From: Methanomassiliicoccus luminyensis B10
GTDB lineage: Archaea; Thermoplasmatota; Thermoplasmata; Methanomassiliicoccales; Methanomassiliicoccaceae
NCBI RefSeq assembly: GCF_000308215.1
Contig: NZ_CAJE01000012.1
Coordinates: 372,001 to 436,000, forward strand
Reading direction: 5' to 3'
DNA: 64,000 bases
The notes under the pieces were generated by a model. That model was not told the DNA's origin, searched no databases, and saw only the letters and a list, made by a program, of their open reading frames with translations. Made by a program: the position numbers and the translations under genes. Positions 1-64,000 of this stretch are shown here, piece by piece (the stretch's first letter is position 1; each line of letters opens with the position of its first letter).

Positions 1-1
1 T

Positions 2-817
2 GTAGGGGGCGCTGGACTGGCTGTCGGCGGAGCGGTCATGCAGAGCGTCATGAGGAACCCCTTGGCCGACCCATACACCACCGGCATATCCTCCGGCGCC
101 CTCCTGGGTGTGGCCGTGGCCATAATCCTCGGCCTTACCGTCTCCGGCTCCCATCTCAACGATGTTGGGCTGGTGGTCAACGCGTTCATCTTCGCCCTGA
201 TACCGATGGCGTTCATCATGGTCATCGCTCCCATGAGCAACTCCTCCCCGGCGACGCTGATACTGGCGGGAGTGACCGTATCCTACATCTTCAACGCGCT
301 GACCACGGTGCTCATGATCTCCACCGATGCGGAGGAGCTGGCCATAGTGTACCGGTGGCAGGTCGGGTCCCTTTCCATGATCACATGGAACAGCCTGCCC
401 ATAATGGTCATCGCCAACATCGCCGGGGCGGTGGCAGTGATGGTGGTAGCCAGACAGCTGAATGTCCTTGCGCTGGGAGACGATAATGCCAAGAGCCTCG
501 GGCTCAACGCCAACAACATGAGGGTCCTCTGCGTCATGATAACCTCGTTCATGGTCGCGTCGGTCATAAGCTGCGTGGGCATCATCGGGTTCATCGGGCT
601 GATCTGCCCGCACATCATACGGATATTGATAGACTCGGACAACCGGTTCGTCATACCGGCCTCCGCGGCCCTGGGCGGGGTGTTCCTGCTGGGCGCGGAC
701 ATTTTGGCCCGCTGCCTTTCTCCCATCGATGCCATTCCCGTGGGTGTCATCCTCTCCTTCGTGGGCGCCCCGATCTTCCTCTACCTGATCATCCGGCAAA
801 AGAAAGCGATGTGGTAA
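2..817 (+). CDS. FecCD-family ABC transporter permease, 5' end cut by window edge
   Basis: This is the membrane permease of a metal-chelate importer (siderophore, heme or corrinoid class, BtuC/FecCD superfamily). The frame is open to the left edge, and codons before the first ATG at 38 read GGAGLAVGGAVMQS, the normal family motif ahead of the first conserved loop, so roughly 80-90 N-terminal residues lie outside the window. Visible are the NPLADPYTTGISSGA motif and multiple hydrophobic helices, with GFIGLICPHIIR near the C-terminus (the ATPase-coupling region). The next permease starts 1 base after its stop. No binding protein or ATPase is visible here; they may lie upstream. Corrinoid transport is inferred from the neighbouring chelatase genes. 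Confidence 0.9.
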   Translation, partial: VGGAGLAVGGAVMQSVMRNPLADPYTTGISSGALLGVAVAIILGLTVSGSHLNDVGLVVNAFIFALIPMAFIMVIAPMSNSSPATLILAGVTVSYIFNALTTVLMISTDAEELAIVYRWQVGSLSMITWNSLPIMVIANIAGAVAVMVVARQLNVLALGDDNAKSLGLNANNMRVLCVMITSFMVASVISCVGIIGFIGLICPHIIRILIDSDNRFVIPASAALGGVFLLGADILARCLSPIDAIPVGVILSFVGAPIFLYLIIRQKKAMW

Positions 818-818
818 C

Positions 819-1880
819 ATGGACGCATTCGTCGAATCGTACAAGGCCAACTCCCGGAGGAAGGTTCGGCTATCATTGGTAACTATCATCATCACAGCCG
901 CTGTGGCCTTGTTCTCGATATGCGTGTCCAAGTACCCCGTCGGTCTGGCGGAAGCGTACGGCATAGTGTACAACAACCTCCATCACATCGAACCGGTCAC
1001 GTACGTGGAGAGGCTGAAGGACTACATTGTATGGGAGGGTTTCGTGCCCCGGGCCATCGCGGGGGTCCTGATCGGCGCGATACTAGCTGTCGGCGGAGCG
1101 GTCATGCAGACGATCATCAAGAACCCCCTTACCGACTCGTACACCACCGGCATATCCTCCGGTGCCCTGTTCGGGGTGACCACATTCATCGTACTGGGGT
1201 TCAGTATCGTGCCGGGGCTGACCGGGGACCTCGGAATGATAGTCAATGCGTTCGTGTTCGCTCTGGTCCCGGCATTGATAATAATGTTCTTCTCTTTGTT
1301 CCGAAGGGTCACCCCCACGGCCATGGTGCTCATCGGCATAGCGGTGATGTACATATTCAACGCCTCCACCACTCTGATGAAGTATGTGTGCACCGAGGAT
1401 GACCTGGCGACGATATATGCATGGTCCGTGGGCACCTTGGGGAAGGCGACCTGGGACAGCGTCCCATACCTGCTCGGCTCGTTCATATTGATCTTTGCGG
1501 TAATGATGGTCCAGTCCAGGACCCTGAGCGTTATGTCCACCAACGACAACGTGGCCAAGACCCTGGGCATAGAACCATTGAGGGTCCGGCTGATCTGCAT
1601 GCTGGTCATATCCATGACCACCGCGGTGGCCGTTTGCTTCACCGGCACCATAGGATTCGTGGGGTTGGTCTCGCCTCACATAGCCCGGATCCTGGTGGGT
1701 TCCAACGCAAGATTTCTCATCCCTTCGTCGGCGAGCATCGGGGCGTTCATGCTCATCGCCTCCGACTGCTTGGCCAGGGTCGTCGGTAACACCGGGGTGC
1801 CGGTAGGCGTGGTCACGGCTCTGTTAGGGGGGCCAGTGTTCCTGCTCATCCTGATCAAGCAGAGGAAGGGCGCCTGGTGA
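819..1880 (+). CDS. FecCD-family ABC transporter permease, second tandem copy
   Basis: A 353-aa polytopic permease of full family length, paralogous to the gene just before it: both share GGAVMQ, a TTGISSGA loop and a G-F-[IV]-G-L-[IV]-[CS]-P-H-I segment. The ATG lies 1 base after the previous stop, so the two are surely co-transcribed and probably translationally coupled. Two unequal permeases side by side suggest a heterodimeric channel where most BtuC-type importers use a homodimer; two alternative homodimers are also possible. The substrate is not shown by the sequence. Proximity to ChlI, ChlD and CobN favours a corrinoid or cobalt chelate. Confidence 0.92.
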   Translation: MDAFVESYKANSRRKVRLSLVTIIITAAVALFSICVSKYPVGLAEAYGIVYNNLHHIEPVTYVERLKDYIVWEGFVPRAIAGVLIGAILAVGGAVMQTIIKNPLTDSYTTGISSGALFGVTTFIVLGFSIVPGLTGDLGMIVNAFVFALVPALIIMFFSLFRRVTPTAMVLIGIAVMYIFNASTTLMKYVCTEDDLATIYAWSVGTLGKATWDSVPYLLGSFILIFAVMMVQSRTLSVMSTNDNVAKTLGIEPLRVRLICMLVISMTTAVAVCFTGTIGFVGLVSPHIARILVGSNARFLIPSSASIGAFMLIASDCLARVVGNTGVPVGVVTALLGGPVFLLILIKQRKGAW

Positions 1881-1884
1881 GGGA

Positions 1885-2148
1885 TCATTTCCTTTCCGGG
1901 CCGTCCCCCTCATTCTCATGACCGTACTTTGTCCAATACTGCTCCGAGGAACTCTCGGCCTTCCGCCCCATCAAAACTGCGCAGATCAGAACGAATAAGG
2001 ACAGTGTTGAGGCCAGGAAGGACGAGGACAGCATTAGCTTGGATGAATCGGCCGGGTCGCTCCCCCATGCATAAATGCATAGACATAGCAGAACGAAGAA
2101 CAGCACTATTACTGTCGCGGCAGCCGCCCACGCCATCCTTTTCCTCAT
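1885..2148 (-). CDS. small two-helix membrane protein
   Basis: An 87-aa frame on the strand opposite to its neighbours. It has two strong hydrophobic segments (about residues 5-30 and 40-60), a short polar connector, and a charged hydrophilic tail rich in Glu and Lys, the layout of a small two-pass membrane protein. A GGGTG stretch lies just upstream of the ATG and could be a ribosome binding site. Its stop falls 4 bases past the permease stop on the other strand (convergent). I do not recognise a family. It could be a chance frame, but the hydrophobic/charged pattern is more ordered than the surrounding antisense frames. Confidence 0.5.
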   Translation of the reverse strand: MRKRMAWAAAATVIVLFFVLLCLCIYAWGSDPADSSKLMLSSSFLASTLSLFVLICAVLMGRKAESSSEQYWTKYGHENEGDGPERK

Positions 2149-2246
2149 ACCGACACCCCACCCCGTCCAGGCCGACGGCGGCCACCCGCCCCGCTGGACC
2201 GGGCTTTGTGCACAGGTGTACCCTTCATGACTTATGCCGCCAAGTG

Positions 2247-2293
2247 CTGGATTATGTGTATAACCTTATTAATGAATTGGATGATACATCCAT
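2247..2293 (+). promoter_or_regulatory. chlI promoter with palindromic operator TTGGAT-N5-ATCCAt
   Basis: At 2277-2293 the sequence reads TTGGATGATACATCCAT, an inverted repeat that matches 11 of 12 arm bases of the perfect palindromes before cobN and cbiC. A weaker copy, CTGGAT-TATGT-GTATAA, lies at 2247-2263, centred exactly 30 bp upstream. A TATA-like TTATTAAT (2266-2273) sits between the two. Transcription would start near 2295, leaving about 18 nt before the chlI ATG. The layout (site, TATA, site, 30-bp centre spacing) repeats that of cobN. Repression by a dimeric regulator is inferred. Confidence 0.65.
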
Positions 2294-2312
2294 AATCTTG
2301 CTGTGTGAGAAC

Positions 2313-3344
2313 ATGTCAGAGGATCCCATATTATTTCCGTTCACGAGCATCGTCGGACAGGAGAGCATGAAAAAAGCCCTCCTCCTGAACGTGATCGACC
2401 CCGGGATCGGCGGGGTCTTGATAAGAGGGGAGAAGGGGACCGCCAAGTCCACTTCGGTGAGGTCCCTGGCACGGGTCCTTCCCCAGCGCATGTCCGTGGA
2501 GGGCTGCGTGTTCCATTGCGATTATGACCGTCCGGAAAGGTTCTGCACCTACTGCCGCCAGCGGATCGAAGCGGGTGAGACGCTCTCCCCCGCGTCCGCG
2601 CCCATGCAGGTGGTCGAGCTTCCCCTGAGCGCGACGGAAGACCGTGTGGCGGGAACGCTCGACCTGGAGCACGTCCTGAAGACGGGTGAGAAGAAGTTCG
2701 AGCCGGGGGTACTGGCCAAGGCTAACGGGAACATATTGTACGTGGACGAGGTCAACCTGCTGGACGATCATATCGTGGACCTTCTCCTCGACTCCGCCGC
2801 GATGGGGACCAATTACGTAGAGAGGGAGGGCGTGTCGTTCCATCACCCTGCCAGGTTCGTGCTCGTGGGTACCATGAACCCCGAGGAAGGGGATCTTCGC
2901 CCCCAGCTGCTGGATCGGTTCGGATTGTCGGTTGAGATCAAGGGTGAGAAGGACATCCCCACGCGGACCGAGGTGGTCAAGAGGAGGCTTGCCTTCGACG
3001 CGGACCCGGAAGGGTACGTGGCTCGATGCATGAACGAACTGGATGCTGTCAGGGAGAACATCGTGTCCGCGAAGGCCCTCCTGCCGAAGGTCCGCGCCGA
3101 CGATGCCGTCGTGGAGATGGTAGTATCCACTACCATCCACTTCGATGTCGATGGGTACCGGGCGGACATAACGCTCATGAAGGCCGCGAAGGCCAACGCC
3201 GCCCTGGAGGGGAGGACCGCCGTCACCAAGAATGATATCATGGACACCGCCGAGCTCGTTCTGTCCCACCGCATGAGGAGGCGCCCCTTCGAGGACGCCG
3301 GCCTCAACGTCGAGGAACTGGAGAAATGCCTCCAGAGCCTATAA
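2313..3344 (+). CDS. Mg/Co-chelatase ChlI-type AAA+ ATPase
   Basis: AAA+ motor subunit of a three-part chelatase (ChlI/ChlD/CobN type) that drives metal insertion into a tetrapyrrole in the cytoplasm. The 343-aa product has Walker A GEKGTAKS (about 39-46), a four-Cys cluster (about 65, 69, 78, 81; the last two as CTYC) that may bind zinc, Walker B with LYVDEVNLLDD, and the sensor segment GTMNPEEGDLRPQLLDRFG. The frame is open further upstream, but that extension is low-complexity and crosses the operator and TATA box, so the ATG at 2313, where family similarity begins (MSEDPILFPF), is chosen. The 3' end overlaps chlD by 19 bases. Confidence 0.9.
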   Translation: MSEDPILFPFTSIVGQESMKKALLLNVIDPGIGGVLIRGEKGTAKSTSVRSLARVLPQRMSVEGCVFHCDYDRPERFCTYCRQRIEAGETLSPASAPMQVVELPLSATEDRVAGTLDLEHVLKTGEKKFEPGVLAKANGNILYVDEVNLLDDHIVDLLLDSAAMGTNYVEREGVSFHHPARFVLVGTMNPEEGDLRPQLLDRFGLSVEIKGEKDIPTRTEVVKRRLAFDADPEGYVARCMNELDAVRENIVSAKALLPKVRADDAVVEMVVSTTIHFDVDGYRADITLMKAAKANAALEGRTAVTKNDIMDTAELVLSHRMRRRPFEDAGLNVEELEKCLQSL

Positions 3345-5236
3345 CGTCCAGATTCCCATTCTCGGCCATACTGGGAATGGACGACGCCAAGCGGGCGCTC
3401 ATGTGCATAATGGTGAACCCACGCATCAAGAGCGTCCTGATCAGGGGCGGCCCCGGCGTGGCCAAGACCACCATCGCGCGCTCCGTCTCCGAGGGCATTT
3501 CCGGAAAAAGGATGGTCAACATACCTCTGAACGCTTCCGAAGAGCAGGTCTTCGGCGGCCTCGACGTGGAGGCCGCGGTGAATGACGGCACCATCAAGAT
3601 GCAAAAGGGGCTCCTGTTCCGCGCCGACGGAGGTCTTGTGTATATCGACGATGCCAACCTTCTTGACCAGAAGATATTGACATCGGTCCTTGACGCCGCG
3701 CACACCGGGCGAGTGGTGGTGGAGAGAGGAGCGGTGTCCGACACCTATCCTTGCCCCGTCGCCGTCATCGCCACCATGAATCCCCGGGACAGCGATCTCA
3801 GCTCTCACATGCTGGACCGCTTCGATCTCTGCGTCAATGTGGAACTCTGGGGTGGACCTCAGGAGAGGGGAGAGATCCTCCGTAGGAACATGGAGTTCAG
3901 CGATGACCCGTCGTCGTTCGCGATAACGTACTCCGACGGGGAGGAGGAGGTGAGGCGGAAGATAGAGAGGGGACGGTCCATCCTGCCGATGGTCACCATA
4001 TCTGACGAGTTGCTGTCTATAGTCTCCGAACTGTGCTACAGCATGGGCGTGGACGGGTATCGCGGGGACATCGCCATGGTAAATGCCGCCATGGCATTGG
4101 CAGCACTTAACGGCAGAGATGAAGTCATAAAGAAGGATGTGGAAGAGGCTGCGGTCCTGTGCCTTTCTCATCGACGCAACTATGCTCCAGAACCTCCTTC
4201 CCCGCCGCCTCCGGAAAAGCAGGAGCAGGGACAAAATGAACGGGATGAGGAGCCCCCCCAGGATCAGGACCGGCCACCCGAAGATCGGCGGGACGACCGC
4301 CCCCCGCAGGAAGAGCCCGATAATGGTCCCGAGGAGGGAAATGATAACGGCGGACCGGACCGTCCGGACCCTCCCGACCTGCAAGAAATGCTGTTCAACA
4401 TTGGCGAGCAGTTCCGGGTGATCGATTACCTGAACAATCGGGAAAAGCTCCCCTCGAAGACCCGGAGCAGGAAAGGGCGACGGGGCATCGCGGAAAGCGA
4501 TGACATGACCGGCCGCTATGCGAGATCCAGGATCGTGGAGTCTCCCCGGGACATAGCCTTCGACGCCACCATCAGGGCCGCCGCCCCATACCAGAGGTCC
4601 CGGGAGAACAACGGCCTGGCGATAGTGATAGAGGAACGGGACCTGAGGGAAAAGGTCAGGGAAAGGCGCAGCGGATGCACCCTCCTCTTCCTCGTGGACG
4701 CCAGCGGGTCTCTGGGCGTAAGGAAAAGGATGTCGACGGTGAAGGGGGCCATACTTTCCATGCTCAGGGAGAGCTACGTGAAGCGCGATCGGGTCGGCAT
4801 GATGGCGTTCAGGAGGGGCTCGGCGGAGCTGATACTCCCCCCCACCAAATCGGTGGAGTATAGCTACAGGAAGTTGGAGGAGCTGCCCACTGGAGGCAAG
4901 ACCCCGCTCGGGGAAGCGATGGTGTCCGCACGAACGTTCATGACCTCATACACGAGGTGCCATCCGGGGGAACGATGCTTCATAGTCCTGGTCACCGACG
5001 GGAGGGCCAACGTACCTCTAAAAGAGGGAGCCGATGCCAACGAAGAGGTCTTGGCGCTCGCGGACGACCTGATCATGCCCTCGGTGAGGTGGATCGTGGT
5101 GGACGCGAGCGCAGGATATCCCCACTACGATAACGCGGCTATGCTGGCTCACAAGCTGTGCGCCGAATATTTCCGATTGGAGGACCTCAACGCGGACAGG
5201 CTCGCCAGCAGTGTTAAGGCGGTGATCGGGACCTGA
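3326..5236 (+). CDS. chelatase ChlD-type subunit (AAA+ and von Willebrand A domains)
   Basis: Partner of the preceding ATPase. The 636-aa protein has an N-terminal AAA+ domain (Walker A GGPGVAKT about 41-48; LVYIDDANLLD; ATMNPRDSDLSSHMLDRFD), a long Pro/Glu/Asp/Gln-rich linker (about 290-355), and a C-terminal VWA domain with an intact MIDAS motif DASGS near residue 458. That order is the ChlD/BchD/CobT-like architecture. In known chelatases the VWA domain docks on the large porphyrin-binding subunit, here probably CobN, whose gene follows after about 360 bases. The start overlaps chlI by 19 bases, indicating translational coupling. Confidence 0.9.
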   Translation: MPPEPITSRFPFSAILGMDDAKRALMCIMVNPRIKSVLIRGGPGVAKTTIARSVSEGISGKRMVNIPLNASEEQVFGGLDVEAAVNDGTIKMQKGLLFRADGGLVYIDDANLLDQKILTSVLDAAHTGRVVVERGAVSDTYPCPVAVIATMNPRDSDLSSHMLDRFDLCVNVELWGGPQERGEILRRNMEFSDDPSSFAITYSDGEEEVRRKIERGRSILPMVTISDELLSIVSELCYSMGVDGYRGDIAMVNAAMALAALNGRDEVIKKDVEEAAVLCLSHRRNYAPEPPSPPPPEKQEQGQNERDEEPPQDQDRPPEDRRDDRPPQEEPDNGPEEGNDNGGPDRPDPPDLQEMLFNIGEQFRVIDYLNNREKLPSKTRSRKGRRGIAESDDMTGRYARSRIVESPRDIAFDATIRAAAPYQRSRENNGLAIVIEERDLREKVRERRSGCTLLFLVDASGSLGVRKRMSTVKGAILSMLRESYVKRDRVGMMAFRRGSAELILPPTKSVEYSYRKLEELPTGGKTPLGEAMVSARTFMTSYTRCHPGERCFIVLVTDGRANVPLKEGADANEEVLALADDLIMPSVRWIVVDASAGYPHYDNAAMLAHKLCAEYFRLEDLNADRLASSVKAVIGT

Positions 5237-5594
5237 CGGTCCCCCGTTAATGGACTAACGCGTTGTCCGTGTCATCACGAATGCGGGCCCACTGAGGCCG
5301 CCCGTTCCTCTATCGGCCGTGGTCGCCCCGGTGCAGAGCGCAGCCGGCCTGTCGCGGATCCTATCGCCTCGGGTCGGATCTCTGCAAAAAGAAAACGTGT
5401 GATGTTCATATTATGTCGCATGTTGGATTATACATCCAACATAATAAATATGTTAGATGGTATATCCAATTAAACGGGCCAGTCAGCCCCATCCATCATT
5501 CAGATGGTGCGCGTGGAAGCGGCGCTTAAGGCTTCTGACGGCGGAATATCACTCATTACACGATGAATTTTTCACAACAAGCCAAGTGAGCAAG
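5237..5594. other. chlD-cobN intergenic region and cobN leader
   Basis: A 358-base gap. The first half is GC-rich with no gene or recognisable RNA; I looked for cobalamin-riboswitch boxes and saw none. The second half carries the cobN operators and TATA element (5421-5469), then a leader of about 120 nt. The leader has possible short stems (CCATC/GATGG around 5490-5507; GAAGC/GCTTC around 5516-5535) and a 20-codon ATG frame at 5504-5566 (MVRVEAALKA...), which could be an upstream ORF or chance. Confidence 0.4.
5421..5469 (+). promoter_or_regulatory. cobN promoter with two palindromic operators flanking the TATA element
   Basis: Site 1 at 5421-5441 is a perfect 8-5-8 inverted repeat, TGTTGGAT-TATAC-ATCCAACA. 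Site 2 at 5453-5469 is TTAGAT-GGTAT-ATCCAA. Their centres (5431, 5461) are 30 bp apart, about three helical turns, so both lie on one DNA face. The AT-rich ATAATAAATA (5441-5450) between them is the likely TATA box, putting the start site near 5472, at the edge of site 2. The same palindrome precedes chlI and cbiC. The position argues for repression; the regulator is not in the window. Confidence 0.78.
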
Positions 5595-8500
5595 ATGATC
5601 GTTACATGCCTAGGGATAGGTTCCAGGGACGGCCATGTTATGGACGCTGCCGCTGACGCCCTTCATCGGGACGGATACGAATTCGACCTGGAAGGAGCGG
5701 ACTATATCATTCTGAACGAGGACCCGCTCAGGTTCGGATCGTTCGTGAAGCGGATCGAATCTTCGGACCTCCTGGTCATCAAGGTCCATGGCGACGTGAC
5801 CTATCTGAGGAGGTTCGACCAGGTGAAAGAGGCCATCGGCCGGTCGGGATGCTCGGCCCTCCTTATCTGCACGGAGCCCCGGGTCATGGAAGAACATCGG
5901 CACATGTTCAAGCAGTCGGAGGAGGACTATCAGCTCCTGAGGTCATTGACCATCATCGGTGGTGATGACAATCTCCGCTCTGTCCTTCTGTGGGCATTGA
6001 GAACGTTCGACAATGTGGACGTTGACGTACCCGACCCCGTCATGCCCCTCGCCCAGGGGGTGTACCGTCCGGGAATGGAGGCTATGAGCATCGAGGACGG
6101 AGTCGCCGCGATGGACCACAGCAGACCGGCGATAGGCATTTTCTTTCACCAGAAATTCTGGCTGGTGAACAATCTGCAGGCCATAGATCGGCTGATAGAA
6201 TGCGTGGAGAGAAGAGGCGCCAACGCACTGCCGATATTCCTTTCAACGTATCTCAAGGACATGACCGGATCGATCGGGATCAAGAATGTGATAGACAACT
6301 ATCTCATCAAAGATGGGGAGCCCCTACTCGATTGTATCATAGAGACCTCGGGCTTCGCCCAAACGCTCCTTTCCAAGCCGGGTGACGGCACCCAGATCTC
6401 CGAGGACAATTTCTTTGAACGATTGGGGGTCCCCGTCATCCAGGCCATGATGATGTTCGATTCCGGCAAGAAATGGAAAGAGAGCCCTTTCGGCCTCAAC
6501 GCATACGATATTGCCATGAGCGTGGTGAACCCGGAGTATGACGGTCAGATCATTACCGTTCCGTTCGCCGGCCAGGACCAGGACGACAGCGGAAGGTTCC
6601 TCTTCCTCCCCCTGGAGGAGAGAGCAGAGAGGATCGCCGACATAGCCTACCTGTGGGCGAACCTCCGCCGAAAGGAGAATCGGGAGAAGAAAGTGGCGGT
6701 CCTCCTATACATGTACCCTCCCCGGCAGGACTTGGCCGGCGGAGCGTCAGGCCTAGATAGCATCCAGAGCGTTGTGGAGCTATTGAAGGGCATGAAGAAG
6801 GAGGGCTATTCAATCGATTGGCTCCCCTCCGACGGAAAGGAGCTTGCGGGCCGTCTGCTGGACGGCGTGACCAACGACAACGATTGGAAGACTGACGGCG
6901 AGCTGATCGAGAGATCTGCGGACCTGATAGGCCCGCAGCAGTACGAGCAGTGGTTTAACGCCGTGTCCGATCCCGCCAAGAAGGGGCTTATCGAGGGATG
7001 GGGCGAACCTCCGGGCGACATCCACACAGTAGCGGGGATGCAGCTCATCCCCGGGTTCATCGACGGGAACGTGTTCATCGGCTTCCAGCCGGACAGAGGT
7101 AAGACCTCCGGCGAGAATATTCATGATCCTGACCACGCGATGCCCCACCAGTATCTGGGGTTCTACAGGTGGCTCAGGTATGTGTTCGGGGCGGACGCGG
7201 TGGTGCATATAGGAACGCACGGCTCCCTGGAATGGCTCCCCGGAAAGAGCGTGGGCCTTTCCGAAGATTGTTACCCGGACGTCGCCCTGGACAGTCTGCC
7301 GAACATATACCCGTATATCATCGACAACCCCGGAGAAGGGATGCAGGCCAAGAGGAGAAGCTATGCCGTTGTGTCCACTCACATGATCCCCTCCATGACC
7401 CGGGCGGGCAGCTATGAGGGTCTCGGCGAACTAGAAAGCATCGTTCAGGCCTACATGAACGCCAAGTCATACCAGGAGTTCGACAAGCTCCCATCGATCT
7501 TGGAACAGATGGGCGCAAGATTGAGGGACATGTCCATGCTTTCGGACCTGGACCTGCCCGAGGACGCGTCCTTGAAAGATCTGGAGACCAAAATCGACAG
7601 GCTTTACGATTATATCATCGAAGTCAAGGAGGCGCTGATCAATGACGGCCTGCACATACTGGGCGAGGTGCCGGAAGGGAAGAGGCTAGTGGAGATGATA
7701 TACGGCCTGACGAGGTATGCCAACGGCGACATACCGTCCCTCCGGGGGTCCATCGCCGGTTCTCTGGGGTTCGATCTCGATGAACTGATCAACGACGCCG
7801 GCGGACGCGCCGGGGACGGCCGTTTGAATGGTCAAGTTGTCGACGAGATCGAGGAAAGGACGTTCTCCGTGATCGAGACCATGATGTCGGAAGGGTTCGC
7901 GTACGAGCAATGCGCGGAGCGGTTGAAAGAGGACTATCCAGAGGGTAACGGCGACCTCGCGAAGGTAGTGGGTTTCATCTGCGATCGTCTGTATGGTGAC
8001 ATCCTGCGCATGAACAGGGAGCTGGAAAGCATCATCGCGGGTCTGAACGGAGAATACGTGCTCCCCGGTCCCTCCGGTTGTCCTACCAGAGGCCGAGCTC
8101 AGATCCTCCCCACGGGGACGAACTTTTATTCGATAGACCCTGACGGCATCCCCTGGCATTCCAGCTGGGATGTCGGGAGAAAGATGGCCGACCAAATGAT
8201 CGAACGATATGCCGAGGAGAAGGGTGAGTACCCCAAAAGCCTGGGCATCGTGATCTGGGCCACCGACGTCATGAGGACCGGGGGAGACGACATCGCCTAC
8301 ATCCTATGGCTCATGGGTCTTAGACCGGTATGGACGGGGTACGGCGGCCGCATCAAGGGGCTTGAGATCGTCCCCGTGTCAGAGCTGGGCCGGCCCCGCG
8401 TGGACGTGACGCTCAGGATCAGCGGCCTGTTCCGCGATGCTTTTCCCAACCTCATGGACATGATCGACGACGGTGTCCAGATCATATCGTCCCTGGATGA

Positions 8501-9326
8501 ATCCGAAGAGGAGAACTATCTCGCGGCGAACCTCCGCTCCGACATGCTGGAGGCGATAAGGAACGGGATCCCCCACGATGAGGCTAGGCGCCTTGCCAGC
8601 ATCAGGATATTCGGGGATGCCCCCGGGCAGTACGGATGCGGGGTGAACACCCTCATCAATACGGGCAACTGGAAGGATGCCCGGGATCTTGGCGCGGCAT
8701 ATCAGAGGACCGGCTGCCACGTCTACGGAAGAGGCTTGTCGGGACAAGCGCAACCTGAGCTGTTCAAGAAGAGGCTGGCGGGAATGAACGTCACGGTGAA
8801 GAACCACTCTAACAGGGAGTGCGACATGTTCGACATGGATGACGATTATGATTACCTAGGCGGATTCAATGCGGCGGTGAGGTCCGTCAGCGGGAAGATG
8901 CCCACATCGTTCATGGGAGATTCGTCGGACACTGTGAACCTGAAGCTGAGGTCCACGGCCGAAGAGTGCAAGTTCATATTCCGCAGCAAGATCAACAACC
9001 CCAAATGGCTGGAAGGACTGAAGCAGCATGGTTTCAGAGGGGCGCAGGAACTGTCCACGTTATTCGACTACGTAGTGGCGTGGGACGCCACGTCGGACAT
9101 CATAGAAGATTGGATGTACGAGGACATCACCGAGAACTTCGTCCTGGACGAGGAGACCCAGAACTGGATCAAGGAAGAGAACCCCTACGCCATGGTGGCG
9201 ATGCTGGCGCGCTTGCAAGAAGCTATCGAGAGAGGCATGTGGAAAGCCACGAATGAAATGAAGGAGCGGTTAAAGGACCTCTATATGAAAATAGAAGAGC
9301 GGATGGAAGAGATGACCGACCGGTGA
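5595..9326 (+). CDS. cobN: CobN/BchH-family large chelatase subunit
   Basis: A 1,243-aa cytoplasmic protein of the CobN/BchH family, the large tetrapyrrole-binding subunit that receives Co (CobN) or Mg (BchH) with ATP hydrolysis by ChlI/ChlD. Family signatures include HIGTHGSLEWLPGK (around residues 535-550), LPTGTNFYSIDP, and WATDVMRTGGDDIAYI near the C-terminal third. Length is typical. The open frame extends 46 codons upstream, but it overlaps operator site 2; the ATG at 5595, preceded by GTGAG and beginning MIVTCLGIGSRDG, is the natural start. With ChlI, ChlD and a corrin methylmutase nearby, cobalt insertion is most likely. Some archaea also use Ni-tetrapyrroles, so metal identity is inferred. 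Confidence 0.9.
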   Translation: MIVTCLGIGSRDGHVMDAAADALHRDGYEFDLEGADYIILNEDPLRFGSFVKRIESSDLLVIKVHGDVTYLRRFDQVKEAIGRSGCSALLICTEPRVMEEHRHMFKQSEEDYQLLRSLTIIGGDDNLRSVLLWALRTFDNVDVDVPDPVMPLAQGVYRPGMEAMSIEDGVAAMDHSRPAIGIFFHQKFWLVNNLQAIDRLIECVERRGANALPIFLSTYLKDMTGSIGIKNVIDNYLIKDGEPLLDCIIETSGFAQTLLSKPGDGTQISEDNFFERLGVPVIQAMMMFDSGKKWKESPFGLNAYDIAMSVVNPEYDGQIITVPFAGQDQDDSGRFLFLPLEERAERIADIAYLWANLRRKENREKKVAVLLYMYPPRQDLAGGASGLDSIQSVVELLKGMKKEGYSIDWLPSDGKELAGRLLDGVTNDNDWKTDGELIERSADLIGPQQYEQWFNAVSDPAKKGLIEGWGEPPGDIHTVAGMQLIPGFIDGNVFIGFQPDRGKTSGENIHDPDHAMPHQYLGFYRWLRYVFGADAVVHIGTHGSLEWLPGKSVGLSEDCYPDVALDSLPNIYPYIIDNPGEGMQAKRRSYAVVSTHMIPSMTRAGSYEGLGELESIVQAYMNAKSYQEFDKLPSILEQMGARLRDMSMLSDLDLPEDASLKDLETKIDRLYDYIIEVKEALINDGLHILGEVPEGKRLVEMIYGLTRYANGDIPSLRGSIAGSLGFDLDELINDAGGRAGDGRLNGQVVDEIEERTFSVIETMMSEGFAYEQCAERLKEDYPEGNGDLAKVVGFICDRLYGDILRMNRELESIIAGLNGEYVLPGPSGCPTRGRAQILPTGTNFYSIDPDGIPWHSSWDVGRKMADQMIERYAEEKGEYPKSLGIVIWATDVMRTGGDDIAYILWLMGLRPVWTGYGGRIKGLEIVPVSELGRPRVDVTLRISGLFRDAFPNLMDMIDDGVQIISSLDESEEENYLAANLRSDMLEAIRNGIPHDEARRLASIRIFGDAPGQYGCGVNTLINTGNWKDARDLGAAYQRTGCHVYGRGLSGQAQPELFKKRLAGMNVTVKNHSNRECDMFDMDDDYDYLGGFNAAVRSVSGKMPTSFMGDSSDTVNLKLRSTAEECKFIFRSKINNPKWLEGLKQHGFRGAQELSTLFDYVVAWDATSDIIEDWMYEDITENFVLDEETQNWIKEENPYAMVAMLARLQEAIERGMWKATNEMKERLKDLYMKIEERMEEMTDR

Positions 9327-9417
9327 GCCTCTTCTTCCACGGGGGTGCGCAGGCTGGCATGGCACCGGATCGGCGGGCGGCCGTTCCGAATCGGACAGCC
9401 TCAGCGATCGCCCGAGC

Positions 9418-10095
9418 TCACACCTTCCCGCTCTTCAGCAGGTAGTACGATACCAGGAAAAAAGCGACGCCGAAGCCTATCAGGACGACGAACGATCCCA
9501 TGGGGAACGCCCACTCGAGAGCCGCGGCCCTGATGCATGCGGTTACATGCGTCAGAGGCAGCACGGAAATGACGTACCTGACGGGCGCAGGCATGGATGA
9601 TACCGAGAACAGGGTCCCGCACAGGAAGGTCATTGGGACTATGACCAGGCTGGTGAACATCGTCATGGTGGGCAGCCCCTTGACCACGAAGCCTGCCAGC
9701 ACCCCCAGGAGAGAAAAGGTGAAGCAGGATACCAGGACGCATATCGCCAGCAGGGCGTTCATGTGAACATCGCCGGACATGTACATGCCCAGAGCGATGA
9801 GCACGAAGCAGCCTATGACCCCTTTCAGGAACCCAACGGTGGTCTTGCCCAGGATCACGGAGGAGGGGGAGATAGGGCATAGGAGGATCTCATCGAAGCT
9901 GGAATAGAACTTTCTCTGGACCATGATCTTGTTGGCCGTGGATGAGAAGGTGGAGTTCAGCGTGGATAAGGAGACTATGCCGGGGATCACGAACGCGATG
10001 TACGAGACTCCTTCGATAGTATCCATCTGGCTCCCCAGCCCGTAGCCGAAGGCGATGAAGTACAGCAGAGGAGTGACCAGTATTGTCACGGTCAC
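9418..10095 (-). CDS. ABC-2 type transporter permease (DrrB-like)
   Basis: Membrane half of an ABC exporter, partner of the ATPase gene immediately upstream on the same strand. Six hydrophobic segments are visible, with the family-typical region around ALLAICVLVSCFTFSLLG and a SVLPLTHVTACIRA segment before the last helix. The only standard start codon in frame is the GTG at 10095. However, the frame continues upstream with convincing permease sequence (LDESLRVAWSDLCYLKRN) back to the end of the ATPase gene without any ATG, GTG or TTG, so the real N-terminus is probably about 20 residues longer, beginning with a rare start codon or hidden by a sequence error. Substrate unknown. Confidence 0.85.
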   Translation of the reverse strand: MTVTILVTPLLYFIAFGYGLGSQMDTIEGVSYIAFVIPGIVSLSTLNSTFSSTANKIMVQRKFYSSFDEILLCPISPSSVILGKTTVGFLKGVIGCFVLIALGMYMSGDVHMNALLAICVLVSCFTFSLLGVLAGFVVKGLPTMTMFTSLVIVPMTFLCGTLFSVSSMPAPVRYVISVLPLTHVTACIRAAALEWAFPMGSFVVLIGFGVAFFLVSYYLLKSGKV

Positions 10096-10169
10096 CGTCA
10101 GGAAGTTCCTTTTCAGATAGCATAGGTCCGACCAGGCGACGCGGAGCGATTCATCCAGTATCCGAAGGA

Positions 10170-11051
10170 TCAGACCCTCACCGCCTTTACGAAATCCGTG
10201 CTCACGTTCCTTCCCGTGAGCTCCAGGAACACGTCCTCCAAGTTCGTCTTCCGCGTTAGCACGGAATCATTATCTTCCATTGTTCCGGCGAATTCCTTTG
10301 CGGCCGAACGGTCCGGAAAATACCTGTACGCACGGGCACCATCGTCATTGTCATATTCCACGGCGATGCGGCCGATCTGGTTGCACAGGTCGGTCGGACT
10401 TCCTAGAGCGATTATCCTGCCCTTGTTGATCACCGCTACCCTGTCGCACAGGAACTCGGCCTCTTCTATGTAATGAGTGGTGAGGAATATCGTCGTGCCT
10501 GCCTTGTTCAGCTGACGTATCATGTCCCACAGCGCATGCCTTGACTGCGTGTCCAGCCCGGCGGTGGGCTCGTCCAGGAAGAGGACCTTGGGCCGGTGCA
10601 TCAGGGCGCACACGATGGCGGTTTTCCTCTTCCACCCGCCAGAAAGGTTGATCACCGTGTAGTCCAGGAAGGGCGTCAGCCCCATCAGGTCGGAGAGTTC
10701 TTCCAGCCTTTCCTTTACGGTGCTCTTGGGCATCTTGTGGAGGATGGCGTGATAGATGATGTTCTCCCTCACGGAGATGTCCTTGTCCAGGCTGATCTGC
10801 TGCTGCACTATCCCGATGAGCTTTCTCGCCTCCTTGGCCCCCTCAGGTATAGGTATGCCGTTGATGTGAATATCCCCGGAGGTGGGAGTAAGCAGGGTGG
10901 TCAGCATCCTGATGGTGGTGGTCTTCCCCGCCCCGTTCGGTCCCAGGAACCCGTAGATCTCTCCCTCGCGGACGGAAACGTCCACGTGGTCCACCGCGTT
11001 GTGGCCCCCGAACCTCATCACCAAGCCCCTGGCTGAGATCAGGTCTTTCAC
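10170..11051 (-). CDS. ABC transporter ATP-binding protein (DrrA-like)
   Basis: A 293-aa ATPase that would power the ABC-2 permease encoded downstream. Walker A is GPNGAGKTT (37-45), the Q-loop is in GIVQQQISL, the signature is LSGGWKRK (slightly variant), Walker B is VLFLDEPTAGLD, and the switch His is in LTTHYIEEAE. The C-terminal extension after about 225 is typical of the DrrA/CcmA drug and lipid exporter branch. The gene starts 24 bases after cbiC stops, so it probably shares the cbiC promoter and its palindromic operator. An exporter under corrinoid-type control is unusual and could remove a tetrapyrrole or metal; that is inference. Confidence 0.9.
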   Translation of the reverse strand: MKDLISARGLVMRFGGHNAVDHVDVSVREGEIYGFLGPNGAGKTTTIRMLTTLLTPTSGDIHINGIPIPEGAKEARKLIGIVQQQISLDKDISVRENIIYHAILHKMPKSTVKERLEELSDLMGLTPFLDYTVINLSGGWKRKTAIVCALMHRPKVLFLDEPTAGLDTQSRHALWDMIRQLNKAGTTIFLTTHYIEEAEFLCDRVAVINKGRIIALGSPTDLCNQIGRIAVEYDNDDGARAYRYFPDRSAAKEFAGTMEDNDSVLTRKTNLEDVFLELTGRNVSTDFVKAVRV

Positions 11052-11075
11052 GTGATCACCGCAGGCTAGTTCCGG

Positions 11076-11702
11076 TCAGCGGCCCAGCGAGTACAGCATG
11101 GCGTTGCAGATTGCGGCACCGATGTTGCTCCCTCCCTTCCTGCCGCGGGCGACGATGTACGGGACGTCCGCGCTCATGGTGAGCTCCTTGGACTCCACCA
11201 CGTTCACGAAGCCGACGGGCACGCCGATCACCAGGGCAGGTCTTACTTTTCCCTCCTTGATGAGAGCGTGAAGTTCGACCAGGGCCGTCGGCGCGTTGCC
11301 GATGACGAATATGGCCGGGCCTTCGAGCTTGGCCGCCTTCTCCATGGCCACCGCGGCCCTGGTACGCCTTGTGGCCTTGGCCTCGGCAATGACGTCGTCA
11401 TCGCTGATGAAGCAGTATACCTGGCCTCCGCAGGTCCTCATCCTGTTCTTGTTTATGCCGGCGGCGGCCATCTTGGTATCGGTGACCACGGAGGCTCCGC
11501 CCCTCAGAGCCTCGATCCCTATCTTGGCCGCATCCTCTGAGAAAACGAGGTTGTCAGCGTAGTCGAAATCGGCGGAGGTGTGTATGCACCTCTTCACTAT
11601 GGAGAACTCCGGCTCCGGCCAGGTCCTTCCGTTCAGTTCGGAGGTTATTATCTCCATGCTCCTTTTTTCTATCTCGTGCGGCTCTACGATCTCTATTGCC
11701 AT
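11076..11702 (-). CDS. cbiC: (cobalt-)precorrin-8X methylmutase
   Basis: Catalyses the methyl migration from C-11 to C-12 that turns cobalt-precorrin-8 into cobyrinate in corrin ring synthesis. The 208-aa product matches the CbiC/CobH family over its full length, including the catalytic His in RCIHTSADFDY (about residue 41), the TDTKMAAAGI segment, and the C-terminal ARGRKGGSNIGAAICNA block. A GGGAGAT ribosome binding site precedes the ATG. It is the first gene of a three-gene run with the ABC exporter. Upstream lie a leader of roughly 120 nt, a palindromic operator and a TATA box. The other corrin ring genes are not in the window. Confidence 0.93.
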   Translation of the reverse strand: MAIEIVEPHEIEKRSMEIITSELNGRTWPEPEFSIVKRCIHTSADFDYADNLVFSEDAAKIGIEALRGGASVVTDTKMAAAGINKNRMRTCGGQVYCFISDDDVIAEAKATRRTRAAVAMEKAAKLEGPAIFVIGNAPTALVELHALIKEGKVRPALVIGVPVGFVNVVESKELTMSADVPYIVARGRKGGSNIGAAICNAMLYSLGR

Positions 11703-11819
11703 AACGTATATCTCCCTATATCGTCCGTTGTCTGCTCGATGCTATGTCGAAGGCCTAGACCTGCTCTCAGGCCAGCGGGCCCCTGAACGGCGCAAGGGTC
11801 CGGATCGATGACACAGCAA

Positions 11820-11866
11820 TTGGATGTATTATCCAACTGATGGATAAACTAGGCGATATTTATAAT
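11820..11866 (-). promoter_or_regulatory. cbiC promoter with palindromic operator
   Basis: At 11820-11836 is a perfect 6-5-6 inverted repeat, TTGGAT-GTATT-ATCCAA, the same palindrome as before cobN and chlI. On the minus strand a strong TATA element, ATTATAAATATC (11855-11866), lies upstream, so transcription should start near 11835, inside the operator. This leaves a leader of about 120-130 nt before cbiC, close to the cobN leader length. The only gene that can use this site is cbiC, because the gene on the other side (HMG-CoA reductase) ends here. Confidence 0.75.
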
Positions 11867-11897
11867 CGAGCCATGAGCGGAGGCGCTCTGGAGCAGC

Positions 11898-13046
11898 TCA
11901 GCGTCCCAGGGCCTTATGTGCGCTTCCCAGCTGCCCGGCCGCCTGCGCGCACAGCGTGGACAGCTCGCCGGCCAGCACCACCGCGCCGACGATCTCCGCC
12001 AGCTTCCTGGCCTTCCCGGCCCCGGCGCAACCGATCATGGAAAGGGCCTCGGACTGGCAGGGGAGGCGGGTGCCGCCGCCCACGGTGCCGACCTCCACGC
12101 AGGGCAGGCGGACCGAGATGTAGAGGTCGCCGTCGACGACCTCGCAAGTGGTCATGACCATGCTCCCTTCCGCCACTTGGGCGGGGTCCTGCCCGGTGGC
12201 TATGTACACCGCCGCGAGCATGTTGGCGGCGTGGGCGTTATATCCATAGGAGGCGGCCATAGCGCTGCCCACCTCGCACTTGCGGAAGCAGGTCTCGGCC
12301 ACAGCCTCCGGAGTGGCATGCATCTTTTCCTCCAGCAGAGCGCGCGGCACCGTCACGTCGGCCAGCACGATCTTCCCGCGGCCCAGTATGCTGTTCACCG
12401 CGGCGGGCTTCTTGTCGGTGCATAAATTCCCCGACACGGACACCAGCACCGCCCCGGTCTCCTTCTCGATGAGCCTGGACGCCGCCTCGGTGGCGATAGT
12501 GGCCATGTTCATGCCCATGGCGTCGCCGGTGGAGTAGGCGAAGCGCACGAATAGGGAGCGGCCGGAAGCGAACACGGCGGCGGAGAGCAGCTTTCCGTGC
12601 CCGGTGGTGGCCTCGGCCGCCTCTTTGAGCTTCTGGAAGTTGCCTTCGACCCACTTCCCGGCCTGCACGGCGTGCCGGGCGTCCTTGACCCTGAACACGG
12701 GAGCGCGGGTCATCTCATCCTTGACCACGACCGATGCGGCCCCGCCGGCGGCGGATATGACCGAACAGCCGCGATTGACCGATGCCAGAAGCGCGCCCTC
12801 AGTAGTGGCTAGGGGCACCAGGAACTCCCCCCTGGCCTCGTCCCCGTTGACGCGCAGAGGGCCGACGAAACCCACCGGCACCTGGACCGCGCCGATCATG
12901 TTCTCGATGTTCTTCTCCGCCAGCTGGGGGTCGAAGGACATCGCGCCGATATGCTCCAGCTTCGTTTCGGTGTAATCCTCCACGGCCTTGCGGCGGTCCT
13001 CCACGTCCGCCCTGCCCTTGCCCCGGTTCTTCAGCCCTTGGCCCAT
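11898..13046 (-). CDS. hmgA: hydroxymethylglutaryl-CoA reductase (class I)
   Basis: Reduces HMG-CoA to mevalonate with NADPH, the committed step for archaeal isoprenoid lipids. The 382-aa protein is soluble, lacking the membrane domain of eukaryotic forms, as usual in archaea. Catalytic features are visible: Glu in TTEGALLASVNRG, the NADPH loop DAMGMNM, Lys in DKKPAAVN, Asp in TGQDPAQ, and the C-terminal His in GSAHKALG. A TATA box (about 13074-13083) lies some 30 bases before the ATG, so the transcript is leaderless or nearly so. It points away from the lipid cluster at 47.6-50.6 kb but serves the same pathway. Confidence 0.95.
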   Translation of the reverse strand: MGQGLKNRGKGRADVEDRRKAVEDYTETKLEHIGAMSFDPQLAEKNIENMIGAVQVPVGFVGPLRVNGDEARGEFLVPLATTEGALLASVNRGCSVISAAGGAASVVVKDEMTRAPVFRVKDARHAVQAGKWVEGNFQKLKEAAEATTGHGKLLSAAVFASGRSLFVRFAYSTGDAMGMNMATIATEAASRLIEKETGAVLVSVSGNLCTDKKPAAVNSILGRGKIVLADVTVPRALLEEKMHATPEAVAETCFRKCEVGSAMAASYGYNAHAANMLAAVYIATGQDPAQVAEGSMVMTTCEVVDGDLYISVRLPCVEVGTVGGGTRLPCQSEALSMIGCAGAGKARKLAEIVGAVVLAGELSTLCAQAAGQLGSAHKALGR

Positions 13047-13073
13047 GTCGATCGGAACTAGAATGGCAACGGC

Positions 13074-13083
13074 AATATAATAT
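13074..13083 (-). promoter_or_regulatory. TATA element of HMG-CoA reductase gene
   Basis: On the minus strand the AT-rich stretch ATATTATATT stands out in GC-rich DNA. It ends 27 bases before the start codon at 13046, the normal archaeal TATA-to-start-site distance, which predicts a leaderless mRNA. Confidence 0.55.
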
Positions 13084-13284
13084 CCACACCCTGCGGGCCG
13101 CGACCGTCACTGACCGGTTAGCCGTCCTCCCGACATATGAGCGGTGGGCCAGCGCCCCTGATCCACCATATATTGGGCATATTTTCGTATCTTGGCCTAT
13201 TCTCAGAATTAATTTCAAATACTAGGTTTCTTCTAGCCCTTTCTCCAAGGTGGTCTTGTGCCGCCCAGGCAGTGATAACACGCC

Positions 13285-13707
13285 ATGTATAGAATGAGCC
13301 CGAAGCCCGGAGAATCTTTGAGCGACGAAGAGACGATCGAACTGTTCAAGAACGGAAACGAATGGGGACTCCTCACATCCGTGGACCTCCGAGGCTGCGA
13401 TCCTGAAAAGATCCGCAGCAAGGAAGTGATCACCCAGTTTTCGATCGACCTTTGTGAGTACATCAAGATGAAGAGGTTTGGCGACCCCATTGTTGTAAGG
13501 TTCGGCGCCGACCCGCGTGTGCAGGGATATTCCCTTGCCCAGCTTATCGAGACCTCCCTGATCTCCGGCCACTTCGCCGAGGACACCGACAGGGCGTTCA
13601 TCGATATCTTCTCATGCAAGGAATACCCGCCGAACGAGACCGCCGAGTACTGCAAGAAGTACTTCGGGGCGAAGGAAGTTGACTACTCTGTCACCTTCAG
13701 GAACTGA
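13285..13707 (+). CDS. SpeD-like pyruvoyl-type decarboxylase homologue
   Basis: A 140-aa member of the S-adenosylmethionine decarboxylase (SpeD) superfamily. These proenzymes cleave themselves at an internal Ser to make a pyruvoyl group. The expected self-processing core is present as LIETSLISGHF: Ser91 aligns with the cleavage Ser, His96 with the processing His, and Cys111 (DIFSCKEY) with the proton-donor Cys. Around them the usual ESH is TSL, so substrate preference may differ. SpeD paralogues that decarboxylate ornithine or arginine are known. An alternative ATG lies at codon 4. The gene stands alone, with no polyamine gene beside it. Confidence 0.8.
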   Translation: MYRMSPKPGESLSDEETIELFKNGNEWGLLTSVDLRGCDPEKIRSKEVITQFSIDLCEYIKMKRFGDPIVVRFGADPRVQGYSLAQLIETSLISGHFAEDTDRAFIDIFSCKEYPPNETAEYCKKYFGAKEVDYSVTFRN

Positions 13708-13835
13708 GCTGGCTCAGGGCTTTAATAATAGAGTGACGCTCGACAAACGCATTTGAAACCCTTCACGTTCTTCTTTGACTCACTTATCTTTGACCGCCGA
13801 GCTCGGACCGGCCGCCACGGCGCGTATATCCGATC

Positions 13836-15122
13836 TCAATCCCCCGCCTTCCTGCCATAGACGATATGCTCGAGCATCATGACCGCTACGATGCCCATCA
13901 CGAACCCGTTGGTGACGAGGGGGCGAACAGTTGCCGGGAATCCCGCGGCGACCGAATCGGGAAGGAACGATACCATGGTCCCGAGGAGAAGCGGGACCCC
14001 GACGATCAGACCCTCGTCGAACGTTCTCACCGCACTGTTCTGCTGCCCCAGCATGAGCCCTGCCGATATCTGCGCGGCCATGACGAAGGCGAGGACCACG
14101 CCGATGACCGGTCCGGGGATGCTGCTCAAGTAGCCGATGACGAGGGGAGACGTGGCCATGAGCGCAAGTGCCACACCTGTGGGGACCAGGGCGAACCGGG
14201 ATGCGCACCTCATGGCGGCTATGACGCCCGGGCTCAGCGAGAAGTTGACCGGACCGATCACTCCAGTGAGGCCGGCCAGAGCATTGCCCAGGCCGGTGAC
14301 GGTCACTCCGCGATCCACGCGTTCGCCCATGTTATCCGCCGCAAGAAGGCCGCCTACCGACCGAATGGACCCCAGATCATTGATGGCTAGCGCAATGAAG
14401 CATATTATGAACGACGCAAGGACCCCAATATCGGGCATGGCGAGCGGGCCGAGAAGGGCTTCGGGAAGCGCGAGAAGCGCTGTATCTTCTTGCGGTAGGG
14501 GAACCGCACCGAAGAGAGCGATATATGCCAGGCTGCCGATGATGATCGCCCATAACGCCAGGGTCGATTTCCATATCCCTTTCAGGAACCCGTTCGCGAT
14601 GAAGAGGGCCATGGTGAAAGTTATGGCAAAGAGAAATGTATGCGTTGACGGAACCGTGCCGCCGCCGTCGATGATGAGATCAAGTATCACCGGGGCCAGG
14701 GTGAATGCGATCAAGATCAGCACGACCGTGATGACTCGGGGCGTGAAGAGGCGTTCGAGATGCTTGAAGAGGCCTGCTGCCGCAACCCCTGCCAGGATTA
14801 GCCCGCCGACAAGCAATGATGAGTTGATCGCGCCGAACCCCGCATCAAGGCTCGCCAGTATGCCGATCAAGAGCACCGTCGCCGGACCGACCACCAGAGG
14901 GAGCTTATGGCCCAGATATACTTGGACAAGAAGGACCAAAGCGGTGATGAGGAAGAGCTTTTGAAGATAGGGGATCGCTGGACCTCCATAGAGGTCGGCG
15001 ACCACTTTGCCGATGATCAGGATGGCGGGCACGCTCACAGCCAGCCACTGCAAGCTGAAAATGAGCAGAGCCGTTGGTTTCGGCCGATCGTCGATGCCAT
15101 AGTTCAGCTTCATCATGCTCAT
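13836..15122 (-). CDS. NCS2-family nucleobase permease (uracil/xanthine type)
   Basis: A 428-aa polytopic protein with about 12-14 hydrophobic segments, typical length for the nucleobase-cation symporter-2 family (UraA, PbuX, XanQ). The family signature region appears as INDLGSIRSVGGLLAADNMGE..DRGVTVTGLGNALAGLTGVIGPVNFSLSPG, cited here in two pieces. A GGAAGG ribosome binding site lies close to the first ATG and ideally placed for the third codon (ATG at 15116), so the protein may begin there. It is flanked by unrelated genes. The substrate (uracil, xanthine or another base) cannot be told from the sequence. Confidence 0.9.
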   Translation of the reverse strand: MSMMKLNYGIDDRPKPTALLIFSLQWLAVSVPAILIIGKVVADLYGGPAIPYLQKLFLITALVLLVQVYLGHKLPLVVGPATVLLIGILASLDAGFGAINSSLLVGGLILAGVAAAGLFKHLERLFTPRVITVVLILIAFTLAPVILDLIIDGGGTVPSTHTFLFAITFTMALFIANGFLKGIWKSTLALWAIIIGSLAYIALFGAVPLPQEDTALLALPEALLGPLAMPDIGVLASFIICFIALAINDLGSIRSVGGLLAADNMGERVDRGVTVTGLGNALAGLTGVIGPVNFSLSPGVIAAMRCASRFALVPTGVALALMATSPLVIGYLSSIPGPVIGVVLAFVMAAQISAGLMLGQQNSAVRTFDEGLIVGVPLLLGTMVSFLPDSVAAGFPATVRPLVTNGFVMGIVAVMMLEHIVYGRKAGD

Positions 15123-15272
15123 TCCTTCCAGATCATTGGCCAGAGCGCAAGTTGAGAGAGCGCTTCAGAACATATCTAATTGGCTTTGGTGCAAAGCTTA
15201 TCTGGTGGGTCCATAGATATGATCATCTTTATTATCCATCTTATTGCCAACTATCTCTATCTCTCAATTGAG

Positions 15273-15347
15273 GGGCCCGTAGCTTAGCCTGGCTGGAGCG
15301 CCCGGCTGATAACCGGGAGGTCAAGAGTCCAAATCTCTTCGGGCCCA
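15273..15347 (+). tRNA. tRNA-Ile (GAU), copy 1
   Basis: A full cloverleaf can be drawn: acceptor GGGCCCG pairs with CGGGCCC, anticodon stem CCCGG/CCGGG closes the loop CTGATAA (anticodon GAT at 15308-15310), T-stem AAGAG/CTCTT, and discriminator A at 15347. No CCA is encoded and no intron is seen. A TATA-like CTTTATTATCC lies about 45 bases upstream. Confidence 0.96.
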
Positions 15348-15462
15348 CTATAACCGCATATTTTTCAGAGTTCTGACATTGGATTTTCAACGTTACATGA
15401 TATTAGAACCCAGCCAAGCATGGAAAGGTTTAAAATAGATATGACTATTCCCACACTCACAG

Positions 15463-15537
15463 GGGCCCGTAGCTTAGCCTGGCTGGAGCGCCCGGCTGAT
15501 AACCGGGAGGTCAAGAGTCCAAATCTCTTCGGGCCCA
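15463..15537 (+). tRNA. tRNA-Ile (GAU), copy 2, identical to copy 1
   Basis: The same 75 bases as copy 1, with identity running from 2 bases before to about 4 bases after the gene (15461-15541). It has its own TATA-like box, GTTTAAAATAG (about 15429-15438), so both copies can be transcribed separately. The anticodon is GAT at 15498-15500. Confidence 0.96.
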
Positions 15538-15772
15538 CTATCACTGTCCAGTCACCCGCGCCGGCAGAAAACGGTCTGTCGGCCCTTATAAATCTATTCT
15601 CGGTTGGGCGCTGAGGTCAGAAACACTGTTCATGTAGCATTGAATGTGCTGGGGCCCCTAGACCATGGCTGATCTGAATATATATCCCATGCAGCAGAGA
15701 GTTTACCATCATTGAATTCTCATTTCTTACAAGCTATTAAGTTCTCTCAATAATTATCGTTGTCGGGGTCAT

Positions 15773-16582
15773 ATGGCAGCGATAAAGCAGCAAATGGTAG
15801 AGCGATCACAGCTGAAGAAATATCAGACGATCATGCTGGCGGCCAGGGAGGAGAACCTGAACGAGGCGGACATGGTGCTCCGTTTGGTTAAGATGCTCGA
15901 GGACGTGTTCGGCTACGATGCCTTCAAGGAGGTTAGCCGAGAGGCCCAGCTCCGCGACAAGTACGTCGACCTCATGATTAAGATCGACAACGTGCCTCGG
16001 CTGCTCATCGAAGTGAAGGCCCCGACGGTGGCGTTGCGCGATCGGCAGATCGAGCAAGCGCAGTCCTACGCTTCCAGGAATAACTATCAGTGGGTCCTGC
16101 TGACCAACGGCGTGGAGTGGGTCTTATATCACCTCACCTTCGGCGAGGGAATCGAGTACGAGCGCGCCTTCCAGGTGGACCTGGCCACGGAAGATCTCGC
16201 CAAGGCCACCACCACACTGAACGTATTGCATCGCAAGGTCCTGGGGCGCGGAGGCCTCGACGAGTTCTGGGAATGCCAGGTGGCGCTCAGCCCGATATCG
16301 ATCTCCAAGGCCCTATTCCACGAGGATGTGCTCAATGCGGTCCGGAGGAACGTCAAGAAAGAGACCGGCCGGTACATGGACATCGAGGACCTCGCTGGCG
16401 CCATCCGCGGCATGTTCTCGCAGGAGGCGCGTGAGCTCATCGGACCGATGAAAATCAGAAAGGATGCCAAGGTCAAGAAGGCTGTTCCCTTGCCAGTTGC
16501 GGGGACCTGCGCGCCGATAAATGCTGTGTCGGAGGCTTCTGTGAATCCCACTCCGAAGGAGCCTTCAGGGCTGACGCCGTGA
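15773..16582 (+). CDS. stand-alone HsdR-N-type predicted nuclease
   Basis: A 269-aa protein resembling the N-terminal nuclease domain of type I restriction HsdR subunits (HSDR_N family, PD-(D/E)xK fold). The core motif is visible as KYVDLMIKIDNVPRLLIEVK: an Asp, a hydrophobic strand, then E-x-K. A following QAQSYASRNNYQWVLLTNGVEW segment is also typical. There is no helicase domain here and no methylase or specificity gene nearby, so it is not a complete restriction system. The C-terminal 60 residues are low in similarity and Pro-rich. It sits just after the tRNA-Ile pair, a common place for acquired genes. Its role is unknown; an orphan defence nuclease is possible. Confidence 0.75.
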   Translation: MAAIKQQMVERSQLKKYQTIMLAAREENLNEADMVLRLVKMLEDVFGYDAFKEVSREAQLRDKYVDLMIKIDNVPRLLIEVKAPTVALRDRQIEQAQSYASRNNYQWVLLTNGVEWVLYHLTFGEGIEYERAFQVDLATEDLAKATTTLNVLHRKVLGRGGLDEFWECQVALSPISISKALFHEDVLNAVRRNVKKETGRYMDIEDLAGAIRGMFSQEARELIGPMKIRKDAKVKKAVPLPVAGTCAPINAVSEASVNPTPKEPSGLTP

Positions 16583-16993
16583 GGGCACTCCCGTCGTCTG
16601 CCTGGCGAACGCCCCAGATTCATTGAGCAAGGCGACCTTATTAAGACTAGAAATGGCCGTTATAGCTGCTGGCTCGCCATACTCATTCAAATCGAGAAAT
16701 CCAAAGAGAGGGAAGGGCGAACGACAGATGCGAAAGAGTGAACTCACCTTTGACCCCCCGGTTCCCAGAGAGGTATCGCCGCAGCGGGATATGATGAGGG
16801 AGATGTCCTGCTAACCCCGCTCTGAAGGCACCGAGCTCGATCTCGTCCTCATCAGCCTTTGACGATAGTCTGAAGGCCTCGACGAGGGATGTTCAGAGAA
16901 TTGATAATAACACTCGGTCCCGAAAAAGCACTGGCTTCAGTATTTTCCCCCGAAGCGTGAGATCTGATAATGACGGCGGGTCCTCCGGCGCGA
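16583..16993. other. intergenic region, no confident gene
   Basis: A 411-base gap between the nuclease and the next minus-strand gene. A 63-codon plus frame (16623-16814, ending MRKSELTFDPP...MMREMSC) and a 60-codon minus frame over it exist, but neither shows a domain, a ribosome binding site or typical codon patterns. I see no repeat or RNA gene. Confidence 0.4.
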
Positions 16994-17278
16994 TCAGTCT
17001 CTATCATTATACTTCGATAGATCGTCGGCGAGATCGTAGGCGCTCTCGTTGAGCACATGCCGGAGGTGGACGAGCATCTCCAACATGGTCCCCCTGGGCC
17101 TGACGAACAGGAAATCCGCCCCGTCGATGGTCACCGGAGCAGCCGTCACTTCGCCCTTCAGTTGGGTCAGGACCTCCTGGCGATGCGCCGTTTCCACATC
17201 CATGAAGCTGAATCCCTTCGCGGTGATGTCGATGTTCCCGACCGGCTCACCATTCTTGATCAACCTATACCACGTCAC
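16994..17278 (-). CDS. hypothetical small cytoplasmic protein
   Basis: A 94-aa product with no membrane segment. The frame is open up to 17455, but the upstream part translates AT-rich promoter-like DNA (NKYLYLA) and contains TATA-like ATTTATATTTGG around 17300-17312. The GTG at 17278, preceded by GGGGAAG, is therefore preferred; the start site would lie just ahead of it. The sequence (MTWYRLIKNGEPVG...) is acidic at its C-terminus (ESAYDLADDLSKY). I do not recognise the family. Confidence 0.6.
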   Translation of the reverse strand: MTWYRLIKNGEPVGNIDITAKGFSFMDVETAHRQEVLTQLKGEVTAAPVTIDGADFLFVRPRGTMLEMLVHLRHVLNESAYDLADDLSKYNDRD

Positions 17279-17599
17279 AACTTCCCCTGCTGCTCTCAAG
17301 GCCAAATATAAATATTTATTCTTTTGTTCATAAATATCAACAATCGATACGAAATCCAATGATGGCCAGGCCCACGTTTTATAAGCATGGAATATATCGA
17401 AAGCCGTCAGAGCCCCACTAGGGGGAGGCGGCACGAGAACGTACATGCGGGGCATGCGCGGTAGGCATCAAGAGGCCGTCCCCCCTTGAAGTTTTTAATT
17501 GAACTCCCTTATCTATAGATTTTGCTGCTCGAAATAGGCATATGATATCTCAGATAAACTCGATATCGAATAGGAAATAGAAAAATCGTAGAAGGAGGC
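17279..17599. other. intergenic region with promoter of the 94-aa protein
   Basis: A 321-base AT-rich gap. Near 17300-17335 is a run of TATA-like sequence that fits the minus-strand promoter of the 94-aa gene. Around 17555-17570 is the palindrome TCGATATCGA, close to the 3' end of the flavodoxin gene. No gene is seen. Confidence 0.4.
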
Positions 17600-18082
17600 T
17601 CAGGCCGGCACTGAGACCTGGGCGGCGAACGCCTCCACTTTCTTCTCCCAGTCCTGCTCCAGCGGCCCTTGGATGCCCAGCAGGTATACGGTCCCCTCGG
17701 CGACCTTCTTCAGGCCCTTCTCCTGCAAGATCTCGTCCATGACCGGCCTCACCTTCTGCCACTTGCCCCTTTCCTCCTCGGAAGGCATCTCCCCGGTCTT
17801 CTTGTTGGGCTGGGGCGCCATCTCGGTGGTCAGGAGGGCGTAGCGGGCTCCGGACGGCAGCTGAAGGCCCTTGAGGAACTTGCGCATGGACCCGATAGGC
17901 TTGCCGATGCGGCCCGGCGAGCTGAACACGTACAGGTCCGCCTCCGGCAGCTCGGCCGGGCGCGCGTCCTTGACATGGTGGACGTTCACGTCGACCCCCC
18001 GGGTGGACATCAGCTTTTTGAACTCCTCGGCCACCTTGGCCCCGTTGCCGTACTTGGACGCGTGATAGTATTCGATTTTCAT
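17600..18082 (-). CDS. flavodoxin-like protein
   Basis: A 160-aa single-domain flavodoxin-fold protein, probably binding FMN as a cytoplasmic electron carrier. The N-terminus MKIEYYHASKYGNGAKVAEEF matches the phosphate-binding loop after the first strand, although the usual T/S-x-T-G-N pattern is altered to ASKYGNG. The mid-segment YVFSSPGRIGKPIGSMRKF fits the second FMN loop. The closest functional comparison is the HemG / flavodoxin-5 group. The first in-frame ATG is 6 codons earlier (18100), but the ATG at 18082 starts exactly at the first beta strand. The next gene on this strand is upstream by 67 bases. Confidence 0.78.
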   Translation of the reverse strand: MKIEYYHASKYGNGAKVAEEFKKLMSTRGVDVNVHHVKDARPAELPEADLYVFSSPGRIGKPIGSMRKFLKGLQLPSGARYALLTTEMAPQPNKKTGEMPSEEERGKWQKVRPVMDEILQEKGLKKVAEGTVYLLGIQGPLEQDWEKKVEAFAAQVSVPA

Positions 18083-18149
18083 GTGATATCGAAGATACAT
18101 TCATCGACGCCCCTATAAGCTGAGCGGTGCTCGTGCCCCCCGCTCGGAC

Positions 18150-18458
18150 TCAGAGCAAAATAAGCGCGGCCAGGAAAAGGTGGGCTATGGCGAAGAGGGG
18201 CACTGCCTGGAACTTGAGGACGCGGGTCTTGTGCCTGAACAGCTTCATCCCGGCGTAGGCCCCGAAGGGGCCCAGCACGGCGTACAGGAGGAGCGTTCTT
18301 TCGGGGGTCCTCCGCCTCTTCATGATCGCGCTGCGCTTATCCACCCAGAACTGCACGAACGCCAGCAGGTTCAGCGCCAGAAAACCCACCAGGACGATGG
18401 CGATGGTGGTCTCGTCCCCGGTAAAAAAGGTGTCCTTGATGGTGCCTATTGGCAACAT
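18150..18458 (-). CDS. DUF1294 small membrane protein
   Basis: A 102-aa membrane protein of the DUF1294 family, whose function is unknown. Family features visible are the first helix ending in NLLAFVQFWVDKRSA, the basic connector KRRRTPERTLLL, a second helix, and the GAYAGMKLFRHKT motif followed by a final helix. Both family hallmarks (DKR and RHKT) are intact. Some DUF1294 proteins are fused to cold-shock domains in bacteria; this one is not. Confidence 0.85.
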   Translation of the reverse strand: MLPIGTIKDTFFTGDETTIAIVLVGFLALNLLAFVQFWVDKRSAIMKRRRTPERTLLLYAVLGPFGAYAGMKLFRHKTRVLKFQAVPLFAIAHLFLAALILL

Positions 18459-19015
18459 GAGCGACGGACCCCCTAGAGGTATTTAGCCCTTGCCGACCGA
18501 GCGTGGCCCTTGAGGCGCCCATTGTCCGCCTGAGGCAGGCGTCGCGCCCTCATTCCAGACGGAGCCCTGGACCGATGTGCTGCTGCAACGCTCCCGCGGA
18601 CCGGCCGCATGCGGCCGGAAGGACCTGGATGCGCTTGAGCCTGTACAAAGATGCAGCGAAGGGGCCATTATTAGCACAATCGTATCATGTTTCCGCTCCC
18701 AGAGTGGCATCCTTCTAGCGTGCCGCGCAATATTTTCACTAGTGTTTTTATACGATTGTGTCATTGTACCGATTAGTGTAAAGCGAGATGCCACCTCGCT
18801 CGTTCACATGCTCTAAAGTGGGCAGCGGACCGATAGGTCCTGACAGTGATGATGAGACGACAAACAGGTTCCCCCAGCGGCCTGGGTCATCTCCTCTCGA
18901 TTTTCTGGAAACTGCCCATCTGACACCAGGCATGGACCGGCCAGGGACGCAACGAGCCTGCCCACGTAGGAGACTATTAAATGAACATCTGCAGCAACAT
19001 GGACAGGGGTAAGAG
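18459..19015. other. long intergenic region with inverted repeats upstream of antiporter
   Basis: A 557-base gap with no convincing gene. Two 11-base arms form a perfect inverted repeat, CACAATCGTAT (18675-18685) and ATACGATTGTG (18750-18760), 64 bases apart. Between them is the palindrome CACTAGTG (18737-18744). A second hairpin, AGCGAG/CTCGCT with a 7-base loop, lies at 18782-18800. An AT-rich GTTTTTATACG precedes it and may be a TATA box. These look like control elements for the antiporter at 19016. A 103-codon minus frame (18483-18794) shows no protein-like features. Confidence 0.45.
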
Positions 19016-20779
19016 ATGAGCGAGGTTCGGGTCATCATCGACATGGCCATTCTGCTGATAATTTCTGGCATTTTCGCCGTCATCTTCGCCAAGATCAAGA
19101 TGCCTCCGATCCTGGGATACATCTGCGCGGGCATCATCATTGGCCCGACCATGTTCCCGGACCTGTGGGTGGAGGGGGAGACCGTATCCATCCTATCCAG
19201 CCTGGGCATAGTCCTGCTGCTGTTCTACATCGGCCTGGAGACCGACCTTTCCAAGCTTAAGAGCACCGGGATGAAGATCCTGATCATCGTCCTGGTGCAA
19301 ATGCCGTTCATGGTAGCCATAGGCTACGTCCTCGGGATCCTCTTGGGCATGAACTTCGTCCAGTCCATATTCCTGGGCGCCATCATCTCGGGCACATCCA
19401 CCGCCGTCGTCACTGGCATTCTCAAAACCGCCAAGCACATCGACGCGGAAATGGCCAAGCTTATCATCACCATCACCATCTTCGAGGACGTGGGGCAGGT
19501 GCTCATCCTGACCATGGCCGCGCCCCTTCTGGCCGGCGACACCCCCGCTCTCGGCTCGACCCTGTATATGGTCATGGGCCTGATCCTGTTCGTGGGCATG
19601 ACGGTGGTCTTCGGCATGACCCTGGTGCCCCGGCTCATCAACTTCGTGGGGAAGAGGTTCTCCCCCGAGATCCTTCTCATTGTCGCGGTGGGGCTATGCT
19701 TCCTCATGGCCGCGATCTCCTCCGTGATCGGCCTGGACTTCGCCATCGGCGCCTTCTTCATGGGCGTGATGATCGCCATGTCGCGGTTCGGCCACAAGAT
19801 CATGAAGACGGTCGAGCCGGTCAAAGAACTGTTCATGGCGGTTTTCTTCGTCTCCATCGGGCTGCAGGTCAGCCCCGTTCTCATCTATGAGAACATCTGG
19901 CTTGCCGTCATCATCGCAGTGGTATTCATCGTCAGCAAGATCGTGTCGATCTTCATCGGCTGCTACCTGGTCAATATGTCCGCCCGGGACAGCCTGACCG
20001 TCGCCACAAGCCTTCTGGCCATGGGTGAGTTCGCCTTCATCATCGCCGCGGCCGCTCTGGGTGCCGGGGTGGTGTCGCAGGGCTTCTACGCCGCGGTCAT
20101 CGGCGGCGCGCTGATCTCGATGTTCGTCATGCCACTCATCACGAAGATACAGCCAAAGCTGTTCGATTGGACCGTCAAGCTCATCCCGAACCGCCTGCTG
20201 TGCTCCCTGAGGAGCATCGACGATATACGGTCTACGGCGTCCAGCGGCTGGTCCAAGGGGTCGCCGTCCAGCGCCAAGATCAAGAACTCCATATTCCTCA
20301 TCGTTGTGGACGCCGTCGTCCTCATCGCGGTGATGTTGTTCTTCAACCTGGCCGAGGAACAGACCCAGCAGCTCCAATCCGTCATGATGCAGTGGAACCT
20401 GCCCGGGGACGTGCTGCTGCTGGCGCTCCTGATCATCGTCATCGCCCCGGTGGTCGTCAATATGTTCACCAACGCCAAGAAGATCGCTGAGCACCTTACC
20501 ACCATGGTGATGGAGTCGCCGCGGAACCGGGCCAACAACCCCAACATCATCTACCGCGTGTTCGTGAACCTGATCTACGCGGCCATGGTGATGGTCGTGC
20601 TGCTGCTCATCATCCCACTGATGCCCAACCTGCTGCTGATAGGGCCGCTGGGGCTGGCCGTGGCCCTGATCTGCGGCGCGGTCATCCTGATGCTGGCGTG
20701 GGACACCCTGAGGAGGGTGTACGCGCGCTTCTGCGCCATGGTGACCAACCGGCCGGACAACGGCGAGGAGCACGAGTGA
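19016..20779 (+). CDS. CPA2-family cation/proton antiporter (KefB/NapA type)
   Basis: A 587-aa integral membrane protein exchanging Na+ or K+ for protons across the cell membrane. The first ~390 residues form the 12-13-helix exchanger core, with GYICAGIIIGP, the SGTSTAVV unwound-helix motif, a FEDV segment (acidic ion-site residue) and GLDFAIGAFFMGVM. The C-terminal third is unusual: instead of an RCK/TrkA-N nucleotide domain it has a cytosolic linker and three or four extra hydrophobic helices, ending in a charged tail. A GGGGTAAG ribosome binding site precedes the ATG. The upstream gap holds several inverted repeats. Confidence 0.9.
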   Translation: MSEVRVIIDMAILLIISGIFAVIFAKIKMPPILGYICAGIIIGPTMFPDLWVEGETVSILSSLGIVLLLFYIGLETDLSKLKSTGMKILIIVLVQMPFMVAIGYVLGILLGMNFVQSIFLGAIISGTSTAVVTGILKTAKHIDAEMAKLIITITIFEDVGQVLILTMAAPLLAGDTPALGSTLYMVMGLILFVGMTVVFGMTLVPRLINFVGKRFSPEILLIVAVGLCFLMAAISSVIGLDFAIGAFFMGVMIAMSRFGHKIMKTVEPVKELFMAVFFVSIGLQVSPVLIYENIWLAVIIAVVFIVSKIVSIFIGCYLVNMSARDSLTVATSLLAMGEFAFIIAAAALGAGVVSQGFYAAVIGGALISMFVMPLITKIQPKLFDWTVKLIPNRLLCSLRSIDDIRSTASSGWSKGSPSSAKIKNSIFLIVVDAVVLIAVMLFFNLAEEQTQQLQSVMMQWNLPGDVLLLALLIIVIAPVVVNMFTNAKKIAEHLTTMVMESPRNRANNPNIIYRVFVNLIYAAMVMVVLLLIIPLMPNLLLIGPLGLAVALICGAVILMLAWDTLRRVYARFCAMVTNRPDNGEEHE

Positions 20780-20780
20780 T

Positions 20781-20942
20781 TCAGTCGACCGGCTCGAACT
20801 CGCTCTTGGACGCGCCGCACATGGGGCAGGTCCAGTCGTCCGGCAGGTCCTCGAACGCCGTTCCCGGGGGTATCCCCGAGAGGTCGTCCCCCACCGCGGG
20901 GTCGTAGACGTACCCGCACACCACGCAGCGGTACTTCTTCAC
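20781..20942 (-). CDS. rubredoxin
   Basis: A 53-aa rubredoxin, a one-iron electron carrier in the cytoplasm. Both metal-binding knuckles are intact: CVVCGY (Cys6, Cys9) and CPMCGA (Cys39, Cys42), with the family-typical [17 protein letters not shown] segment between. The GTG start overlaps the TGA stop of the hemerythrin gene in the sequence GTGA, and GGGGGTG lies just upstream, so the two are translationally coupled. In anaerobes rubredoxin donates electrons to oxygen- or peroxide-reducing proteins, fitting a hemerythrin partner. Confidence 0.95.
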
Positions 20943-21499
20943 TGCCCCACCCCCTTATTGGGGAAGCTCTTCTCAGCCGCCTCCACCACTTCCGTATAAT
21001 GCTCATGGACCATCCTGCGGTCGAACTCCTCGAACTCCTTTAGCATTAGTGCGCTCTCCTCCTTTGACAGATATTTCATGGCGCGGGGGAAGAAGACCTC
21101 ATCCTCCAGCTTGATGTGCGCCGCGTACAGCGACACGATGCGCCGGAGCACGTCCGATGCCTTGAGCGCCGCCGGCGGGTCGCCCCCCGAGTATTCGGCC
21201 ACCGCCTCCCTCAGCTCCGCCACCATCTCCCTGGAGCGGCGGTGGTCCTCCGTCAGCTTCGCCATGGTCCCCTGGTCCTCGGAACTGAGACCCTTGCCCT
21301 CCAGTTTCCTGAACAGGATGTTCTCCTCCTTGCCGTGGTGGCAGCGGTCGGCGTAGGAGGACATGAAGTCGATGGCTTGGCCGGCCAGTACGGTATCCAC
21401 GATGCTGAACGCCTCGATCCGCTCTCTCTCGCGGTCCAATACCGAGATCATCCTCTCTATCAAGCGGTGCTCGATCATGAGTGGGCCTGCCGGCAACAT
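20939..21499 (-). CDS. hemerythrin-like (HHE) domain protein
   Basis: A 186-aa four-helix di-iron protein. Candidate iron ligands are spaced as in HHE domains: His in [11 protein letters not shown] with the following E in [14 protein letters not shown], His in [11 protein letters not shown], His and Glu in [15 protein letters not shown]. Members bind oxygen or act in oxygen or NO sensing and repair. The gene is coupled by a 1-codon overlap to rubredoxin downstream, making an oxygen-handling pair likely. An inner ATG at codon 8 could also serve as start. A second hemerythrin gene lies at 59.4-59.9 kb but is more distant in sequence. Confidence 0.9.
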
Positions 21500-21544
21500 A
21501 GCTCAGCAATTGCACGAGGAAGATAAAAAGGATGCCGCGGGCCG

Positions 21545-22006
21545 TCACCGGCCGAACCGCGCCATCGCTTCCCCGTACTGCCGGACGCGGCCCTCCATCG
21601 CTGCCATTAACATCTCCTTGGTAGCTCCGGGCTCCAGCTCCAGCGGCCCCTCCAGGCCGTACACCTTGAGATAGTAGCGATGCGGCTTGCCGCTGGGCGG
21701 ACAGGGGCCCTGATACCCCGTCCTTCGCCCGGTGGTGATACCCTGGGACGCCCCCTCCAGCTCGGGAGGCTGCTCTACCTTGGATACATCTCCGGGGATC
21801 TCGTCCGCCGCCTTCACGTTCCACAACAGCCAGTGCGTGTAAGTCCCTCCGGGGGCGTCGGCGTCGTCCAGTATCAAGGCTATGTAAGGGGCCCGGAGCC
21901 CCCCGACGGCGATGCGCGGGGAGATGTCCTCCCCCTCGCAGGTGCATTCCCGGGGAAAGGCATCGAACCCCAACCCCACCTGGATCTCTTCCATCTTGCT
22001 TCTCAT
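21545..22006 (-). CDS. YbhB/YbcL-type PEBP-family protein, copy 1
   Basis: A 153-aa phosphatidylethanolamine-binding-protein fold (Raf kinase inhibitor-like, YbhB/YbcL). Motifs visible: CTCEGEDISPRIAVGG, LILDDADAPGGTYTHWLLWN (the anion-binding pocket with D-D-x-D-A and HW), GYQGPCPPSGKPHRY and the C-terminal GRVRQYGEAMARF. Prokaryotic members have no agreed function. The gene lies 10 bases after a second family member; tandem PEBP copies point to a duplication. Confidence 0.92.
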   Translation of the reverse strand: MRSKMEEIQVGLGFDAFPRECTCEGEDISPRIAVGGLRAPYIALILDDADAPGGTYTHWLLWNVKAADEIPGDVSKVEQPPELEGASQGITTGRRTGYQGPCPPSGKPHRYYLKVYGLEGPLELEPGATKEMLMAAMEGRVRQYGEAMARFGR

Positions 22007-22016
22007 GATATCCCTC

Positions 22017-22499
22017 CTAGCGGGCCCTCATGGCCGGCATCGGTCGCTCGTAAGTGATGAAGGCCTCCCCGTACTGGAGTATGTGGCCCTCCAGGGCCCG
22101 CTCCAGGTCCCTGCCGGTGGAGCCGCCGTCCAGCTCCAGCGCTTCGTTGAGCCCGTACACTCTGAAGCGGTAGCGGCGGCGGGCGCCCTTGGGTGGACAG
22201 GGGGCGGTGTAGCCGATGTCGCCGAAGGAGTTGCGGCCCTGCCGGCCCCGCACGGGCCGCTCTATCTCCTCCTTCTTGGGCAGGTTCCGCGGGATCGCCT
22301 CGGTCTTCTCCACGTTCCACAGCAGCCAGTGCACGAAAGATCCCTGGGATGCATCCACGTCGTCCATGACCACGGCCAGGAACGGCGCTCTCAGGTTCCC
22401 CACCACGATCTGGGGCGAGTACTGCGTCCCTTCGCAGACTTCATCGTGCTTCAGCTCCCCGCTCTCCACCGAGACCTCCAGGCCCTTCTGCCGGGGCAT
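22017..22499 (-). CDS. YbhB/YbcL-type PEBP-family protein, copy 2
   Basis: A 160-aa paralogue of the previous protein, with SPQIVVGNL, VVMDDVDASQGSFVHWLLWN, GYTAPCPPKGARRRY and a C-terminal GHILQYGEAF. The open frame reaches 22571, but the ATG at 22499 has a GAGGT ribosome binding site 7 bases before it and starts at the usual family position. It ends with TAG. The downstream paralogue starts 10 bases later, so both are one transcript. Confidence 0.9.
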   Translation of the reverse strand: MPRQKGLEVSVESGELKHDEVCEGTQYSPQIVVGNLRAPFLAVVMDDVDASQGSFVHWLLWNVEKTEAIPRNLPKKEEIERPVRGRQGRNSFGDIGYTAPCPPKGARRRYRFRVYGLNEALELDGGSTGRDLERALEGHILQYGEAFITYERPMPAMRAR

Positions 22500-22598
22500 A
22501 TGCGCGACCTCTTCCTCGATCCTCTTCAACAGCAGACCTCCAAAAGAACGACCTCGTTCTCCCCTTCCCAACGCTGGGTATAAATGAGTTTTGGGAGG

Positions 22599-23636
22599 TC
22601 AGCGCACCGGGCTTTCCAGTAGGCGGAACCCCGGCCCTGACGGGTCGATCTCGGCCTTGATGTTGTAAGGCAGGAGGAACTGCGGGTCGGTGTGCCCGAA
22701 GTCCAGGTCCATGAGGACGGGGAGATCGGGCCTCCCAAATTCCTGTGCCACCACCGCCTTGGCGTTCTCGGCCAGGTGGCGCTTCTCGTTGCGGCTGTAG
22801 TCGCGCGGCCGCCCCATGATCAGGCCCGCGAGGTGCTCGAACGCTCCCTGCATGCCGTAGTTGCGGAGCATGCACTTCACCGCCCCCGGGGTGGGCTTCT
22901 CTTCAGAGGTCTCGAGGAACAGTATGCGGCCCTTCCAGAAAGCCTTGGGCGGGAAGAACTCGGTGCCCTTCATCATCTCCAGCACCTCCAGGCAGCCGCC
23001 GAACAGCCTGCCCCGGACCGCGCCGTCGCCCTGAAGTACCTTCCACCCGCGGTGGCGCTTCTTCCTGGACACATGGCCCGCCAGGGCGTCATTGGACCAG
23101 TCGGGGTACCCCTCGCTGAAGGCAGGGAAGGGCGAGTACTCGTACGTTCGGGGAGCGCCGAACAGCACCGCCCCGATATGCTCCCTCTGCCGAGGATACT
23201 TCTCCATCTGGGACAGGCCCGCCATCACTGAGGGGCCGTAGAACGTCACCAGGCCCGCCATGGCGAGGTATGCGAGAAGAGCGGTGTTATCGGAGAAGCC
23301 CATCAGCACTTTGGGGTGCCGGACCAGCTCCCTGGCCTCCAGGAAGGGCAGTAGCCGGATGGAGTCGTCCCCTCCGATGGAGCACACGATCCCGTCGACC
23401 TCGGGGTCGAGAAAGGCGTCCCGCAGGTCCCGGGCCCGGGCCTCCGGGTGCTCGTACAGATATCTCTGCGGAGCCCTCGTCGAGGCCATCTCCTTGATCT
23501 CGAGACCGAGAGAGCGCAGCGCCGACAGGCCGCGCTCGTACACCTTGGGGAACTCGTGGGGGCCTCCCCAGGAAGGGGATATGACGGCCACCGTGCCGCC
23601 CTCTTTCAGCCGCGGCGGCCTTATCGGCGGGACCAT
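22599..23636 (-). CDS. S66-family LD-carboxypeptidase / MccF-like serine peptidase
   Basis: A 345-aa peptidase of family S66 (LdcA / microcin-immunity MccF). The catalytic triad is visible: Ser in LMGFSDNTALL, Glu in LFLETSEEKPTP, and His in DFGHTDPQ. The N-terminal PPRLKEGGTVAVISPSW is the usual family start; the 40 extra upstream codons are Arg/Pro/Ser-rich shadow of the ACT gene and are excluded. The ATG lies 1 base after the ACT stop. Archaea without murein carry MccF-like enzymes that hydrolyse aminoacyl-nucleotide or peptide amides, so a detoxifying role is more likely than wall recycling. Confidence 0.9.
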   Translation of the reverse strand: MVPPIRPPRLKEGGTVAVISPSWGGPHEFPKVYERGLSALRSLGLEIKEMASTRAPQRYLYEHPEARARDLRDAFLDPEVDGIVCSIGGDDSIRLLPFLEARELVRHPKVLMGFSDNTALLAYLAMAGLVTFYGPSVMAGLSQMEKYPRQREHIGAVLFGAPRTYEYSPFPAFSEGYPDWSNDALAGHVSRKKRHRGWKVLQGDGAVRGRLFGGCLEVLEMMKGTEFFPPKAFWKGRILFLETSEEKPTPGAVKCMLRNYGMQGAFEHLAGLIMGRPRDYSRNEKRHLAENAKAVVAQEFGRPDLPVLMDLDFGHTDPQFLLPYNIKAEIDPSGPGFRLLESPVR

Positions 23637-23637
23637 C

Positions 23638-24063
23638 TCAGGACAGGTCCTTGGCCTCGAGGAGGTCGCCGCCCTTGGCCAGGAGCGCCTTGATGGCGTC
23701 CTCGACCTGGTCGACGCGGAGCACCAGCACGGCGGCGCCCTTGCCGGAGTACGCATAGGCGTATTCGATGTTGATGTTCGCTTCCCCCAGCAGAGTGGCC
23801 ACCGCCCTCAGTCCGCCGGGGCGGTCCCTCATGCGCACGGCAATGACATCGGTGAACTGGACGGCATAGCCAAGCTCGGTGAGCTTCTTGTGGGCCCTCT
23901 GGGGGTCGTCGACCAGCGCCCTGACCACCCCGAAGCCGCTGGCCTCGGCGATGGAGAACGCCTTGATGTCGACCTTTTCTTCTTCCAGCGCTTCCGCGAT
24001 AGAAGCCAGCTTCCCCGGCCGGTTCTCCGCGAAGATCGATATCTGCTTTATGGTGTACGTCAT
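23638..24063 (-). CDS. tandem ACT-domain protein
   Basis: A 141-aa protein with two ACT domains (about 5-65 and 70-135), each with the typical start: IFAENRPGKLASIAEAL and RMRDRPGGLRAVATLL. ACT domains bind amino acids and regulate enzymes. The start ATG overlaps the stop of the CoA-ligase gene by one base (TGATG). This ligase-ACT pairing is common in archaea and fits amino-acid-derived aryl acid metabolism under feedback by an amino acid; the pairing rationale is inference. Confidence 0.92.
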   Translation of the reverse strand: MTYTIKQISIFAENRPGKLASIAEALEEEKVDIKAFSIAEASGFGVVRALVDDPQRAHKKLTELGYAVQFTDVIAVRMRDRPGGLRAVATLLGEANINIEYAYAYSGKGAAVLVLRVDQVEDAIKALLAKGGDLLEAKDLS

Positions 24064-25367
24064 CAGATCTGCCTCCGGTCGATGACCCTCTTGGCCTTTC
24101 CCTCGAAGCGTGTCAGGGTCCCCGGCCCCAGCAGCTCCACGTCAGCCGCCACGTTCAGCGAGTTTCTCAGCACGTGGCCGACCTTGCTCTTTAGCTTCAG
24201 GAGGTCATCCAGCTTGTCGGTGAACGCTTCCTTCTTCAGCTCCACGCGGACCAGCATGGTGTCCAGGGAGCCCTCCCGCTCCACCACGATCTGAAAGTGC
24301 TCCCCCAGCTCGGGCATGGTCATCAGCGCGTACTCTACCTGCGACGGGAACACGTTGATGCCGCGAATGATCAGCATGTCGTCGACCCTCCCGCTGATGC
24401 GGTCGATGCGGGTGTGGGAACGCCCGCACCCGCACTCTGAGTCATCATACGAGGTTATGTCCCCGATGCGGTAGCGGACCATGGGGAGCGCCTCCTTCTG
24501 CAGCATGGTCATGACCAACTCGCCCTTCTCACCGGGACCGAGCTGTTCCCCCGTCTCCGGGTCTATCACTTCTACATAGGCGAGGTCGTTCCATATGTGA
24601 ATGCCGCTCTGCTCGGCGCACTCGGTGAATAACGGGCCCGACAGCTCGGAAGTTCCGTAAATGTCGTAGCACATGATGCCGGTAGCATCCTGGATGCGAT
24701 GCCTCATCTTCTCCGACCACGGCTCGGCGCCCAGAATGGCCGTCCTGAGCCGGGTGTCCTTCTGGAAGTCCACCCCCATCTTCTCGGCCACCTCGGACAT
24801 GTGCACCATGTACGACGGGGTGCAGCAGATGCCGGTGACCTTGAGGTCCTGTATCAGCTCGATCTGCCGCTCGGTGTTGCCGACCGAGGCGGGGACCACG
24901 GTCGCCCCGATCTTCTCCGCCCCGTAATGGAGGCCCAGGCCGCCGGTGAACAGCCCATATCCGTAACTGACCTGGATGGTGTCCTTCCGGCCCAGGCCGA
25001 CGGAGGTGAGGGCCCTCGCCACCGATTCGGCCCAGTTGTCGAGGTCCTTCTGGGTGTACCCCACCACAGTAGGCTTTCCGGTGGTGCCGGAGGAGACGTG
25101 ATAGCGGACCAGCTCGTCCTGGGGGCCCACGAACAGCTTGTCCGGGTAGTTGTCCCGGAGGTCCTTCTTGTACATGAACGGGAGCTTCGTGATGTCGGCG
25201 AGGGAGCGTATGTCGTCCGGGTGCACGTTGACCGCCTTCATGCGGGCGTGGTAGAAGTCGGAGAAGGAGTACAGCCTGTACACCATCGTCTTCAGCAGCT
25301 TGAACTGCATGGCTTCCAGTTCTGGCCTGGACATCTCCTCGATCCGGGGGTCCCAGTATCTCATCAT
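24063..25367 (-). CDS. paaK: phenylacetate-CoA ligase-like acyl-CoA synthetase
   Basis: A 434-aa adenylate-forming enzyme that activates phenylacetate or a related aryl acid with ATP and CoA. Signature motifs: YHVSSGTTGKPTVVGYT (ATP phosphate loop), YDIYGTSELSGP, RYRIGDITS and GRVDDMLIIRGINVFPSQVE, all intact, and length is typical for PaaK. A C-x-C motif in SECGCGRSH is usual in archaeal members. It is the first gene of a three-gene unit with the ACT protein and S66 peptidase. Archaeal homologues often work with indolepyruvate oxidoreductase, which is not in this window. Confidence 0.92.
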   Translation of the reverse strand: MMRYWDPRIEEMSRPELEAMQFKLLKTMVYRLYSFSDFYHARMKAVNVHPDDIRSLADITKLPFMYKKDLRDNYPDKLFVGPQDELVRYHVSSGTTGKPTVVGYTQKDLDNWAESVARALTSVGLGRKDTIQVSYGYGLFTGGLGLHYGAEKIGATVVPASVGNTERQIELIQDLKVTGICCTPSYMVHMSEVAEKMGVDFQKDTRLRTAILGAEPWSEKMRHRIQDATGIMCYDIYGTSELSGPLFTECAEQSGIHIWNDLAYVEVIDPETGEQLGPGEKGELVMTMLQKEALPMVRYRIGDITSYDDSECGCGRSHTRIDRISGRVDDMLIIRGINVFPSQVEYALMTMPELGEHFQIVVEREGSLDTMLVRVELKKEAFTDKLDDLLKLKSKVGHVLRNSLNVAADVELLGPGTLTRFEGKAKRVIDRRQI

Positions 25368-25471
25368 GTCACCTATTGCGATATCGGACGAGAACAGCTT
25401 TCCAGATTAAAGCTTTGACCGCGGCGGCCGCCACGCAACGTTTATGGCCCATGGCCGGCCAACCACCGTTC

Positions 25472-25906
25472 ATGACCGCCATGCATGAGGGCGCCACGGT
25501 GGAGGAGGCGAACAAAATGATGGTGCTCGGCCTGTTCAGGGCATTCGGGAAGGGCGACGTGAGCTGGATCAACGATTTCGTGAGCGATGACTACGTGCAG
25601 CACAGCATACTGGGGCCACCTCCCGGGAAGGAGGGGCTGAAGAAGTTCTTCGCCGTCCTCGGTACGGCGTTCCCGGACCTCCGGATCGACATCCAGGATA
25701 TCACCGCGGAGGGGGACAAAGTCTTCCTCCGGGCCAGGGTCACCGGGACCTGGAACGGCGAATGGAACGGGAAGAGGCCCAACGGCAAGAGCTTCGATAT
25801 CGTGGAGTTCGACGAGCTGAGGATCGAGGACGGCAAGATCGCGGAGCACTGGGACGCCTTGGACATCGTGACCATGATGAGGCAGCTGGAGATCCCGATC
25901 GATTGA
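25472..25906 (+). CDS. SnoaL-like / ester-cyclase-family protein, copy 1
   Basis: A 144-aa alpha+beta barrel of the SnoaL-like family (NTF2 superfamily). Typical segments are FGKGDVSWINDFVSDDYVQHS, a GLKKFFAVLGTAFPDLRIDIQDI block, and the C-terminal EFDELRIEDGKIAEHWDALD. The longest frame begins at 25376, but a TATA-like ACGTTTATGG (about 25438-25447) inside it puts the start site near 25470, so the ATG at 25472 would be leaderless; 25451 and 25481 are alternatives. Such proteins range from polyketide cyclases to steroid isomerases; substrate here is unknown. Confidence 0.8.
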   Translation: MTAMHEGATVEEANKMMVLGLFRAFGKGDVSWINDFVSDDYVQHSILGPPPGKEGLKKFFAVLGTAFPDLRIDIQDITAEGDKVFLRARVTGTWNGEWNGKRPNGKSFDIVEFDELRIEDGKIAEHWDALDIVTMMRQLEIPID

Positions 25907-25959
25907 GCCGGGGGCGGCCCCAGCACGTTATTAGTATGTGGGGCGCACCAGGGACTATC

Positions 25960-26391
25960 ATGGCCGAAGCGAGAATGGAACATCCCGAGATGAACAAGAT
26001 ATTGGTCCAGAGGTTGTACGACGAATACCTCAACACCGGGGACCTGGACCATGTGGACGAGCTGATGGGCTTCGACTTCAGGCTACACGGCGAACGGGAC
26101 CTGGAGGGTGGCATCGAGGGGGTGAAGGCGCTCATGGCGCCATGGTACTCGGCGTTCCCGGACCTTCGTCTGGAGGTCCTGGACATGATCGCGCAGGGCA
26201 ACAAGGTGGGAGTGCGGGTGCGGGTGAGCGGCACACAGAGGGGGGAGTTCATGGGCCGCCCTCCCTCGGACAAGAGGATGGAGTTCATGGAGCTGGGCAT
26301 GTTCAGGCTTGAAGGGGAGATGATCGTCGAGTACTGGGGCGTCGAGGATACCGCCGCCATGTACGGCCAGCTGGGCATGATGCCGCCCTGA
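25960..26391 (+). CDS. SnoaL-like / ester-cyclase-family protein, copy 2
   Basis: A 143-aa paralogue of the preceding protein: LYDEYLNTGDLDHVDELM, a GVKALMAPWYSAFPDLRLEVLDM block, and FRLEGEMIVEYWGVED. The chosen ATG at 25960 follows GTTATTAGTA (25927-25936), a plausible TATA box about 25 bases upstream. The longer open frame is the antisense-like shadow of the first copy. It has its own promoter although it lies only 53 bases after copy 1. Confidence 0.8.
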   Translation: MAEARMEHPEMNKILVQRLYDEYLNTGDLDHVDELMGFDFRLHGERDLEGGIEGVKALMAPWYSAFPDLRLEVLDMIAQGNKVGVRVRVSGTQRGEFMGRPPSDKRMEFMELGMFRLEGEMIVEYWGVEDTAAMYGQLGMMPP

Positions 26392-26443
26392 GGGCCTTCC
26401 CGCCGGTCCCAGTTTTCTCCCTTCGTCGTTTCAGGACCAATAC

Positions 26444-26498
26444 TATTTATATCGATGCTTCGAGAACAAATCACCGACGAGAAAGCTCGTCGGGGAAG
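26444..26498 (+). promoter_or_regulatory. histidine kinase promoter, leader hairpin and ribosome binding site
   Basis: A TATA element TATTTATATC (26444-26453) is followed by a perfect hairpin, CCGACGAG-AAAG-CTCGTCGG (26474-26493; 8-bp stem, 4-base loop). Right after it is the GGGGAAG ribosome binding site, then the ATG at 26504. The start site should fall at about 26478-26480, so the hairpin either covers initiation as an operator or forms the 5' tip of the mRNA beside the binding site. Confidence 0.55.
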
Positions 26499-26503
26499 TT
26501 CTA

Positions 26504-28912
26504 ATGGTCCGGCAGGAGTACTCCAGAGGCATCGTTCAGGAGAGTCTTGACAGCTTTCTCATACGAGAGTTCTTCTACTGCACCGGGCACCCCATGATGA
26601 TGTTCGAGCCCGAAGGGAGGTGCATCGTCGCCAACGCCGCGGCCTCCACCGCATTAAGGGAGCGGGCCTGCGTGGATAGCATCGCCGACTGGTCCGACAT
26701 CACCGCGATAAGGGGCCAGGCCGATGTGCTGGACCGGGCGTTCCTGTCGGCGGTGGACAGGAAGGAGGCCAGGAAGGGCATGGCGGAGCTTCGCCCGGTG
26801 GACCGGCCCACCATGTTCATAGGGTTCGAACTGGAGCCCATATTCGATGACCGGGGGGACGTCGCGGCCATCGCCTTCAGCTTCAACGAGGTCACCGACA
26901 TCATGCAGGCCAGGATGCTGAACGCCGTGCTCAGCGATATCAACGCCGAACTGGCCTCGGCCAGGTCCATCGACGAGGTCATGGACCGCGTCCTGACGGA
27001 AGCGCGCCGGGCGCTGGAGTCCGACGCGGCAGGGGCGTCGCTGAAGGAGGGGGATTGCTGGGTGATCCGCCACTCCGTGGGGGACCTGGCCGACAAGAAG
27101 GGCATGACCGTCACCGACCAGTGGCTCCGCGAGTCCCTGCCCGGCCTGTGGGAGGACGGCCTGGTGATGATGGAGACGGTGAACCTGTCCCAGATCGGCC
27201 GGAAGATGCAGGGCGAGCTGGGCCTGCGGTCCGTCGTGGCGATCCCCATGACCCTGCGGGGCGAGGTGGTGGGGGCCATGCTGTTCCCGTACCGCAGGAG
27301 GGGAGTGACGTTCACCGACGCTCAGAAGGACTTCGCGCTGAAGCTCGCCCACACCGTATCACTGGCGCTGGAAAACGCCAAGCTGCTGGAGGAGGAGAGG
27401 AGGGAGCGTGTGCGGCTGCAGGACATCATCGACAGGTCCCTGGCTGGCATCGTGGTGCTGAACGCCCACGACCACTCCGTGGTGCTGGCGAACGCGATGT
27501 TCAAGGAGCATATGGGGGAGGTGGCGGAAGGCGAGAGCATGGACAAGGCCGTCCAGAACATGGTCCCGGAATCCACGAAGGCCACGTTCCAGGAGGCCCT
27601 GGGTCGGGCCGTGCAGGAATGGCGGGCCGTCCGGAACGAGGAGGTGCCCGTACGCCTCTGTGATGGTACCATGAGCTACTGGACCTATATCATCGCGCCC
27701 ATGAGCAGAGATGGGCAGCGAACGGTGCTGCTGGCGGCCAACGACGTCACCGGACAGGTCCTGGAGAAGGAACATATGAGGGAGCTGGCCAGGAAGGAGG
27801 AAGAGGAAAAGAGCCGCCTGAGGGCCATCCTGAACACCCTGCCGGTGGGAGTACTAATCGTGGATGCTGACGGGACCACGGCGGAGTACAACGCCATCCG
27901 GGACCGCATCTGGGGCCACGGCGCTACGCCTAAGAATATCGATGAACTGAGCAGCCACGAGGGCCGATGGGCCGACAATGGGATGAAGCTGAAGAAGAAC
28001 GACTGGCCCATCGTAAGGGCGCTGAAGAAGAGGGAAACGGTATTGGGAGAGGTTATCGACATCCGGCGGGGCGGCGGCTCCATCGGCACGGTCATCGCCT
28101 CGGCGGCTCCGGTCATAGACGGCAAGGGCAAGATCATCGGGGCGGTGAGCGTGCTCCAGGACATCACCGCCCAGCGTAAATTGGAGCAGGAGGCGGTGCA
28201 GTCCAAGGACAAGATGGAGCTGTACCTGGACCTCCTGTCCCACGATGTCAACAACCTCAACGCCGCGGCCAAAGGGTACCTCGAGCTGGCCCTGGAGCGG
28301 GAGAAGCTGACGCTGAAGGCGAAGCAGTACGTGAGCAACAGCAACGATCTCCTGGACCAGGTGTCCAGGCTCATAGAGAACGTGCGCAAGATCCAGAGGC
28401 TGGAAACGGAGGCCCGGTCGCTGAGCCTCATCGATCTGTCCTGGATGCTGGAGGAGGTCCAGCACGAGTGGGAACAGGTGCCGTACAAGGAGGTAACCAT
28501 CGAGTTCCAGCGCGAGGAGCGGAGGCTAGTGCTGGCTAATGAGATCCTCAAGGACGTCTTCGACAACCTGGTAGGGAACGCGGTCAAGCACTCCGGGAAC
28601 GATGTATATATCCGCATAAAGTCGTCCACATACTACGAGGGCGGGAAGGAGTACCACCGGGTGGACGTGGAGGACAACGGCCCGGGGATACCGGACGACG
28701 CCAAGGAGAAGCTGTTCCAGCGGTTCGTCAAAGGAAAAGCAAGGGGGCACGGCCTGGGCCTGTACCTGGTGAAGAGGTTCGTGGAGGACTTCAACGGCCG
28801 GGTATGGATAGAGGACCGCATCCCGGGGAACTACAAGAAGGGGGCGCGCTTCGTGGTCCTCCTGCCGGTGGCGGGCATCGATAGCGGGCCCAGGGTGGTC
28901 GGTATCGAGTGA
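26504..28912 (+). CDS. PAS-GAF-PAS-PAS sensor histidine kinase
   Basis: An 802-aa soluble histidine kinase. Domains in order: PAS (about 20-135), GAF (about 145-300), PAS (about 305-425), PAS/PAC (about 435-565), then the dimerisation/phosphoacceptor helix with His580 in LLSHDVNNLNAAAKG, and the HATPase domain with NLVGNAVKHS (N box), DNGPGIPDD (G1) and GHGLGLYLVKRF (G2). No membrane helix is present, so it senses a cytoplasmic signal. The LSHDVNN H-box is usual in methanogen and Thermoplasmatota kinases. No response regulator gene is adjacent, so the partner is unknown. Confidence 0.92.
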   Translation: MVRQEYSRGIVQESLDSFLIREFFYCTGHPMMMFEPEGRCIVANAAASTALRERACVDSIADWSDITAIRGQADVLDRAFLSAVDRKEARKGMAELRPVDRPTMFIGFELEPIFDDRGDVAAIAFSFNEVTDIMQARMLNAVLSDINAELASARSIDEVMDRVLTEARRALESDAAGASLKEGDCWVIRHSVGDLADKKGMTVTDQWLRESLPGLWEDGLVMMETVNLSQIGRKMQGELGLRSVVAIPMTLRGEVVGAMLFPYRRRGVTFTDAQKDFALKLAHTVSLALENAKLLEEERRERVRLQDIIDRSLAGIVVLNAHDHSVVLANAMFKEHMGEVAEGESMDKAVQNMVPESTKATFQEALGRAVQEWRAVRNEEVPVRLCDGTMSYWTYIIAPMSRDGQRTVLLAANDVTGQVLEKEHMRELARKEEEEKSRLRAILNTLPVGVLIVDADGTTAEYNAIRDRIWGHGATPKNIDELSSHEGRWADNGMKLKKNDWPIVRALKKRETVLGEVIDIRRGGGSIGTVIASAAPVIDGKGKIIGAVSVLQDITAQRKLEQEAVQSKDKMELYLDLLSHDVNNLNAAAKGYLELALEREKLTLKAKQYVSNSNDLLDQVSRLIENVRKIQRLETEARSLSLIDLSWMLEEVQHEWEQVPYKEVTIEFQREERRLVLANEILKDVFDNLVGNAVKHSGNDVYIRIKSSTYYEGGKEYHRVDVEDNGPGIPDDAKEKLFQRFVKGKARGHGLGLYLVKRFVEDFNGRVWIEDRIPGNYKKGARFVVLLPVAGIDSGPRVVGIE

Positions 28913-28921
28913 GTGGACGCG

Positions 28922-29803
28922 TCACCTGCCCAGGATGCTCCGTATCCAGCTCTCCACGGTGATCAGCCTGTCCCGCCCGATGAGGTCGACGAGGGCGTCG
29001 GAGGTCCCGCTCGCCCACCCGGTGGCCATCGCGGGCTGGAACGCCGAAGGGTCCCGTGCGATCTGCTCCGGGGTGAGCCCCAAACTTGCCAGGTAGTCCC
29101 TCATCCCCTCGGGAGTGACGTCCCTGTACTCGATGGGCTTCCCCGAGACCTTCGATATGGCCATGGCGACGTCCTCGTAGGAGTACGGCCGGGGGTACGT
29201 TATCTCGTAGGTCTTGTTCTTGTGCCCGTCAGAGGTGAGGACCGCCGCGGCGGCCTCGGCCATGTTGTCCCGGGCGGCGAAGTTCACTTTCTGTCCGCCC
29301 GCGGCGGCGAGGTACTTTCCGCTGCGGACCGCTCTTTCGACGTCGGGAGAGATTATCTGATAATCAATGTAGAACGCGTTCCTCATGATAGTGTACGGGA
29401 TCCCTGAGGACCTGATGGCGAGCTCGGTGGCCAGATGCACGTTCTCCAGCCCCGAGGTCGACCTCTCCGGGTAGGCCAGCCCGGTGTACACGATATGCTT
29501 CACCCCGGCGTCGCGAGCGGCTTCTACTACCGTGGCATGCTGCTTGATGCGGTGGGTGTTGTCGGGTGACGAGGACGACACGAACAGCAGCTTGTCGGCC
29601 CCCCGGAAGGTCTCGTACGAGAACTTCGGGTCATCGTAGTCCCCTCTCCTCACGCTAATGCCCATATCTTTCAGCGGCTCTGCCTTGTCCAGGTTGCGCG
29701 CCACCGCGATGATGTCGCTGGGATGAACCCCACGTTCCAGCAGGTGCTTTGCGGCCTGCCCGCCCAGGTGACCGGTGGCGCCGAGAACGAATATGTTGCC
29801 CAT
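28922..29803 (-). CDS. NmrA/QOR2-like NAD(P)-binding oxidoreductase
   Basis: A 293-aa atypical short-chain dehydrogenase. The N-terminal MGNIFVLGATGHLGGQAAKH has the G-x-x-G-x-x-G dinucleotide motif. The rest (VEAARDAGVKHIVYTG, GIPYTIMRNAFYIDY, FAARDNMAEAAAAVL) matches NAD(P)H:quinone reductase type 2 and NmrA-like proteins, which lack the usual YxxxK site. The first ATG (29815) lies inside a GGAGAGG ribosome binding site; the second at 29803, four bases after that site, is chosen. It converges with the kinase gene (9-base gap). Confidence 0.87.
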   Translation of the reverse strand: MGNIFVLGATGHLGGQAAKHLLERGVHPSDIIAVARNLDKAEPLKDMGISVRRGDYDDPKFSYETFRGADKLLFVSSSSPDNTHRIKQHATVVEAARDAGVKHIVYTGLAYPERSTSGLENVHLATELAIRSSGIPYTIMRNAFYIDYQIISPDVERAVRSGKYLAAAGGQKVNFAARDNMAEAAAAVLTSDGHKNKTYEITYPRPYSYEDVAMAISKVSGKPIEYRDVTPEGMRDYLASLGLTPEQIARDPSAFQPAMATGWASGTSDALVDLIGRDRLITVESWIRSILGR

Positions 29804-29917
29804 GGTCCTCTCCATGATGGATTTGCCAACCGGCCGATTAAAGATGTTTGCCCCTCCGGTCGCGCAAGGGGGGCATATCGGAACCGAAGATGCTCCAAAA
29901 AGGAGGGCGCGGGGCCC

Positions 29918-30558
29918 TCAGAGCTTGTCGATCTGCTTTTTGGCCGCATCGAGTACGTCCTGCTCCGTCACGGCCATTCCCTCCGCCAACGGGCTGTACT
30001 CCATAGTGCATATGACGTTCCTTTCCCGGAACAGGAGCACATAGGAGGTCCTGTCGTCCTGGCTAACGTAGTTCTTGACGGCGAAGAGTACCCCGCCGTC
30101 ACCGACCGTTACATTCTTCGAAGTGGCGCCCTGCCCGCCGAGAGCTTTTGCCATTTTGGCAGATGTGTTCTCATACCCATCCGTTGCGTTCTCCAGGGAG
30201 TTGAATATACCCATCTCCATCTTCAATAGGTAGAGCTGGGTCCCCTGATCATCGATCTTGTAGAGAAGAACGTGCCCCGCGGAGATCAATCCTTGCAGCC
30301 TGTAGGCGGTTCCGGTCCCATTGAAATATAGGTACTGTTATAATTCAGGTCCCACTCCTGGCCCATGCCATCGGGTCCCAGCATGACGCTCATGTCTGCG
30401 GCGCCCGTGACCAGCCCCTTGGGCTGGTTGCCTTCACCGCCCTGGCCGATGAGAAATACCGCGGCCACCAGTACGATCACGACCGCGACCGCTGCCACCA
30501 TGATGATCTTCTTCGATCCGGAACCGCCAGCCCTGCTGTTGTCTTGCTCATCAGACAT
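29918..30558 (-). pseudogene. membrane-anchored extracytoplasmic protein, interrupted by a frameshift
   Basis: Two overlapping frames form one protein. The first (30558 to 30286) encodes a Gly/Ser-rich N-terminus, one strong transmembrane helix (about residues 18-37) and an outer segment ending ...DLNYNSTYIS. The second (30289 to 29918) continues as ISAGHVLLYKIDDQGTQLYLLK. Stepping back one base near 30328 joins them smoothly through YFNGTGTAYRLQGLISAG, with no stop. The whole would be about 210 aa: a short cytoplasmic tail, one helix, and an outside domain of unknown family. The break is a true mutation, a programmed -1 shift, or a sequencing error; the surroundings (CCTATATTTC) are not a classical slippery heptamer. 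Confidence 0.75.
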
Positions 30559-30788
30559 ATAATCACATCGTCACGGGAAGATAGAGAGAACTGATGGGGC
30601 CTGCGTGGCCCCCACACCTCCTGCCTCCCCTCCAGGGAGAGACTTTTTAACAAGCATAAAACTAATGATGCCCCTCTAGAGGCCAGCGCCTTTCGCGGCA
30701 GATCGGACGGACGATATGGAGACCACTCTATGGCGGCGCTGCGCCGGATATCGCGATCCCTACAACGCCTCTTCTTAGCGCGATCTCG

Positions 30789-32318
30789 TCATGCGCCCCG
30801 GGCGGGATAGAGGGACGGGTCCGGGGCGTAGCGCATGACCTCGCCGAACGTGGTAAGCTTGCCGCTCTCCAGAGTAGACACCGCCCCGTGCCCGCCGCAG
30901 ATCAGCAGCCTCTTGCCCCCGGTGCCGAGCTTGGCGTCGAGGTCCTTGGCGATCCCCAAGAGGCACTTGCGTTCCTTGGAGGCGCGCTCGCTGTCCACGT
31001 TGACGGAGTTCATGAGAATTGTGGCCAGGGTGGCGAACTTCTCCCTCTCCTCGGTGAACGAGCCGAAGTTGATGAGGCAGTCGCCGGTGAACAGCAGCCC
31101 CTCGTCCTCGCACAGAAAGAACAGGTGCCCGTGCTGGTGGCCGCCGAGGCTCTCCAGCACCTTGAACTTCAGGCCCCCGACCGTGAACTCGCCGAGGACC
31201 GGGAGGCCGCACATCTCGCCGCTGGGCGCGGCGGAAAGGACCTCCACATTGGTGGGGGGATTGAACCCGGAGAACAAATTGATGAGAGTGGTGTACACGG
31301 CGCCGAGAATGGAGCCCTCCATCTTGGACCCGTAGGCGCGGTTGGAGTATCTTATGATCTCCTGGCTCCCCGGGTGCATCACCGTGGGGACATCGAAGAA
31401 CCCTCCCCCGCCAGCGTGGTCCGCGTCCGCATGGGTCATGTAGATGCGCTTCAGGCCGGACAGGTCCAGGCCGTAGGCGGTGAGCATGTCCATTATCTCG
31501 TGGTGGTATATGCCGAACCCGGAATCGATCATCACCATCTCTCCTTTCGATTCCACGATGTACACTGAGCCGCCGCAGGGGAGCTGGAAGCACAGCACCT
31601 GGGCCTCCGGGGAGAGCTTGATGCGCTGGACATCGGCGTAGAAGCCGGGCCCCCGGGTCTGCTGGAGGGTGCGTCCGGAGCGGAGGATGGAATCAAAGAC
31701 CACCTTGGGATCTTTGCCCTGCGACGTCAGCTCCTGCGCGATGTGGTTGGCGTCGTGCAGCAGGTTCATCAGGAACTCGTCACCCGCCTCGCCGATCAGC
31801 TCGCGGATCTCCTGCGCGAAGCGGAGGTAGAAGACGGTGTCATCGAGCTTCTTGCCGGTGACGTCGTACTCCAGGATCTCCAGGCGATAGCGGAGCTTGA
31901 GCTGTTCTAGGAGGGAGTTGGCCACCGCGTCGTTGTCCAGCGTTAGGGCGACCGTCAGTGCGCCGGGGTGCTTGCCCTTGGTGTCGAAGTCGAGGAAGGC
32001 TATGTTGGCGCCCGCCCCGGTGGTGTAGCCGAGGAAATCGAACAGCATGCCCGCCTTGTCCGGAAGGTACACGTGGAACTTCAGGAACCGGAGGGTCGCC
32101 AGGGAGGTCTGCAGGTATCCTATCTTCTGGAGGTCCTGCTTGATAAGCTCCGGAGCGCCCTCGTCGGCGTCGATCTCCCAGAAGACAACGTGGGGATCGA
32201 TGCGCCGGTCGTAGTCCACTCGGTGGATGTTGCCGCCGTGGCTCTTGATGATCTCTGCAGCACGATGAAGCGCGCCGGGATCGTCGGGCATGCGGGCGAT
32301 GAAAGAGAACGTTACCAA
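30789..32318 (-). CDS. ACT-ACT-metallo-beta-lactamase fusion protein
   Basis: A 509-aa protein with two N-terminal ACT-like domains (about 1-75: FIARMPDDPGALHRAAEII; about 78-155: FHVYLPDKAGMLFDFLGYT), a helical linker (about 160-225), and a metallo-beta-lactamase-fold hydrolase. The metal motif THADADHAGG is intact, with later His and Asp ligands in GGHQHGHLFFL, FTGDC and GGHGA. The hydrolase may be gated by a small ligand bound to the ACT pair, as ACT modules do in amino-acid enzymes. I do not know a characterised protein with this order. The gene stands alone. Confidence 0.88.
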   Translation of the reverse strand: MVTFSFIARMPDDPGALHRAAEIIKSHGGNIHRVDYDRRIDPHVVFWEIDADEGAPELIKQDLQKIGYLQTSLATLRFLKFHVYLPDKAGMLFDFLGYTTGAGANIAFLDFDTKGKHPGALTVALTLDNDAVANSLLEQLKLRYRLEILEYDVTGKKLDDTVFYLRFAQEIRELIGEAGDEFLMNLLHDANHIAQELTSQGKDPKVVFDSILRSGRTLQQTRGPGFYADVQRIKLSPEAQVLCFQLPCGGSVYIVESKGEMVMIDSGFGIYHHEIMDMLTAYGLDLSGLKRIYMTHADADHAGGGGFFDVPTVMHPGSQEIIRYSNRAYGSKMEGSILGAVYTTLINLFSGFNPPTNVEVLSAAPSGEMCGLPVLGEFTVGGLKFKVLESLGGHQHGHLFFLCEDEGLLFTGDCLINFGSFTEEREKFATLATILMNSVNVDSERASKERKCLLGIAKDLDAKLGTGGKRLLICGGHGAVSTLESGKLTTFGEVMRYAPDPSLYPARGA

Positions 32319-32375
32319 TTATGTCCCCGCCCGCGCACCGCTTTCCTTTCTATATATTTCCTTTGAGGACCGCCC

Positions 32376-32711
32376 CTACTCCATGATGATCTTCCCTGAA
32401 GCGAGGGCGGAGCAGGCGTCCGCGCAGCTCCTGCATACCCTCCCGCATTTTTCCATGGGGCGGTCGCCCTTGAAGCTCTCGCAGCTCTTGGCGCAACGCT
32501 TGCATACCTCCGCCACCACCAATGACATCGGGATGGAGGAGGGAGAATGCAAGGTCGCGGTGTCCTGCAGGGTCGCACACAGCTGGGCGCAGTCGTAGAG
32601 AAGCCTCATGTGCGCCGACCCGGCATATTCGTTGCCGAGCTCGTAGCAGTAGGAGATCGTTTCCATGCAAGCCTGGTGGCAGTTCGCGCACTCATCGATG
32701 CATGATTGCAT
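32376..32711 (-). CDS. Cys-rich four-helix-bundle copper-binding-type protein (DUF326/Csp-like)
   Basis: A 111-aa protein rich in paired Cys along predicted helices: CIDECANCHQAC, CYELGN, CAQLCATL, CKRCAKSCESF, CGRVCRSCADAC. This pattern fits the DUF326/Csp family, in which Cys pairs lining a four-helix bundle store many Cu(I) ions. The ATG at 32711 has GAGGG 8 bases before it; an ATG at 32747 would add 12 residues. No signal peptide is seen, so copper storage or detoxification would be cytoplasmic. It ends with TAG. Confidence 0.85.
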   Translation of the reverse strand: MQSCIDECANCHQACMETISYCYELGNEYAGSAHMRLLYDCAQLCATLQDTATLHSPSSIPMSLVVAEVCKRCAKSCESFKGDRPMEKCGRVCRSCADACSALASGKIIME

Positions 32712-32873
32712 TCTGCGATCCCTCGTCCTGACCAGAGTTATCTGCATACGTCAACCCATAACAATCGTTGTTCCACGCAGGTACTTAGTGGTTCTCCGCT
32801 CCCATCCCGACCAGTGCGTGTTCTAAAATAGACTTGAGCGTCCTGTGTAAGACAAGTTATGCATCTAGTAAAA

Positions 32874-32888
32874 ATATTACAGTAATAT
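32874..32888 (+). promoter_or_regulatory. palindrome upstream of fluoride-exporter operon
   Basis: ATATTAC-A-GTAATAT is a perfect 7-1-7 inverted repeat in AT-rich DNA about 85-100 bases before the crcB start. Further TATA-like sequence (CTATATTATT, CATATTCATATTTC) follows between it and the gene. It may be an operator for crcB or part of a divergent promoter; AT-richness raises the chance of coincidence. Confidence 0.35.
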
Positions 32889-32971
32889 AGCTACAATCTA
32901 TATTATTTGCATATTCATATTTCTATGGGGCCGCCCATGGGGAAGAACGAACGAACAACAATAAATCAGGG

Positions 32972-33379
32972 ATGCATAATCGCCATGCAATGGAGCCCGT
33001 CGACATCAAGCTGATCCTGCTCGTCGCAACGGGCGGCGCCATCGGCAGCGTGCTGCGCTATCTCGTGCAAGGATACCTCACCCGCGGTGATTTCCCATGG
33101 GGGACCTTCGCCGTCAACATCATCGGCAGCTTCCTGATATCGCTGATATTCTTCTACTTGTCCCAGGGAACAGGCCTGACACCCGAGTTCAGGGCGTTCA
33201 TGTTCATCGGCATATTCGGCGGCTTCACTACGATGTCCTCATTCTCCCTCGATACGGTCGCACTATTCATCGAGGGACAATGGTTATGGGCCCTTGGGAA
33301 CATCATTCTTAACGGGGGGCTGTGTGTGATCGGGGCGTTCCTGGGAAGAGCGGTCGGCCTCCTGCTGGGAGGCTATTGA
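32972..33379 (+). CDS. crcB: fluoride ion exporter CrcB/Fluc
   Basis: A 135-aa four-helix membrane protein of the Fluc/CrcB family, dual-topology dimeric channels that release fluoride. Family hallmarks are all present: GGAIGSVLRYL, PWGTFAVNIIGSFLI (the N-x-x-G-S motif), and GFFGGFTTMSSF-like IFGGFTTMSSFSLDT (the T-T-x-S/T-S-F motif with pore Phe). An alternative ATG lies at codon 7 (32990), closer to the usual family start; neither has an ideal ribosome binding site. The DUF190 gene follows after 1 base. I found no fluoride riboswitch upstream. Confidence 0.95.
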   Translation: MHNRHAMEPVDIKLILLVATGGAIGSVLRYLVQGYLTRGDFPWGTFAVNIIGSFLISLIFFYLSQGTGLTPEFRAFMFIGIFGGFTTMSSFSLDTVALFIEGQWLWALGNIILNGGLCVIGAFLGRAVGLLLGGY

Positions 33380-33380
33380 G

Positions 33381-33722
33381 ATGGACCTTCAGGAAAAGGC
33401 GATCAGGCTGAAGATATATGTGGGAGAGTCGGACCAGTATGGCGGTCTGCCGGCCTATAAGGCAGTGGTCCACTACCTCAGGGAGAGAGGGATATGGGGA
33501 GCGACCGTGACCAAGGGCGTTTACGGCTACGGGAAGAAGAGCCTGTTGCACGCGACCAATCCTTTGCGGCTCTCCACTGATCTGCCGGTCGTCATCGACG
33601 CGGTCGATTCGGAGAGAAAGATACAATCGGTGCTGCCGAAGGTACGCGAGATCGCCAGGGATGGCCTCATCACTCTCGACGAGGTCACGGTCGTGAGCAT
33701 GATCTCGTCCGATGAGAGATGA
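33381..33722 (+). CDS. DUF190 PII-like protein
   Basis: A 113-aa DUF190 protein with a ferredoxin-like/PII-like fold. Typical features are LKIYVGESDQYGGLPAYKAVV, RGIWGATVTKGVYGYG, and LPVVIDAVDSERKI. DUF190 genes regularly sit next to crcB, as here with a 1-base gap, and are thought to modulate fluoride export or sense a small ligand; the mechanism is not established. Confidence 0.9.
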   Translation: MDLQEKAIRLKIYVGESDQYGGLPAYKAVVHYLRERGIWGATVTKGVYGYGKKSLLHATNPLRLSTDLPVVIDAVDSERKIQSVLPKVREIARDGLITLDEVTVVSMISSDER

Positions 33723-33976
33723 GTGGGCTTTCGATGCCCTCATGCTTCCTTGCCGACATCTGGGAAAATATTGTATTTAGTAATCACGTTTACTAATCTC
33801 TTATGTATCGTTACTATAACAAATATATTAGATATACCCTATTTCGATAGGAAGATAAGCCGCATTATTGCCATTTCTTATTGGGCGCATAGTGCGTTCA
33901 GCGGTTCTTCTGGTCGCTTCGACGATATGACGAGAGTCTTCCCACCGAGATAGAGGGCCTCACGCCTCGGGGTGTT

Positions 33977-34339
33977 CTAGGTGCAATATATCCCATGATT
34001 TTTCCCCCAAGCCTGACCCCGTAACCCTGAAAATCCTTCAGTGGTGAAATACGAATTATCAGGCAATTCACTACCGAGCTCAAAGGTATCGTCTGCGGGT
34101 AACGCACGATATCTATCCCTGATCTCGGAACCCTCGATCGTCACCTCCATTTTTATGAAGTAAAGCCAAATTATGTAGAGAATAGTAGGAAGATAAGCCG
34201 CGATGAAGATGATCGAGCTGAACAATATGTCATTGAGGCGATGGAATCGAAGACACACTATTGCTGCTGTTGCCACCAAAACCGCCACGGTCGACCATTT
34301 TGAGATGAAGCAGCGATGCGTTTCCGAAAAATGGGCCAT
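33977..34339 (-). CDS. small two-helix membrane protein
   Basis: A 120-aa frame with two strong hydrophobic segments (about 15-30 and 38-62) and a hydrophilic C-terminal half containing EGSEIRDRYRALPADD and GFSGLRGQAWGKNHG, which resembles a small cytoplasmic PH-like or beta-rich tail. A CTTTAAAATG stretch lies about 15-25 bases before the ATG. The region is AT-richer than the rest of the window. I do not recognise the family. Confidence 0.6.
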   Translation of the reverse strand: MAHFSETHRCFISKWSTVAVLVATAAIVCLRFHRLNDILFSSIIFIAAYLPTILYIIWLYFIKMEVTIEGSEIRDRYRALPADDTFELGSELPDNSYFTTEGFSGLRGQAWGKNHGIYCT

Positions 34340-34608
34340 GTTGCAAGCATTTTAAAGGCCGAGGCATCACTTAATTCTATCTATCTGTTAATATACAATA
34401 TCGGTGCATTGCACGATCCCTAGGAGATCTGGAGGAGAAATGAAGAACAAGAGCACGACGCTCTCCACTAACCCGTCGTGAGATTCATTTTTCAACATAA
34501 TGTTGCATAAAGCATATAGCTATACTTATTGTTGTTATAACGTATCAATCGTAATTTTATAATTTCTATCCGAAATGACGTAAAAATGATGAAGAAAAGC
34601 GGGATGAA

Positions 34609-34770
34609 TCAACCCGTTTTTTCCTGCGGATCTGCCTTCTCATATTGATCGCACAGTTCGTTGAGGAACTGATCATAGGTCCGGCGGAACTTGAGCTTGA
34701 ACAGACGGTCCCTCGTTATCGGGGAGATCTGTATACTCGTCTTGGAGTCCTTGTCGTAATCTTCCTGCAT
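34609..34770 (-). CDS. ribbon-helix-helix-like small protein (antitoxin or regulator type)
   Basis: A 53-aa protein: MQEDYDKDSKTSIQIS, then PITRDRLFKLKFRRTYDQFLNELCDQY cited in parts. The pattern (short beta strand T-S-I-Q-I-S, helix with R-D-R-L-x-x-L-K, then YDQFLNEL) is that of short archaeal VapB-like / ribbon-helix-helix proteins that bind DNA as dimers. GGGATGGG lies directly before the ATG. No toxin gene is adjacent, although the 120-aa membrane protein lies 269 bases downstream. It may be an orphan antitoxin or a small regulator. Confidence 0.72.
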   Translation of the reverse strand: MQEDYDKDSKTSIQISPITRDRLFKLKFRRTYDQFLNELCDQYEKADPQEKTG

Positions 34771-35136
34771 CCCATCCCTTCTGCCGCTAGCATCCCATTT
34801 ACCTAATCGGCCTTCCGCGCTATGTGAATTATATTAATAATATTTTCTATTGAAGACATCAATTTCAATAATCATCATAGTTCCGCATATTGCAATAATC
34901 CTATGAGCGTTATGCTAAACAACAGGAACAATAGAATAGTGAGCAGATTTGGATAAAATAGTCAACAACGGTGTCCCGAACGTCAACTTGGATGGCGACC
35001 CTAGAGGGCCCGGTACGCCAATTTTTCCTCTACATAGAAAGTTAATCGCCTCAGCGCCGTTGAACTCAACAATTCCTTAAAATTATATTTCTACAGGAAA
35101 TGAAGGGGTCTGAAAATATACAAAGATAATTAGGTG
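34771..35136. other. AT-rich intergenic region
   Basis: A 366-base AT-rich gap between the RHH-like gene and the proline dehydrogenase gene, whose 3' end faces it. It contains several TATA-like runs (ATATTAATAATATT near 34830-34843) that could promote the RHH-like gene. I see no frame, repeat or RNA gene. Confidence 0.4.
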
Positions 35137-35931
35137 TTAAGGGGCGGGGGAGCGCCCGAGGTCGTCGAGGGTCTTGAGGTACGCCCTTCTCCTCGACTCA
35201 TACCCTTCTTTATCCTTCCCGAAGGGGACGTACTCCGAGACGACCCATCCCTCGGCGGCGAGGGAGACCTTGGTCTGGTCCGCCAAGCCCTTCAGGAACC
35301 CGAACTCGATGAGGCCCTTGTCCTTGGCCCGGGCCTTCGCCCATTTGATTACATCGGGATCGTGAGTGGCCATACTGAAGGGGGTATTGCGGTCCACTAT
35401 CTCCTCCACCAGGTCCTTGAGCACCTCGGCGATGAGGTCGAACTCGCGGATGTCCCCGAGGTAGGCGCCCTTCACCAGGCGGACCTTCACGCCGGCGTCC
35501 AGCATCCTGATCAGATCGGCGTGGGTGCGTCTCAGGTAGGCCTGCAGGGCAACAGTGACGGGCGCGATGCGGACGCACTCCTCCGCCACCTCAAGAGTGA
35601 GGTTGACCATCCTCTGCCCCTCCATATCCAGCTCGAAGCTCACTCCGAGATCGCGCATTTTTTCACAAATAAGTCGGGACTTTTCAATGCAGATCTCCCG
35701 GTTCAGGGTGCCCCCTAGAGCGGAGAGCTTGACCACGACGGAGGCATTGAGCTTTTCTCTCCTGATCGCAGCGGCGAGCTCCTCGATCCGCAGGACCTCC
35801 TCGTCGATGGAGGCGTCGGTCCTCGAGTACTTGGCGAGAACGTCCATTGCGCATCGGATACTTTGCTCGTTCCTTTGCCTGCACCACTCGATCGCGGCGG
35901 CCTGATCAGGCAAGACCCAGCGGTCTTCCAT
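35137..35931 (-). CDS. proline dehydrogenase-family FAD enzyme
   Basis: A 264-aa member of the PutA/ProDH beta-alpha barrel family that oxidises proline to pyrroline-5-carboxylate with FAD. Recognisable strands include VVVKLSALGG, SFELDMEGQRMVNLTLEV, VALQAYLRRTHADL, VRLVKGAYLGD (a key FAD/substrate strand), FSMATHDPDVI, VSEYVPFGKD and the C-terminal RRRAYLKTL. Length matches single-domain archaeal/bacterial ProDH. No pyrroline-5-carboxylate dehydrogenase is nearby. The surroundings are accessory-like and AT-rich, though the gene itself has normal GC. Confidence 0.88.
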   Translation of the reverse strand: MEDRWVLPDQAAAIEWCRQRNEQSIRCAMDVLAKYSRTDASIDEEVLRIEELAAAIRREKLNASVVVKLSALGGTLNREICIEKSRLICEKMRDLGVSFELDMEGQRMVNLTLEVAEECVRIAPVTVALQAYLRRTHADLIRMLDAGVKVRLVKGAYLGDIREFDLIAEVLKDLVEEIVDRNTPFSMATHDPDVIKWAKARAKDKGLIEFGFLKGLADQTKVSLAAEGWVVSEYVPFGKDKEGYESRRRAYLKTLDDLGRSPAP

Positions 35932-36032
35932 GAACTATGATATTGCACCCGCTCAGGATAATATTGCTCACTCCGGGGCGAGGTCCATATCTCACCAATC
36001 CCGGAGCCCGACGAGGTCGTTCGACGGACCTG

Positions 36033-37301
36033 TCATTCGCGCAAACATCCTATCGGCACCACATACACGCCGTCATCACGGCGGTAGCCCAGCTCAGTGG
36101 CGGTCAGCACCATGAGGAAGGATGGTTCCTTCATCTTGTCCAGGTCCACCTTTTCCTTTAGTTTCATCAGGTTCCGGGCGGCGGTCTCAATCTCCACGGC
36201 GCCCATCTTTACCTCGACCGCGCCCCATCGCCCGTCCTTAAGGTGAATGACGGCATCGGCCTCCAGCCCGCTCTTGTCCCGGTAATGGAAGACCTCGCCG
36301 TCCAGGGCCTGGGCGTACACCCGCAGATCACGGACGCAAAGCGATTCGAACAGCAGGCCGAACGTGTTGAAGTCGCTCAGCAGCTTCTCCGGCGAGGCTC
36401 GCAGGACCGCCGCAGCGATGGATGGATCGACAAAATGGCGCTTCGGGGCGGTCCGCAGAGGGGTCTTGGAGCGCAGGGCCGGGTTCCAGGCGGGAAGGTC
36501 CTCTACCACGAAGATGCGCCGAAGGATGCTTAGATAGGAAGCCATCGTCCTTTCGGTTATGGCGCTCTCGTCCCCCGCGATATCGTCGCGGATGGTCGCC
36601 AAGCTCGCCTGGGTCGATACGTTCCTCGCCAGCGAGCGCATGAGCGCGCGAACGCGGGCCGGGCTTTTCTTCACTCCGTCCGCTCGTTGGACATCGACAC
36701 CGATGACCGATTCCACGTAGTCGTAGACGCGCCGGAGCGCGATATTGCTCTTGGGCTCGACCACGGAAGCGGGCCAGCCCCCGCGGGCCAGCGCGAAGGC
36801 CAGCCGTTCGACGGAGAGTGTAGACAGGCATTCCCCGCCGACAGTCCCGCTGAACAGCGCGCTGAGCGAAATGGCGCCGTTCGATTCCAATGACTCGAAG
36901 AGGCTCATGGGTCGCATGAGCATCCGGGATATCCTGCCCGTGCCGGTATGCTTCACCGCATTATCCCGGGGGACGGCCGAACCGGTCAATATGAACTGCC
37001 CGCTCTTCCTTCGCCGGTCCACGGCGAAACGGACCGCGTCCCACAGCACCGGGGCCATCTGCCACTCGTCGATAAGCCGCGGTGTCTCTCCCTCCAGCAG
37101 CAGTGATGGTTTCACGCCGGCGGCCTGTAGGTAGCTCTCGGTATGGTCGGGGTCCTGCATGTACAGTGTGCTCGCGGCCACCTCTTCGGCGGTCCTGGTC
37201 TTCCCGCACCATTTGGGCCCTTCGATCAGGACCGCGCCAGAGGCCTCCAGGGAGGCCCTCAACACCTTATCGGCGATCCGTCCCAGATATTTTTGTTCCA
37301 T
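36033..37301 (-). CDS. AAA ATPase with DUF4143 C-terminal domain
   Basis: A 422-aa protein of the widespread AAA_14-DUF4143 family. Walker A is IEGPKWCGKTRT, Walker B is RLIDEWQ, and the sensor strand is FILTGSAVPRD. The C-terminal DUF4143 part ends with LEADAVIHL..WGAVEVKMG, an acidic-x-E-x-K arrangement like PD-(D/E)xK nucleases. The open frame begins at 37331; the ATG at 37301 (MEQKYLGRIADKVL) is the usual family start. Biological role of the family is unclear. Five 23-bp repeats lie directly upstream. Confidence 0.9.
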   Translation of the reverse strand: MEQKYLGRIADKVLRASLEASGAVLIEGPKWCGKTRTAEEVAASTLYMQDPDHTESYLQAAGVKPSLLLEGETPRLIDEWQMAPVLWDAVRFAVDRRRKSGQFILTGSAVPRDNAVKHTGTGRISRMLMRPMSLFESLESNGAISLSALFSGTVGGECLSTLSVERLAFALARGGWPASVVEPKSNIALRRVYDYVESVIGVDVQRADGVKKSPARVRALMRSLARNVSTQASLATIRDDIAGDESAITERTMASYLSILRRIFVVEDLPAWNPALRSKTPLRTAPKRHFVDPSIAAAVLRASPEKLLSDFNTFGLLFESLCVRDLRVYAQALDGEVFHYRDKSGLEADAVIHLKDGRWGAVEVKMGAVEIETAARNLMKLKEKVDLDKMKEPSFLMVLTATELGYRRDDGVYVVPIGCLRE

Positions 37302-37337
37302 GGTCACAGGCCTGATGCAGCATGGCATCACTGGATA

Positions 37338-37452
37338 TATTTTATTTCCTAATTTGGCGCTATTTTATTTCCTAATTTGGCGCTATTTTATTTCCTAATT
37401 TGGCGCTATTTTATTTCCTAATTTGGCGCTATTTTATTTCCTAATTTGGCGT
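37338..37452. repeat. five tandem 23-bp direct repeats
   Basis: Units start at 37338, 37361, 37384, 37407 and 37430. The first four are identical; the fifth matches 22 of 23 bases and then diverges. Core of the unit: TTTTATTTCCTAATTTGGCG. There are no spacers, so it is not CRISPR. On the minus strand each unit carries AGGAAATAAAAT, resembling BRE plus TATA. The array lies 36 bases before the DUF4143 ATPase start and 35 bases after the serine recombinase stop. Confidence 0.97.
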
Positions 37453-37487
37453 CCGTGAGGACTTACCGGGGTGGCTCGCCGTGATCC

Positions 37488-38312
37488 TCACTGCCCGGCC
37501 GGGGGTGACCACACCTTTCGGCGCCGGGGGTCGCGGACGTTCGAGGCGATAAGCTCCTGCACCCGGATGAACGTCTGAAGGTCGATTATGGCGGGGTGCT
37601 GAGACTTCACCTCCACTTTGTCCCAGCGGCGGTAGCCGGCGTAGGCGGGGTTGTGAAGGAGGCGGCTGATGGACCACTTCGTCCACTCTTTCTTTTGCCT
37701 GGTGAGGAAATTGTTGCTGTTCATCGCGTCGGCGATCTCGCACATGGTCATCCCGCCGAGGTACGAGCTGAAGATGTACCTCACCCAGGCCGCTTCCTCC
37801 TCGATGATCTTGAGATCGTTGTCCTCGACCTTGTACCCGTAGGGGGGATAAAAGCCCAGCAGGCCGCCGGTGGTGGCCTTCTGCTCCATGCCAGCGTAGG
37901 TACGCTCGCCGATCTGCTCCGATTCGAGCTGGGCGATCCTCTGGATCATGTCAACCACGAAGCGCCCTATGGCTGAGGAAGTATCCAGCTCCTCCTGCAT
38001 GGAGGTGAACTTCTTCCCCCATTTCTCCAGGTTGTCCATCATCTCGATGAAGTTCTTGGAGTTGCGGTGGATACGGTCCATCTTCATTACCAGGATGGTG
38101 TCCCAGCTGTCCTTCTCGGCCATCATCCGCTTGTAGGCTTCGCGGGTGCTTATCTTCCGTCCGGTGTGCCCCCGGTCGGCGTAGATCCCTGCAACGTCCC
38201 AGCCCTGCGCCTCGCAATAAGCTACCAGTCGCTCCTGCTGCGCGTCCAGGGAGTAGCCTTCCTCGGCCTGCTCCTCAGTGGAGACGCGGATATAGATGGC
38301 CGCGCTAACCAA
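37488..38312 (-). CDS. short serine recombinase, downstream copy
   Basis: A 274-aa site-specific recombinase of the resolvase/invertase superfamily. The catalytic N-terminal domain is intact: nucleophile Ser in YIRVSTEEQAE, the R-x-x-R motif in KMDRIHRN, and the long E-helix IGRFVVDMIQRIAQLESEQ. A Recombinase domain follows (GFYPPYGYKV; RLLHNPAYAGYRRW). It stops soon after, lacking the zinc ribbon and coiled coil of full-size (450-600 aa) large serine recombinases. Its start overlaps the end of the paralogous gene by 8 bases. Confidence 0.93.
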   Translation of the reverse strand: MVSAAIYIRVSTEEQAEEGYSLDAQQERLVAYCEAQGWDVAGIYADRGHTGRKISTREAYKRMMAEKDSWDTILVMKMDRIHRNSKNFIEMMDNLEKWGKKFTSMQEELDTSSAIGRFVVDMIQRIAQLESEQIGERTYAGMEQKATTGGLLGFYPPYGYKVEDNDLKIIEEEAAWVRYIFSSYLGGMTMCEIADAMNSNNFLTRQKKEWTKWSISRLLHNPAYAGYRRWDKVEVKSQHPAIIDLQTFIRVQELIASNVRDPRRRKVWSPPAGQ

Positions 38313-39132
38313 TCTCCACCGCCTCCAGTCGGTGGTGCGACTGGCCGGCGCTGTTGCGCCTGCGTTCCACCATCATCTCCTGGACCATGTCGTAGGCCCC
38401 CGGGGAGATGAGGACGTAATGGTCCAGGTGGATGAGGTTGCCGTCCCACTGGATGTAGCCGCAGTATAAGGGGTTGCGCAGTATCCTGCTCACCGCCTGC
38501 TTGGACCAGGCCCCGCCCTTCTTCGACGGCACTTCCCTCCGGTTCAGCTCCTGGGCGATCTGGTCGAGGGTGCACCCCCTCATGTAGGACTGGTAGATGT
38601 ATGGCACCACTCCGGCCTCGGAATCGCGCACCACCAGCTTGCCGTCCACGATCTCGTATCCATACGGATCCGGCGAGCCCAGGTGCCCGAGGCCCTTCTT
38701 GGCCTTCTGGAGCATTCCGACCTTGACCCTCTCGCCGGTCTGCTCCGATTCGAGCTGGGCGATGCGCTGGATGATGTCCATGACGAACCGGCCCATGGCC
38801 GAGGTGGTGTCGAACTTCTCCTGCATAGAGCTGAACTGCTTCTTCCATTTGCCGAGATCGTCCATCATCTGGGCGAAGTTGCGAGAGTTCCTGTGGATAC
38901 GATCCATCTTGAGGACCAGCAGCACGTCCCAGCCGTCCTTGTCGCCCATCATGCGCCGATAGTGGGGACGGTCGGTATCGCGGCCAGAGTACCCATCGTC
39001 AACGTATTCCCCGGCGACGTCCCAGCCCTTGGCCTTGCAGTAAGCGTGCAGGCGCTTCAGCTGGGCAGGTATGCTGAACCCTTCTCTGGCCTGGTCGTCA
39101 GTGGAGACCCTGGCGTAGATGGCGGCGCGCAT
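38305..39132 (-). CDS. short serine recombinase, upstream copy
   Basis: A 275-aa paralogue of the following gene with almost the same length. Catalytic motifs are intact: Ser in YARVSTDDQAR, KMDRIHRN, and MGRFVMDIIQRIAQLESEQ, followed by YGYEIVDGKL and ILRNPLYCGYIQW. The ATG at 39132 (MRAAIYARVST) is chosen; the 19 codons before it look non-coding. It overlaps the downstream copy by 8 bases, so both are made from one mRNA, probably coupled. The similarity across the catalytic core and E-helix is high enough to call a tandem duplication. Confidence 0.93.
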   Translation of the reverse strand: MRAAIYARVSTDDQAREGFSIPAQLKRLHAYCKAKGWDVAGEYVDDGYSGRDTDRPHYRRMMGDKDGWDVLLVLKMDRIHRNSRNFAQMMDDLGKWKKQFSSMQEKFDTTSAMGRFVMDIIQRIAQLESEQTGERVKVGMLQKAKKGLGHLGSPDPYGYEIVDGKLVVRDSEAGVVPYIYQSYMRGCTLDQIAQELNRREVPSKKGGAWSKQAVSRILRNPLYCGYIQWDGNLIHLDHYVLISPGAYDMVQEMMVERRRNSAGQSHHRLEAVEIG

Positions 39133-39350
39133 GCTCACCGCTCCTGCAATGACGATACGGCGTGGCTCGAATGCATCCCGGCGGGGCATCTACGTTTGGG
39201 AATACAAAATTTAGGGTCATCCGCCCGGGCACATTTTTGTTCAATGACGCATTATGCTATTATTATTTAGCATCTATCGTTACTACATATTATTTATCTG
39301 CCATATCCTTATAAGTGGGTTTAAGTGGATTAATTTAATGGTCGGTCTTA

Positions 39351-39770
39351 ATGAGTGATAGTCCTGAATCCAAGATCGTCAGGCTCAGGGAGGAGTTCGG
39401 CGGACTTGTCGACGACGAGACCCTGAAGCGGCTGGTCATGGAAGAGGGAGGCATGAAAATGGCAGCAGAAAAGAAGATCGCAGATTTCAGCGACCGCGAG
39501 GAGATCACTGCGGTGGTCAAGGTCGCCAGGATAAACGACACCAAGACATTCAACAAGAGGACCGGCGGACAGGGCCGGGTCAGGAACATCAACGTGGAGG
39601 ACGAGTCAGGTAACTGCAGGTTAACCCTCTGGGACGATGACGTCGATCTCCCCGAAGGCCTCAACATCCAGGTGGGAACCTCCTTAAAGCTCACCGACTG
39701 CTACACCAAGCAGACGGAGTACGGGGTGGATGTCTCCAAGGGGAAGAAGGGAAAAATAGAGATGCTTTGA
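39351..39770 (+). CDS. single OB-fold RPA-like ssDNA-binding protein
   Basis: A 139-aa protein with a short helical N-terminus (about 1-45, DDETLKRLVMEEGG) and one OB-fold (about 50-125): ITAVVKVARINDTKTFNKR, VRNINVEDESGNCRLTLWDD and GTSLKLTDCYTKQTEYG. This is the RPA/SSB-type fold of archaeal nucleic-acid binding proteins. It is much shorter than replicative RPA and lacks a zinc finger, so it may be an accessory single-strand binder. It is divergent from the recombinase pair (218-base gap), and a T-rich terminator follows. Confidence 0.85.
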   Translation: MSDSPESKIVRLREEFGGLVDDETLKRLVMEEGGMKMAAEKKIADFSDREEITAVVKVARINDTKTFNKRTGGQGRVRNINVEDESGNCRLTLWDDDVDLPEGLNIQVGTSLKLTDCYTKQTEYGVDVSKGKKGKIEML

Positions 39771-39812
39771 TTATAAAGCTATTCTCTTTACCTCATTTTT
39801 ATTTATTATTAA
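39771..39812 (+). terminator. T-rich terminator after the OB-fold gene
   Basis: After the TGA the sense strand reads ATTCTCTTTACC, then CATTTTTATTTATTATT, pyrimidine and T-rich tracts typical of archaeal intrinsic termination; there is no stem-loop. Confidence 0.45.
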
Positions 39813-39961
39813 TACAATAACAAGATATTCAAGGGGCGTCGATTTTCCGCCTGGCCGGCCTGAAGACAAATTAAAGATCAGTAATTAGATAATTTAATAA
39901 ATATAGAACAACGCTCCGAGCTCGCCCTTGAATGAGTTGAATGAGAAGTGAGCAGGCGATG

Positions 39962-39998
39962 GAAAAATAAGAAAAGAAGAAAAATTTTGAAAAGATGT
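39962..39998 (-). terminator. T-rich terminator after the surface protein gene
   Basis: On the minus strand, directly after the stop, runs CATCTTTTCAAAATTTTTC then TTCTTTTCTTATTTTTCC, successive T-tracts of the archaeal termination type. Confidence 0.5.
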
Positions 39999-41387
39999 TT
40001 ACTTCTTCCTGGCGCGGGTGACCATGAAGAGAACTCCGCCGACCACTACCGCCGCTACGACGATCAGGATCAACCCGATGTACGGGGGATCGAAGAAGAA
40101 GTCAGTGATGTTGTCACTGCCGGCCCTCTTCTCCACATCCGCCTGGAAGTTCTCTATGGAATTTATCTCCGACTGGGCCTTGCTCACCGAGACCGGTTCC
40201 ATGAACGGCATGAAGTCAGAGAGGTCTATGGGTACGTCCCCGATGCTCATGGAGACCCCTGCCCCAGAGAGGAACCTCTGATCGGGGTCGTAGTAATACT
40301 TGAGCCCTATCGACCTCGATTGCTCCGAAACTATTTCTCCAGAGCCCGGGGGCACCTGTAACTCGCCGTTCACCTGGTCTTCGCCATCCTCGTCAGCTCC
40401 CATCACGGTTATCTCGTAAATGCCGCTTTCTGATTCATTGGCAGAGAAGCTTAGATCGATATTCCGCTCGATGGCCCCGAACTTCCCGTCGCTGAGCTTT
40501 CTGTCCTCGGGAATGAGGTCAACGAATTTGATGGGGAAGGCAGTGACGCCGGCCTCCTTCATCAGCTCGTTGTCGAAGAAATCCTCCTGCATCTCCTCGG
40601 ACAAGCCCTTGACGTCCAGGAAGCCTCCGATCTCGCCGCTGATGTTGGCTACGGTATTGACGTCCCATTCCTTCCCATCATAGAGATCGAGGCCGAACAG
40701 GTCTAGGGGCTGCGGCTCGAAGAGGACGTTCACGTCCAGGCTAAAGACGAGCTTGGCATCGATGTCATAATTCTGGTAGGCGACGGTGTATTGTCCCTCA
40801 TCATTATTGAACATCGGAAGGTTGGTCGCATCGAAGCTTATTATGGCCGAGGCCTTAGCGCTGAGATCGACGCTCTCGATGGCCAAGGATTTGTTGAACA
40901 CAGTGGTGCCTTCAAGAACGAACGCGAAGTCAGCTCCTAGGACCACCCTGATGGTCTTCGCCTCCTTGCTCTCTGCAGGTATCAGATAAGGACTGGGGAC
41001 ATTATAGGTGCCAGCCTTGGGCAGCTGTCCAGAGACCGACGCGTCCATGTCCGCCTCCATCTTGACGGCGATCTTGGTGCTGACAACATAAGCGGTGTCG
41101 TTCACGCCAGTCACTTCGAACAGCGCGTATATCGCCGCGTTCGTGGAGACCTGCGCACTGGCCTCTTCGAAGCTCATGCCCGTCATCGAGCTGACGGCCT
41201 GCGCCAGGGCCTGATTGACAGTGGCGTTGTTCTTAGCGCTGAAGCTGGTGTCCCATCCCAAGGCCCACCTATCACCTTTCTGCCAGGCCGGTGCCTCGGC
41301 CGGCTCCGCGCTCACGGCCGGCACCAAAAGGCCGACCAGGAACAGCGCGGTGACCAGGGTCACGGCCGCTGTGATCATTTTTCCCAT
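39999..41387 (-). CDS. secreted, membrane-anchored surface protein of unknown function
   Basis: A 462-aa protein with an N-terminal signal peptide (MGKMITAAVTLVTALFLVGL, likely cut after VSA near residue 27), an extended outer domain rich in beta-strand patterns and acidic residues, and a C-terminal transmembrane helix (about 436-457, IGLILIVVAAVVVGGVLFMV) followed by a basic TRARKK anchor. N-x-S/T sequons are scattered through it. A strong GGAGGT ribosome binding site precedes the ATG and TATACTATATTC lies upstream, so expression may be high. The family is not recognised; an S-layer-associated or envelope role is inferred. Confidence 0.85.
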   Translation of the reverse strand: MGKMITAAVTLVTALFLVGLLVPAVSAEPAEAPAWQKGDRWALGWDTSFSAKNNATVNQALAQAVSSMTGMSFEEASAQVSTNAAIYALFEVTGVNDTAYVVSTKIAVKMEADMDASVSGQLPKAGTYNVPSPYLIPAESKEAKTIRVVLGADFAFVLEGTTVFNKSLAIESVDLSAKASAIISFDATNLPMFNNDEGQYTVAYQNYDIDAKLVFSLDVNVLFEPQPLDLFGLDLYDGKEWDVNTVANISGEIGGFLDVKGLSEEMQEDFFDNELMKEAGVTAFPIKFVDLIPEDRKLSDGKFGAIERNIDLSFSANESESGIYEITVMGADEDGEDQVNGELQVPPGSGEIVSEQSRSIGLKYYYDPDQRFLSGAGVSMSIGDVPIDLSDFMPFMEPVSVSKAQSEINSIENFQADVEKRAGSDNITDFFFDPPYIGLILIVVAAVVVGGVLFMVTRARKK

Positions 41388-41542
41388 CAGTTATACCTCC
41401 TAAGCCAAATGTTAGGCTAAGTTGCAATAGGAACAGAATATAGTATATTGAACCTGCCTATCATTTTCGTCCGATAGAAATCAAGAATGTGTACCGCACC
41501 GGATACAAGTGAGATGACGGAAGCGGTCCGCATGAAAAGCCT

Positions 41543-41560
41543 GATGATAAAGAAAAATAA
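41543..41560 (-). terminator. T-rich terminator after thermosome gene
   Basis: The minus strand reads TTATTTTTCTTTATCATC about 40 bases after the thermosome stop, an archaeal-type T-tract terminator. Confidence 0.45.
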
Positions 41561-41600
41561 GAGATTGTGGAAGGGGTTTTGAAAGGAGAACTTACGGCCC

Positions 41601-43259
41601 TTACATCATGCCAGGCATGCCGCCGGGCATCCCGCCAGGCATGCCGCCGGGCCCACCGGGCATGGCGGGTCCCTTCTTGGAAGCGATAACGTCGTCGATC
41701 CTCAGGATCATGCCGGCGACCTCGGTCGCGGACTCGATGGCCTGGGTCTTGACCCTCAGGGGCTCGATGACGTTGGCGTCCAGCATGTTGGCCGGCTCGC
41801 CGGTGGCCAGGTCGATGCCCATGGCGGAGGCGCCCTTCTTCTTGGCCTCGTGGGCGTTCTTGAGCTGGATGACCAGGTCGATGGGGTCAAGCCCAGCGTT
41901 CTCGGCGATAGCCCAGGGGATGACCTCCATGGCCTCGGCGAAGGCCTCGATGGCGAGCTGCTCGCGGCCGCCCACGGACGAAGCGAAGTCGGCCAGCTTC
42001 ATGGACAGCTCGATCTCGGCAGCGCCGCCGCCGGCGACGACCTTTCCGTCCTCAACGGCAACGCCAACGACCCTCAGGGCGTCGTGCAGAGCGCGCTCGA
42101 CCTCGTCGATAACGTGCTTGGTGCCGCCGCGGATGATGATGCTGATGGCCTTGGGGTTCTTGCAGCCGGTGATGAAGGTCATGGCCTCCTCAGCGATCTT
42201 CCTCTCCTCAACGGCGTCGGCGGTCCCGAGGTCGCTCTTGGAGAGGGAGTCCAGGTTGCCCACGACGTTGCCGCCGGTGGCCTTGGCGACCTTCTCCATG
42301 TCCGACTCCCTGAGGCGGCGGCAGGCGTAGATACCCGCCTTGGCCAGGTAGTGCTGGACCAGGTCGTCCATGCCCTTCTGGCAGAACACCACGTTGGCGC
42401 CGGCGGCCTTGATCTTCTCGACCATGTTCTTCAGGGTGTTCTCCTCCTCGTCGAGGAAGCGCTGCATGGAAGCAGGGTCGCGGATCTGGATCTTGGCCTC
42501 GACCTCGGTCTTCTTGATCTCAAGAGCGGAAGAGATGATGGCGATCTTGGCCTTCTCGACCTTCTTGGGCATCCTGGGGTGGACCTTCTCCTTGTCGATC
42601 ACCAGGCCGTTGATGAGCTCGGTGTCGGCGATAGCGCCGCCGGTCTTGGTCTCCACCTTGATGTTGTCAATGTCAACGAAGTCCTTGCCGTCTCTCTTCT
42701 CGTTGACGGACTTCACGGCCTTCACGGCGAGGTCGGCCAGGTAGTCCCTGGAAGCGCCGACGGACTTGCCGGTCATGGCGGTCATGGCGACCTTCTTCAG
42801 GGTCGCGTCGCCCTTGGCATCAACAGCGATGTCGTTCAGCAGCTCCACGGCCTTGGCCGCGGCGAGCCTGTACCCGTTGGCGATGACGGTGGGGTGGATG
42901 TTCTGGTCAATGAGGGCCTCGGCCTTCTTGAGCAGTTCGCCGGCCACTACAACAGAGGTGGTGGTCCCGTCGCCGCACTCGGCATCCTGGGTCTTGGCGA
43001 CCTCCACGACCATCTTGGCCGCGGGGTGCTGGACGTCGATCTCCTTCAGGATGGTGACGCCATCGTTGGTGATCACAACATCTCCCAGAGTGTCCACGAG
43101 CATCTTGTCCATGCCCTTGGGCCCCAAGGTGGAGCGTACCGCGTCAGCGATAGCGCGGGCAGCAGCGATGTTGTTGGCCTGCGCTTCCTTGTTCTTGGTG
43201 CGCTCTGTGCCTTCTTTCAGCACAATGATCGGTTGGCCTTGTCCTAGAGAATATGCCAT
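41601..43259 (-). CDS. thermosome (group II chaperonin) subunit
   Basis: A 552-aa subunit of the archaeal thermosome, an ATP-driven double-ring protein-folding machine. Family motifs: [11 protein letters not shown] near 47-58, the ATP-site [43 protein letters not shown] and [12 protein letters not shown]. The C-terminus is a Gly/Met-rich tail built of GGMP repeats, typical for thermosomes and GroEL. The promoter is strong, with a clear TATA box and a GGAGG ribosome binding site. Only one subunit gene is in the window; partners may be elsewhere. Confidence 0.98.
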
Positions 43260-43265
43260 TATAAG

Positions 43266-43309
43266 CCTCCTTTTCGAGGGGCCGATATTTTATCGCTTCT
43301 ATATAAGGG
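43266..43309 (-). promoter_or_regulatory. thermosome promoter and ribosome binding site
   Basis: On the minus strand CCCTTATAT (43301-43309) is a TATA box. Transcription should start near 43277-43280. A GGAGG (43266-43270) lies 6 bases before the ATG at 43259, giving a short leader of about 20 nt with a strong ribosome binding site. Confidence 0.65.
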
Positions 43310-43391
43310 TTGTTGTATTACCACGGTCGAGAGCGCACAATGGGTAGCGAAGGCCGCCCGCGGTCTCCGAGGCCCCATAGTTCCCGCTCGC

Positions 43392-44159
43392 CTACATTTC
43401 CACGTTCGGGTTGATATATTGACCGTGCTTCTTGGTCCCCTTCCCGTACTGGATCGAGAACTTCGGGCAGCGGTGCAGGCACCCCAGGCAAAGCACGCAC
43501 TTCTCCTTGACCCATGCCGGCCTTCCCTCCCGCATCTCGATGGCCTCCGCCGGGCACTTCCTCGCGCACAGCCCGCACCCGATGCAACTGTCCTCCACCG
43601 TGAAGTTTTGCGTCCTTCGATAAGTCTCATAACGGGGATAGTAGAGCCTGACCAAGGCTAGGGGCACCTTTCGGCGGCTGAGGTCACCAACGGACCCTCG
43701 CCTGATGTTCTCGACGACCTCCGCGATCTCCTTTTCGGCCTCGCGGTTCATCTTCTCGATCCTGCTTCGGTCAGTGAGATCGAAGACCGGAGTCCATGTG
43801 TCGGGCATCCGAACGCTGAACCTGCCGTCCAGCGACAGGCCTTTTTTCCTCAGGACCTCGTCGACCATCCGGCCAGCCTGGCCCGTGGTCGTTCCGAAGG
43901 TGGCCACATGATAGATGTAGGGGCGGCGAGGGGTGAGGATCCGAAGCTCCAGATCCTCAAGGAAGTCGCGTACTGTGGAGGGCAGGCCCCAGAAATAGAC
44001 CGGAGCGACGAAGCCGATCTTCTCCCCTTCTTCCGCCTCGAAGGTGAGCTTCTGCTCCTTCACACAGTCCGCGATGGCGACGATGTCTTCCCCCATCCCT
44101 GCCGCGATCCTCGAAGCGACATGCTTGCTGTTCCCCGTGGCCGAGAAATAGAAGATCAT
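43392..44159 (-). CDS. flavodoxin-ferredoxin fusion (EFR1-type) oxidoreductase
   Basis: A 255-aa cytoplasmic electron-transfer protein. The N-terminal flavodoxin domain begins MIFYFSATGNSKHVA, where SATGNS is the FMN phosphate loop, with PVYFWGLPSTVRDFL and FGTTTGQAG as further loops. The C-terminal part holds two [4Fe-4S] motifs: CIGCGLCARKCP and CVLCLGCLHRCP. This combination is the EFR1 family, common in anaerobes. Its electron donor and acceptor are unknown. Confidence 0.92.
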   Translation of the reverse strand: MIFYFSATGNSKHVASRIAAGMGEDIVAIADCVKEQKLTFEAEEGEKIGFVAPVYFWGLPSTVRDFLEDLELRILTPRRPYIYHVATFGTTTGQAGRMVDEVLRKKGLSLDGRFSVRMPDTWTPVFDLTDRSRIEKMNREAEKEIAEVVENIRRGSVGDLSRRKVPLALVRLYYPRYETYRRTQNFTVEDSCIGCGLCARKCPAEAIEMREGRPAWVKEKCVLCLGCLHRCPKFSIQYGKGTKKHGQYINPNVEM

Positions 44160-44195
44160 GGCATCGCTCCATCTGATCGTTCGGACGAGGGGGGC

Positions 44196-45017
44196 TTAAA
44201 AGGCACGCGAGACCTCCAGCCCCCTGGCCTTCCCTTCCCGTTCTATCCTGCTCATGACCGATGAGTAATGGCCGGGATCGTCCAACAGCGGCGCCGCCCT
44301 CTCGGCCAGGGACGGGTCGGCCCGTGCCAGGGCCTCGGTGATCCTGGCGCCCATTCCCGGCCGCAGGTTCAGGCGGTCCGCCATCACCCTCTTCACCCCG
44401 GTGTCCGCGATGGCGGAGATGAGGTCGTCCAGCCGGTCGTCGGTCACCAGCGGGATGATCGGCCCCAGGAAGATGTACGTCGGCACCCCCGCGTCCACCA
44501 GCTCCCTGGCCGCCCGCAGGCGTTCCGATTGGAGGGACGCCCCCGGCTCCAGCGCTTTCCCGAGCTCGTCGTCGATGGTGGTGACGGTTATCCCGACCTC
44601 CACCGCCTTCATCCGGCGGAGGATGTCCAGGTCCCTGGTAACCAGCGCGCTCTTGGTCAGGACGCTGGTGGCCGTCTCCGCCTTCCGGAGCACCTCCAGG
44701 CACCGGCGGGTTAGGCAGGTGGCCTTCTCCAGCGGTTGGTACGGGTCCGTCACAGTGCCCAGCCCGACCACTCCGGGGCGGGGGACCTCCCTGGCCAGCA
44801 CCGCCGGCATGTTCTCCTTCACCGAGACCTTGGTCCACTCCGCCATGGGCACTCTCATCACGTACGGCGCGTAGCAGTATGCGCAGCCGTGAGCGCAGCC
44901 GCGATAGGGGTTCATGGCGAAGTTCAGGCCCGGAAGTTTCGAGAGCGAGAGCGCGCTCTTGCATTCCACGCATTTGTAGCTCGGCCGCCCGTCCTCGAAC
45001 GATTCAAGGCTAGGCAT
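44196..45017 (-). CDS. radical SAM protein (SplB-like / Rv2578c-type)
   Basis: A 273-aa radical S-adenosylmethionine enzyme. The iron-sulfur motif CAHGCAYCYAPY fits C-x3-C-x2-C and follows LNFAMNPYRGC. Later segments (GLGTVTDPYQPLEKA, VLTKSALVTRDLD, VGITVTTIDDEL, FLGPIIPLVTD) match the SplB-like / Rv2578c group, relatives of spore photoproduct lyase. The ATG at 45017 overlaps the 3' end of the Nre DNA-repair gene by 8 bases, so both are coupled and a nucleic-acid repair role is plausible. An earlier in-frame start (45059) lies within the Nre gene. Confidence 0.88.
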   Translation of the reverse strand: MPSLESFEDGRPSYKCVECKSALSLSKLPGLNFAMNPYRGCAHGCAYCYAPYVMRVPMAEWTKVSVKENMPAVLAREVPRPGVVGLGTVTDPYQPLEKATCLTRRCLEVLRKAETATSVLTKSALVTRDLDILRRMKAVEVGITVTTIDDELGKALEPGASLQSERLRAARELVDAGVPTYIFLGPIIPLVTDDRLDDLISAIADTGVKRVMADRLNLRPGMGARITEALARADPSLAERAAPLLDDPGHYSSVMSRIEREGKARGLEVSRAF

Positions 45018-46305
45018 AGTCGTCCAGCCTCCTCTGGGTGAACAGGTCCTTGAGGACACCAGATGCGGCGATCCATCGCTCCAGAGGTATGGACATCTTC
45101 GATGAGACGTGCGACAGCGCCTCGCCCACCGTCTCGAAACGGGCCGGCTCGGTCTGCAGAGCGGCGCGGACGTTCTCCCGCACGTTCCACACCCCTACCG
45201 GCATGATGTACCCGGGGTGCGCCTCCCTGAATATGACCGCCCCGGCCTGGCGGCGCTCCTTGGTCAGAAGCTCGTTCACGGCCAGGCGGGCGGCGTAGTA
45301 GCAGCCCCCGATCTCTGCATAGGTCTTCCGCCCGTTGAAGAACTCATGGGAGCTGATGATCTCGATCTCCCTGCCCAGGGGGTTCCAGGTGGTGTTGGGA
45401 TACCACGCCTCGATGAGCTCGTACCTCCAGGACGTGGGCATCAGCAGGACGCTCCAGCGGTTGTCCAGAGAGTACCAGTCATACACCCTCCAGTCCCCTA
45501 TGAACGGATTGTATTTAGTGTCCGAGAGCAAGGACTTGCCGAGGATGTCGTCCACCGCGGTGATCGACCATCTCGTGGGCACGAACTTGCGGTTCTTGTC
45601 CACGCCGAACGCTCCCACGGAGAAGGCCTTCTGGATCTTGGAGATCATAACCCCGCTGCGGTACAGATCCTTCACCGCCTCGGTGGCTCTGAGATCGGTA
45701 TCGTAGAACGCCTTCTCCACGTGCTGCTCGTAGCGGGGGTTCCCCACGTCCAGCTCCTTGAGCCGGGCCGACGGTCCGAACGGCTGCACCTCGTCGTCCA
45801 GGACAAGCCTCCCGGACGGCCTCTTCTCGAACTTGGCCTCCACCTCCAGCGGGTTGATGGAAAGCGCCAGGTCGCGGGTCTGGTCGACGATGCGCCCGAA
45901 CTGCTCGAAGTTCACCGCGTCGATGCGGTGCTTCCCCCTCACCAGGTTGAACCGGAAATCCACGATCTCCTCGATGGACTTGCCTACCCACTGCTCAGGG
46001 GTGTCCATCATCGAGGTGTCGCCCATCATCGGCGGCACCAGCGGACCGATGTCCACTTTCGGGTATCCGTACCTTCCGATGAAGATGCCGGGAGGGGACA
46101 TGCCTTGCATATCCAGAGCGTTGATCAGCCTCCTGGTCTTGGAATGGGAGTAGAACTTGACCATCAGGGGGCAGCGGTCCTTCCCGCAGAGGTTCTTGGA
46201 GCCCTTGCAGATGACGCACGGCGAGCCGGCGGGCACCTGCAGCGCCCCCGCTGAGGAAAGCGATCTGACGTGAGAATCGAAGCCTGAGGTCCCCTGTCCG
46301 AACAT
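45010..46305 (-). CDS. nreA: Nre-family DNA repair protein
   Basis: A 431-aa archaeal Nre protein, implicated in DNA-damage repair with PCNA. Features: an N-terminal Cys cluster CVICKGSKNLCGKDRCP (zinc-like), SPPGIFIGRYGYPKVDIGP, FYDTDLRATEAVKDL and HPGYIMPVGVWNVREN. The last residues, QRRLDDYA, match a PCNA-interacting (PIP) motif pattern Q-x-x-L-x-x-Y, as found at Nre C-termini. The start at 46305 precedes the Cys cluster by about 28 residues. The stop is TAG, followed two codons later by TGA. A radical SAM gene overlaps its 3' end. Confidence 0.93.
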   Translation of the reverse strand: MFGQGTSGFDSHVRSLSSAGALQVPAGSPCVICKGSKNLCGKDRCPLMVKFYSHSKTRRLINALDMQGMSPPGIFIGRYGYPKVDIGPLVPPMMGDTSMMDTPEQWVGKSIEEIVDFRFNLVRGKHRIDAVNFEQFGRIVDQTRDLALSINPLEVEAKFEKRPSGRLVLDDEVQPFGPSARLKELDVGNPRYEQHVEKAFYDTDLRATEAVKDLYRSGVMISKIQKAFSVGAFGVDKNRKFVPTRWSITAVDDILGKSLLSDTKYNPFIGDWRVYDWYSLDNRWSVLLMPTSWRYELIEAWYPNTTWNPLGREIEIISSHEFFNGRKTYAEIGGCYYAARLAVNELLTKERRQAGAVIFREAHPGYIMPVGVWNVRENVRAALQTEPARFETVGEALSHVSSKMSIPLERWIAASGVLKDLFTQRRLDDYA

Positions 46306-46428
46306 ATCAGTTTTTCAAACTGCGCAAGGCTATTTAGACTTTATAATAAGTATCGCCGGAAACCCCGCCTTTTCAAAGATGAATTACATGTAGCCAGAAG
46401 TATCTCTTGATTGACAATCTCTAGCCAG

Positions 46429-47565
46429 ATGTTTCGCACCATCAAGATCCGTTTGGAACGAACCGTTGAACTCATTGAGACGGTTAACGAGTTCAACAAG
46501 GCGTGCCAGTGTGTCTTGGACTGGGGCCGAATGAACAAGCAGTACAACAAGAACAAGTTGCACCACGCGACGTACAAAGGAATACGAGAGGATTTTCCAT
46601 CACTGCCCTCGGGCCTCGTGGTGACCGCTAGGGACCAAGCTAGCGATATGCTCAAGCGGGACAAGTTCAAGCACAAGATCAGGAAGAGGCCGTTCAGTTC
46701 TATCCGTTACGACAAGAGAACGTTGAATGTCTGGCTGGAACATGGATACCTTACCATTAGCACGGTTTTCGGCAGGAAGCGGTACGAGTTCAATCTACCG
46801 GAATACTACCGACAATACCAGTCATGGAAGATAAAGAGCGCCCAGCTTATCGTCGGACGGAACGCTTGTTTCCTCAATACCGTAGTCGAGGGTGAAGCCC
46901 CTCCTCTGAGCGGCGGCGACAGGCGTCTGGGGATAGATCTGGGCATCAACAACATCGCGGTGTGCTCGGACAACACTTTCTACAACTCCAAACACCTAAA
47001 AAACGTCAAAGGCAAGTACAGACATCTCAAGGCTGAACTCCAGTCCAAAGGCACTCGCTCCGCTCGACGGAAGCTTCGTGAGGTAAGCGGGCGAGAAAGA
47101 CGGTTTGTTCGGGACTTGAACCATCGTGTGGCCAAAGAGATAGTGAACAAGCCGTATGATGTTTTCGTCTTCGAGGACCTGACAGGCATACGGGATCGCA
47201 GCAAGTTCAACAGCAAGTTGGGCAGTTGGTCGTTTGGCGAATTGATCCAGTTCGTGCAGTATAAGGCAGAGGCCCTGGGAAAGCAAGTTATGCTCGTCGA
47301 TCCTCGCCACACCTCTCAGACCTGCTCTAAATGTGGTCACGTCTCTCAGAACAATAGAAAAGGAAGGCAGTTCACATGCGTCCAGTGCAGGTTCACGTTG
47401 GACGCGGATCTGAATGCCAGCAGGAACATCGCCGCCTTCTCTACACGGGAGGGCGGCAGGCTCCGTGTCAGCGAGCCAAATGTAGCGAGCGATGAGGCTG
47501 AAGGCCGTATGGCAGTTGAGGCTGAGTTTAGCTGCAAGCCCGTGAGCTTGCTCGTGGGCAGCTGA
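46429..47565 (+). CDS. tnpB: IS200/IS605-type TnpB RNA-guided nuclease, no adjacent TnpA
   Basis: A 378-aa TnpB. The RuvC catalytic residues are intact: Asp in GIDLGINN, Glu in VFEDLTGI, Asp in LDADLNASRN, together with a zinc ribbon CSKCGHVS..FTCVQCRF. TnpB proteins are programmable nucleases guided by an RNA from the element's right end. The ATG at 46429 (MFRTIKIRLERT) is chosen over the TTG 18 bases earlier. No transposase TnpA gene is nearby, so it is a solitary TnpB element. It lies between the divergent Nre promoter and the 3' end of the polyprenyl synthase gene, whose stop is 23 bases past its own. Confidence 0.93.
   Translation: MFRTIKIRLERTVELIETVNEFNKACQCVLDWGRMNKQYNKNKLHHATYKGIREDFPSLPSGLVVTARDQASDMLKRDKFKHKIRKRPFSSIRYDKRTLNVWLEHGYLTISTVFGRKRYEFNLPEYYRQYQSWKIKSAQLIVGRNACFLNTVVEGEAPPLSGGDRRLGIDLGINNIAVCSDNTFYNSKHLKNVKGKYRHLKAELQSKGTRSARRKLREVSGRERRFVRDLNHRVAKEIVNKPYDVFVFEDLTGIRDRSKFNSKLGSWSFGELIQFVQYKAEALGKQVMLVDPRHTSQTCSKCGHVSQNNRKGRQFTCVQCRFTLDADLNASRNIAAFSTREGGRLRVSEPNVASDEAEGRMAVEAEFSCKPVSLLVGS
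47530..47563 (+). ncRNA. candidate omega-RNA stem at TnpB right end
   Basis: The last codons of tnpB form nested stems: AGCTGC (47530-47535) with GCAGCT (47558-47563), and alternatively GCAAGC (47534-47539) with GCTTGC (47546-47551). In known elements the guide-RNA scaffold overlaps the tnpB 3' end and runs to the element edge. The exact right end is not visible; it should lie between about 47565 and 47590. The call rests on position and folding only. Confidence 0.3.
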
Positions 47566-47587
47566 CGCCAGGGTGTTCGATTGTGCA

Positions 47588-48544
47588 TCAGGGGATGTGC
47601 CGGTGAGAGGCTTTGTCAGTACGCTCCTCGTTCATCATCAGCGCGGCGATCTCGGAGGGGGACGACCTCAGCACCGGCATCCAGGCGGAAAGCCTTTCCG
47701 GAACTTCGGGGGCCTCGCCCACCAGGTCGAGGGTTCGAAGCGCAGCGTGGATGGCCTTGGCCAGGACCTCATCCGCCCCGCCGCAGCGGAGCAGCAGCAG
47801 CTCCGAGGCATTGTTCGGCCCACCGCTCCTGGCCGGGGTCCGAAGGTCCGAGATGTCGTCGCCGATCTGCATTGCCTTGCCCGCGGCGGCGCCGAACCGC
47901 CCCATCCGCTCCACCAGGTCCGCAGGGCAGCCTGCCGCCGAGGAGCCGAACCTCGCGGCCAGACCGAACATGTCACCGGTCTTCCGGGATATCACCTCGT
48001 CATATAGCCTGGACGGCATCTCCTCCGGCTTCACGTCCAGTTCGGCGAGCGCGCCGCCGACCATGCGGCGATGGGTCCGGGCGAGGTCGTCCACATACCC
48101 TCCCCCGTGCCGGGCGGCGATGGAGTAGGGCATGGAAAGCAGCCCCACCGCCTCCAGCAGGGCCTTCTTCCGCCCCTTGGACATGTGCAGGGCGGGCATC
48201 CCTCTCCGGTCCTCGTCCTCGTCGAGCATGTCGTCCAGGACCAGGCTGGCGCTGTGAGCGATCTCGATGGCCGCGGAGAGGTCGAGGGCCACGCCCAGTC
48301 CCTCGGGGTCGTCGGAGAACGCGTCGAACGATAGCATGCACACCCCCGCCCGCAGCCTCTTGCCGATCCCCGTCAGGGCGACCAGCTCGGGGTCCATGGC
48401 GCCGTCGGGATCAAGGGCGGATATGCATCCGGCGATGCGCCGGTCCACTGCCGGCCTCACCTTCTCCAGGTACCGGAGGAATGTATGCTCCCCACTGTCG
48501 TCCGGCATCTTGGCCGCCCCTTCCGGCTCGGCGCGCTGCTCCAT
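47588..48544 (-). CDS. polyprenyl (geranylgeranyl) diphosphate synthase
   Basis: A 318-aa trans-prenyl synthase that extends allylic diphosphates with IPP. The first aspartate-rich motif is DDMLDEDEDRRG, with D-D-x-x-D; the second is GDDISD, with D-D-x-x-D. Basic substrate-site residues appear in GKRLRAGV. The residues just before the first motif (HSASLVLDD) include small side chains, leaving product length (C15-C25) unclear. It starts 4 bases after the UbiA stop, in an isoprenoid gene run. The C-terminus ends only 22 bases from the TnpB stop on the other strand, close to the insertion edge. Confidence 0.92.
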   Translation of the reverse strand: MEQRAEPEGAAKMPDDSGEHTFLRYLEKVRPAVDRRIAGCISALDPDGAMDPELVALTGIGKRLRAGVCMLSFDAFSDDPEGLGVALDLSAAIEIAHSASLVLDDMLDEDEDRRGMPALHMSKGRKKALLEAVGLLSMPYSIAARHGGGYVDDLARTHRRMVGGALAELDVKPEEMPSRLYDEVISRKTGDMFGLAARFGSSAAGCPADLVERMGRFGAAAGKAMQIGDDISDLRTPARSGGPNNASELLLLRCGGADEVLAKAIHAALRTLDLVGEAPEVPERLSAWMPVLRSSPSEIAALMMNEERTDKASHRHIP

Positions 48545-48548
48545 GATA

Positions 48549-49487
48549 TCACCAGCTCCGGGAGGCGAACAGCGCCGCCAGAACGAAGGCGAAGGCGCTG
48601 GATATGTACAGCTGTCGAAGCCTCAGGCGGCCGGCCCTCCCCTCGGGGTCCCTGACCTCGCCCCGCAGGTACCGGTGACGAAGCTGGTCGACCATCAGCC
48701 CGTAGGCGATGATGGGGACGAACGCCAGGATAGACACTGCCAGGAACAGGGCGGTGGCCGGGGGGCCCAGCTCGTCGTAGAGCAGGAGCGGGGACACCGC
48801 CGCCGCGGCCAGCCCGAGGCCGGGGAAGATGGCGCACCAATAGGAGCGCGGGTACCTGCCCACAGTGGTCACCTTTCCATTAGCCAGGTCGGTGGGGAGG
48901 TCCATGCTCATCATGCTCACGAACACCGCCGAGGAGGCGAAACCGAAGATGACGCTTACTGCCGCCGCCACCGGGGACGCCGCCCCCGACCCGATGTAGG
49001 ATGTGACGAACACCACGATGGCGTTCACCGGGACGGCCATGTACAGCTCGGTGAAGGGGTGATAGGCCAGCCTGGCGGCGGGGTGGTTGTATCCCATGAG
49101 CGCGGCCATGCCGTAGGCCGCCGGGAGTATCAGGGGCGGCCGGAGATATATCAAGTACGCGAGGATGGCCAGGATGATCAGCACCAGGGCCGTGGTCAGA
49201 TGCTTGGCCTCGCTCACGGTCACCGCGCCGCTGACTAGGGGCTTCACCCGCCCGGTGGCCCCGATGGGGGCCTGGCGATCGACCTGGCAGTCCATGATAT
49301 CATTGAGGGGGTGGGCGGCGTATTGCATGAGCACCACCGCCACCATGGCCAACGCGGTGGGGAGGACCGCCACGATGCGGCCGCCGGATATGTAAAGCGC
49401 CAGTCCCAGCCCCAGGACCGAGCCGCTGATGCTCCACGCAATCAGGGGCTTGATCCTAGCGAAGTGCGCTAAGGAAAGGAGGTCCAT
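48549..49487 (-). CDS. UbiA-family prenyltransferase
   Basis: A 312-aa membrane prenyltransferase with about nine helices. The two aspartate-rich motifs are visible as NDIMDCQVDRQ (N-D-x3-D-x3-D-type) and DLPTDLANGK. UbiA enzymes attach prenyl chains to acceptors such as geranylgeranylglyceryl phosphate, quinone head groups or phenazines. Between a geranylgeranyl reductase and a polyprenyl synthase, either archaeal lipid synthesis (DGGGP synthase) or a respiratory prenyl cofactor is possible. It starts 138 bases after the reductase stop. Confidence 0.9.
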   Translation of the reverse strand: MDLLSLAHFARIKPLIAWSISGSVLGLGLALYISGGRIVAVLPTALAMVAVVLMQYAAHPLNDIMDCQVDRQAPIGATGRVKPLVSGAVTVSEAKHLTTALVLIILAILAYLIYLRPPLILPAAYGMAALMGYNHPAARLAYHPFTELYMAVPVNAIVVFVTSYIGSGAASPVAAAVSVIFGFASSAVFVSMMSMDLPTDLANGKVTTVGRYPRSYWCAIFPGLGLAAAAVSPLLLYDELGPPATALFLAVSILAFVPIIAYGLMVDQLRHRYLRGEVRDPEGRAGRLRLRQLYISSAFAFVLAALFASRSW

Positions 49488-49625
49488 GCGCTCACCTGAG
49501 CCCCTTGCCCCGACCTCCGCCCTGGCGGCCCGATCCCTCTCCCGACATTATCATGCCGGCGAGAACGTCTGCGCTCAATGGCAATTAACATATGCCCGGG
49601 CGCCAGGCCCGTCATGGCGAAGATC

Positions 49626-50597
49626 TCAGGACGAATCCAGCATCTTCCTGAACAGGGACACTATGTGGGGCACGGTCATCTTGATGCCCGCCCGCTTGCA
49701 GTGCTGCTTGAAGGTCAGGGCATTGGAGAGCGTGGGCATGTGGCCGCCCAGGAGCCTCTCCAGGGCCAGGCGTTCCTTGTGCATCCACCTGTATTTCTTG
49801 AGAACGGCCCGGGCGTACCTCTCGGGGCGGTCCCAGTCGTCCATGAGCATCTCGGCGGTCTGCATGGCATAGAGGTTGCCGTCGCCGGCGATGGGGCCCA
49901 CCGCGCCCACCGCCTCGCCCACTCCGACGACGTTGCCGCGATAGAACGGCTGGGAGCTCAGCGGGGAGGTCAGGCGGATCTTGCTCAGGCACTTGCAGCG
50001 GGTGACCCTCTCGGAAGGATCGAAGCTTATCGATAGCTGGTATTCGGCCGTGGAGGCCTTGAGGTTCCCGAAGCCTACATGATATTCGCCGTTCCCCAGG
50101 GGGAAGCACCATTCGTACCCGATGGAGTTCAGGTTGAACCGCATCCCCAGGTCCTGGGGGCTTCTGATCCGATACTGGATGGTGTCGGCGACGAAGTCCT
50201 GCCCATCCATCGGTCCGAGGTAGGCGCGCTCGGCCCCGGTGGCGTCGATGACCCTATCGTACTCCTGGGTCTGTATCGGGGAGTAAAAAATGGGCACGCC
50301 GCCGGTGAGATCGTCCAGCAGCGCCGGCTTGTCCACGGTCACGACATCGCCGGGCATCTTCACGCCCTCTATGGACACTTCGGTGGTGCGCAGCATGATG
50401 AACTTGTCGGGATCGGCGAAGCGGGAGACCAGCCGGCGGTATTCTGCCGACGGGGACATTCCCCACGCGCAGGGATGACGGCCGCAGCGGGTGGTCCTCT
50501 TCACGTCGTACAGGTCCACCTGGTCGAACCCCCGTTCCTTCAGAAGCCTGTACATGTACGCCCCAGACATTCCCGCGCCGGCAATAGCTATCTTCAT
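49626..50597 (-). CDS. geranylgeranyl reductase-family FAD protein
   Basis: A 323-aa flavoprotein that probably saturates geranylgeranyl chains. The FAD motif is IAIAGAGMSGAYMYRLL at the N-terminus; GNVVGVGEAVGAVGPIAGDG is the conserved second FAD segment. It is somewhat shorter than typical archaeal GGR (about 390-400 aa) and has a Cys-containing region (RTTRCGRHPCAWG) as in other family members. First gene in a run with UbiA and polyprenyl synthase. Whether it acts on membrane lipids or on a prenylated cofactor is not determined. Confidence 0.88.
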   Translation of the reverse strand: MKIAIAGAGMSGAYMYRLLKERGFDQVDLYDVKRTTRCGRHPCAWGMSPSAEYRRLVSRFADPDKFIMLRTTEVSIEGVKMPGDVVTVDKPALLDDLTGGVPIFYSPIQTQEYDRVIDATGAERAYLGPMDGQDFVADTIQYRIRSPQDLGMRFNLNSIGYEWCFPLGNGEYHVGFGNLKASTAEYQLSISFDPSERVTRCKCLSKIRLTSPLSSQPFYRGNVVGVGEAVGAVGPIAGDGNLYAMQTAEMLMDDWDRPERYARAVLKKYRWMHKERLALERLLGGHMPTLSNALTFKQHCKRAGIKMTVPHIVSLFRKMLDSS

Positions 50598-50755
50598 TCT
50601 CGTTCTCCTTTCGGGGGTATGATGGCATCCATGCTATCAATCTTTTGAAGTTCCGGGAGCCTGGTCCGGGCATTCTCTGATCGTAACGGCATCGGCGTCG
50701 CCGGCCCGGTGGACGTTTCCAGCGCTCCAAAATCGCTAATGACAAATAGGGCGGG

Positions 50756-51997
50756 ATGCCAGGGCGTATGGGAGGCGGCTCGAAAAGGCGGAACGACCGG
50801 TCGATCATGGAGCTGGCTCTGAGGTCCACTCTCATATTCTCCATAATAGGGTTCTTGGTCAATTTCGGCCTGGGGACCGTTGCCCCCATCCTGCCCCTCT
50901 ATGCCCTGACGTTCAACGTATCCATCGTGATGGTGGGGGCCTTGGTATCGGCCTCGGCCATTTCCAAGGTGATCCTGGATATGCCCTCTGGGATCGTTGC
51001 CGATCGGCTGGGAACAAAGCGGTTCATGCTCGGGGGGCTTTTGATCGTGGCCGCCTCCGCCATGATCTCAGCGTTCGCGGTCGATTACTGGATGCTCCTC
51101 ATCGGGTTGACGGTGCAAGGGATCGGCTCGGCGATCTATTTCACCACATCATATCTTGGCATCAGCAGGACAGCCCCGCCGGCTAAGCGGGGAAGACATT
51201 TGGGCCTGTTCATCAGCCTCCAGTTCCTGGGGACCACCAGCGGGCCGGTCCTGGGCGGCCTTATCGGACAGGCATACGGGCTGAGCGGGCCTTTCCTCAT
51301 CTACGCCGCTTTCACGCTCATCTCGGCCGCGATGGTATATTTCCTGGTGAGCGGGGCGTCCATCAAAGGGGCGGGGGGAGCGAGCGTCGATCTTCATCAG
51401 ATCACCAGGACGTTCAGGAACTATACCCTGACCTCCGTGAACGCGGGCCTTTTCACCACTTCGATCCTCCGCGCCGGCCTGGTCTCCACCATCGTTCCGC
51501 TCTTTGCCGTCAGGAACCTGGGGCTGACCACCGTCGAACTGGGGGCGGCATTGACGCTGTCGGCCGGCTTCAATTTCTTATCCTTGCTGCCGGCCAGTTC
51601 GCTCTCCGACCGCCTGGGGCGGAAACCGTTCCTGTTCTCCAGCCTGCTCTTCGGCGGTATCGTAGCCGCCATGATACCACTGGCCACCGATCTGCTCACC
51701 TTCGCGGTGATCATGTCGGCCCTCGGCTTCGCCTTGGGCCTCTCCGGCTCCGTAGGAGCGTACGTGACGGATGTGGCCCCGCCACCGGACCTGGGAGGGG
51801 CCATGGGGATCTTCAGGACCATGGGGGACCTTGGCTCGTTCATCGGCCCGATAATCCTGACAGCGTTCATACCGGCATCGGCGGGGCCAATAAACGCCTC
51901 CCCCTTCCTGGTGGCCGGAATGATCCTTTCCGTTTCCGGCCTCCTGCTCATCCCGGCGAAGGACCCCGTGCGCTCCAAGGCAGGAGGCCGGAAGTGA
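50756..51997 (+). CDS. major facilitator superfamily transporter
   Basis: A 413-aa transporter with 12 predicted helices in two halves. The family signature between helices 2 and 3 is GIVADRLGTKRFML, repeated in the second half as LSDRLGRKPFLF. It resembles multidrug or small-solute exporters. The start could be 50756, 50768 or 50807; the first gives a basic N-terminus before helix 1. The substrate is unknown. The isoprenoid run on the other strand is divergent with a 158-base gap. Confidence 0.9.
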   Translation: MPGRMGGGSKRRNDRSIMELALRSTLIFSIIGFLVNFGLGTVAPILPLYALTFNVSIVMVGALVSASAISKVILDMPSGIVADRLGTKRFMLGGLLIVAASAMISAFAVDYWMLLIGLTVQGIGSAIYFTTSYLGISRTAPPAKRGRHLGLFISLQFLGTTSGPVLGGLIGQAYGLSGPFLIYAAFTLISAAMVYFLVSGASIKGAGGASVDLHQITRTFRNYTLTSVNAGLFTTSILRAGLVSTIVPLFAVRNLGLTTVELGAALTLSAGFNFLSLLPASSLSDRLGRKPFLFSSLLFGGIVAAMIPLATDLLTFAVIMSALGFALGLSGSVGAYVTDVAPPPDLGGAMGIFRTMGDLGSFIGPIILTAFIPASAGPINASPFLVAGMILSVSGLLLIPAKDPVRSKAGGRK

Positions 51998-52001
51998 GCG
52001 G

Positions 52002-52283
52002 TCAGAACTTGGCCACGCCGGCAATGCAATAATAATTGGACGACAGCGCGTACTTGATGGCCACATTGCACTCGCCGCAAACGCATCCCCGCCGTTCCAG
52101 TCTGCAGCCGCTCTTTCCTCTAGAGCAATACAGCTTCTCCCCCTTCCTGCTCGTGCATTCGTCGTAGGTGGGGCAGCTTTTGCAGTAGCACATCTCAAAG
52201 TTCTCCTCCGTATCCGGGACCCTCTTGCTCCTGATCTCCCTGACGCATCTTGGCGGCCCCATGTTCGTTCCTCTAGCGCTCAT
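52002..52283 (-). CDS. DUF2769 Cys-rich small protein, downstream copy
   Basis: A 93-aa protein with many Cys in the DUF2769 pattern: CYCKSCPTYDEC, KLYCSRGKSGC, GCVCGECNV and YYCIAG. DUF2769 proteins are common in methanogens and probably bind metal or an iron-sulfur cluster; function is unknown. The ATG overlaps the stop of the sugar dehydrogenase gene as ATGA, so it is made together with that enzyme. No signal peptide is visible. Confidence 0.88.
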   Translation of the reverse strand: MSARGTNMGPPRCVREIRSKRVPDTEENFEMCYCKSCPTYDECTSRKGEKLYCSRGKSGCRLERRGCVCGECNVAIKYALSSNYYCIAGVAKF

Positions 52284-53374
52284 TCGGGCCTCACCACGAA
52301 AATGTTGCCCTGGGGCTCGGCGCCATAGACGCTCCCCTCCCCATGCAGGTCCGTGAAGTACATGCCATCCCGGCCGAAGGCCATGCCGACAGGCATCCCG
52401 ATCCCTTCGCCGGTATAGGCAACGAACTCATCGTAGGACCTGATCCCCGAACCATCGCGGTCCAGCTCAAGCTTCACGATCTTCTTGCCTTTCATGGAGG
52501 GAGCGCGATATCGAGCGGGGCCAGCAAGCACCACGAACAGGTGGTCATGGAATTCCTGGGGGAACTGACCATCCTGCATGAACGCGAGAGCGGTGGGGGC
52601 CTGCGTGAAGGTCCACCAGAAGAGCGAGTTCTGCTTCATGTCCATGGGCCACCCGTAGTTCCCTCCGGCCTGGATCCTGGCCACCCGATCGTACGTGCGG
52701 GGGCCGTTGTCAGAGATGTAAAGCGACGAGTCGCTTTTCCGCCAGGTCGCGCCGAAGGGGCTTCGCAGCCCTTTGGCGAACACCGGGCTCTCCGGGTCAG
52801 GGTTGTCGGAGGGGATCGAGCCGTCAAGGTTCATACGGAGGACCTTGCCCCGCAGGTCCTTGTCGTCCTGGGCCACCTCCGACCGCTTCATGCCATCTCC
52901 CACATTGACATACAGCTTCCCGTCAAGGCCGATGGTCACGGCATGGATCTGATGGGCGCCGAGCACCGACGGGATCCCCTCTATCACGGCCGCCATCGAC
53001 TCCATCCTAAGTCCGTCCCTGCTCTTGGTCCGGACCACTTTGGCCTTGAAATCATTGCCGTCCTTGTAGAGCATGGATATGAAGAGGTCACCGCTCTGCG
53101 TCTCTACGCATATCCCCATCACCCCGGACTCACCTGAGCCGGGCAAGATGAAATCGGGACGATAGTTCAGGAGCCCCTCGGCATACGTTATCACTTGGCA
53201 GTCATTGGTCACCACGCGCACCCGCCCATATAGCTCGGTCACGTACAGCAACGGGTCGCCCGGCCTCTTTCCGGGGTTCGGAACGGGAGCGATGTTTACC
53301 GGCTTATCCAGGCCGGTAGCCAAGTGCTCCAGGCGGAACCCCGGGAAGGTCCACCAGCTCTCGATAGGCTTCAT
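52280..53374 (-). CDS. GSDH-family (PQQ-dependent sugar dehydrogenase-like) beta-propeller, copy 1
   Basis: A 364-aa six-bladed propeller of the glucose/sorbosone dehydrogenase family. Blade segments such as GLRSPFGATWRKSDSSLYISDNG, AGGNYGWPMD and GEGIGMPVGMAFGRDGMYFTD, cited in parts, are typical, and the catalytic-type His is probably in LGAHQIHAVTIG. The open frame reaches 53617, but the extra 81 codons are Arg-rich shadow of the next gene; the ATG at 53374 is chosen. No signal peptide is seen, whereas characterised family members are exported. A DUF2769 gene overlaps its end and another precedes it by 55 bases. Confidence 0.88.
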   Translation of the reverse strand: MKPIESWWTFPGFRLEHLATGLDKPVNIAPVPNPGKRPGDPLLYVTELYGRVRVVTNDCQVITYAEGLLNYRPDFILPGSGESGVMGICVETQSGDLFISMLYKDGNDFKAKVVRTKSRDGLRMESMAAVIEGIPSVLGAHQIHAVTIGLDGKLYVNVGDGMKRSEVAQDDKDLRGKVLRMNLDGSIPSDNPDPESPVFAKGLRSPFGATWRKSDSSLYISDNGPRTYDRVARIQAGGNYGWPMDMKQNSLFWWTFTQAPTALAFMQDGQFPQEFHDHLFVVLAGPARYRAPSMKGKKIVKLELDRDGSGIRSYDEFVAYTGEGIGMPVGMAFGRDGMYFTDLHGEGSVYGAEPQGNIFVVRPE

Positions 53375-53429
53375 GGCAGCGGTCCCCGGGCGTCGGCCCG
53401 GCCCAATGTCGAAGGTATGTTCCGGACGA

Positions 53430-53741
53430 TCACTTTCTCGACCCCGAACCGCGCTGCTCGATCTCATCGCCGCGAAGGCAGTAGTACATGTTAACCATGC
53501 CAAGGTCCTTATGCACCGGGCAATCAGGACAGAAGCACACCACTGTATCCTTGATGCACGAGCTCTTCTCGCGCAGACAAAAGACCAGCTCGCCCTTCTC
53601 CTCTGCGCACTGGGCATATGTCGGACAGGGAGGGCAATTGCACCTCTCCTGATTCTCCTTGGCCATCTTCTCTTTCTTTTCCTCGCCCGGACCTCCCGCG
53701 TTTTTCATGATCTCCTCGAACCTGTCCAACAGAGCACCCAT
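53430..53741 (-). CDS. DUF2769 Cys-rich small protein, upstream copy
   Basis: A 103-aa protein with a helical acidic N-terminus and the DUF2769 Cys pattern: CNCPPCPTYAQC, VFCLREKSSC, CFCPDCPV and YYCLRG. The longest frame begins at 53840, but CTACTTAAACCC (about 53763-53774) is a TATA box that would set the start site at the ATG at 53741, giving a leaderless mRNA. It lies 55 bases before sugar dehydrogenase copy 1, so the three genes DUF2769-GSDH-DUF2769 form one operon. Confidence 0.85.
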   Translation of the reverse strand: MGALLDRFEEIMKNAGGPGEEKKEKMAKENQERCNCPPCPTYAQCAEEKGELVFCLREKSSCIKDTVVCFCPDCPVHKDLGMVNMYYCLRGDEIEQRGSGSRK

Positions 53742-53860
53742 CCGATTCAATCCCAGGCCAGGGTTTAAGTAGATTTCTCCGGGCCACCCCTCGGCCCAGA
53801 CCATCTGGTCATGGAACTTATTTATCCGATGGAGGCGCAACGGACAGTGGTGACGAGCGC

Positions 53861-55171
53861 ATGTTCAAGAAGGCGTTTAGCGGGCCCCGACCGCTCCCGG
53901 TCGAAGAGGCGAGGGAAAAGATGTTCCCGGCGGCCGTAGGGATCGAGATCGTATCGGAGGACTTCATCAACCCTGTGGCCCTGGCCGCACCGCCGGACTC
54001 GTCCGGCCGCCTGTTCGTGGTGGACCAGGCCGGAAAGGTGCTCGTGCTGAGATCGGACGGCACCAGGGAGGAAACCCCGTTCTTGGACATTGCCGATGAG
54101 ATCGTGGAGCTGGCCCCGAAATACGATGAACGGGGACTGCTCGGGATGGCCTTTCACCCCCAGTTCAGGACCAACGGAAAGTTCTACCTTTTCTACAGCG
54201 CGCCCCTCCGGGATGGAGCGCCCAAGGGATGGAACTGCACCAACCACCTCGTCGAGTACCGGGCGGCCAAAGACGATCCGAACAGAGCGGACCCCGGCTC
54301 AAGAAGAGTACTGTTGTCACTGGACAAACCCCAGATGAACCACAACGGAGGGCACATCGCCTTTGGACCGGACGGCTATCTGTACGTCCCGTTGGGGGAT
54401 GGAGGGGGAGAGAACGACAAGGACGAGGGGCACACGCCCGGAACGGGCAACGGGCAGGACCTCAACGCTCTGCTCGGCAAGATACTCAGGATCGATGTGG
54501 ACGGCAGGTCGGACGGTAAGGAATATGGCATCCCGCCTGGCAACCCGTTCACTGATGGCCAAGGGCCCCCCGAGATCTTCGCGTACGGCTTGAGGAACCC
54601 GTACCACATCTCCTTCGATGCCGGTGGGGACCGTCAGCTGTTCGCCGGTGACGCCGGACAGGTCCGCTGGGAGGAGATAGACATCATCGTCAGGGGCGGC
54701 AACTATGGGTGGAACCTCAAAGAAGGCTCTCACTGCTTCGATCCGAATGACAATGCCGCCGACCGCCTGGGCTGCTCCTCCACCGGTTTCCGCGGTGAAC
54801 CGCTCATCGATCCCATCATAGAATACCGGAATCTTTCGAACAGGTCCGGCGGCATCGGATCGGTGGTCATCGGCGGGTATGTCTACAGGGGAAGGGCGAT
54901 GTCTTCTCTCAGGGGCCGTTACATCTTTGGAGACCTGAGCGGCACCCACGGAAGGGCCGATGGCCGGATGTTCGTGGGCTCCCCTCCTCCGGACGGGGGT
55001 GCCTGGGTCATGGACGAGATCATCATCGAGGGCAGGGACAGATTGAATGAATATGTCCTGGCGTTCGGCCAGGATATCGACAATGAGCTGTATGTACTCA
55101 CTTCAGATACCCAGGGGCCCAGTGGGAGCTCGGGCAGAGTGTACAAAATCGTGCCGCCCAGGAAGAGCTGA
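53861..55171 (+). CDS. GSDH-family (PQQ-dependent sugar dehydrogenase-like) beta-propeller, copy 2
   Basis: A 436-aa propeller with clearer family hallmarks than copy 1: DERGLLGMAFHPQF, NHNGGHIAFGPDGYLYVPLGDGG (with catalytic-type His), GLRNPYHISFD, GDAGQVRWEEIDII and GGNYGWNLKEG, cited in parts. It resembles hedgehog-interacting-like GSDH proteins. The N-terminus (MFKKAFSGPRPLPVEEA) lacks a hydrophobic signal, so it is probably cytoplasmic, unlike most known relatives. ACTTATTTATCC (53816-53827) is a TATA box. It is divergent from the DUF2769-GSDH operon, sharing the intergenic region. Confidence 0.9.
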   Translation: MFKKAFSGPRPLPVEEAREKMFPAAVGIEIVSEDFINPVALAAPPDSSGRLFVVDQAGKVLVLRSDGTREETPFLDIADEIVELAPKYDERGLLGMAFHPQFRTNGKFYLFYSAPLRDGAPKGWNCTNHLVEYRAAKDDPNRADPGSRRVLLSLDKPQMNHNGGHIAFGPDGYLYVPLGDGGGENDKDEGHTPGTGNGQDLNALLGKILRIDVDGRSDGKEYGIPPGNPFTDGQGPPEIFAYGLRNPYHISFDAGGDRQLFAGDAGQVRWEEIDIIVRGGNYGWNLKEGSHCFDPNDNAADRLGCSSTGFRGEPLIDPIIEYRNLSNRSGGIGSVVIGGYVYRGRAMSSLRGRYIFGDLSGTHGRADGRMFVGSPPPDGGAWVMDEIIIEGRDRLNEYVLAFGQDIDNELYVLTSDTQGPSGSSGRVYKIVPPRKS

Positions 55172-55261
55172 TCGTCCGAGGAAGCATTATGCGGTGCACC
55201 CATGATGAACGCGCCCCTGCGGCCATCGCCATGGCAGCCTCTGTGACAGCCTGAGGCGATC

Positions 55262-55885
55262 GTGGTGTTCTTCGAACCCAGCGTCTTCCTCGTCAAAGAC
55301 CTGATCTCGTCCATGGGATACCCCGGCCTGGCCTTCCTGATGGCGCTGGACGCTACCATCGTCCCGATGCCCAGCGCGGCGGTGATGGGGTTCGCCGGAG
55401 CGCTCTGCTATGAGGGGAGGTACGACATAGCTCTCGTCACGGCGGCAGGAGCGTTCGGCAGCATGCTCGGTTCCGTCTCCATGTACCTTGTTGGCCTGTG
55501 GGGAGGACGACCTTTCGCCGAGCGCTATGGGAAGTACATTGGTCTGGGGGAAGAGAGGATCAGAACGGCCGAAGGCTGGTTCAAGAGACACGGCGATCCG
55601 GTGGTCTTCATTTGCCAGCTCGTTCCGGTAGCGAAAGACCTCATACCATTCCCTGCGGGCCTGGCCAAGATGAGATTGCGGCGCTTCGCGACGTTCTCCT
55701 TCCTGGGCTCCATCCCCTTCTGCTTCATCCTGGCGTATATCGGCCTGTATTTTGGCCAGGATTGGGAGATGGCGGTGGCGGTGGTCGATCGATATGACCT
55801 CCTGGTCCTGGCGCTGTTCGTCGTGCTGACGGCGATTTACCTCGTCCACCGAAAGAGACGGGGCCGGTCCCGGGAGCGAAGCTGA
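55262..55885 (+). CDS. DedA/SNARE-associated-family membrane protein
   Basis: A 207-aa membrane protein of the DedA family, scramblase or flippase-like proteins that maintain lipid and membrane potential balance. Typical parts: LMALDATIVPMPSAAVMGFAGAL, GSMLGSVSMYLVG and the re-entrant loop FICQLVPVAKDLIPFPAGLAKM. In most relatives the conserved residues there are R (FxxRFxPxxR); here they are Gln and Lys, a notable change. The GTG start at 55262 lies 90 bases after the sugar dehydrogenase. Adjacent genes suggest no role. Confidence 0.87.
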   Translation: MVFFEPSVFLVKDLISSMGYPGLAFLMALDATIVPMPSAAVMGFAGALCYEGRYDIALVTAAGAFGSMLGSVSMYLVGLWGGRPFAERYGKYIGLGEERIRTAEGWFKRHGDPVVFICQLVPVAKDLIPFPAGLAKMRLRRFATFSFLGSIPFCFILAYIGLYFGQDWEMAVAVVDRYDLLVLALFVVLTAIYLVHRKRRGRSRERS

Positions 55886-55904
55886 TCTATGGGATGTCCG
55901 CAGC

Positions 55905-56873
55905 TCAGCCGGCCCAAGAGGTGATGTGGTACGAGCCGTTCTCGCGGTAGTCGCCCAGCTTGGTCATGCGCACATTAGCGCCTTTGAGCATGTAGTCATG
56001 GGACAGCAGCACATTGTACAGCTGCAGATGGTCGCCGGAAAAGCGGGTGAGCAGGCGGTTCTTGCCCTGTTCCAGGGACACCTGCTCGCACTTGGAGAGC
56101 AGGGAGGACATTATCTCCAAGGGATTGGGCGCCTGCGGGTCCACCAGAAGCGCCTTGATCGACGAGTAGCTGGCCTCCTCGCCCCTCTGATAGGAGTGCA
56201 TTATCGCCGCGCCCCGGGCCTCTCCGCCCTCCTCGAAGATGTACACGTTCCCCAGCCGCTTCCCTACCGTGACGGCCGCCTCCCTCGAATAGTCGAGCAG
56301 GGGGTTCACCTTGGCACTCAGGCGCGATATGGCCGGCATGGCCCCCTCTATGCCGGCGCCCCCCGGCTCCACCACGCTGGCGGTGGACCGCCCTTCGTAG
56401 CGCAGCACCTTCTCCACTATGAGGATGAGCGAGCTGGGACGATATCCCGATGACATGTAGAAATGGATGTGCTTGGGGATGTGCGACATGGTCTCCAGTC
56501 CTATGATCTCGCACCCCCGTTCCCGGAGATGCTGCTCACTGGCGCCCAGAAGGAGCTTCCCGACCCCGTGGCTCTGACAGGCCGGCAGCACTTCCAACGG
56601 TCCGATCCATCCGATCCGGCCCCACACATGGGCGAACGCCGAGCCTATTATCTTTCCGTCCTCCTCAGCCACGATGCACCCGCCCGGTTCGTTGGACAGG
56701 TAGGCGTCGATTATCCTCTCCGAGCGCTTGGGGTACTTGAACTTCCGGCCGATGTCATGAGTGGCAAGGTCGGACCAGGCGATCTGCCCCACCTCACGCA
56801 CTTCCTCCATGTCATCACGGGTCATGGACCGGAGCTGGGGCGCTTTGTCCTTGCTCCTTATGAACATGCTCAT
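55905..56873 (-). CDS. GNAT-family acetyltransferase, possibly two-domain
   Basis: A 322-aa protein. The first half is a classical GNAT domain: RSMTRDDMEEVREVGQIAW, GCIVAEEDGKIIGSAFA, WIGPLEVLPACQSHGVGKLLL (acetyl-CoA loop with Q-x-x-G-x-G) and HFYMSSGYRP. The second half (about 180-322) carries GEARGAAIMHSY and a final LLSHDYMLKGANVRMTKL that look like a second, degenerate GNAT fold. The substrate is unknown. PolX-like and LarB genes follow upstream on the same strand, with 7 bases to the PolX-like stop. Confidence 0.87.
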   Translation of the reverse strand: MSMFIRSKDKAPQLRSMTRDDMEEVREVGQIAWSDLATHDIGRKFKYPKRSERIIDAYLSNEPGGCIVAEEDGKIIGSAFAHVWGRIGWIGPLEVLPACQSHGVGKLLLGASEQHLRERGCEIIGLETMSHIPKHIHFYMSSGYRPSSLILIVEKVLRYEGRSTASVVEPGGAGIEGAMPAISRLSAKVNPLLDYSREAAVTVGKRLGNVYIFEEGGEARGAAIMHSYQRGEEASYSSIKALLVDPQAPNPLEIMSSLLSKCEQVSLEQGKNRLLTRFSGDHLQLYNVLLSHDYMLKGANVRMTKLGDYRENGSYHITSWAG

Positions 56874-56880
56874 TCGGTGC

Positions 56881-58563
56881 TCACTTCCTCCAGCCTCTCC
56901 CCCTGAGTTCGTCCGCGGTCCTCGAGTTCAGCAGCCTCTGCGGGGGCAGCAGCGCCCTCCTGGCCATGGCCAGCCCCCAGTCCCAGTACATGATCTCGTT
57001 GGGGAACGCGGCATCGGTGCCTATGCTATAGGAAGCTCCCTGTTCATAAAGGTTGTAAATGACATCGTCGTAAAGGTCCAGGCGGTCGGGGTAGGCGTTG
57101 ATCTCCAGAGCGGCGTTCACCTCGGCGGCCTTGGCGGCCACAGCCTTCAGGTCGATAGCGGACGGCTCCCGCAATCCTATGACCCGGTTGGTGGGGTGGC
57201 CCAGCACATCCAGGTTGGGGTCGTCGAGCGCCCTCAGCACACGGCGGGTCGTCTCCTCCCCGCCCATGGACAGCTTGGTGTTCACAGAACCGATGACCAG
57301 GTCCAGGCGGTCCAGCGCCGAGGAGGGGAAGTCCAGCCGCCCGTCCGGGGCGATGTCCACCTCCGCGCCTTTCAGTATGTCGATGCCCACCGCGTCGGCC
57401 GCCCGGTCGATGGCGGCGTTCCTGCGCTCCAGGGCCGGGAGGTCCATCCTCCTTCCGCCTACTCGGTCGCAGAAGCACACGTACTGATGACCCAGCTCCT
57501 TGGCCGCCGCGGCTATCTCGCTCACCCTCTGCGTTCCGTCGATGGACGCGGCGCGCACGTGCAGGTCGCCCAGAAGATCTCGCGCTTCCGCCACCGGGCC
57601 GTCGGGGAGGGCGCGTCCTTCCCGCAGCTCGGGCGAAAGGGGCGGCAAGTTCAGCACCTCATATATCTCCTCCTCCGAGCATTGGGTCCCCTTGCCAAGC
57701 CCCCCGACGGTGAAGCGGTGACCCAGTTCCTTGGCCCTGGCGGCCAGGTCCTTCACATGAGCGTCGGAGCCGGTCGACCTCACCAGCTCGTAGGCGAAAG
57801 CCTCGTCCTTTACCCATCTGATCATGCACGCCGCGCCCGAGGCGGTCTTTCCCACCGCCTGGTCCCTCTCCACCACCGTCAGCTCCAGCACCTCGGGGCA
57901 CAGAGCGAAGCGGGACACCACCAGGTCGGGGCGGTCGGAAGCGAATATCAGAGTAATGTTGGCCACGGTGGAGGCTTTCCTCCTGGCCGGCCCGACCAGC
58001 GCGACCCGTCCGACCTCGCCGCCGGCCTTGAGGAAGCTCATGATCAAATTCGCCGACCTGACCGCTCTGGGAGTGGGAACTTCCGCCGCCTCCTCGCGGC
58101 GCCACACCAGCCACTCCATGGTCTTGCGCTCGATCTCCTCGCTGAGGTCGGGTACCTTGGGCAGCTGGTCCTCGGAGATGGCCCGCAGGAGCTCGTCCAC
58201 CGACCTCACGCCGAGCACGATGTCGAGGTCGGCGGTGCGCTTCGTCCCGAGAGTGGGGATGTTCCGGAACAGGGTGATGTCCTCCGGCAGAACGTCCCTC
58301 ACGTTCTCCAGCGTCTCTATCTTTCCGGTGGCGAGGTATTCGTCCAGCTTCGACTCGATGGATTCGCCCACGCCTTCGATCTTCTGGAGCTCGCCGCGCT
58401 CGCTGATGGACCGGACGCTCTCCCCCAGCTCCTCGATGCTGTGGGCCGCCTTCAGGTACGAGGTTGCCCTCCAGTGCTCCCCCTGTATCTCCATGGCCAG
58501 GGCGAGGTCGTAGAAATGCTCCGCCGCCCGCTTGTTGTCCGTCCGGCCGGTCGCCATCCTCAT
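56881..58563 (-). CDS. PolX-family protein with degenerate polymerase and PHP active sites
   Basis: A 560-aa protein with the domain order of bacterial/archaeal DNA polymerase X: helix-hairpin-helix N-terminus (about 40-100: LQKIEGVGESIESKLDEY), palm region, and C-terminal PHP domain. The polymerase motif G-S-x-R-R-G-x-x-x-x-G-D-I-D is here GPARRKASTVANIT, so the catalytic aspartates are missing. In the PHP domain DLHVHS is DLHVRA, T-D-H is C-D-R, S-V-H is S-V-N, and T-D-A-H is T-D-A-A; only some metal ligands (GAEVDI, LGHPT) remain. Both activities are probably lost. Start: ATG at 58563, GTG at 58596 possible. Confidence 0.88.
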   Translation of the reverse strand: MRMATGRTDNKRAAEHFYDLALAMEIQGEHWRATSYLKAAHSIEELGESVRSISERGELQKIEGVGESIESKLDEYLATGKIETLENVRDVLPEDITLFRNIPTLGTKRTADLDIVLGVRSVDELLRAISEDQLPKVPDLSEEIERKTMEWLVWRREEAAEVPTPRAVRSANLIMSFLKAGGEVGRVALVGPARRKASTVANITLIFASDRPDLVVSRFALCPEVLELTVVERDQAVGKTASGAACMIRWVKDEAFAYELVRSTGSDAHVKDLAARAKELGHRFTVGGLGKGTQCSEEEIYEVLNLPPLSPELREGRALPDGPVAEARDLLGDLHVRAASIDGTQRVSEIAAAAKELGHQYVCFCDRVGGRRMDLPALERRNAAIDRAADAVGIDILKGAEVDIAPDGRLDFPSSALDRLDLVIGSVNTKLSMGGEETTRRVLRALDDPNLDVLGHPTNRVIGLREPSAIDLKAVAAKAAEVNAALEINAYPDRLDLYDDVIYNLYEQGASYSIGTDAAFPNEIMYWDWGLAMARRALLPPQRLLNSRTADELRGRGWRK

Positions 58564-58577
58564 AACGATCCCTATCA

Positions 58578-59345
58578 CTATTTGTGGCGACAGCACCTAA
58601 TACTTATCAATGCGGCGGTGGCCCCCGCTCCCACGCCGTTGTCGATGTTGACGACCGCCAGCCCGGGGGAGCATGACTGCAGCATAGAGAGCAAGGCGGC
58701 CTGCCCCTCCGCGCCCGCCCCGTATCCCACCGAGGTGGGCACCCCGATGACGGGGACATCGGATAGCGAGGATACCACCGAAGCGAGCGCTCCCTCCATC
58801 CCCGCCGCCACTACCAGGGCGTCCACGCCGGAATCGAGCATGCCGACCAGGGGGTCGAGGAACCGGTGGAACGCGGCGATGCCCACATCGTACGCGGCCA
58901 TGACCTCCACGCCCATGGATTCCGCCACCACCCTGGCCTCGTCGGCCACCCGCGCGTCGGAAGTGCCCGCGGCCAGGATGCCGATCCTGCCTCGGTCCAG
59001 AGGACCCCTTCGCCCTCCCGCCACGATCATCCTGGCCCCTTCCTCATAGCGCGCCGGCAGCGGGTCGATGGCACCGCGCACCGCTTCGAAATGCTCCTTG
59101 GTGGCGCGGGAGACCAGCAGGACCTCCTTGTCCCTCATGACCTCCTTCACTATTTCCGCGACGGCCTGGGGCGATTTGCTCTGGCCGAAGATCACCTCGG
59201 GGATATCCTTGCGGTCGGAGCGTCGCGGATCGAAAATAGTGTGCTCGCCGATGCCGCGGACGTAGTCCATGCGCACCAGGCGCTCGGCCTCATCGCAGCT
59301 CAGCTCGCCCTTCCTGTATCGTTCCAGAACGTCCCGCACGCTCAT
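58578..59345 (-). CDS. larB: LarB, pyridinium biscarboxylate synthase of the nickel-pincer cofactor pathway
   Basis: A 255-aa homologue of LarB, which carboxylates nicotinate adenine dinucleotide in synthesis of the nickel-pincer nucleotide cofactor of lactate racemase and related LarA enzymes. The C-terminal half has the AIR-carboxylase (PurE)-like fold: GILAAGTSDARVADEA, AAYDVGIAAFHRFL, VVAAGMEGALASVVSSL, VIGVPTSVGYGAG and NIDNGVGAGATA. LarA, LarC and LarE are not in the window. It stops with TAG-TGA-TAG in frame. The PolX-like gene begins next to its 3' end, so they probably share an mRNA. Confidence 0.93.
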   Translation of the reverse strand: MSVRDVLERYRKGELSCDEAERLVRMDYVRGIGEHTIFDPRRSDRKDIPEVIFGQSKSPQAVAEIVKEVMRDKEVLLVSRATKEHFEAVRGAIDPLPARYEEGARMIVAGGRRGPLDRGRIGILAAGTSDARVADEARVVAESMGVEVMAAYDVGIAAFHRFLDPLVGMLDSGVDALVVAAGMEGALASVVSSLSDVPVIGVPTSVGYGAGAEGQAALLSMLQSCSPGLAVVNIDNGVGAGATAALISIRCCRHK

Positions 59346-59376
59346 AAGCGGTCATATGCTGGCGCAATAATCTAAT

Positions 59377-59859
59377 TTACTGCCCGCGGGACAGAACCTC
59401 CGATGATGGCGGCGGATACCGGACCGCCGCGAACAGGCGGCCCTCCACCTCCTCGTATTTCTTAAGGAACTCCCTGATCTCATCGTCCGTGAAGTAGTCC
59501 ACGGCCATGTCGTACAGCTCCTTCTCCTCGTAGCTGGCATGGTGCTGGTACATGAACATCAGCACTTTCAATTTCGCCACCCAGATATCGTCCGCGAGTT
59601 CCTCATCCTCCAGTTCCGTGGTCAGGAGTTCATGGACATGGTGCTCTTCGCAGCGGACCAGCGCCATAGATCGGGGGACGCCGTCGAGTTCCTTGAAGGC
59701 CTCGTAGATGGTCTCCTCCTCTGCCTTCTGGTGAGCCAGTACGAACGTGTTCAGCGCTATGACCTTTTCACGGCGGGAGACGGGGTCGCTGCCGACCAAT
59801 CCAGTCATCTGGTCATTGAATTCCTTGTGCTCGGCCTTGATCTTGTCGAAGAGTTCCAT
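59377..59859 (-). CDS. hemerythrin-like (HHE) domain protein, second gene
   Basis: A 160-aa HHE protein. Candidate di-iron ligands: His in IKAEHKEFND, His and Glu in LAHQKAEEETIYEA, His pair in RCEEHHVHELL, and His/Glu in YQHHASYEEKELYD. It differs in length and sequence from the hemerythrin at 20.9-21.5 kb. Oxygen, NO or iron sensing is possible. It precedes LarB on the same strand with a 31-base gap. Acidic residues are frequent. Confidence 0.9.
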   Translation of the reverse strand: MELFDKIKAEHKEFNDQMTGLVGSDPVSRREKVIALNTFVLAHQKAEEETIYEAFKELDGVPRSMALVRCEEHHVHELLTTELEDEELADDIWVAKLKVLMFMYQHHASYEEKELYDMAVDYFTDDEIREFLKKYEEVEGRLFAAVRYPPPSSEVLSRGQ

Positions 59860-59976
59860 CAGAGCTACCCTCCCTCAAGGGGCCATCGAGAGTTGGACGG
59901 CCATTGTATAAATCAATTGGCCACTCCGGCGGGGGAGCCCATTGAAATGCCGGAGTGTTGGGTGGAGCGAACTAAC

Positions 59977-60005
59977 AGGTCGTGGGCTATCTTGCTCCAC
60001 GACCT
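59977..60005. repeat. 9-bp perfect hairpin upstream of the TnpB pseudogene
   Basis: AGGTCGTGG (59977-59985) pairs with CCACGACCT (59997-60005) around an 11-base loop. It lies about 85 bases before the tnpB remnant. IS200/IS605 elements carry subterminal hairpins at their ends, so this may be the left-end hairpin; a plain intergenic stem-loop is the alternative. Confidence 0.4.
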
Positions 60006-60088
60006 TGACTGTGGGATGAATTGCGACACCAATCACTTTCGGCCATCTCCCCTCAAGACGTTAATATTTCCACATGCTCTGAGATTGT

Positions 60089-61110
60089 ATGCTCCTGACC
60101 TTCAAGTTCAAGCACAACAGGGATTTAAGTGCAGAGTTAGTGAAGGCCAGGCAGGTGGCGGAGTATGCCCTCCGCGTTGGTTACGGGACATCTAAGGACG
60201 TCAAGGACATTGGCCTGCCTTTTGAGATCTCGAACCAAATCCTCAGGAATACTATCGTAACTCCAACCTTAGAGCCATTCACAGCGTCAAGTTGACCCTT
60301 CCAGGCCGAGCGTCGAGGGTGATCTCTGACCGTAAAGAGCTTTACATCTCCTGTCTCAAGCTTCGCCTCGACATCAGCCACCTCCCGATGTTCGAGAAGG
60401 TCAACCAAGTCGAGTTAGACGAAGAGTGTGCGCACATCACCGTTACTATCAATGAAATCCCGGTCCGGGAGGTCGAGAATTGGATTGGCGTGGATCTTAA
60501 CTCGACCGGTCACATCGCCGTTGTAGCTAATCCGGCCACGGGCAAGGTCCAGAAGTACGGCAAGGAAGTGCCGCACATCCACAAGAAGTACTCCAAGATG
60601 CGGAGACACCTCTACAAAGAAGGCCACCCGAAGGTGGCCAAAGAGAAAATAAGGAACAAGGAGAAACGCAAAATTAAGGACATAGACCACAAGGTCACCA
60701 GTGCCATAGTGAAAGAAGCCGTCCGGCAAGAGTGCGGTATAAAATTAGAATGGCTGGACGGAATCAGAGAGACCGCACGCACATCCAGGTCGTCCAGGGC
60801 CTCGCTGCACAGTTGGGAGTTCTATCGGATCCAGCAAGAAATAGAGTATAAGGCCAAGCTGCGCGGGGTACCGGTCGCCTACGTTGACCCTGCTTACACC
60901 AGCCAACAGCGCTCACGCTGTGGCAGGATAGGTAACAGGGACGGCAAGGACTTTACGTGTCCTCATTGTGGGCACGTTGACCACGCCGACGTGAACGCGT
61001 CGTTCAACATCGCGCTGCGTCCTCCTCTGGGAGAAGGTGATGGTCGATTGCATGTATACAGGGATGCATGCAAAGGGCGCATTGATACCCCTCAGGAGGC
61101 TCCGGCATGA
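60089..61110 (+). pseudogene. tnpB: IS200/IS605-type TnpB, frameshifted remnant
   Basis: The N-terminal piece (60089 to 60295, [13 protein letters not shown]...EISNQILR) and the C-terminal piece (from about 60292) belong to one TnpB. Skipping one base near 60250 restores [20 protein letters not shown], which joins the two. RuvC residues remain (GVDLNSTG, LEWLDGIR, DHADVNASFN), but the zinc ribbon has lost its first Cys (QRSRCG where C-x-x-C-G is expected). With a one-base deletion and this change the nuclease is probably dead. No TnpA is nearby. The likely right end is near 61151, in GTGAGTGAGAGTGTCAA. Confidence 0.85.
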
Positions 61111-61151
61111 ACGATGTCGATCTTAGAATCCCACGTGAGTGAGAGTGTCAA
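60089..61151 (+). mobile_element. decayed IS605-type element, approximate limits
   Basis: The remnant tnpB plus a downstream stretch ending in GAGTGTCAA (about 61143-61151) look like an IS605-type unit. The right boundary touches the stop codon of pmbA on the other strand (61148-61150), so the insertion lies at the very end of that gene. The left boundary is not resolved; it may include the hairpin at 59977-60005. Confidence 0.5.
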
Positions 61152-62479
61152 ATCTCCGAACGGGTGAACCGCACGTCCCCCACCAGCACGGACGGAGATA
61201 GAGTGGGGGTGCGAACCTCCCACCATTTTATCCACTTCCTCTCTCTGGATGCCTCCTGAATCCCCCCGACCAGGCGGAGCATGTTTTCCGATATCCTCAG
61301 TTCCTTGAGGGAGCCGGCCACCTCGCCCTTCTTGATGAGGAACATGGCGTCGCGGGGGATGACAGAGAAGTCCCCAGTGCTGTAGTTCTGATACCGCAGG
61401 TACCATGCGTTGGTGACCATGATACCGCTGTCCACCTCCGCGATCAGCTCGTCCAGCTCCTTGGTGCCGGGCGATACCTCCAGGTTGAACGGCCGCGGGG
61501 CCACCAGTCCGGCGTTGGCCGTGGACCCGGTCCCGTACTTCTGAGCAGTGACGGAGTTGTGGAGGTAGCTTTTCAGGACCCCATCCTCGATGATCTCCGT
61601 CCGCCGGGTGGGCAGGCCCTCCGCGTCAAAGGCAGAGGAGCCGTAGGTGTTGGGCATGGATGCGTCGTCGTATAAATAGAACCATTCAGGCGCAAGCTTC
61701 TGCCCCACCTTCCCGCCCAGGAAAGACATGCCTGAGTCGACAAGGAACGCCGAGGACACCCGTCCGAACTGGTTCATGAGGCCGGCGAAGGCCAGGGGGC
61801 CGAGGATGGTCCGGAAACTGCCTGGCTCCCCCTTCACCGGCGAAGCGGACAGCCTGGCGTACTCTCCCGCCTCCGCTCCTGCTCTCTCCGGGCTGAACAT
61901 CCCGTCCGACGGGGAGATCGAGACGGAGTGCCCGGAGGCGTGGTCCTTTCCGAACGCCCGGAGCGATATCTCCAGCGAACCACCCGCGGATGACGCCGCC
62001 ACGTCCCCCGAGGTGGCCATGGTGTAGGTGCCGTTGCTGGCGATGAGGGAGCCGGCCATTCTCTCGGCGCCCTCCTTCAACCCGGCGTCGATGGCCCCCC
62101 TGGTCCAGGACACCAGGACGTCCGGGTCCGTGGTAACGGGGGGCGACATCCGGAGTTCGGGATCGTACCTGAACGGCCCTTTGGGCAGGGGCACGTAGGC
62201 ATCGGCGGGAGGGCTGTTCCTGGCCGCAGCCACCACCTTTCTCGCGGCGGTCCTCAGGGAGGACTGCGACAGGTCCTCCACGGTCGTCCCGGCCTTGCGC
62301 GCCTCCACCTTCACGAAGATGCTGCAGACCTTCTGATCCAGATCGTCGATGACGGTGATCTCGTTGTTAGAGAACCGGACCATGGTCTCCTCCGATTCCC
62401 CGATCGAAGCCACCACATCGGTGGCGCCTTCCTTCCTGCACATCTCGATGACGCGCTGGCAGATCTCCTCGCCGTTCAC
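61148..62479 (-). CDS. pmbA: PmbA/TldE-type metalloprotease subunit
   Basis: A 443-aa partner of TldD. The TldD/TldE complex digests unfolded or modified peptides in the cytoplasm. As in known TldE proteins there is no HExxxH motif. Family segments visible: VASIGESEETMVRFSNNEIT, LGPLAFAGLMNQFGRVSSAF and GTGSTANAGLVAPRPFNL. The GTG at 62479 overlaps the TldD stop in GTGA; the longer open frame lies inside tldD. The last codons (FTRSEI) abut the TnpB element, so its C-terminus may have been altered by insertion. Confidence 0.9.
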   Translation of the reverse strand: MNGEEICQRVIEMCRKEGATDVVASIGESEETMVRFSNNEITVIDDLDQKVCSIFVKVEARKAGTTVEDLSQSSLRTAARKVVAAARNSPPADAYVPLPKGPFRYDPELRMSPPVTTDPDVLVSWTRGAIDAGLKEGAERMAGSLIASNGTYTMATSGDVAASSAGGSLEISLRAFGKDHASGHSVSISPSDGMFSPERAGAEAGEYARLSASPVKGEPGSFRTILGPLAFAGLMNQFGRVSSAFLVDSGMSFLGGKVGQKLAPEWFYLYDDASMPNTYGSSAFDAEGLPTRRTEIIEDGVLKSYLHNSVTAQKYGTGSTANAGLVAPRPFNLEVSPGTKELDELIAEVDSGIMVTNAWYLRYQNYSTGDFSVIPRDAMFLIKKGEVAGSLKELRISENMLRLVGGIQEASRERKWIKWWEVRTPTLSPSVLVGDVRFTRSEI

Positions 62480-63912
62480 TTCGATCCCCCCAGGCGAATG
62501 TTCCTGAGCCTCATATGGGGGCCTCCGGTCCACACCGGTATGGCCTGCATCGGATCACCTTTGCCGCAGTGCGCCGCGGCGAACTCGACATCCTTCCCGA
62601 CCGCGTCCACCGCGGACCACAGGGCCGGGGTGGAGATCTCCAGCACGGGGTTCTTCAGCCTCGGCCCCAGCTTTCCGTTCTCGATCAAATACGCTTCCAG
62701 CCCGACATATCGCTGGTTGTACCTGCGGTCGTCGATATTCCACTCCATGAAGTTCTTTATGTACGCTCCCCTGCGCACCCCCTCGATCAGCTCGCCCACG
62801 CTGTGGTCCTTCGGCTCGACGAAGGTGTTGGCCATGCGCACGATCGGTTCGCGGTAGTACGCCACGGCGCGGGAGGAGCCGTTGCTGGCAGCGCCCATCC
62901 GGTACGCCGTTTCCCGGTCGTGCAGAAGTTCGTTGGCCAGACCTTCCTTGATAAGATACCTCCGCCTTGCTTTCACGCCCTCATCATCGCTGAGATAGAA
63001 GCCGAAGGAGCGGTCCAGGGTAGGATCGTCGACCACGTTCACGACCTCCGAGCCGATCTTCCTTCCCGCATCCTCCTGCCCCAGGTAGGTCTCCCCCGCC
63101 TGGGCCGCCTCCCTGCCGAGCATGCGGTCCGCTTCCGCGGGATGCCCGGCGGACTCGTGGGACACTATGCCCACGACCTCCGGACCGAGGACCACGTCCA
63201 TGTTCCCGCCGTCGAACGGCACCGCGGTAAGGAGAATCTCACCCAGCGTGGCAGCTTCCCGGTCCAGCTTGGACGGCAGGTCCCATCGCTCCACCGCCTC
63301 CCAGCCCCCGCTCTCCCCGATGGAGAAGGACCTCTGCCCCGAGCCTTTGGCCGCTTCCGCTGCCGTGAGCATAACGTCGACCTCCACTCTCGGGACCTTG
63401 CTGCGGAAGTCCGCCCCGTCCGAGTTCACGATGTACTTCTCGGTGGTGAACACGTCGAGGCTGAGCTGCCGCCCGACGAGCTTCACGCCCGATCTCTTGG
63501 CCGCTTCCATCGCCGAGGAGTCCGCCTCCTTCAGCAAGGCGATGCGGTCCTCCAACTCCACGTCCCCGAACTTCACGCGGGGCCTCTTCTCCGCGTACCC
63601 CGTGGCCATCTCCGCCTCCCCCATGCGGATCGGCTCCTTCCTCAGCCCCGCCGCCGCTTTGGCGCTGCGCACGGTCCTTCCCACCATCGCCCTGAGATCA
63701 CCTTTGGCCAGTGAACCGGTCGCCCCGAAGCCCAGGCCTCCGCCGGCGAGCACGCGAACGGCCACTCCCCGGCGGGACTCGAAGGACGAGACCTCGGGAA
63801 CGCCGTTCCTCAGCAGGCTGCTCTCGTAGCTGTCACTTTGGTACCTGGCCTCGGCGTAATCGGCGCCCTGGGCCAGCGCGAGATCGATGAGGGTTGCGAG
63901 CTCCGGTTCCAT
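62476..63912 (-). CDS. tldD: TldD metalloprotease
   Basis: A 478-aa zinc metalloprotease subunit of the TldD/PmbA complex. The zinc motif HExxxH is present as SHESAGHPAEADRM, and the later Cys ligand segment is AAAHCGKGDPMQA. Other family segments: FESRRGVAVRVLAGGGLGFG and GVRRGAYIKNFMEWNID. Length is typical. The ATG has a GGAGG 6 bases upstream. The PmbA gene overlaps its stop. Archaeal TldD roles are poorly known; in bacteria it matures microcin and degrades antitoxin. Confidence 0.95.
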   Translation of the reverse strand: MEPELATLIDLALAQGADYAEARYQSDSYESSLLRNGVPEVSSFESRRGVAVRVLAGGGLGFGATGSLAKGDLRAMVGRTVRSAKAAAGLRKEPIRMGEAEMATGYAEKRPRVKFGDVELEDRIALLKEADSSAMEAAKRSGVKLVGRQLSLDVFTTEKYIVNSDGADFRSKVPRVEVDVMLTAAEAAKGSGQRSFSIGESGGWEAVERWDLPSKLDREAATLGEILLTAVPFDGGNMDVVLGPEVVGIVSHESAGHPAEADRMLGREAAQAGETYLGQEDAGRKIGSEVVNVVDDPTLDRSFGFYLSDDEGVKARRRYLIKEGLANELLHDRETAYRMGAASNGSSRAVAYYREPIVRMANTFVEPKDHSVGELIEGVRRGAYIKNFMEWNIDDRRYNQRYVGLEAYLIENGKLGPRLKNPVLEISTPALWSAVDAVGKDVEFAAAHCGKGDPMQAIPVWTGGPHMRLRNIRLGGSK

Positions 63913-64000
63913 CTAGTGCCTCCGTTTCCCCGATGCCTTGAACGACGTCAAGCTTTGCGGCGGGGAGATGCTACATCTTGGAAGTGGGCGCTATATTAAC
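63913..64000 (-). promoter_or_regulatory. tldD promoter and ribosome binding site
   Basis: On the minus strand GGAGG (63919-63923) lies 6 bases before the ATG. At the window edge GTTAATATAG (63991-64000) may be the TATA box, which would give a leader of some 50 bases. The upstream neighbour is beyond the window. Confidence 0.45.

Follow-up and report, generated by a model that had tools for sequence, protein, structure and literature searches.

Sugar-dehydrogenase-type propeller GSDH1 and the cysteine-rich DUF2769 protein D2 as probable partners in Methanomassiliicoccus luminyensis and in bacteria

In the 64,000-nucleotide stretch of Methanomassiliicoccus luminyensis B10 DNA analyzed here (the window), the gene of a sugar-dehydrogenase-type propeller protein, GSDH1, is directly followed by that of a small DUF2769 protein, D2. 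We are confident that the two proteins are partners, very probably forming one unit, because the pair recurs in distant bacteria and is fused in one of them. On balance, we favor a single cytoplasmic enzyme in which D2 would be a metal-bearing subunit that hands on the electrons of GSDH1. GSDH and DUF2769 are known families, and the pair and the fusions appear to be undescribed in the openly accessible literature searched; within the same scope, no mention of DUF2769 or PF10967 was found.

Gene arrangement of the locus

D1 (53430-53741), GSDH1 (52280-53374) and D2 (52002-52283) form a minus-strand operon, and the second propeller gene, GSDH2 (53861-55171, plus strand), is divergent from it. 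D1, the first gene of the operon, encodes a 103-residue DUF2769 protein (PF10967, E 1.9e-16), GSDH1 a 364-residue protein of the six-bladed-propeller type (PF07995, E 7.9e-33), D2 a 93-residue DUF2769 protein carrying a CGEC signature (PF10967, E 8.9e-16), and GSDH2 a 436-residue protein (PF07995, E 1.4e-34). The start of D2 lies in the stop of GSDH1, with an overlap of 4 nt (gap -4). The first-pass annotation had described both this overlap and the DUF2769-GSDH-DUF2769 operon with its divergent GSDH gene, and the open reading frames and Pfam assignments agree with it. We placed the GSDH1 start at the ATG at 53374, since the alignment of 13 GSDH1 sequences starts at this codon or just a few residues before it; a start at 53617 was rejected, as it merely reflects a long open frame across D1. 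This locus accounts for both GSDH genes of the genome, which has five DUF2769 genes in all.

The divergent promoter region (53742-53860) contains TATA-like boxes and, between the two promoters, the element GGCCTGGGATTG (53748-53759, minus strand), which is conserved in relatives as judged from nine aligned intergenic regions. As a regulon signal this element was rejected; its three genome matches, compared with one in the reversed control, were near chance. A VTT (DedA-type) membrane protein (55262-55885, plus strand, PF09335) and an MFS transporter (50756-51997, plus strand, PF07690, convergent with D2) flank the four genes. We regard GSDH2, VTT and MFS as linked neighbors with no assigned part in the GSDH1-D2 unit. 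Two OrfB/TnpB-like transposase-type reading frames were also noticed by eye in the list of open reading frames, at 46429-47565 and 60388-61110 of the window.

The GSDH1-D2 pair in archaea

Seven archaeal relatives contain a GSDH1 that is 62-66% identical to that of the window, and D2 lies directly after GSDH1 in all eight cases, mostly with an overlap or a spacing of at most 20 nt. The surrounding block recurs as well: VTT and GSDH2 point away from (D1), GSDH1 and D2, followed by the convergent MFS gene. In particular, VTT is downstream of and co-oriented with GSDH2 at L058, L060 and L063, and the MFS neighbor is kept at L055, L056, L058, L059 and L062.

The outer members of the locus are less constant. 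Besides the window, D1 orthologues occur only in G006, G008 and G014; in G008, D1 adjoins GSDH2, and GSDH1 was not found there. Most GSDH2 paralogues have no adjacent DUF2769 gene, and no GSDH2 was seen beside the bacterial pairs described below. The initial proposal of a module with two propellers and two DUF2769 proteins therefore has to be narrowed: GSDH2 and D1 are not core members, and outside the archaeal family GSDH2 does not keep its place next to the operon.

Among 390 sampled genomes of the phylum, 63 contain GSDH and 17 contain DUF2769, and no GSDH-DUF2769 neighborhood was seen among them outside the archaeal family of the window. It follows that the GSDH partner is the D2 subtype and not the DUF2769 family as a whole. 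The check whether DUF2769 genes are randomly placed in relatives had a mixed outcome: the family as such has varied neighbors, and D2 is tied to GSDH1.

The pair and its fusion in bacteria

A contig search with the GSDH1 alignment revealed an Actinobacteria metagenome-assembled genome (MAG) in which a GSDH1 with 57% identity has a DUF2769 gene 37 nt downstream. DUF2769 was found in 30 of the 397 genomes of the same phylum, Actinomycetota, and in the six of these 30 with the strongest DUF2769 matches, GSDH1 (52-62% identical) lies directly upstream in every case. Five of the six bacterial pairs were found via DUF2769, and only the remaining one from GSDH1 without reference to DUF2769, so the six give no measure of bacterial GSDH1 lacking D2. 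One GSDH1 gene, that of G720 (L131, 1744-2500), is split across two frames, reflecting an assembly error or a broken gene. A GSDH1 from Chloroflexota (L082) was excluded from the count, being interrupted by a masked stretch in a genome without DUF2769.

In the assembly G924, the order is a DUF2769 gene, a GSDH1-DUF2769 fusion and another DUF2769 gene. The fusion, known from this one assembly, is a single 439-codon frame with no stop between its two parts; GSDH matches residues 28-249 (E 5.5e-34) and DUF2769 residues 380-434 (E 3.6e-15). The pairwise distances of GSDH1 and D2 are correlated (r 0.95, Mantel p 2e-4), as would be expected for jointly inherited genes. With eight of eight archaeal GSDH1 genes, six bacterial genomes and a natural fusion, the pairing of GSDH1 and D2 is non-random.

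Fold, location and cofactor of the propellers

GSDH1 and GSDH2 score 114.6 and 120.3 bits against the GSDH profile (cut-off 25), which covers only the N-terminal two thirds of the propellers. The AF2 model of GSDH1 (pLDDT 74.5, pTM 0.82, low confidence at residues 243-295) shows the six-bladed beta-propeller typical of aldose dehydrogenases, and its best Foldseek match is 3a9g (E 1.1e-21, TM 0.75/0.80). Full-length GSDH1 relatives are 56-66% identical. The PQQ aldose sugar dehydrogenases from Pyrobaculum (3a9g/3a9h) and E. coli (YliI, 2g8s) share with GSDH1 the propeller fold, the GSDH profile, the catalytic His and the PQQ-side Arg. In contrast to them, GSDH1 has no signal peptide and no C-terminal PQQ arginines, always has a small Cys-rich neighbor beside it, and comes from genomes in which PQQ synthesis genes were not found. 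In a separate observation, GSDH2 is nearer to the propeller of the animal hedgehog-interacting protein (3ho3, top PDB sequence match, E 6e-43) than to any PQQ enzyme in the PDB; unlike that protein, GSDH2 is short, prokaryotic and without a signal peptide, and the match is confined to the propeller part.

The first reading that neither propeller has a signal peptide was confirmed by the maximum 15-residue Kyte-Doolittle mean, by which no hydrophobic N-terminus was found in GSDH1, GSDH2 or their orthologues. The window values were 0.75 for GSDH1 and 1.19 for GSDH2, and nine GSDH1 and eight GSDH2 proteins ranged from 0.75 to 1.41, well short of the 2.10 of E. coli YliI, the sole control in this comparison.

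In soluble glucose dehydrogenase (sGDH), the catalytic residues are His144, Arg228 and Asn229 (PMC6881810), and the C-terminal Arg408 binds the PQQ carboxylates (PMC6881789). GSDH1 His141 and Arg204, which match sGDH His144 and Arg228, are invariant in 13 GSDH1 proteins, and Asn205 is nearly invariant among them, being Ser in the window protein. His161, Arg245 and Asn246 of GSDH2 are invariant in eight GSDH2 proteins. The catalytic His and Arg/Asn by which a PQQ-dependent sugar dehydrogenase is recognized are therefore found in both propellers, apart from the Ser for Asn in the window GSDH1. The C-terminal region is different: in sequence alignment only, the YliI motif RIRDV (RxR) aligns with the non-basic GIGMPVG/ASCCG in 13 of 13 GSDH1 proteins and faces NEYV in GSDH2, where RxR is missing. 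We are moderately sure from these alignments that the C-terminal PQQ-binding Arg is absent from both propellers. PqqE gave no hit above the cut-off in any of 10 genomes, and PqqC was not found in any of 11; the PqqC search had no positive control, and scavenging of PQQ is possible. PQQ, which the first-pass annotation had raised as a cofactor, is thus unlikely to be used by GSDH1, because the C-terminal arginines are not kept and neither PqqE nor PqqC was found, even though the catalytic His and Arg are present.

D2 and the DUF2769 family

D1 and D2 score 60.8 and 58.7 bits against the DUF2769 profile (PF10967), far above the cut-off of 22.8 for this family of unknown function. D2 has 10 Cys residues in conserved columns, and most of 68 DUF2769 members have Cys at 10 columns, the first three of which were preselected in this set. 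The CGEC signature is present in all nine GSDH1-linked D2 proteins and in none of the other 59 members. In the tree of DUF2769 proteins (59 columns), D1 forms a separate clade; the tree left the bacterial D2 proteins unplaced, and the CGEC signature was used in its stead. The structure model of D2 was unreliable (pLDDT 43.5) and gave no usable fold. A profile search of the PDB found no solved relative of DUF2769, and a scan of IMG/VR found no relatives. None of 17 DUF2769 proteins matched rubredoxin in Pfam; their motif is CxCxxC and not two CxxC knuckles.

DUF2769 genes beside other enzymes

Most DUF2769 genes have no GSDH neighbor, and a range of oxidoreductase genes was found beside them. 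Short-chain dehydrogenase genes directly adjoin and are co-oriented with DUF2769 at L069, L070 and L024, as are FAD_binding_2 dehydrogenase genes at L120, L141 and L145, and gluconate dehydrogenase subunit 3 and GMC genes at L154 and L155. The gene orders seen include short-chain dehydrogenase followed by DUF2769, and DUF2769 followed by FAD dehydrogenase. Rieske genes adjoin DUF2769 in the same orientation at L137 and L148, and at L120 the Rieske gene is upstream of the FAD gene (Rieske, FAD dehydrogenase, DUF2769). Additionally, DUF2769 adjoins a rubredoxin-TPP enzyme, in the order DUF2769-rubredoxin-TPP enzyme (L102, L103), and an E1 dehydrogenase (L133), and at L135 it lies about 200 nt from an iron alcohol dehydrogenase. 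A fusion of DUF2769 with a glutamate-synthase FMN domain occurs in G1098 (L151, 226-1698), and G133 has the same type of protein with rubredoxin in the place of DUF2769.

Many DUF2769 genes lie beside non-redox genes, namely topoisomerase VI-like, NfeD-like and transporter genes, and one match falls within a 1503-residue frame (L174, 4256-8767) not recognizable as a redox enzyme. Because of such counter-examples, we treat the apparent link of DUF2769 to redox enzymes as a strong lead and not as a proven enrichment. The putative redox or metal role first suggested for the Cys-rich proteins gains support from the redox-gene neighbors and the glutamate-synthase fusion.

Several further arrangements were observed. 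At L069 (5146-6793), DUF2769 flanks the short-chain dehydrogenase on both sides, a sandwich like D1-GSDH1-D2. At L161 (5916-8474), DUF2769, gluconate 2-dehydrogenase subunit 3 and GMC dehydrogenase are consecutive, and DUF2769 might occupy the spot where a cytochrome c gene could be expected. A tandem DUF2769 pair (L096, 7546-8175; relatives L008-L019) adjoins an AIR-synthase-related gene; in many relatives it is divergent from lipoyl-synthase-like radical SAM genes, and in the window genome from an SdhA/FrdA-like flavoprotein.

Discussion

In the enzyme that we favor, GSDH1 would be the propeller subunit with the catalytic His and Arg of its family, acting on a sugar-like substrate, and D2 would be a ten-cysteine, metal-binding domain docked on it. 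D2 would most likely relay the electrons of GSDH1 to a cytoplasmic carrier, a role modeled on the rubredoxin, Rieske or cytochrome subunits of other dehydrogenases. Gluconate 2-dehydrogenase (GMC subunit, subunit 3 and cytochrome c) and the rubredoxin- and Rieske-linked enzymes have the same layout of a catalytic subunit with a small metal-binding carrier, sometimes fused; in contrast to rubredoxin, Rieske and cytochrome c, the putative carrier here is DUF2769, which has no similarity to them by Pfam.

The chief rival is a structural role for zinc, in which DUF2769 would be a zinc-binding structural or assembly subunit or a chaperone serving folding, stability or metal delivery, with GSDH1 and D2 still in a complex. 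Ten cysteines in CxCxxC groups would suit zinc-thiolate sites, some DUF2769 neighbors are non-redox genes, and a fusion requires contact only and not electron transfer; a structural or regulatory role would leave a genomic picture much alike. We nevertheless consider it rather unlikely, given the repeated placement of DUF2769 with rubredoxin, Rieske, flavin and GMC dehydrogenase genes and its exchange with rubredoxin on the glutamate-synthase domain. Less likely again is that GSDH1, instead of being a dehydrogenase, is a hydrolase, a lactonase or a binding protein with a propeller fold, and D2 its accessory domain. Its sequence and fold are far nearer to the aldose dehydrogenases, and DUF2769 elsewhere accompanies oxidoreductases, which weigh more than the lost PQQ arginines, the paraoxonase and strictosidine synthase among the weaker Foldseek matches, and the metallo-beta-lactamase-fold gene just upstream of the pair at two bacterial loci.

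It seems improbable that GSDH1 is a PQQ sugar dehydrogenase of the classical kind that uses scavenged PQQ in the cytoplasm and gives its electrons to D2. The closest folds and the invariant His141 and Arg204 would fit this reading, whereas the replacement of RxR, the missing PqqE and PqqC hits and the lack of an export signal are evidence against it. Finally, accidental local synteny within a single archaeal family could be imagined from the many DUF2769 genes without a GSDH neighbor; we reject it as scarcely credible, since the pair also occurs in bacterial genomes and as a fusion, and the D2-specific CGEC signature opposes it too.

Beyond the GSDH1-D2 enzyme, DUF2769 may generally be a plug-in module of several unrelated oxidoreductases. 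We tentatively suggest, as an idea that could well prove too broad, that it is a hitherto unrecognized modular redox-metal domain serving as a separate or fused electron carrier for at least six unrelated oxidoreductase families of archaea and bacteria, in place of rubredoxin, Rieske or cytochrome c, with GSDH1-D2 as a new cytoplasmic, PQQ-independent complex. The natural GSDH1-DUF2769 fusion offers a single polypeptide for a direct test of cofactor, metal and activity. If the proposal is true, it would provide the first function for DUF2769, a domain present in methanogens and bacteria, and would reveal a sugar-dehydrogenase-like enzyme that is active inside the cell without PQQ.
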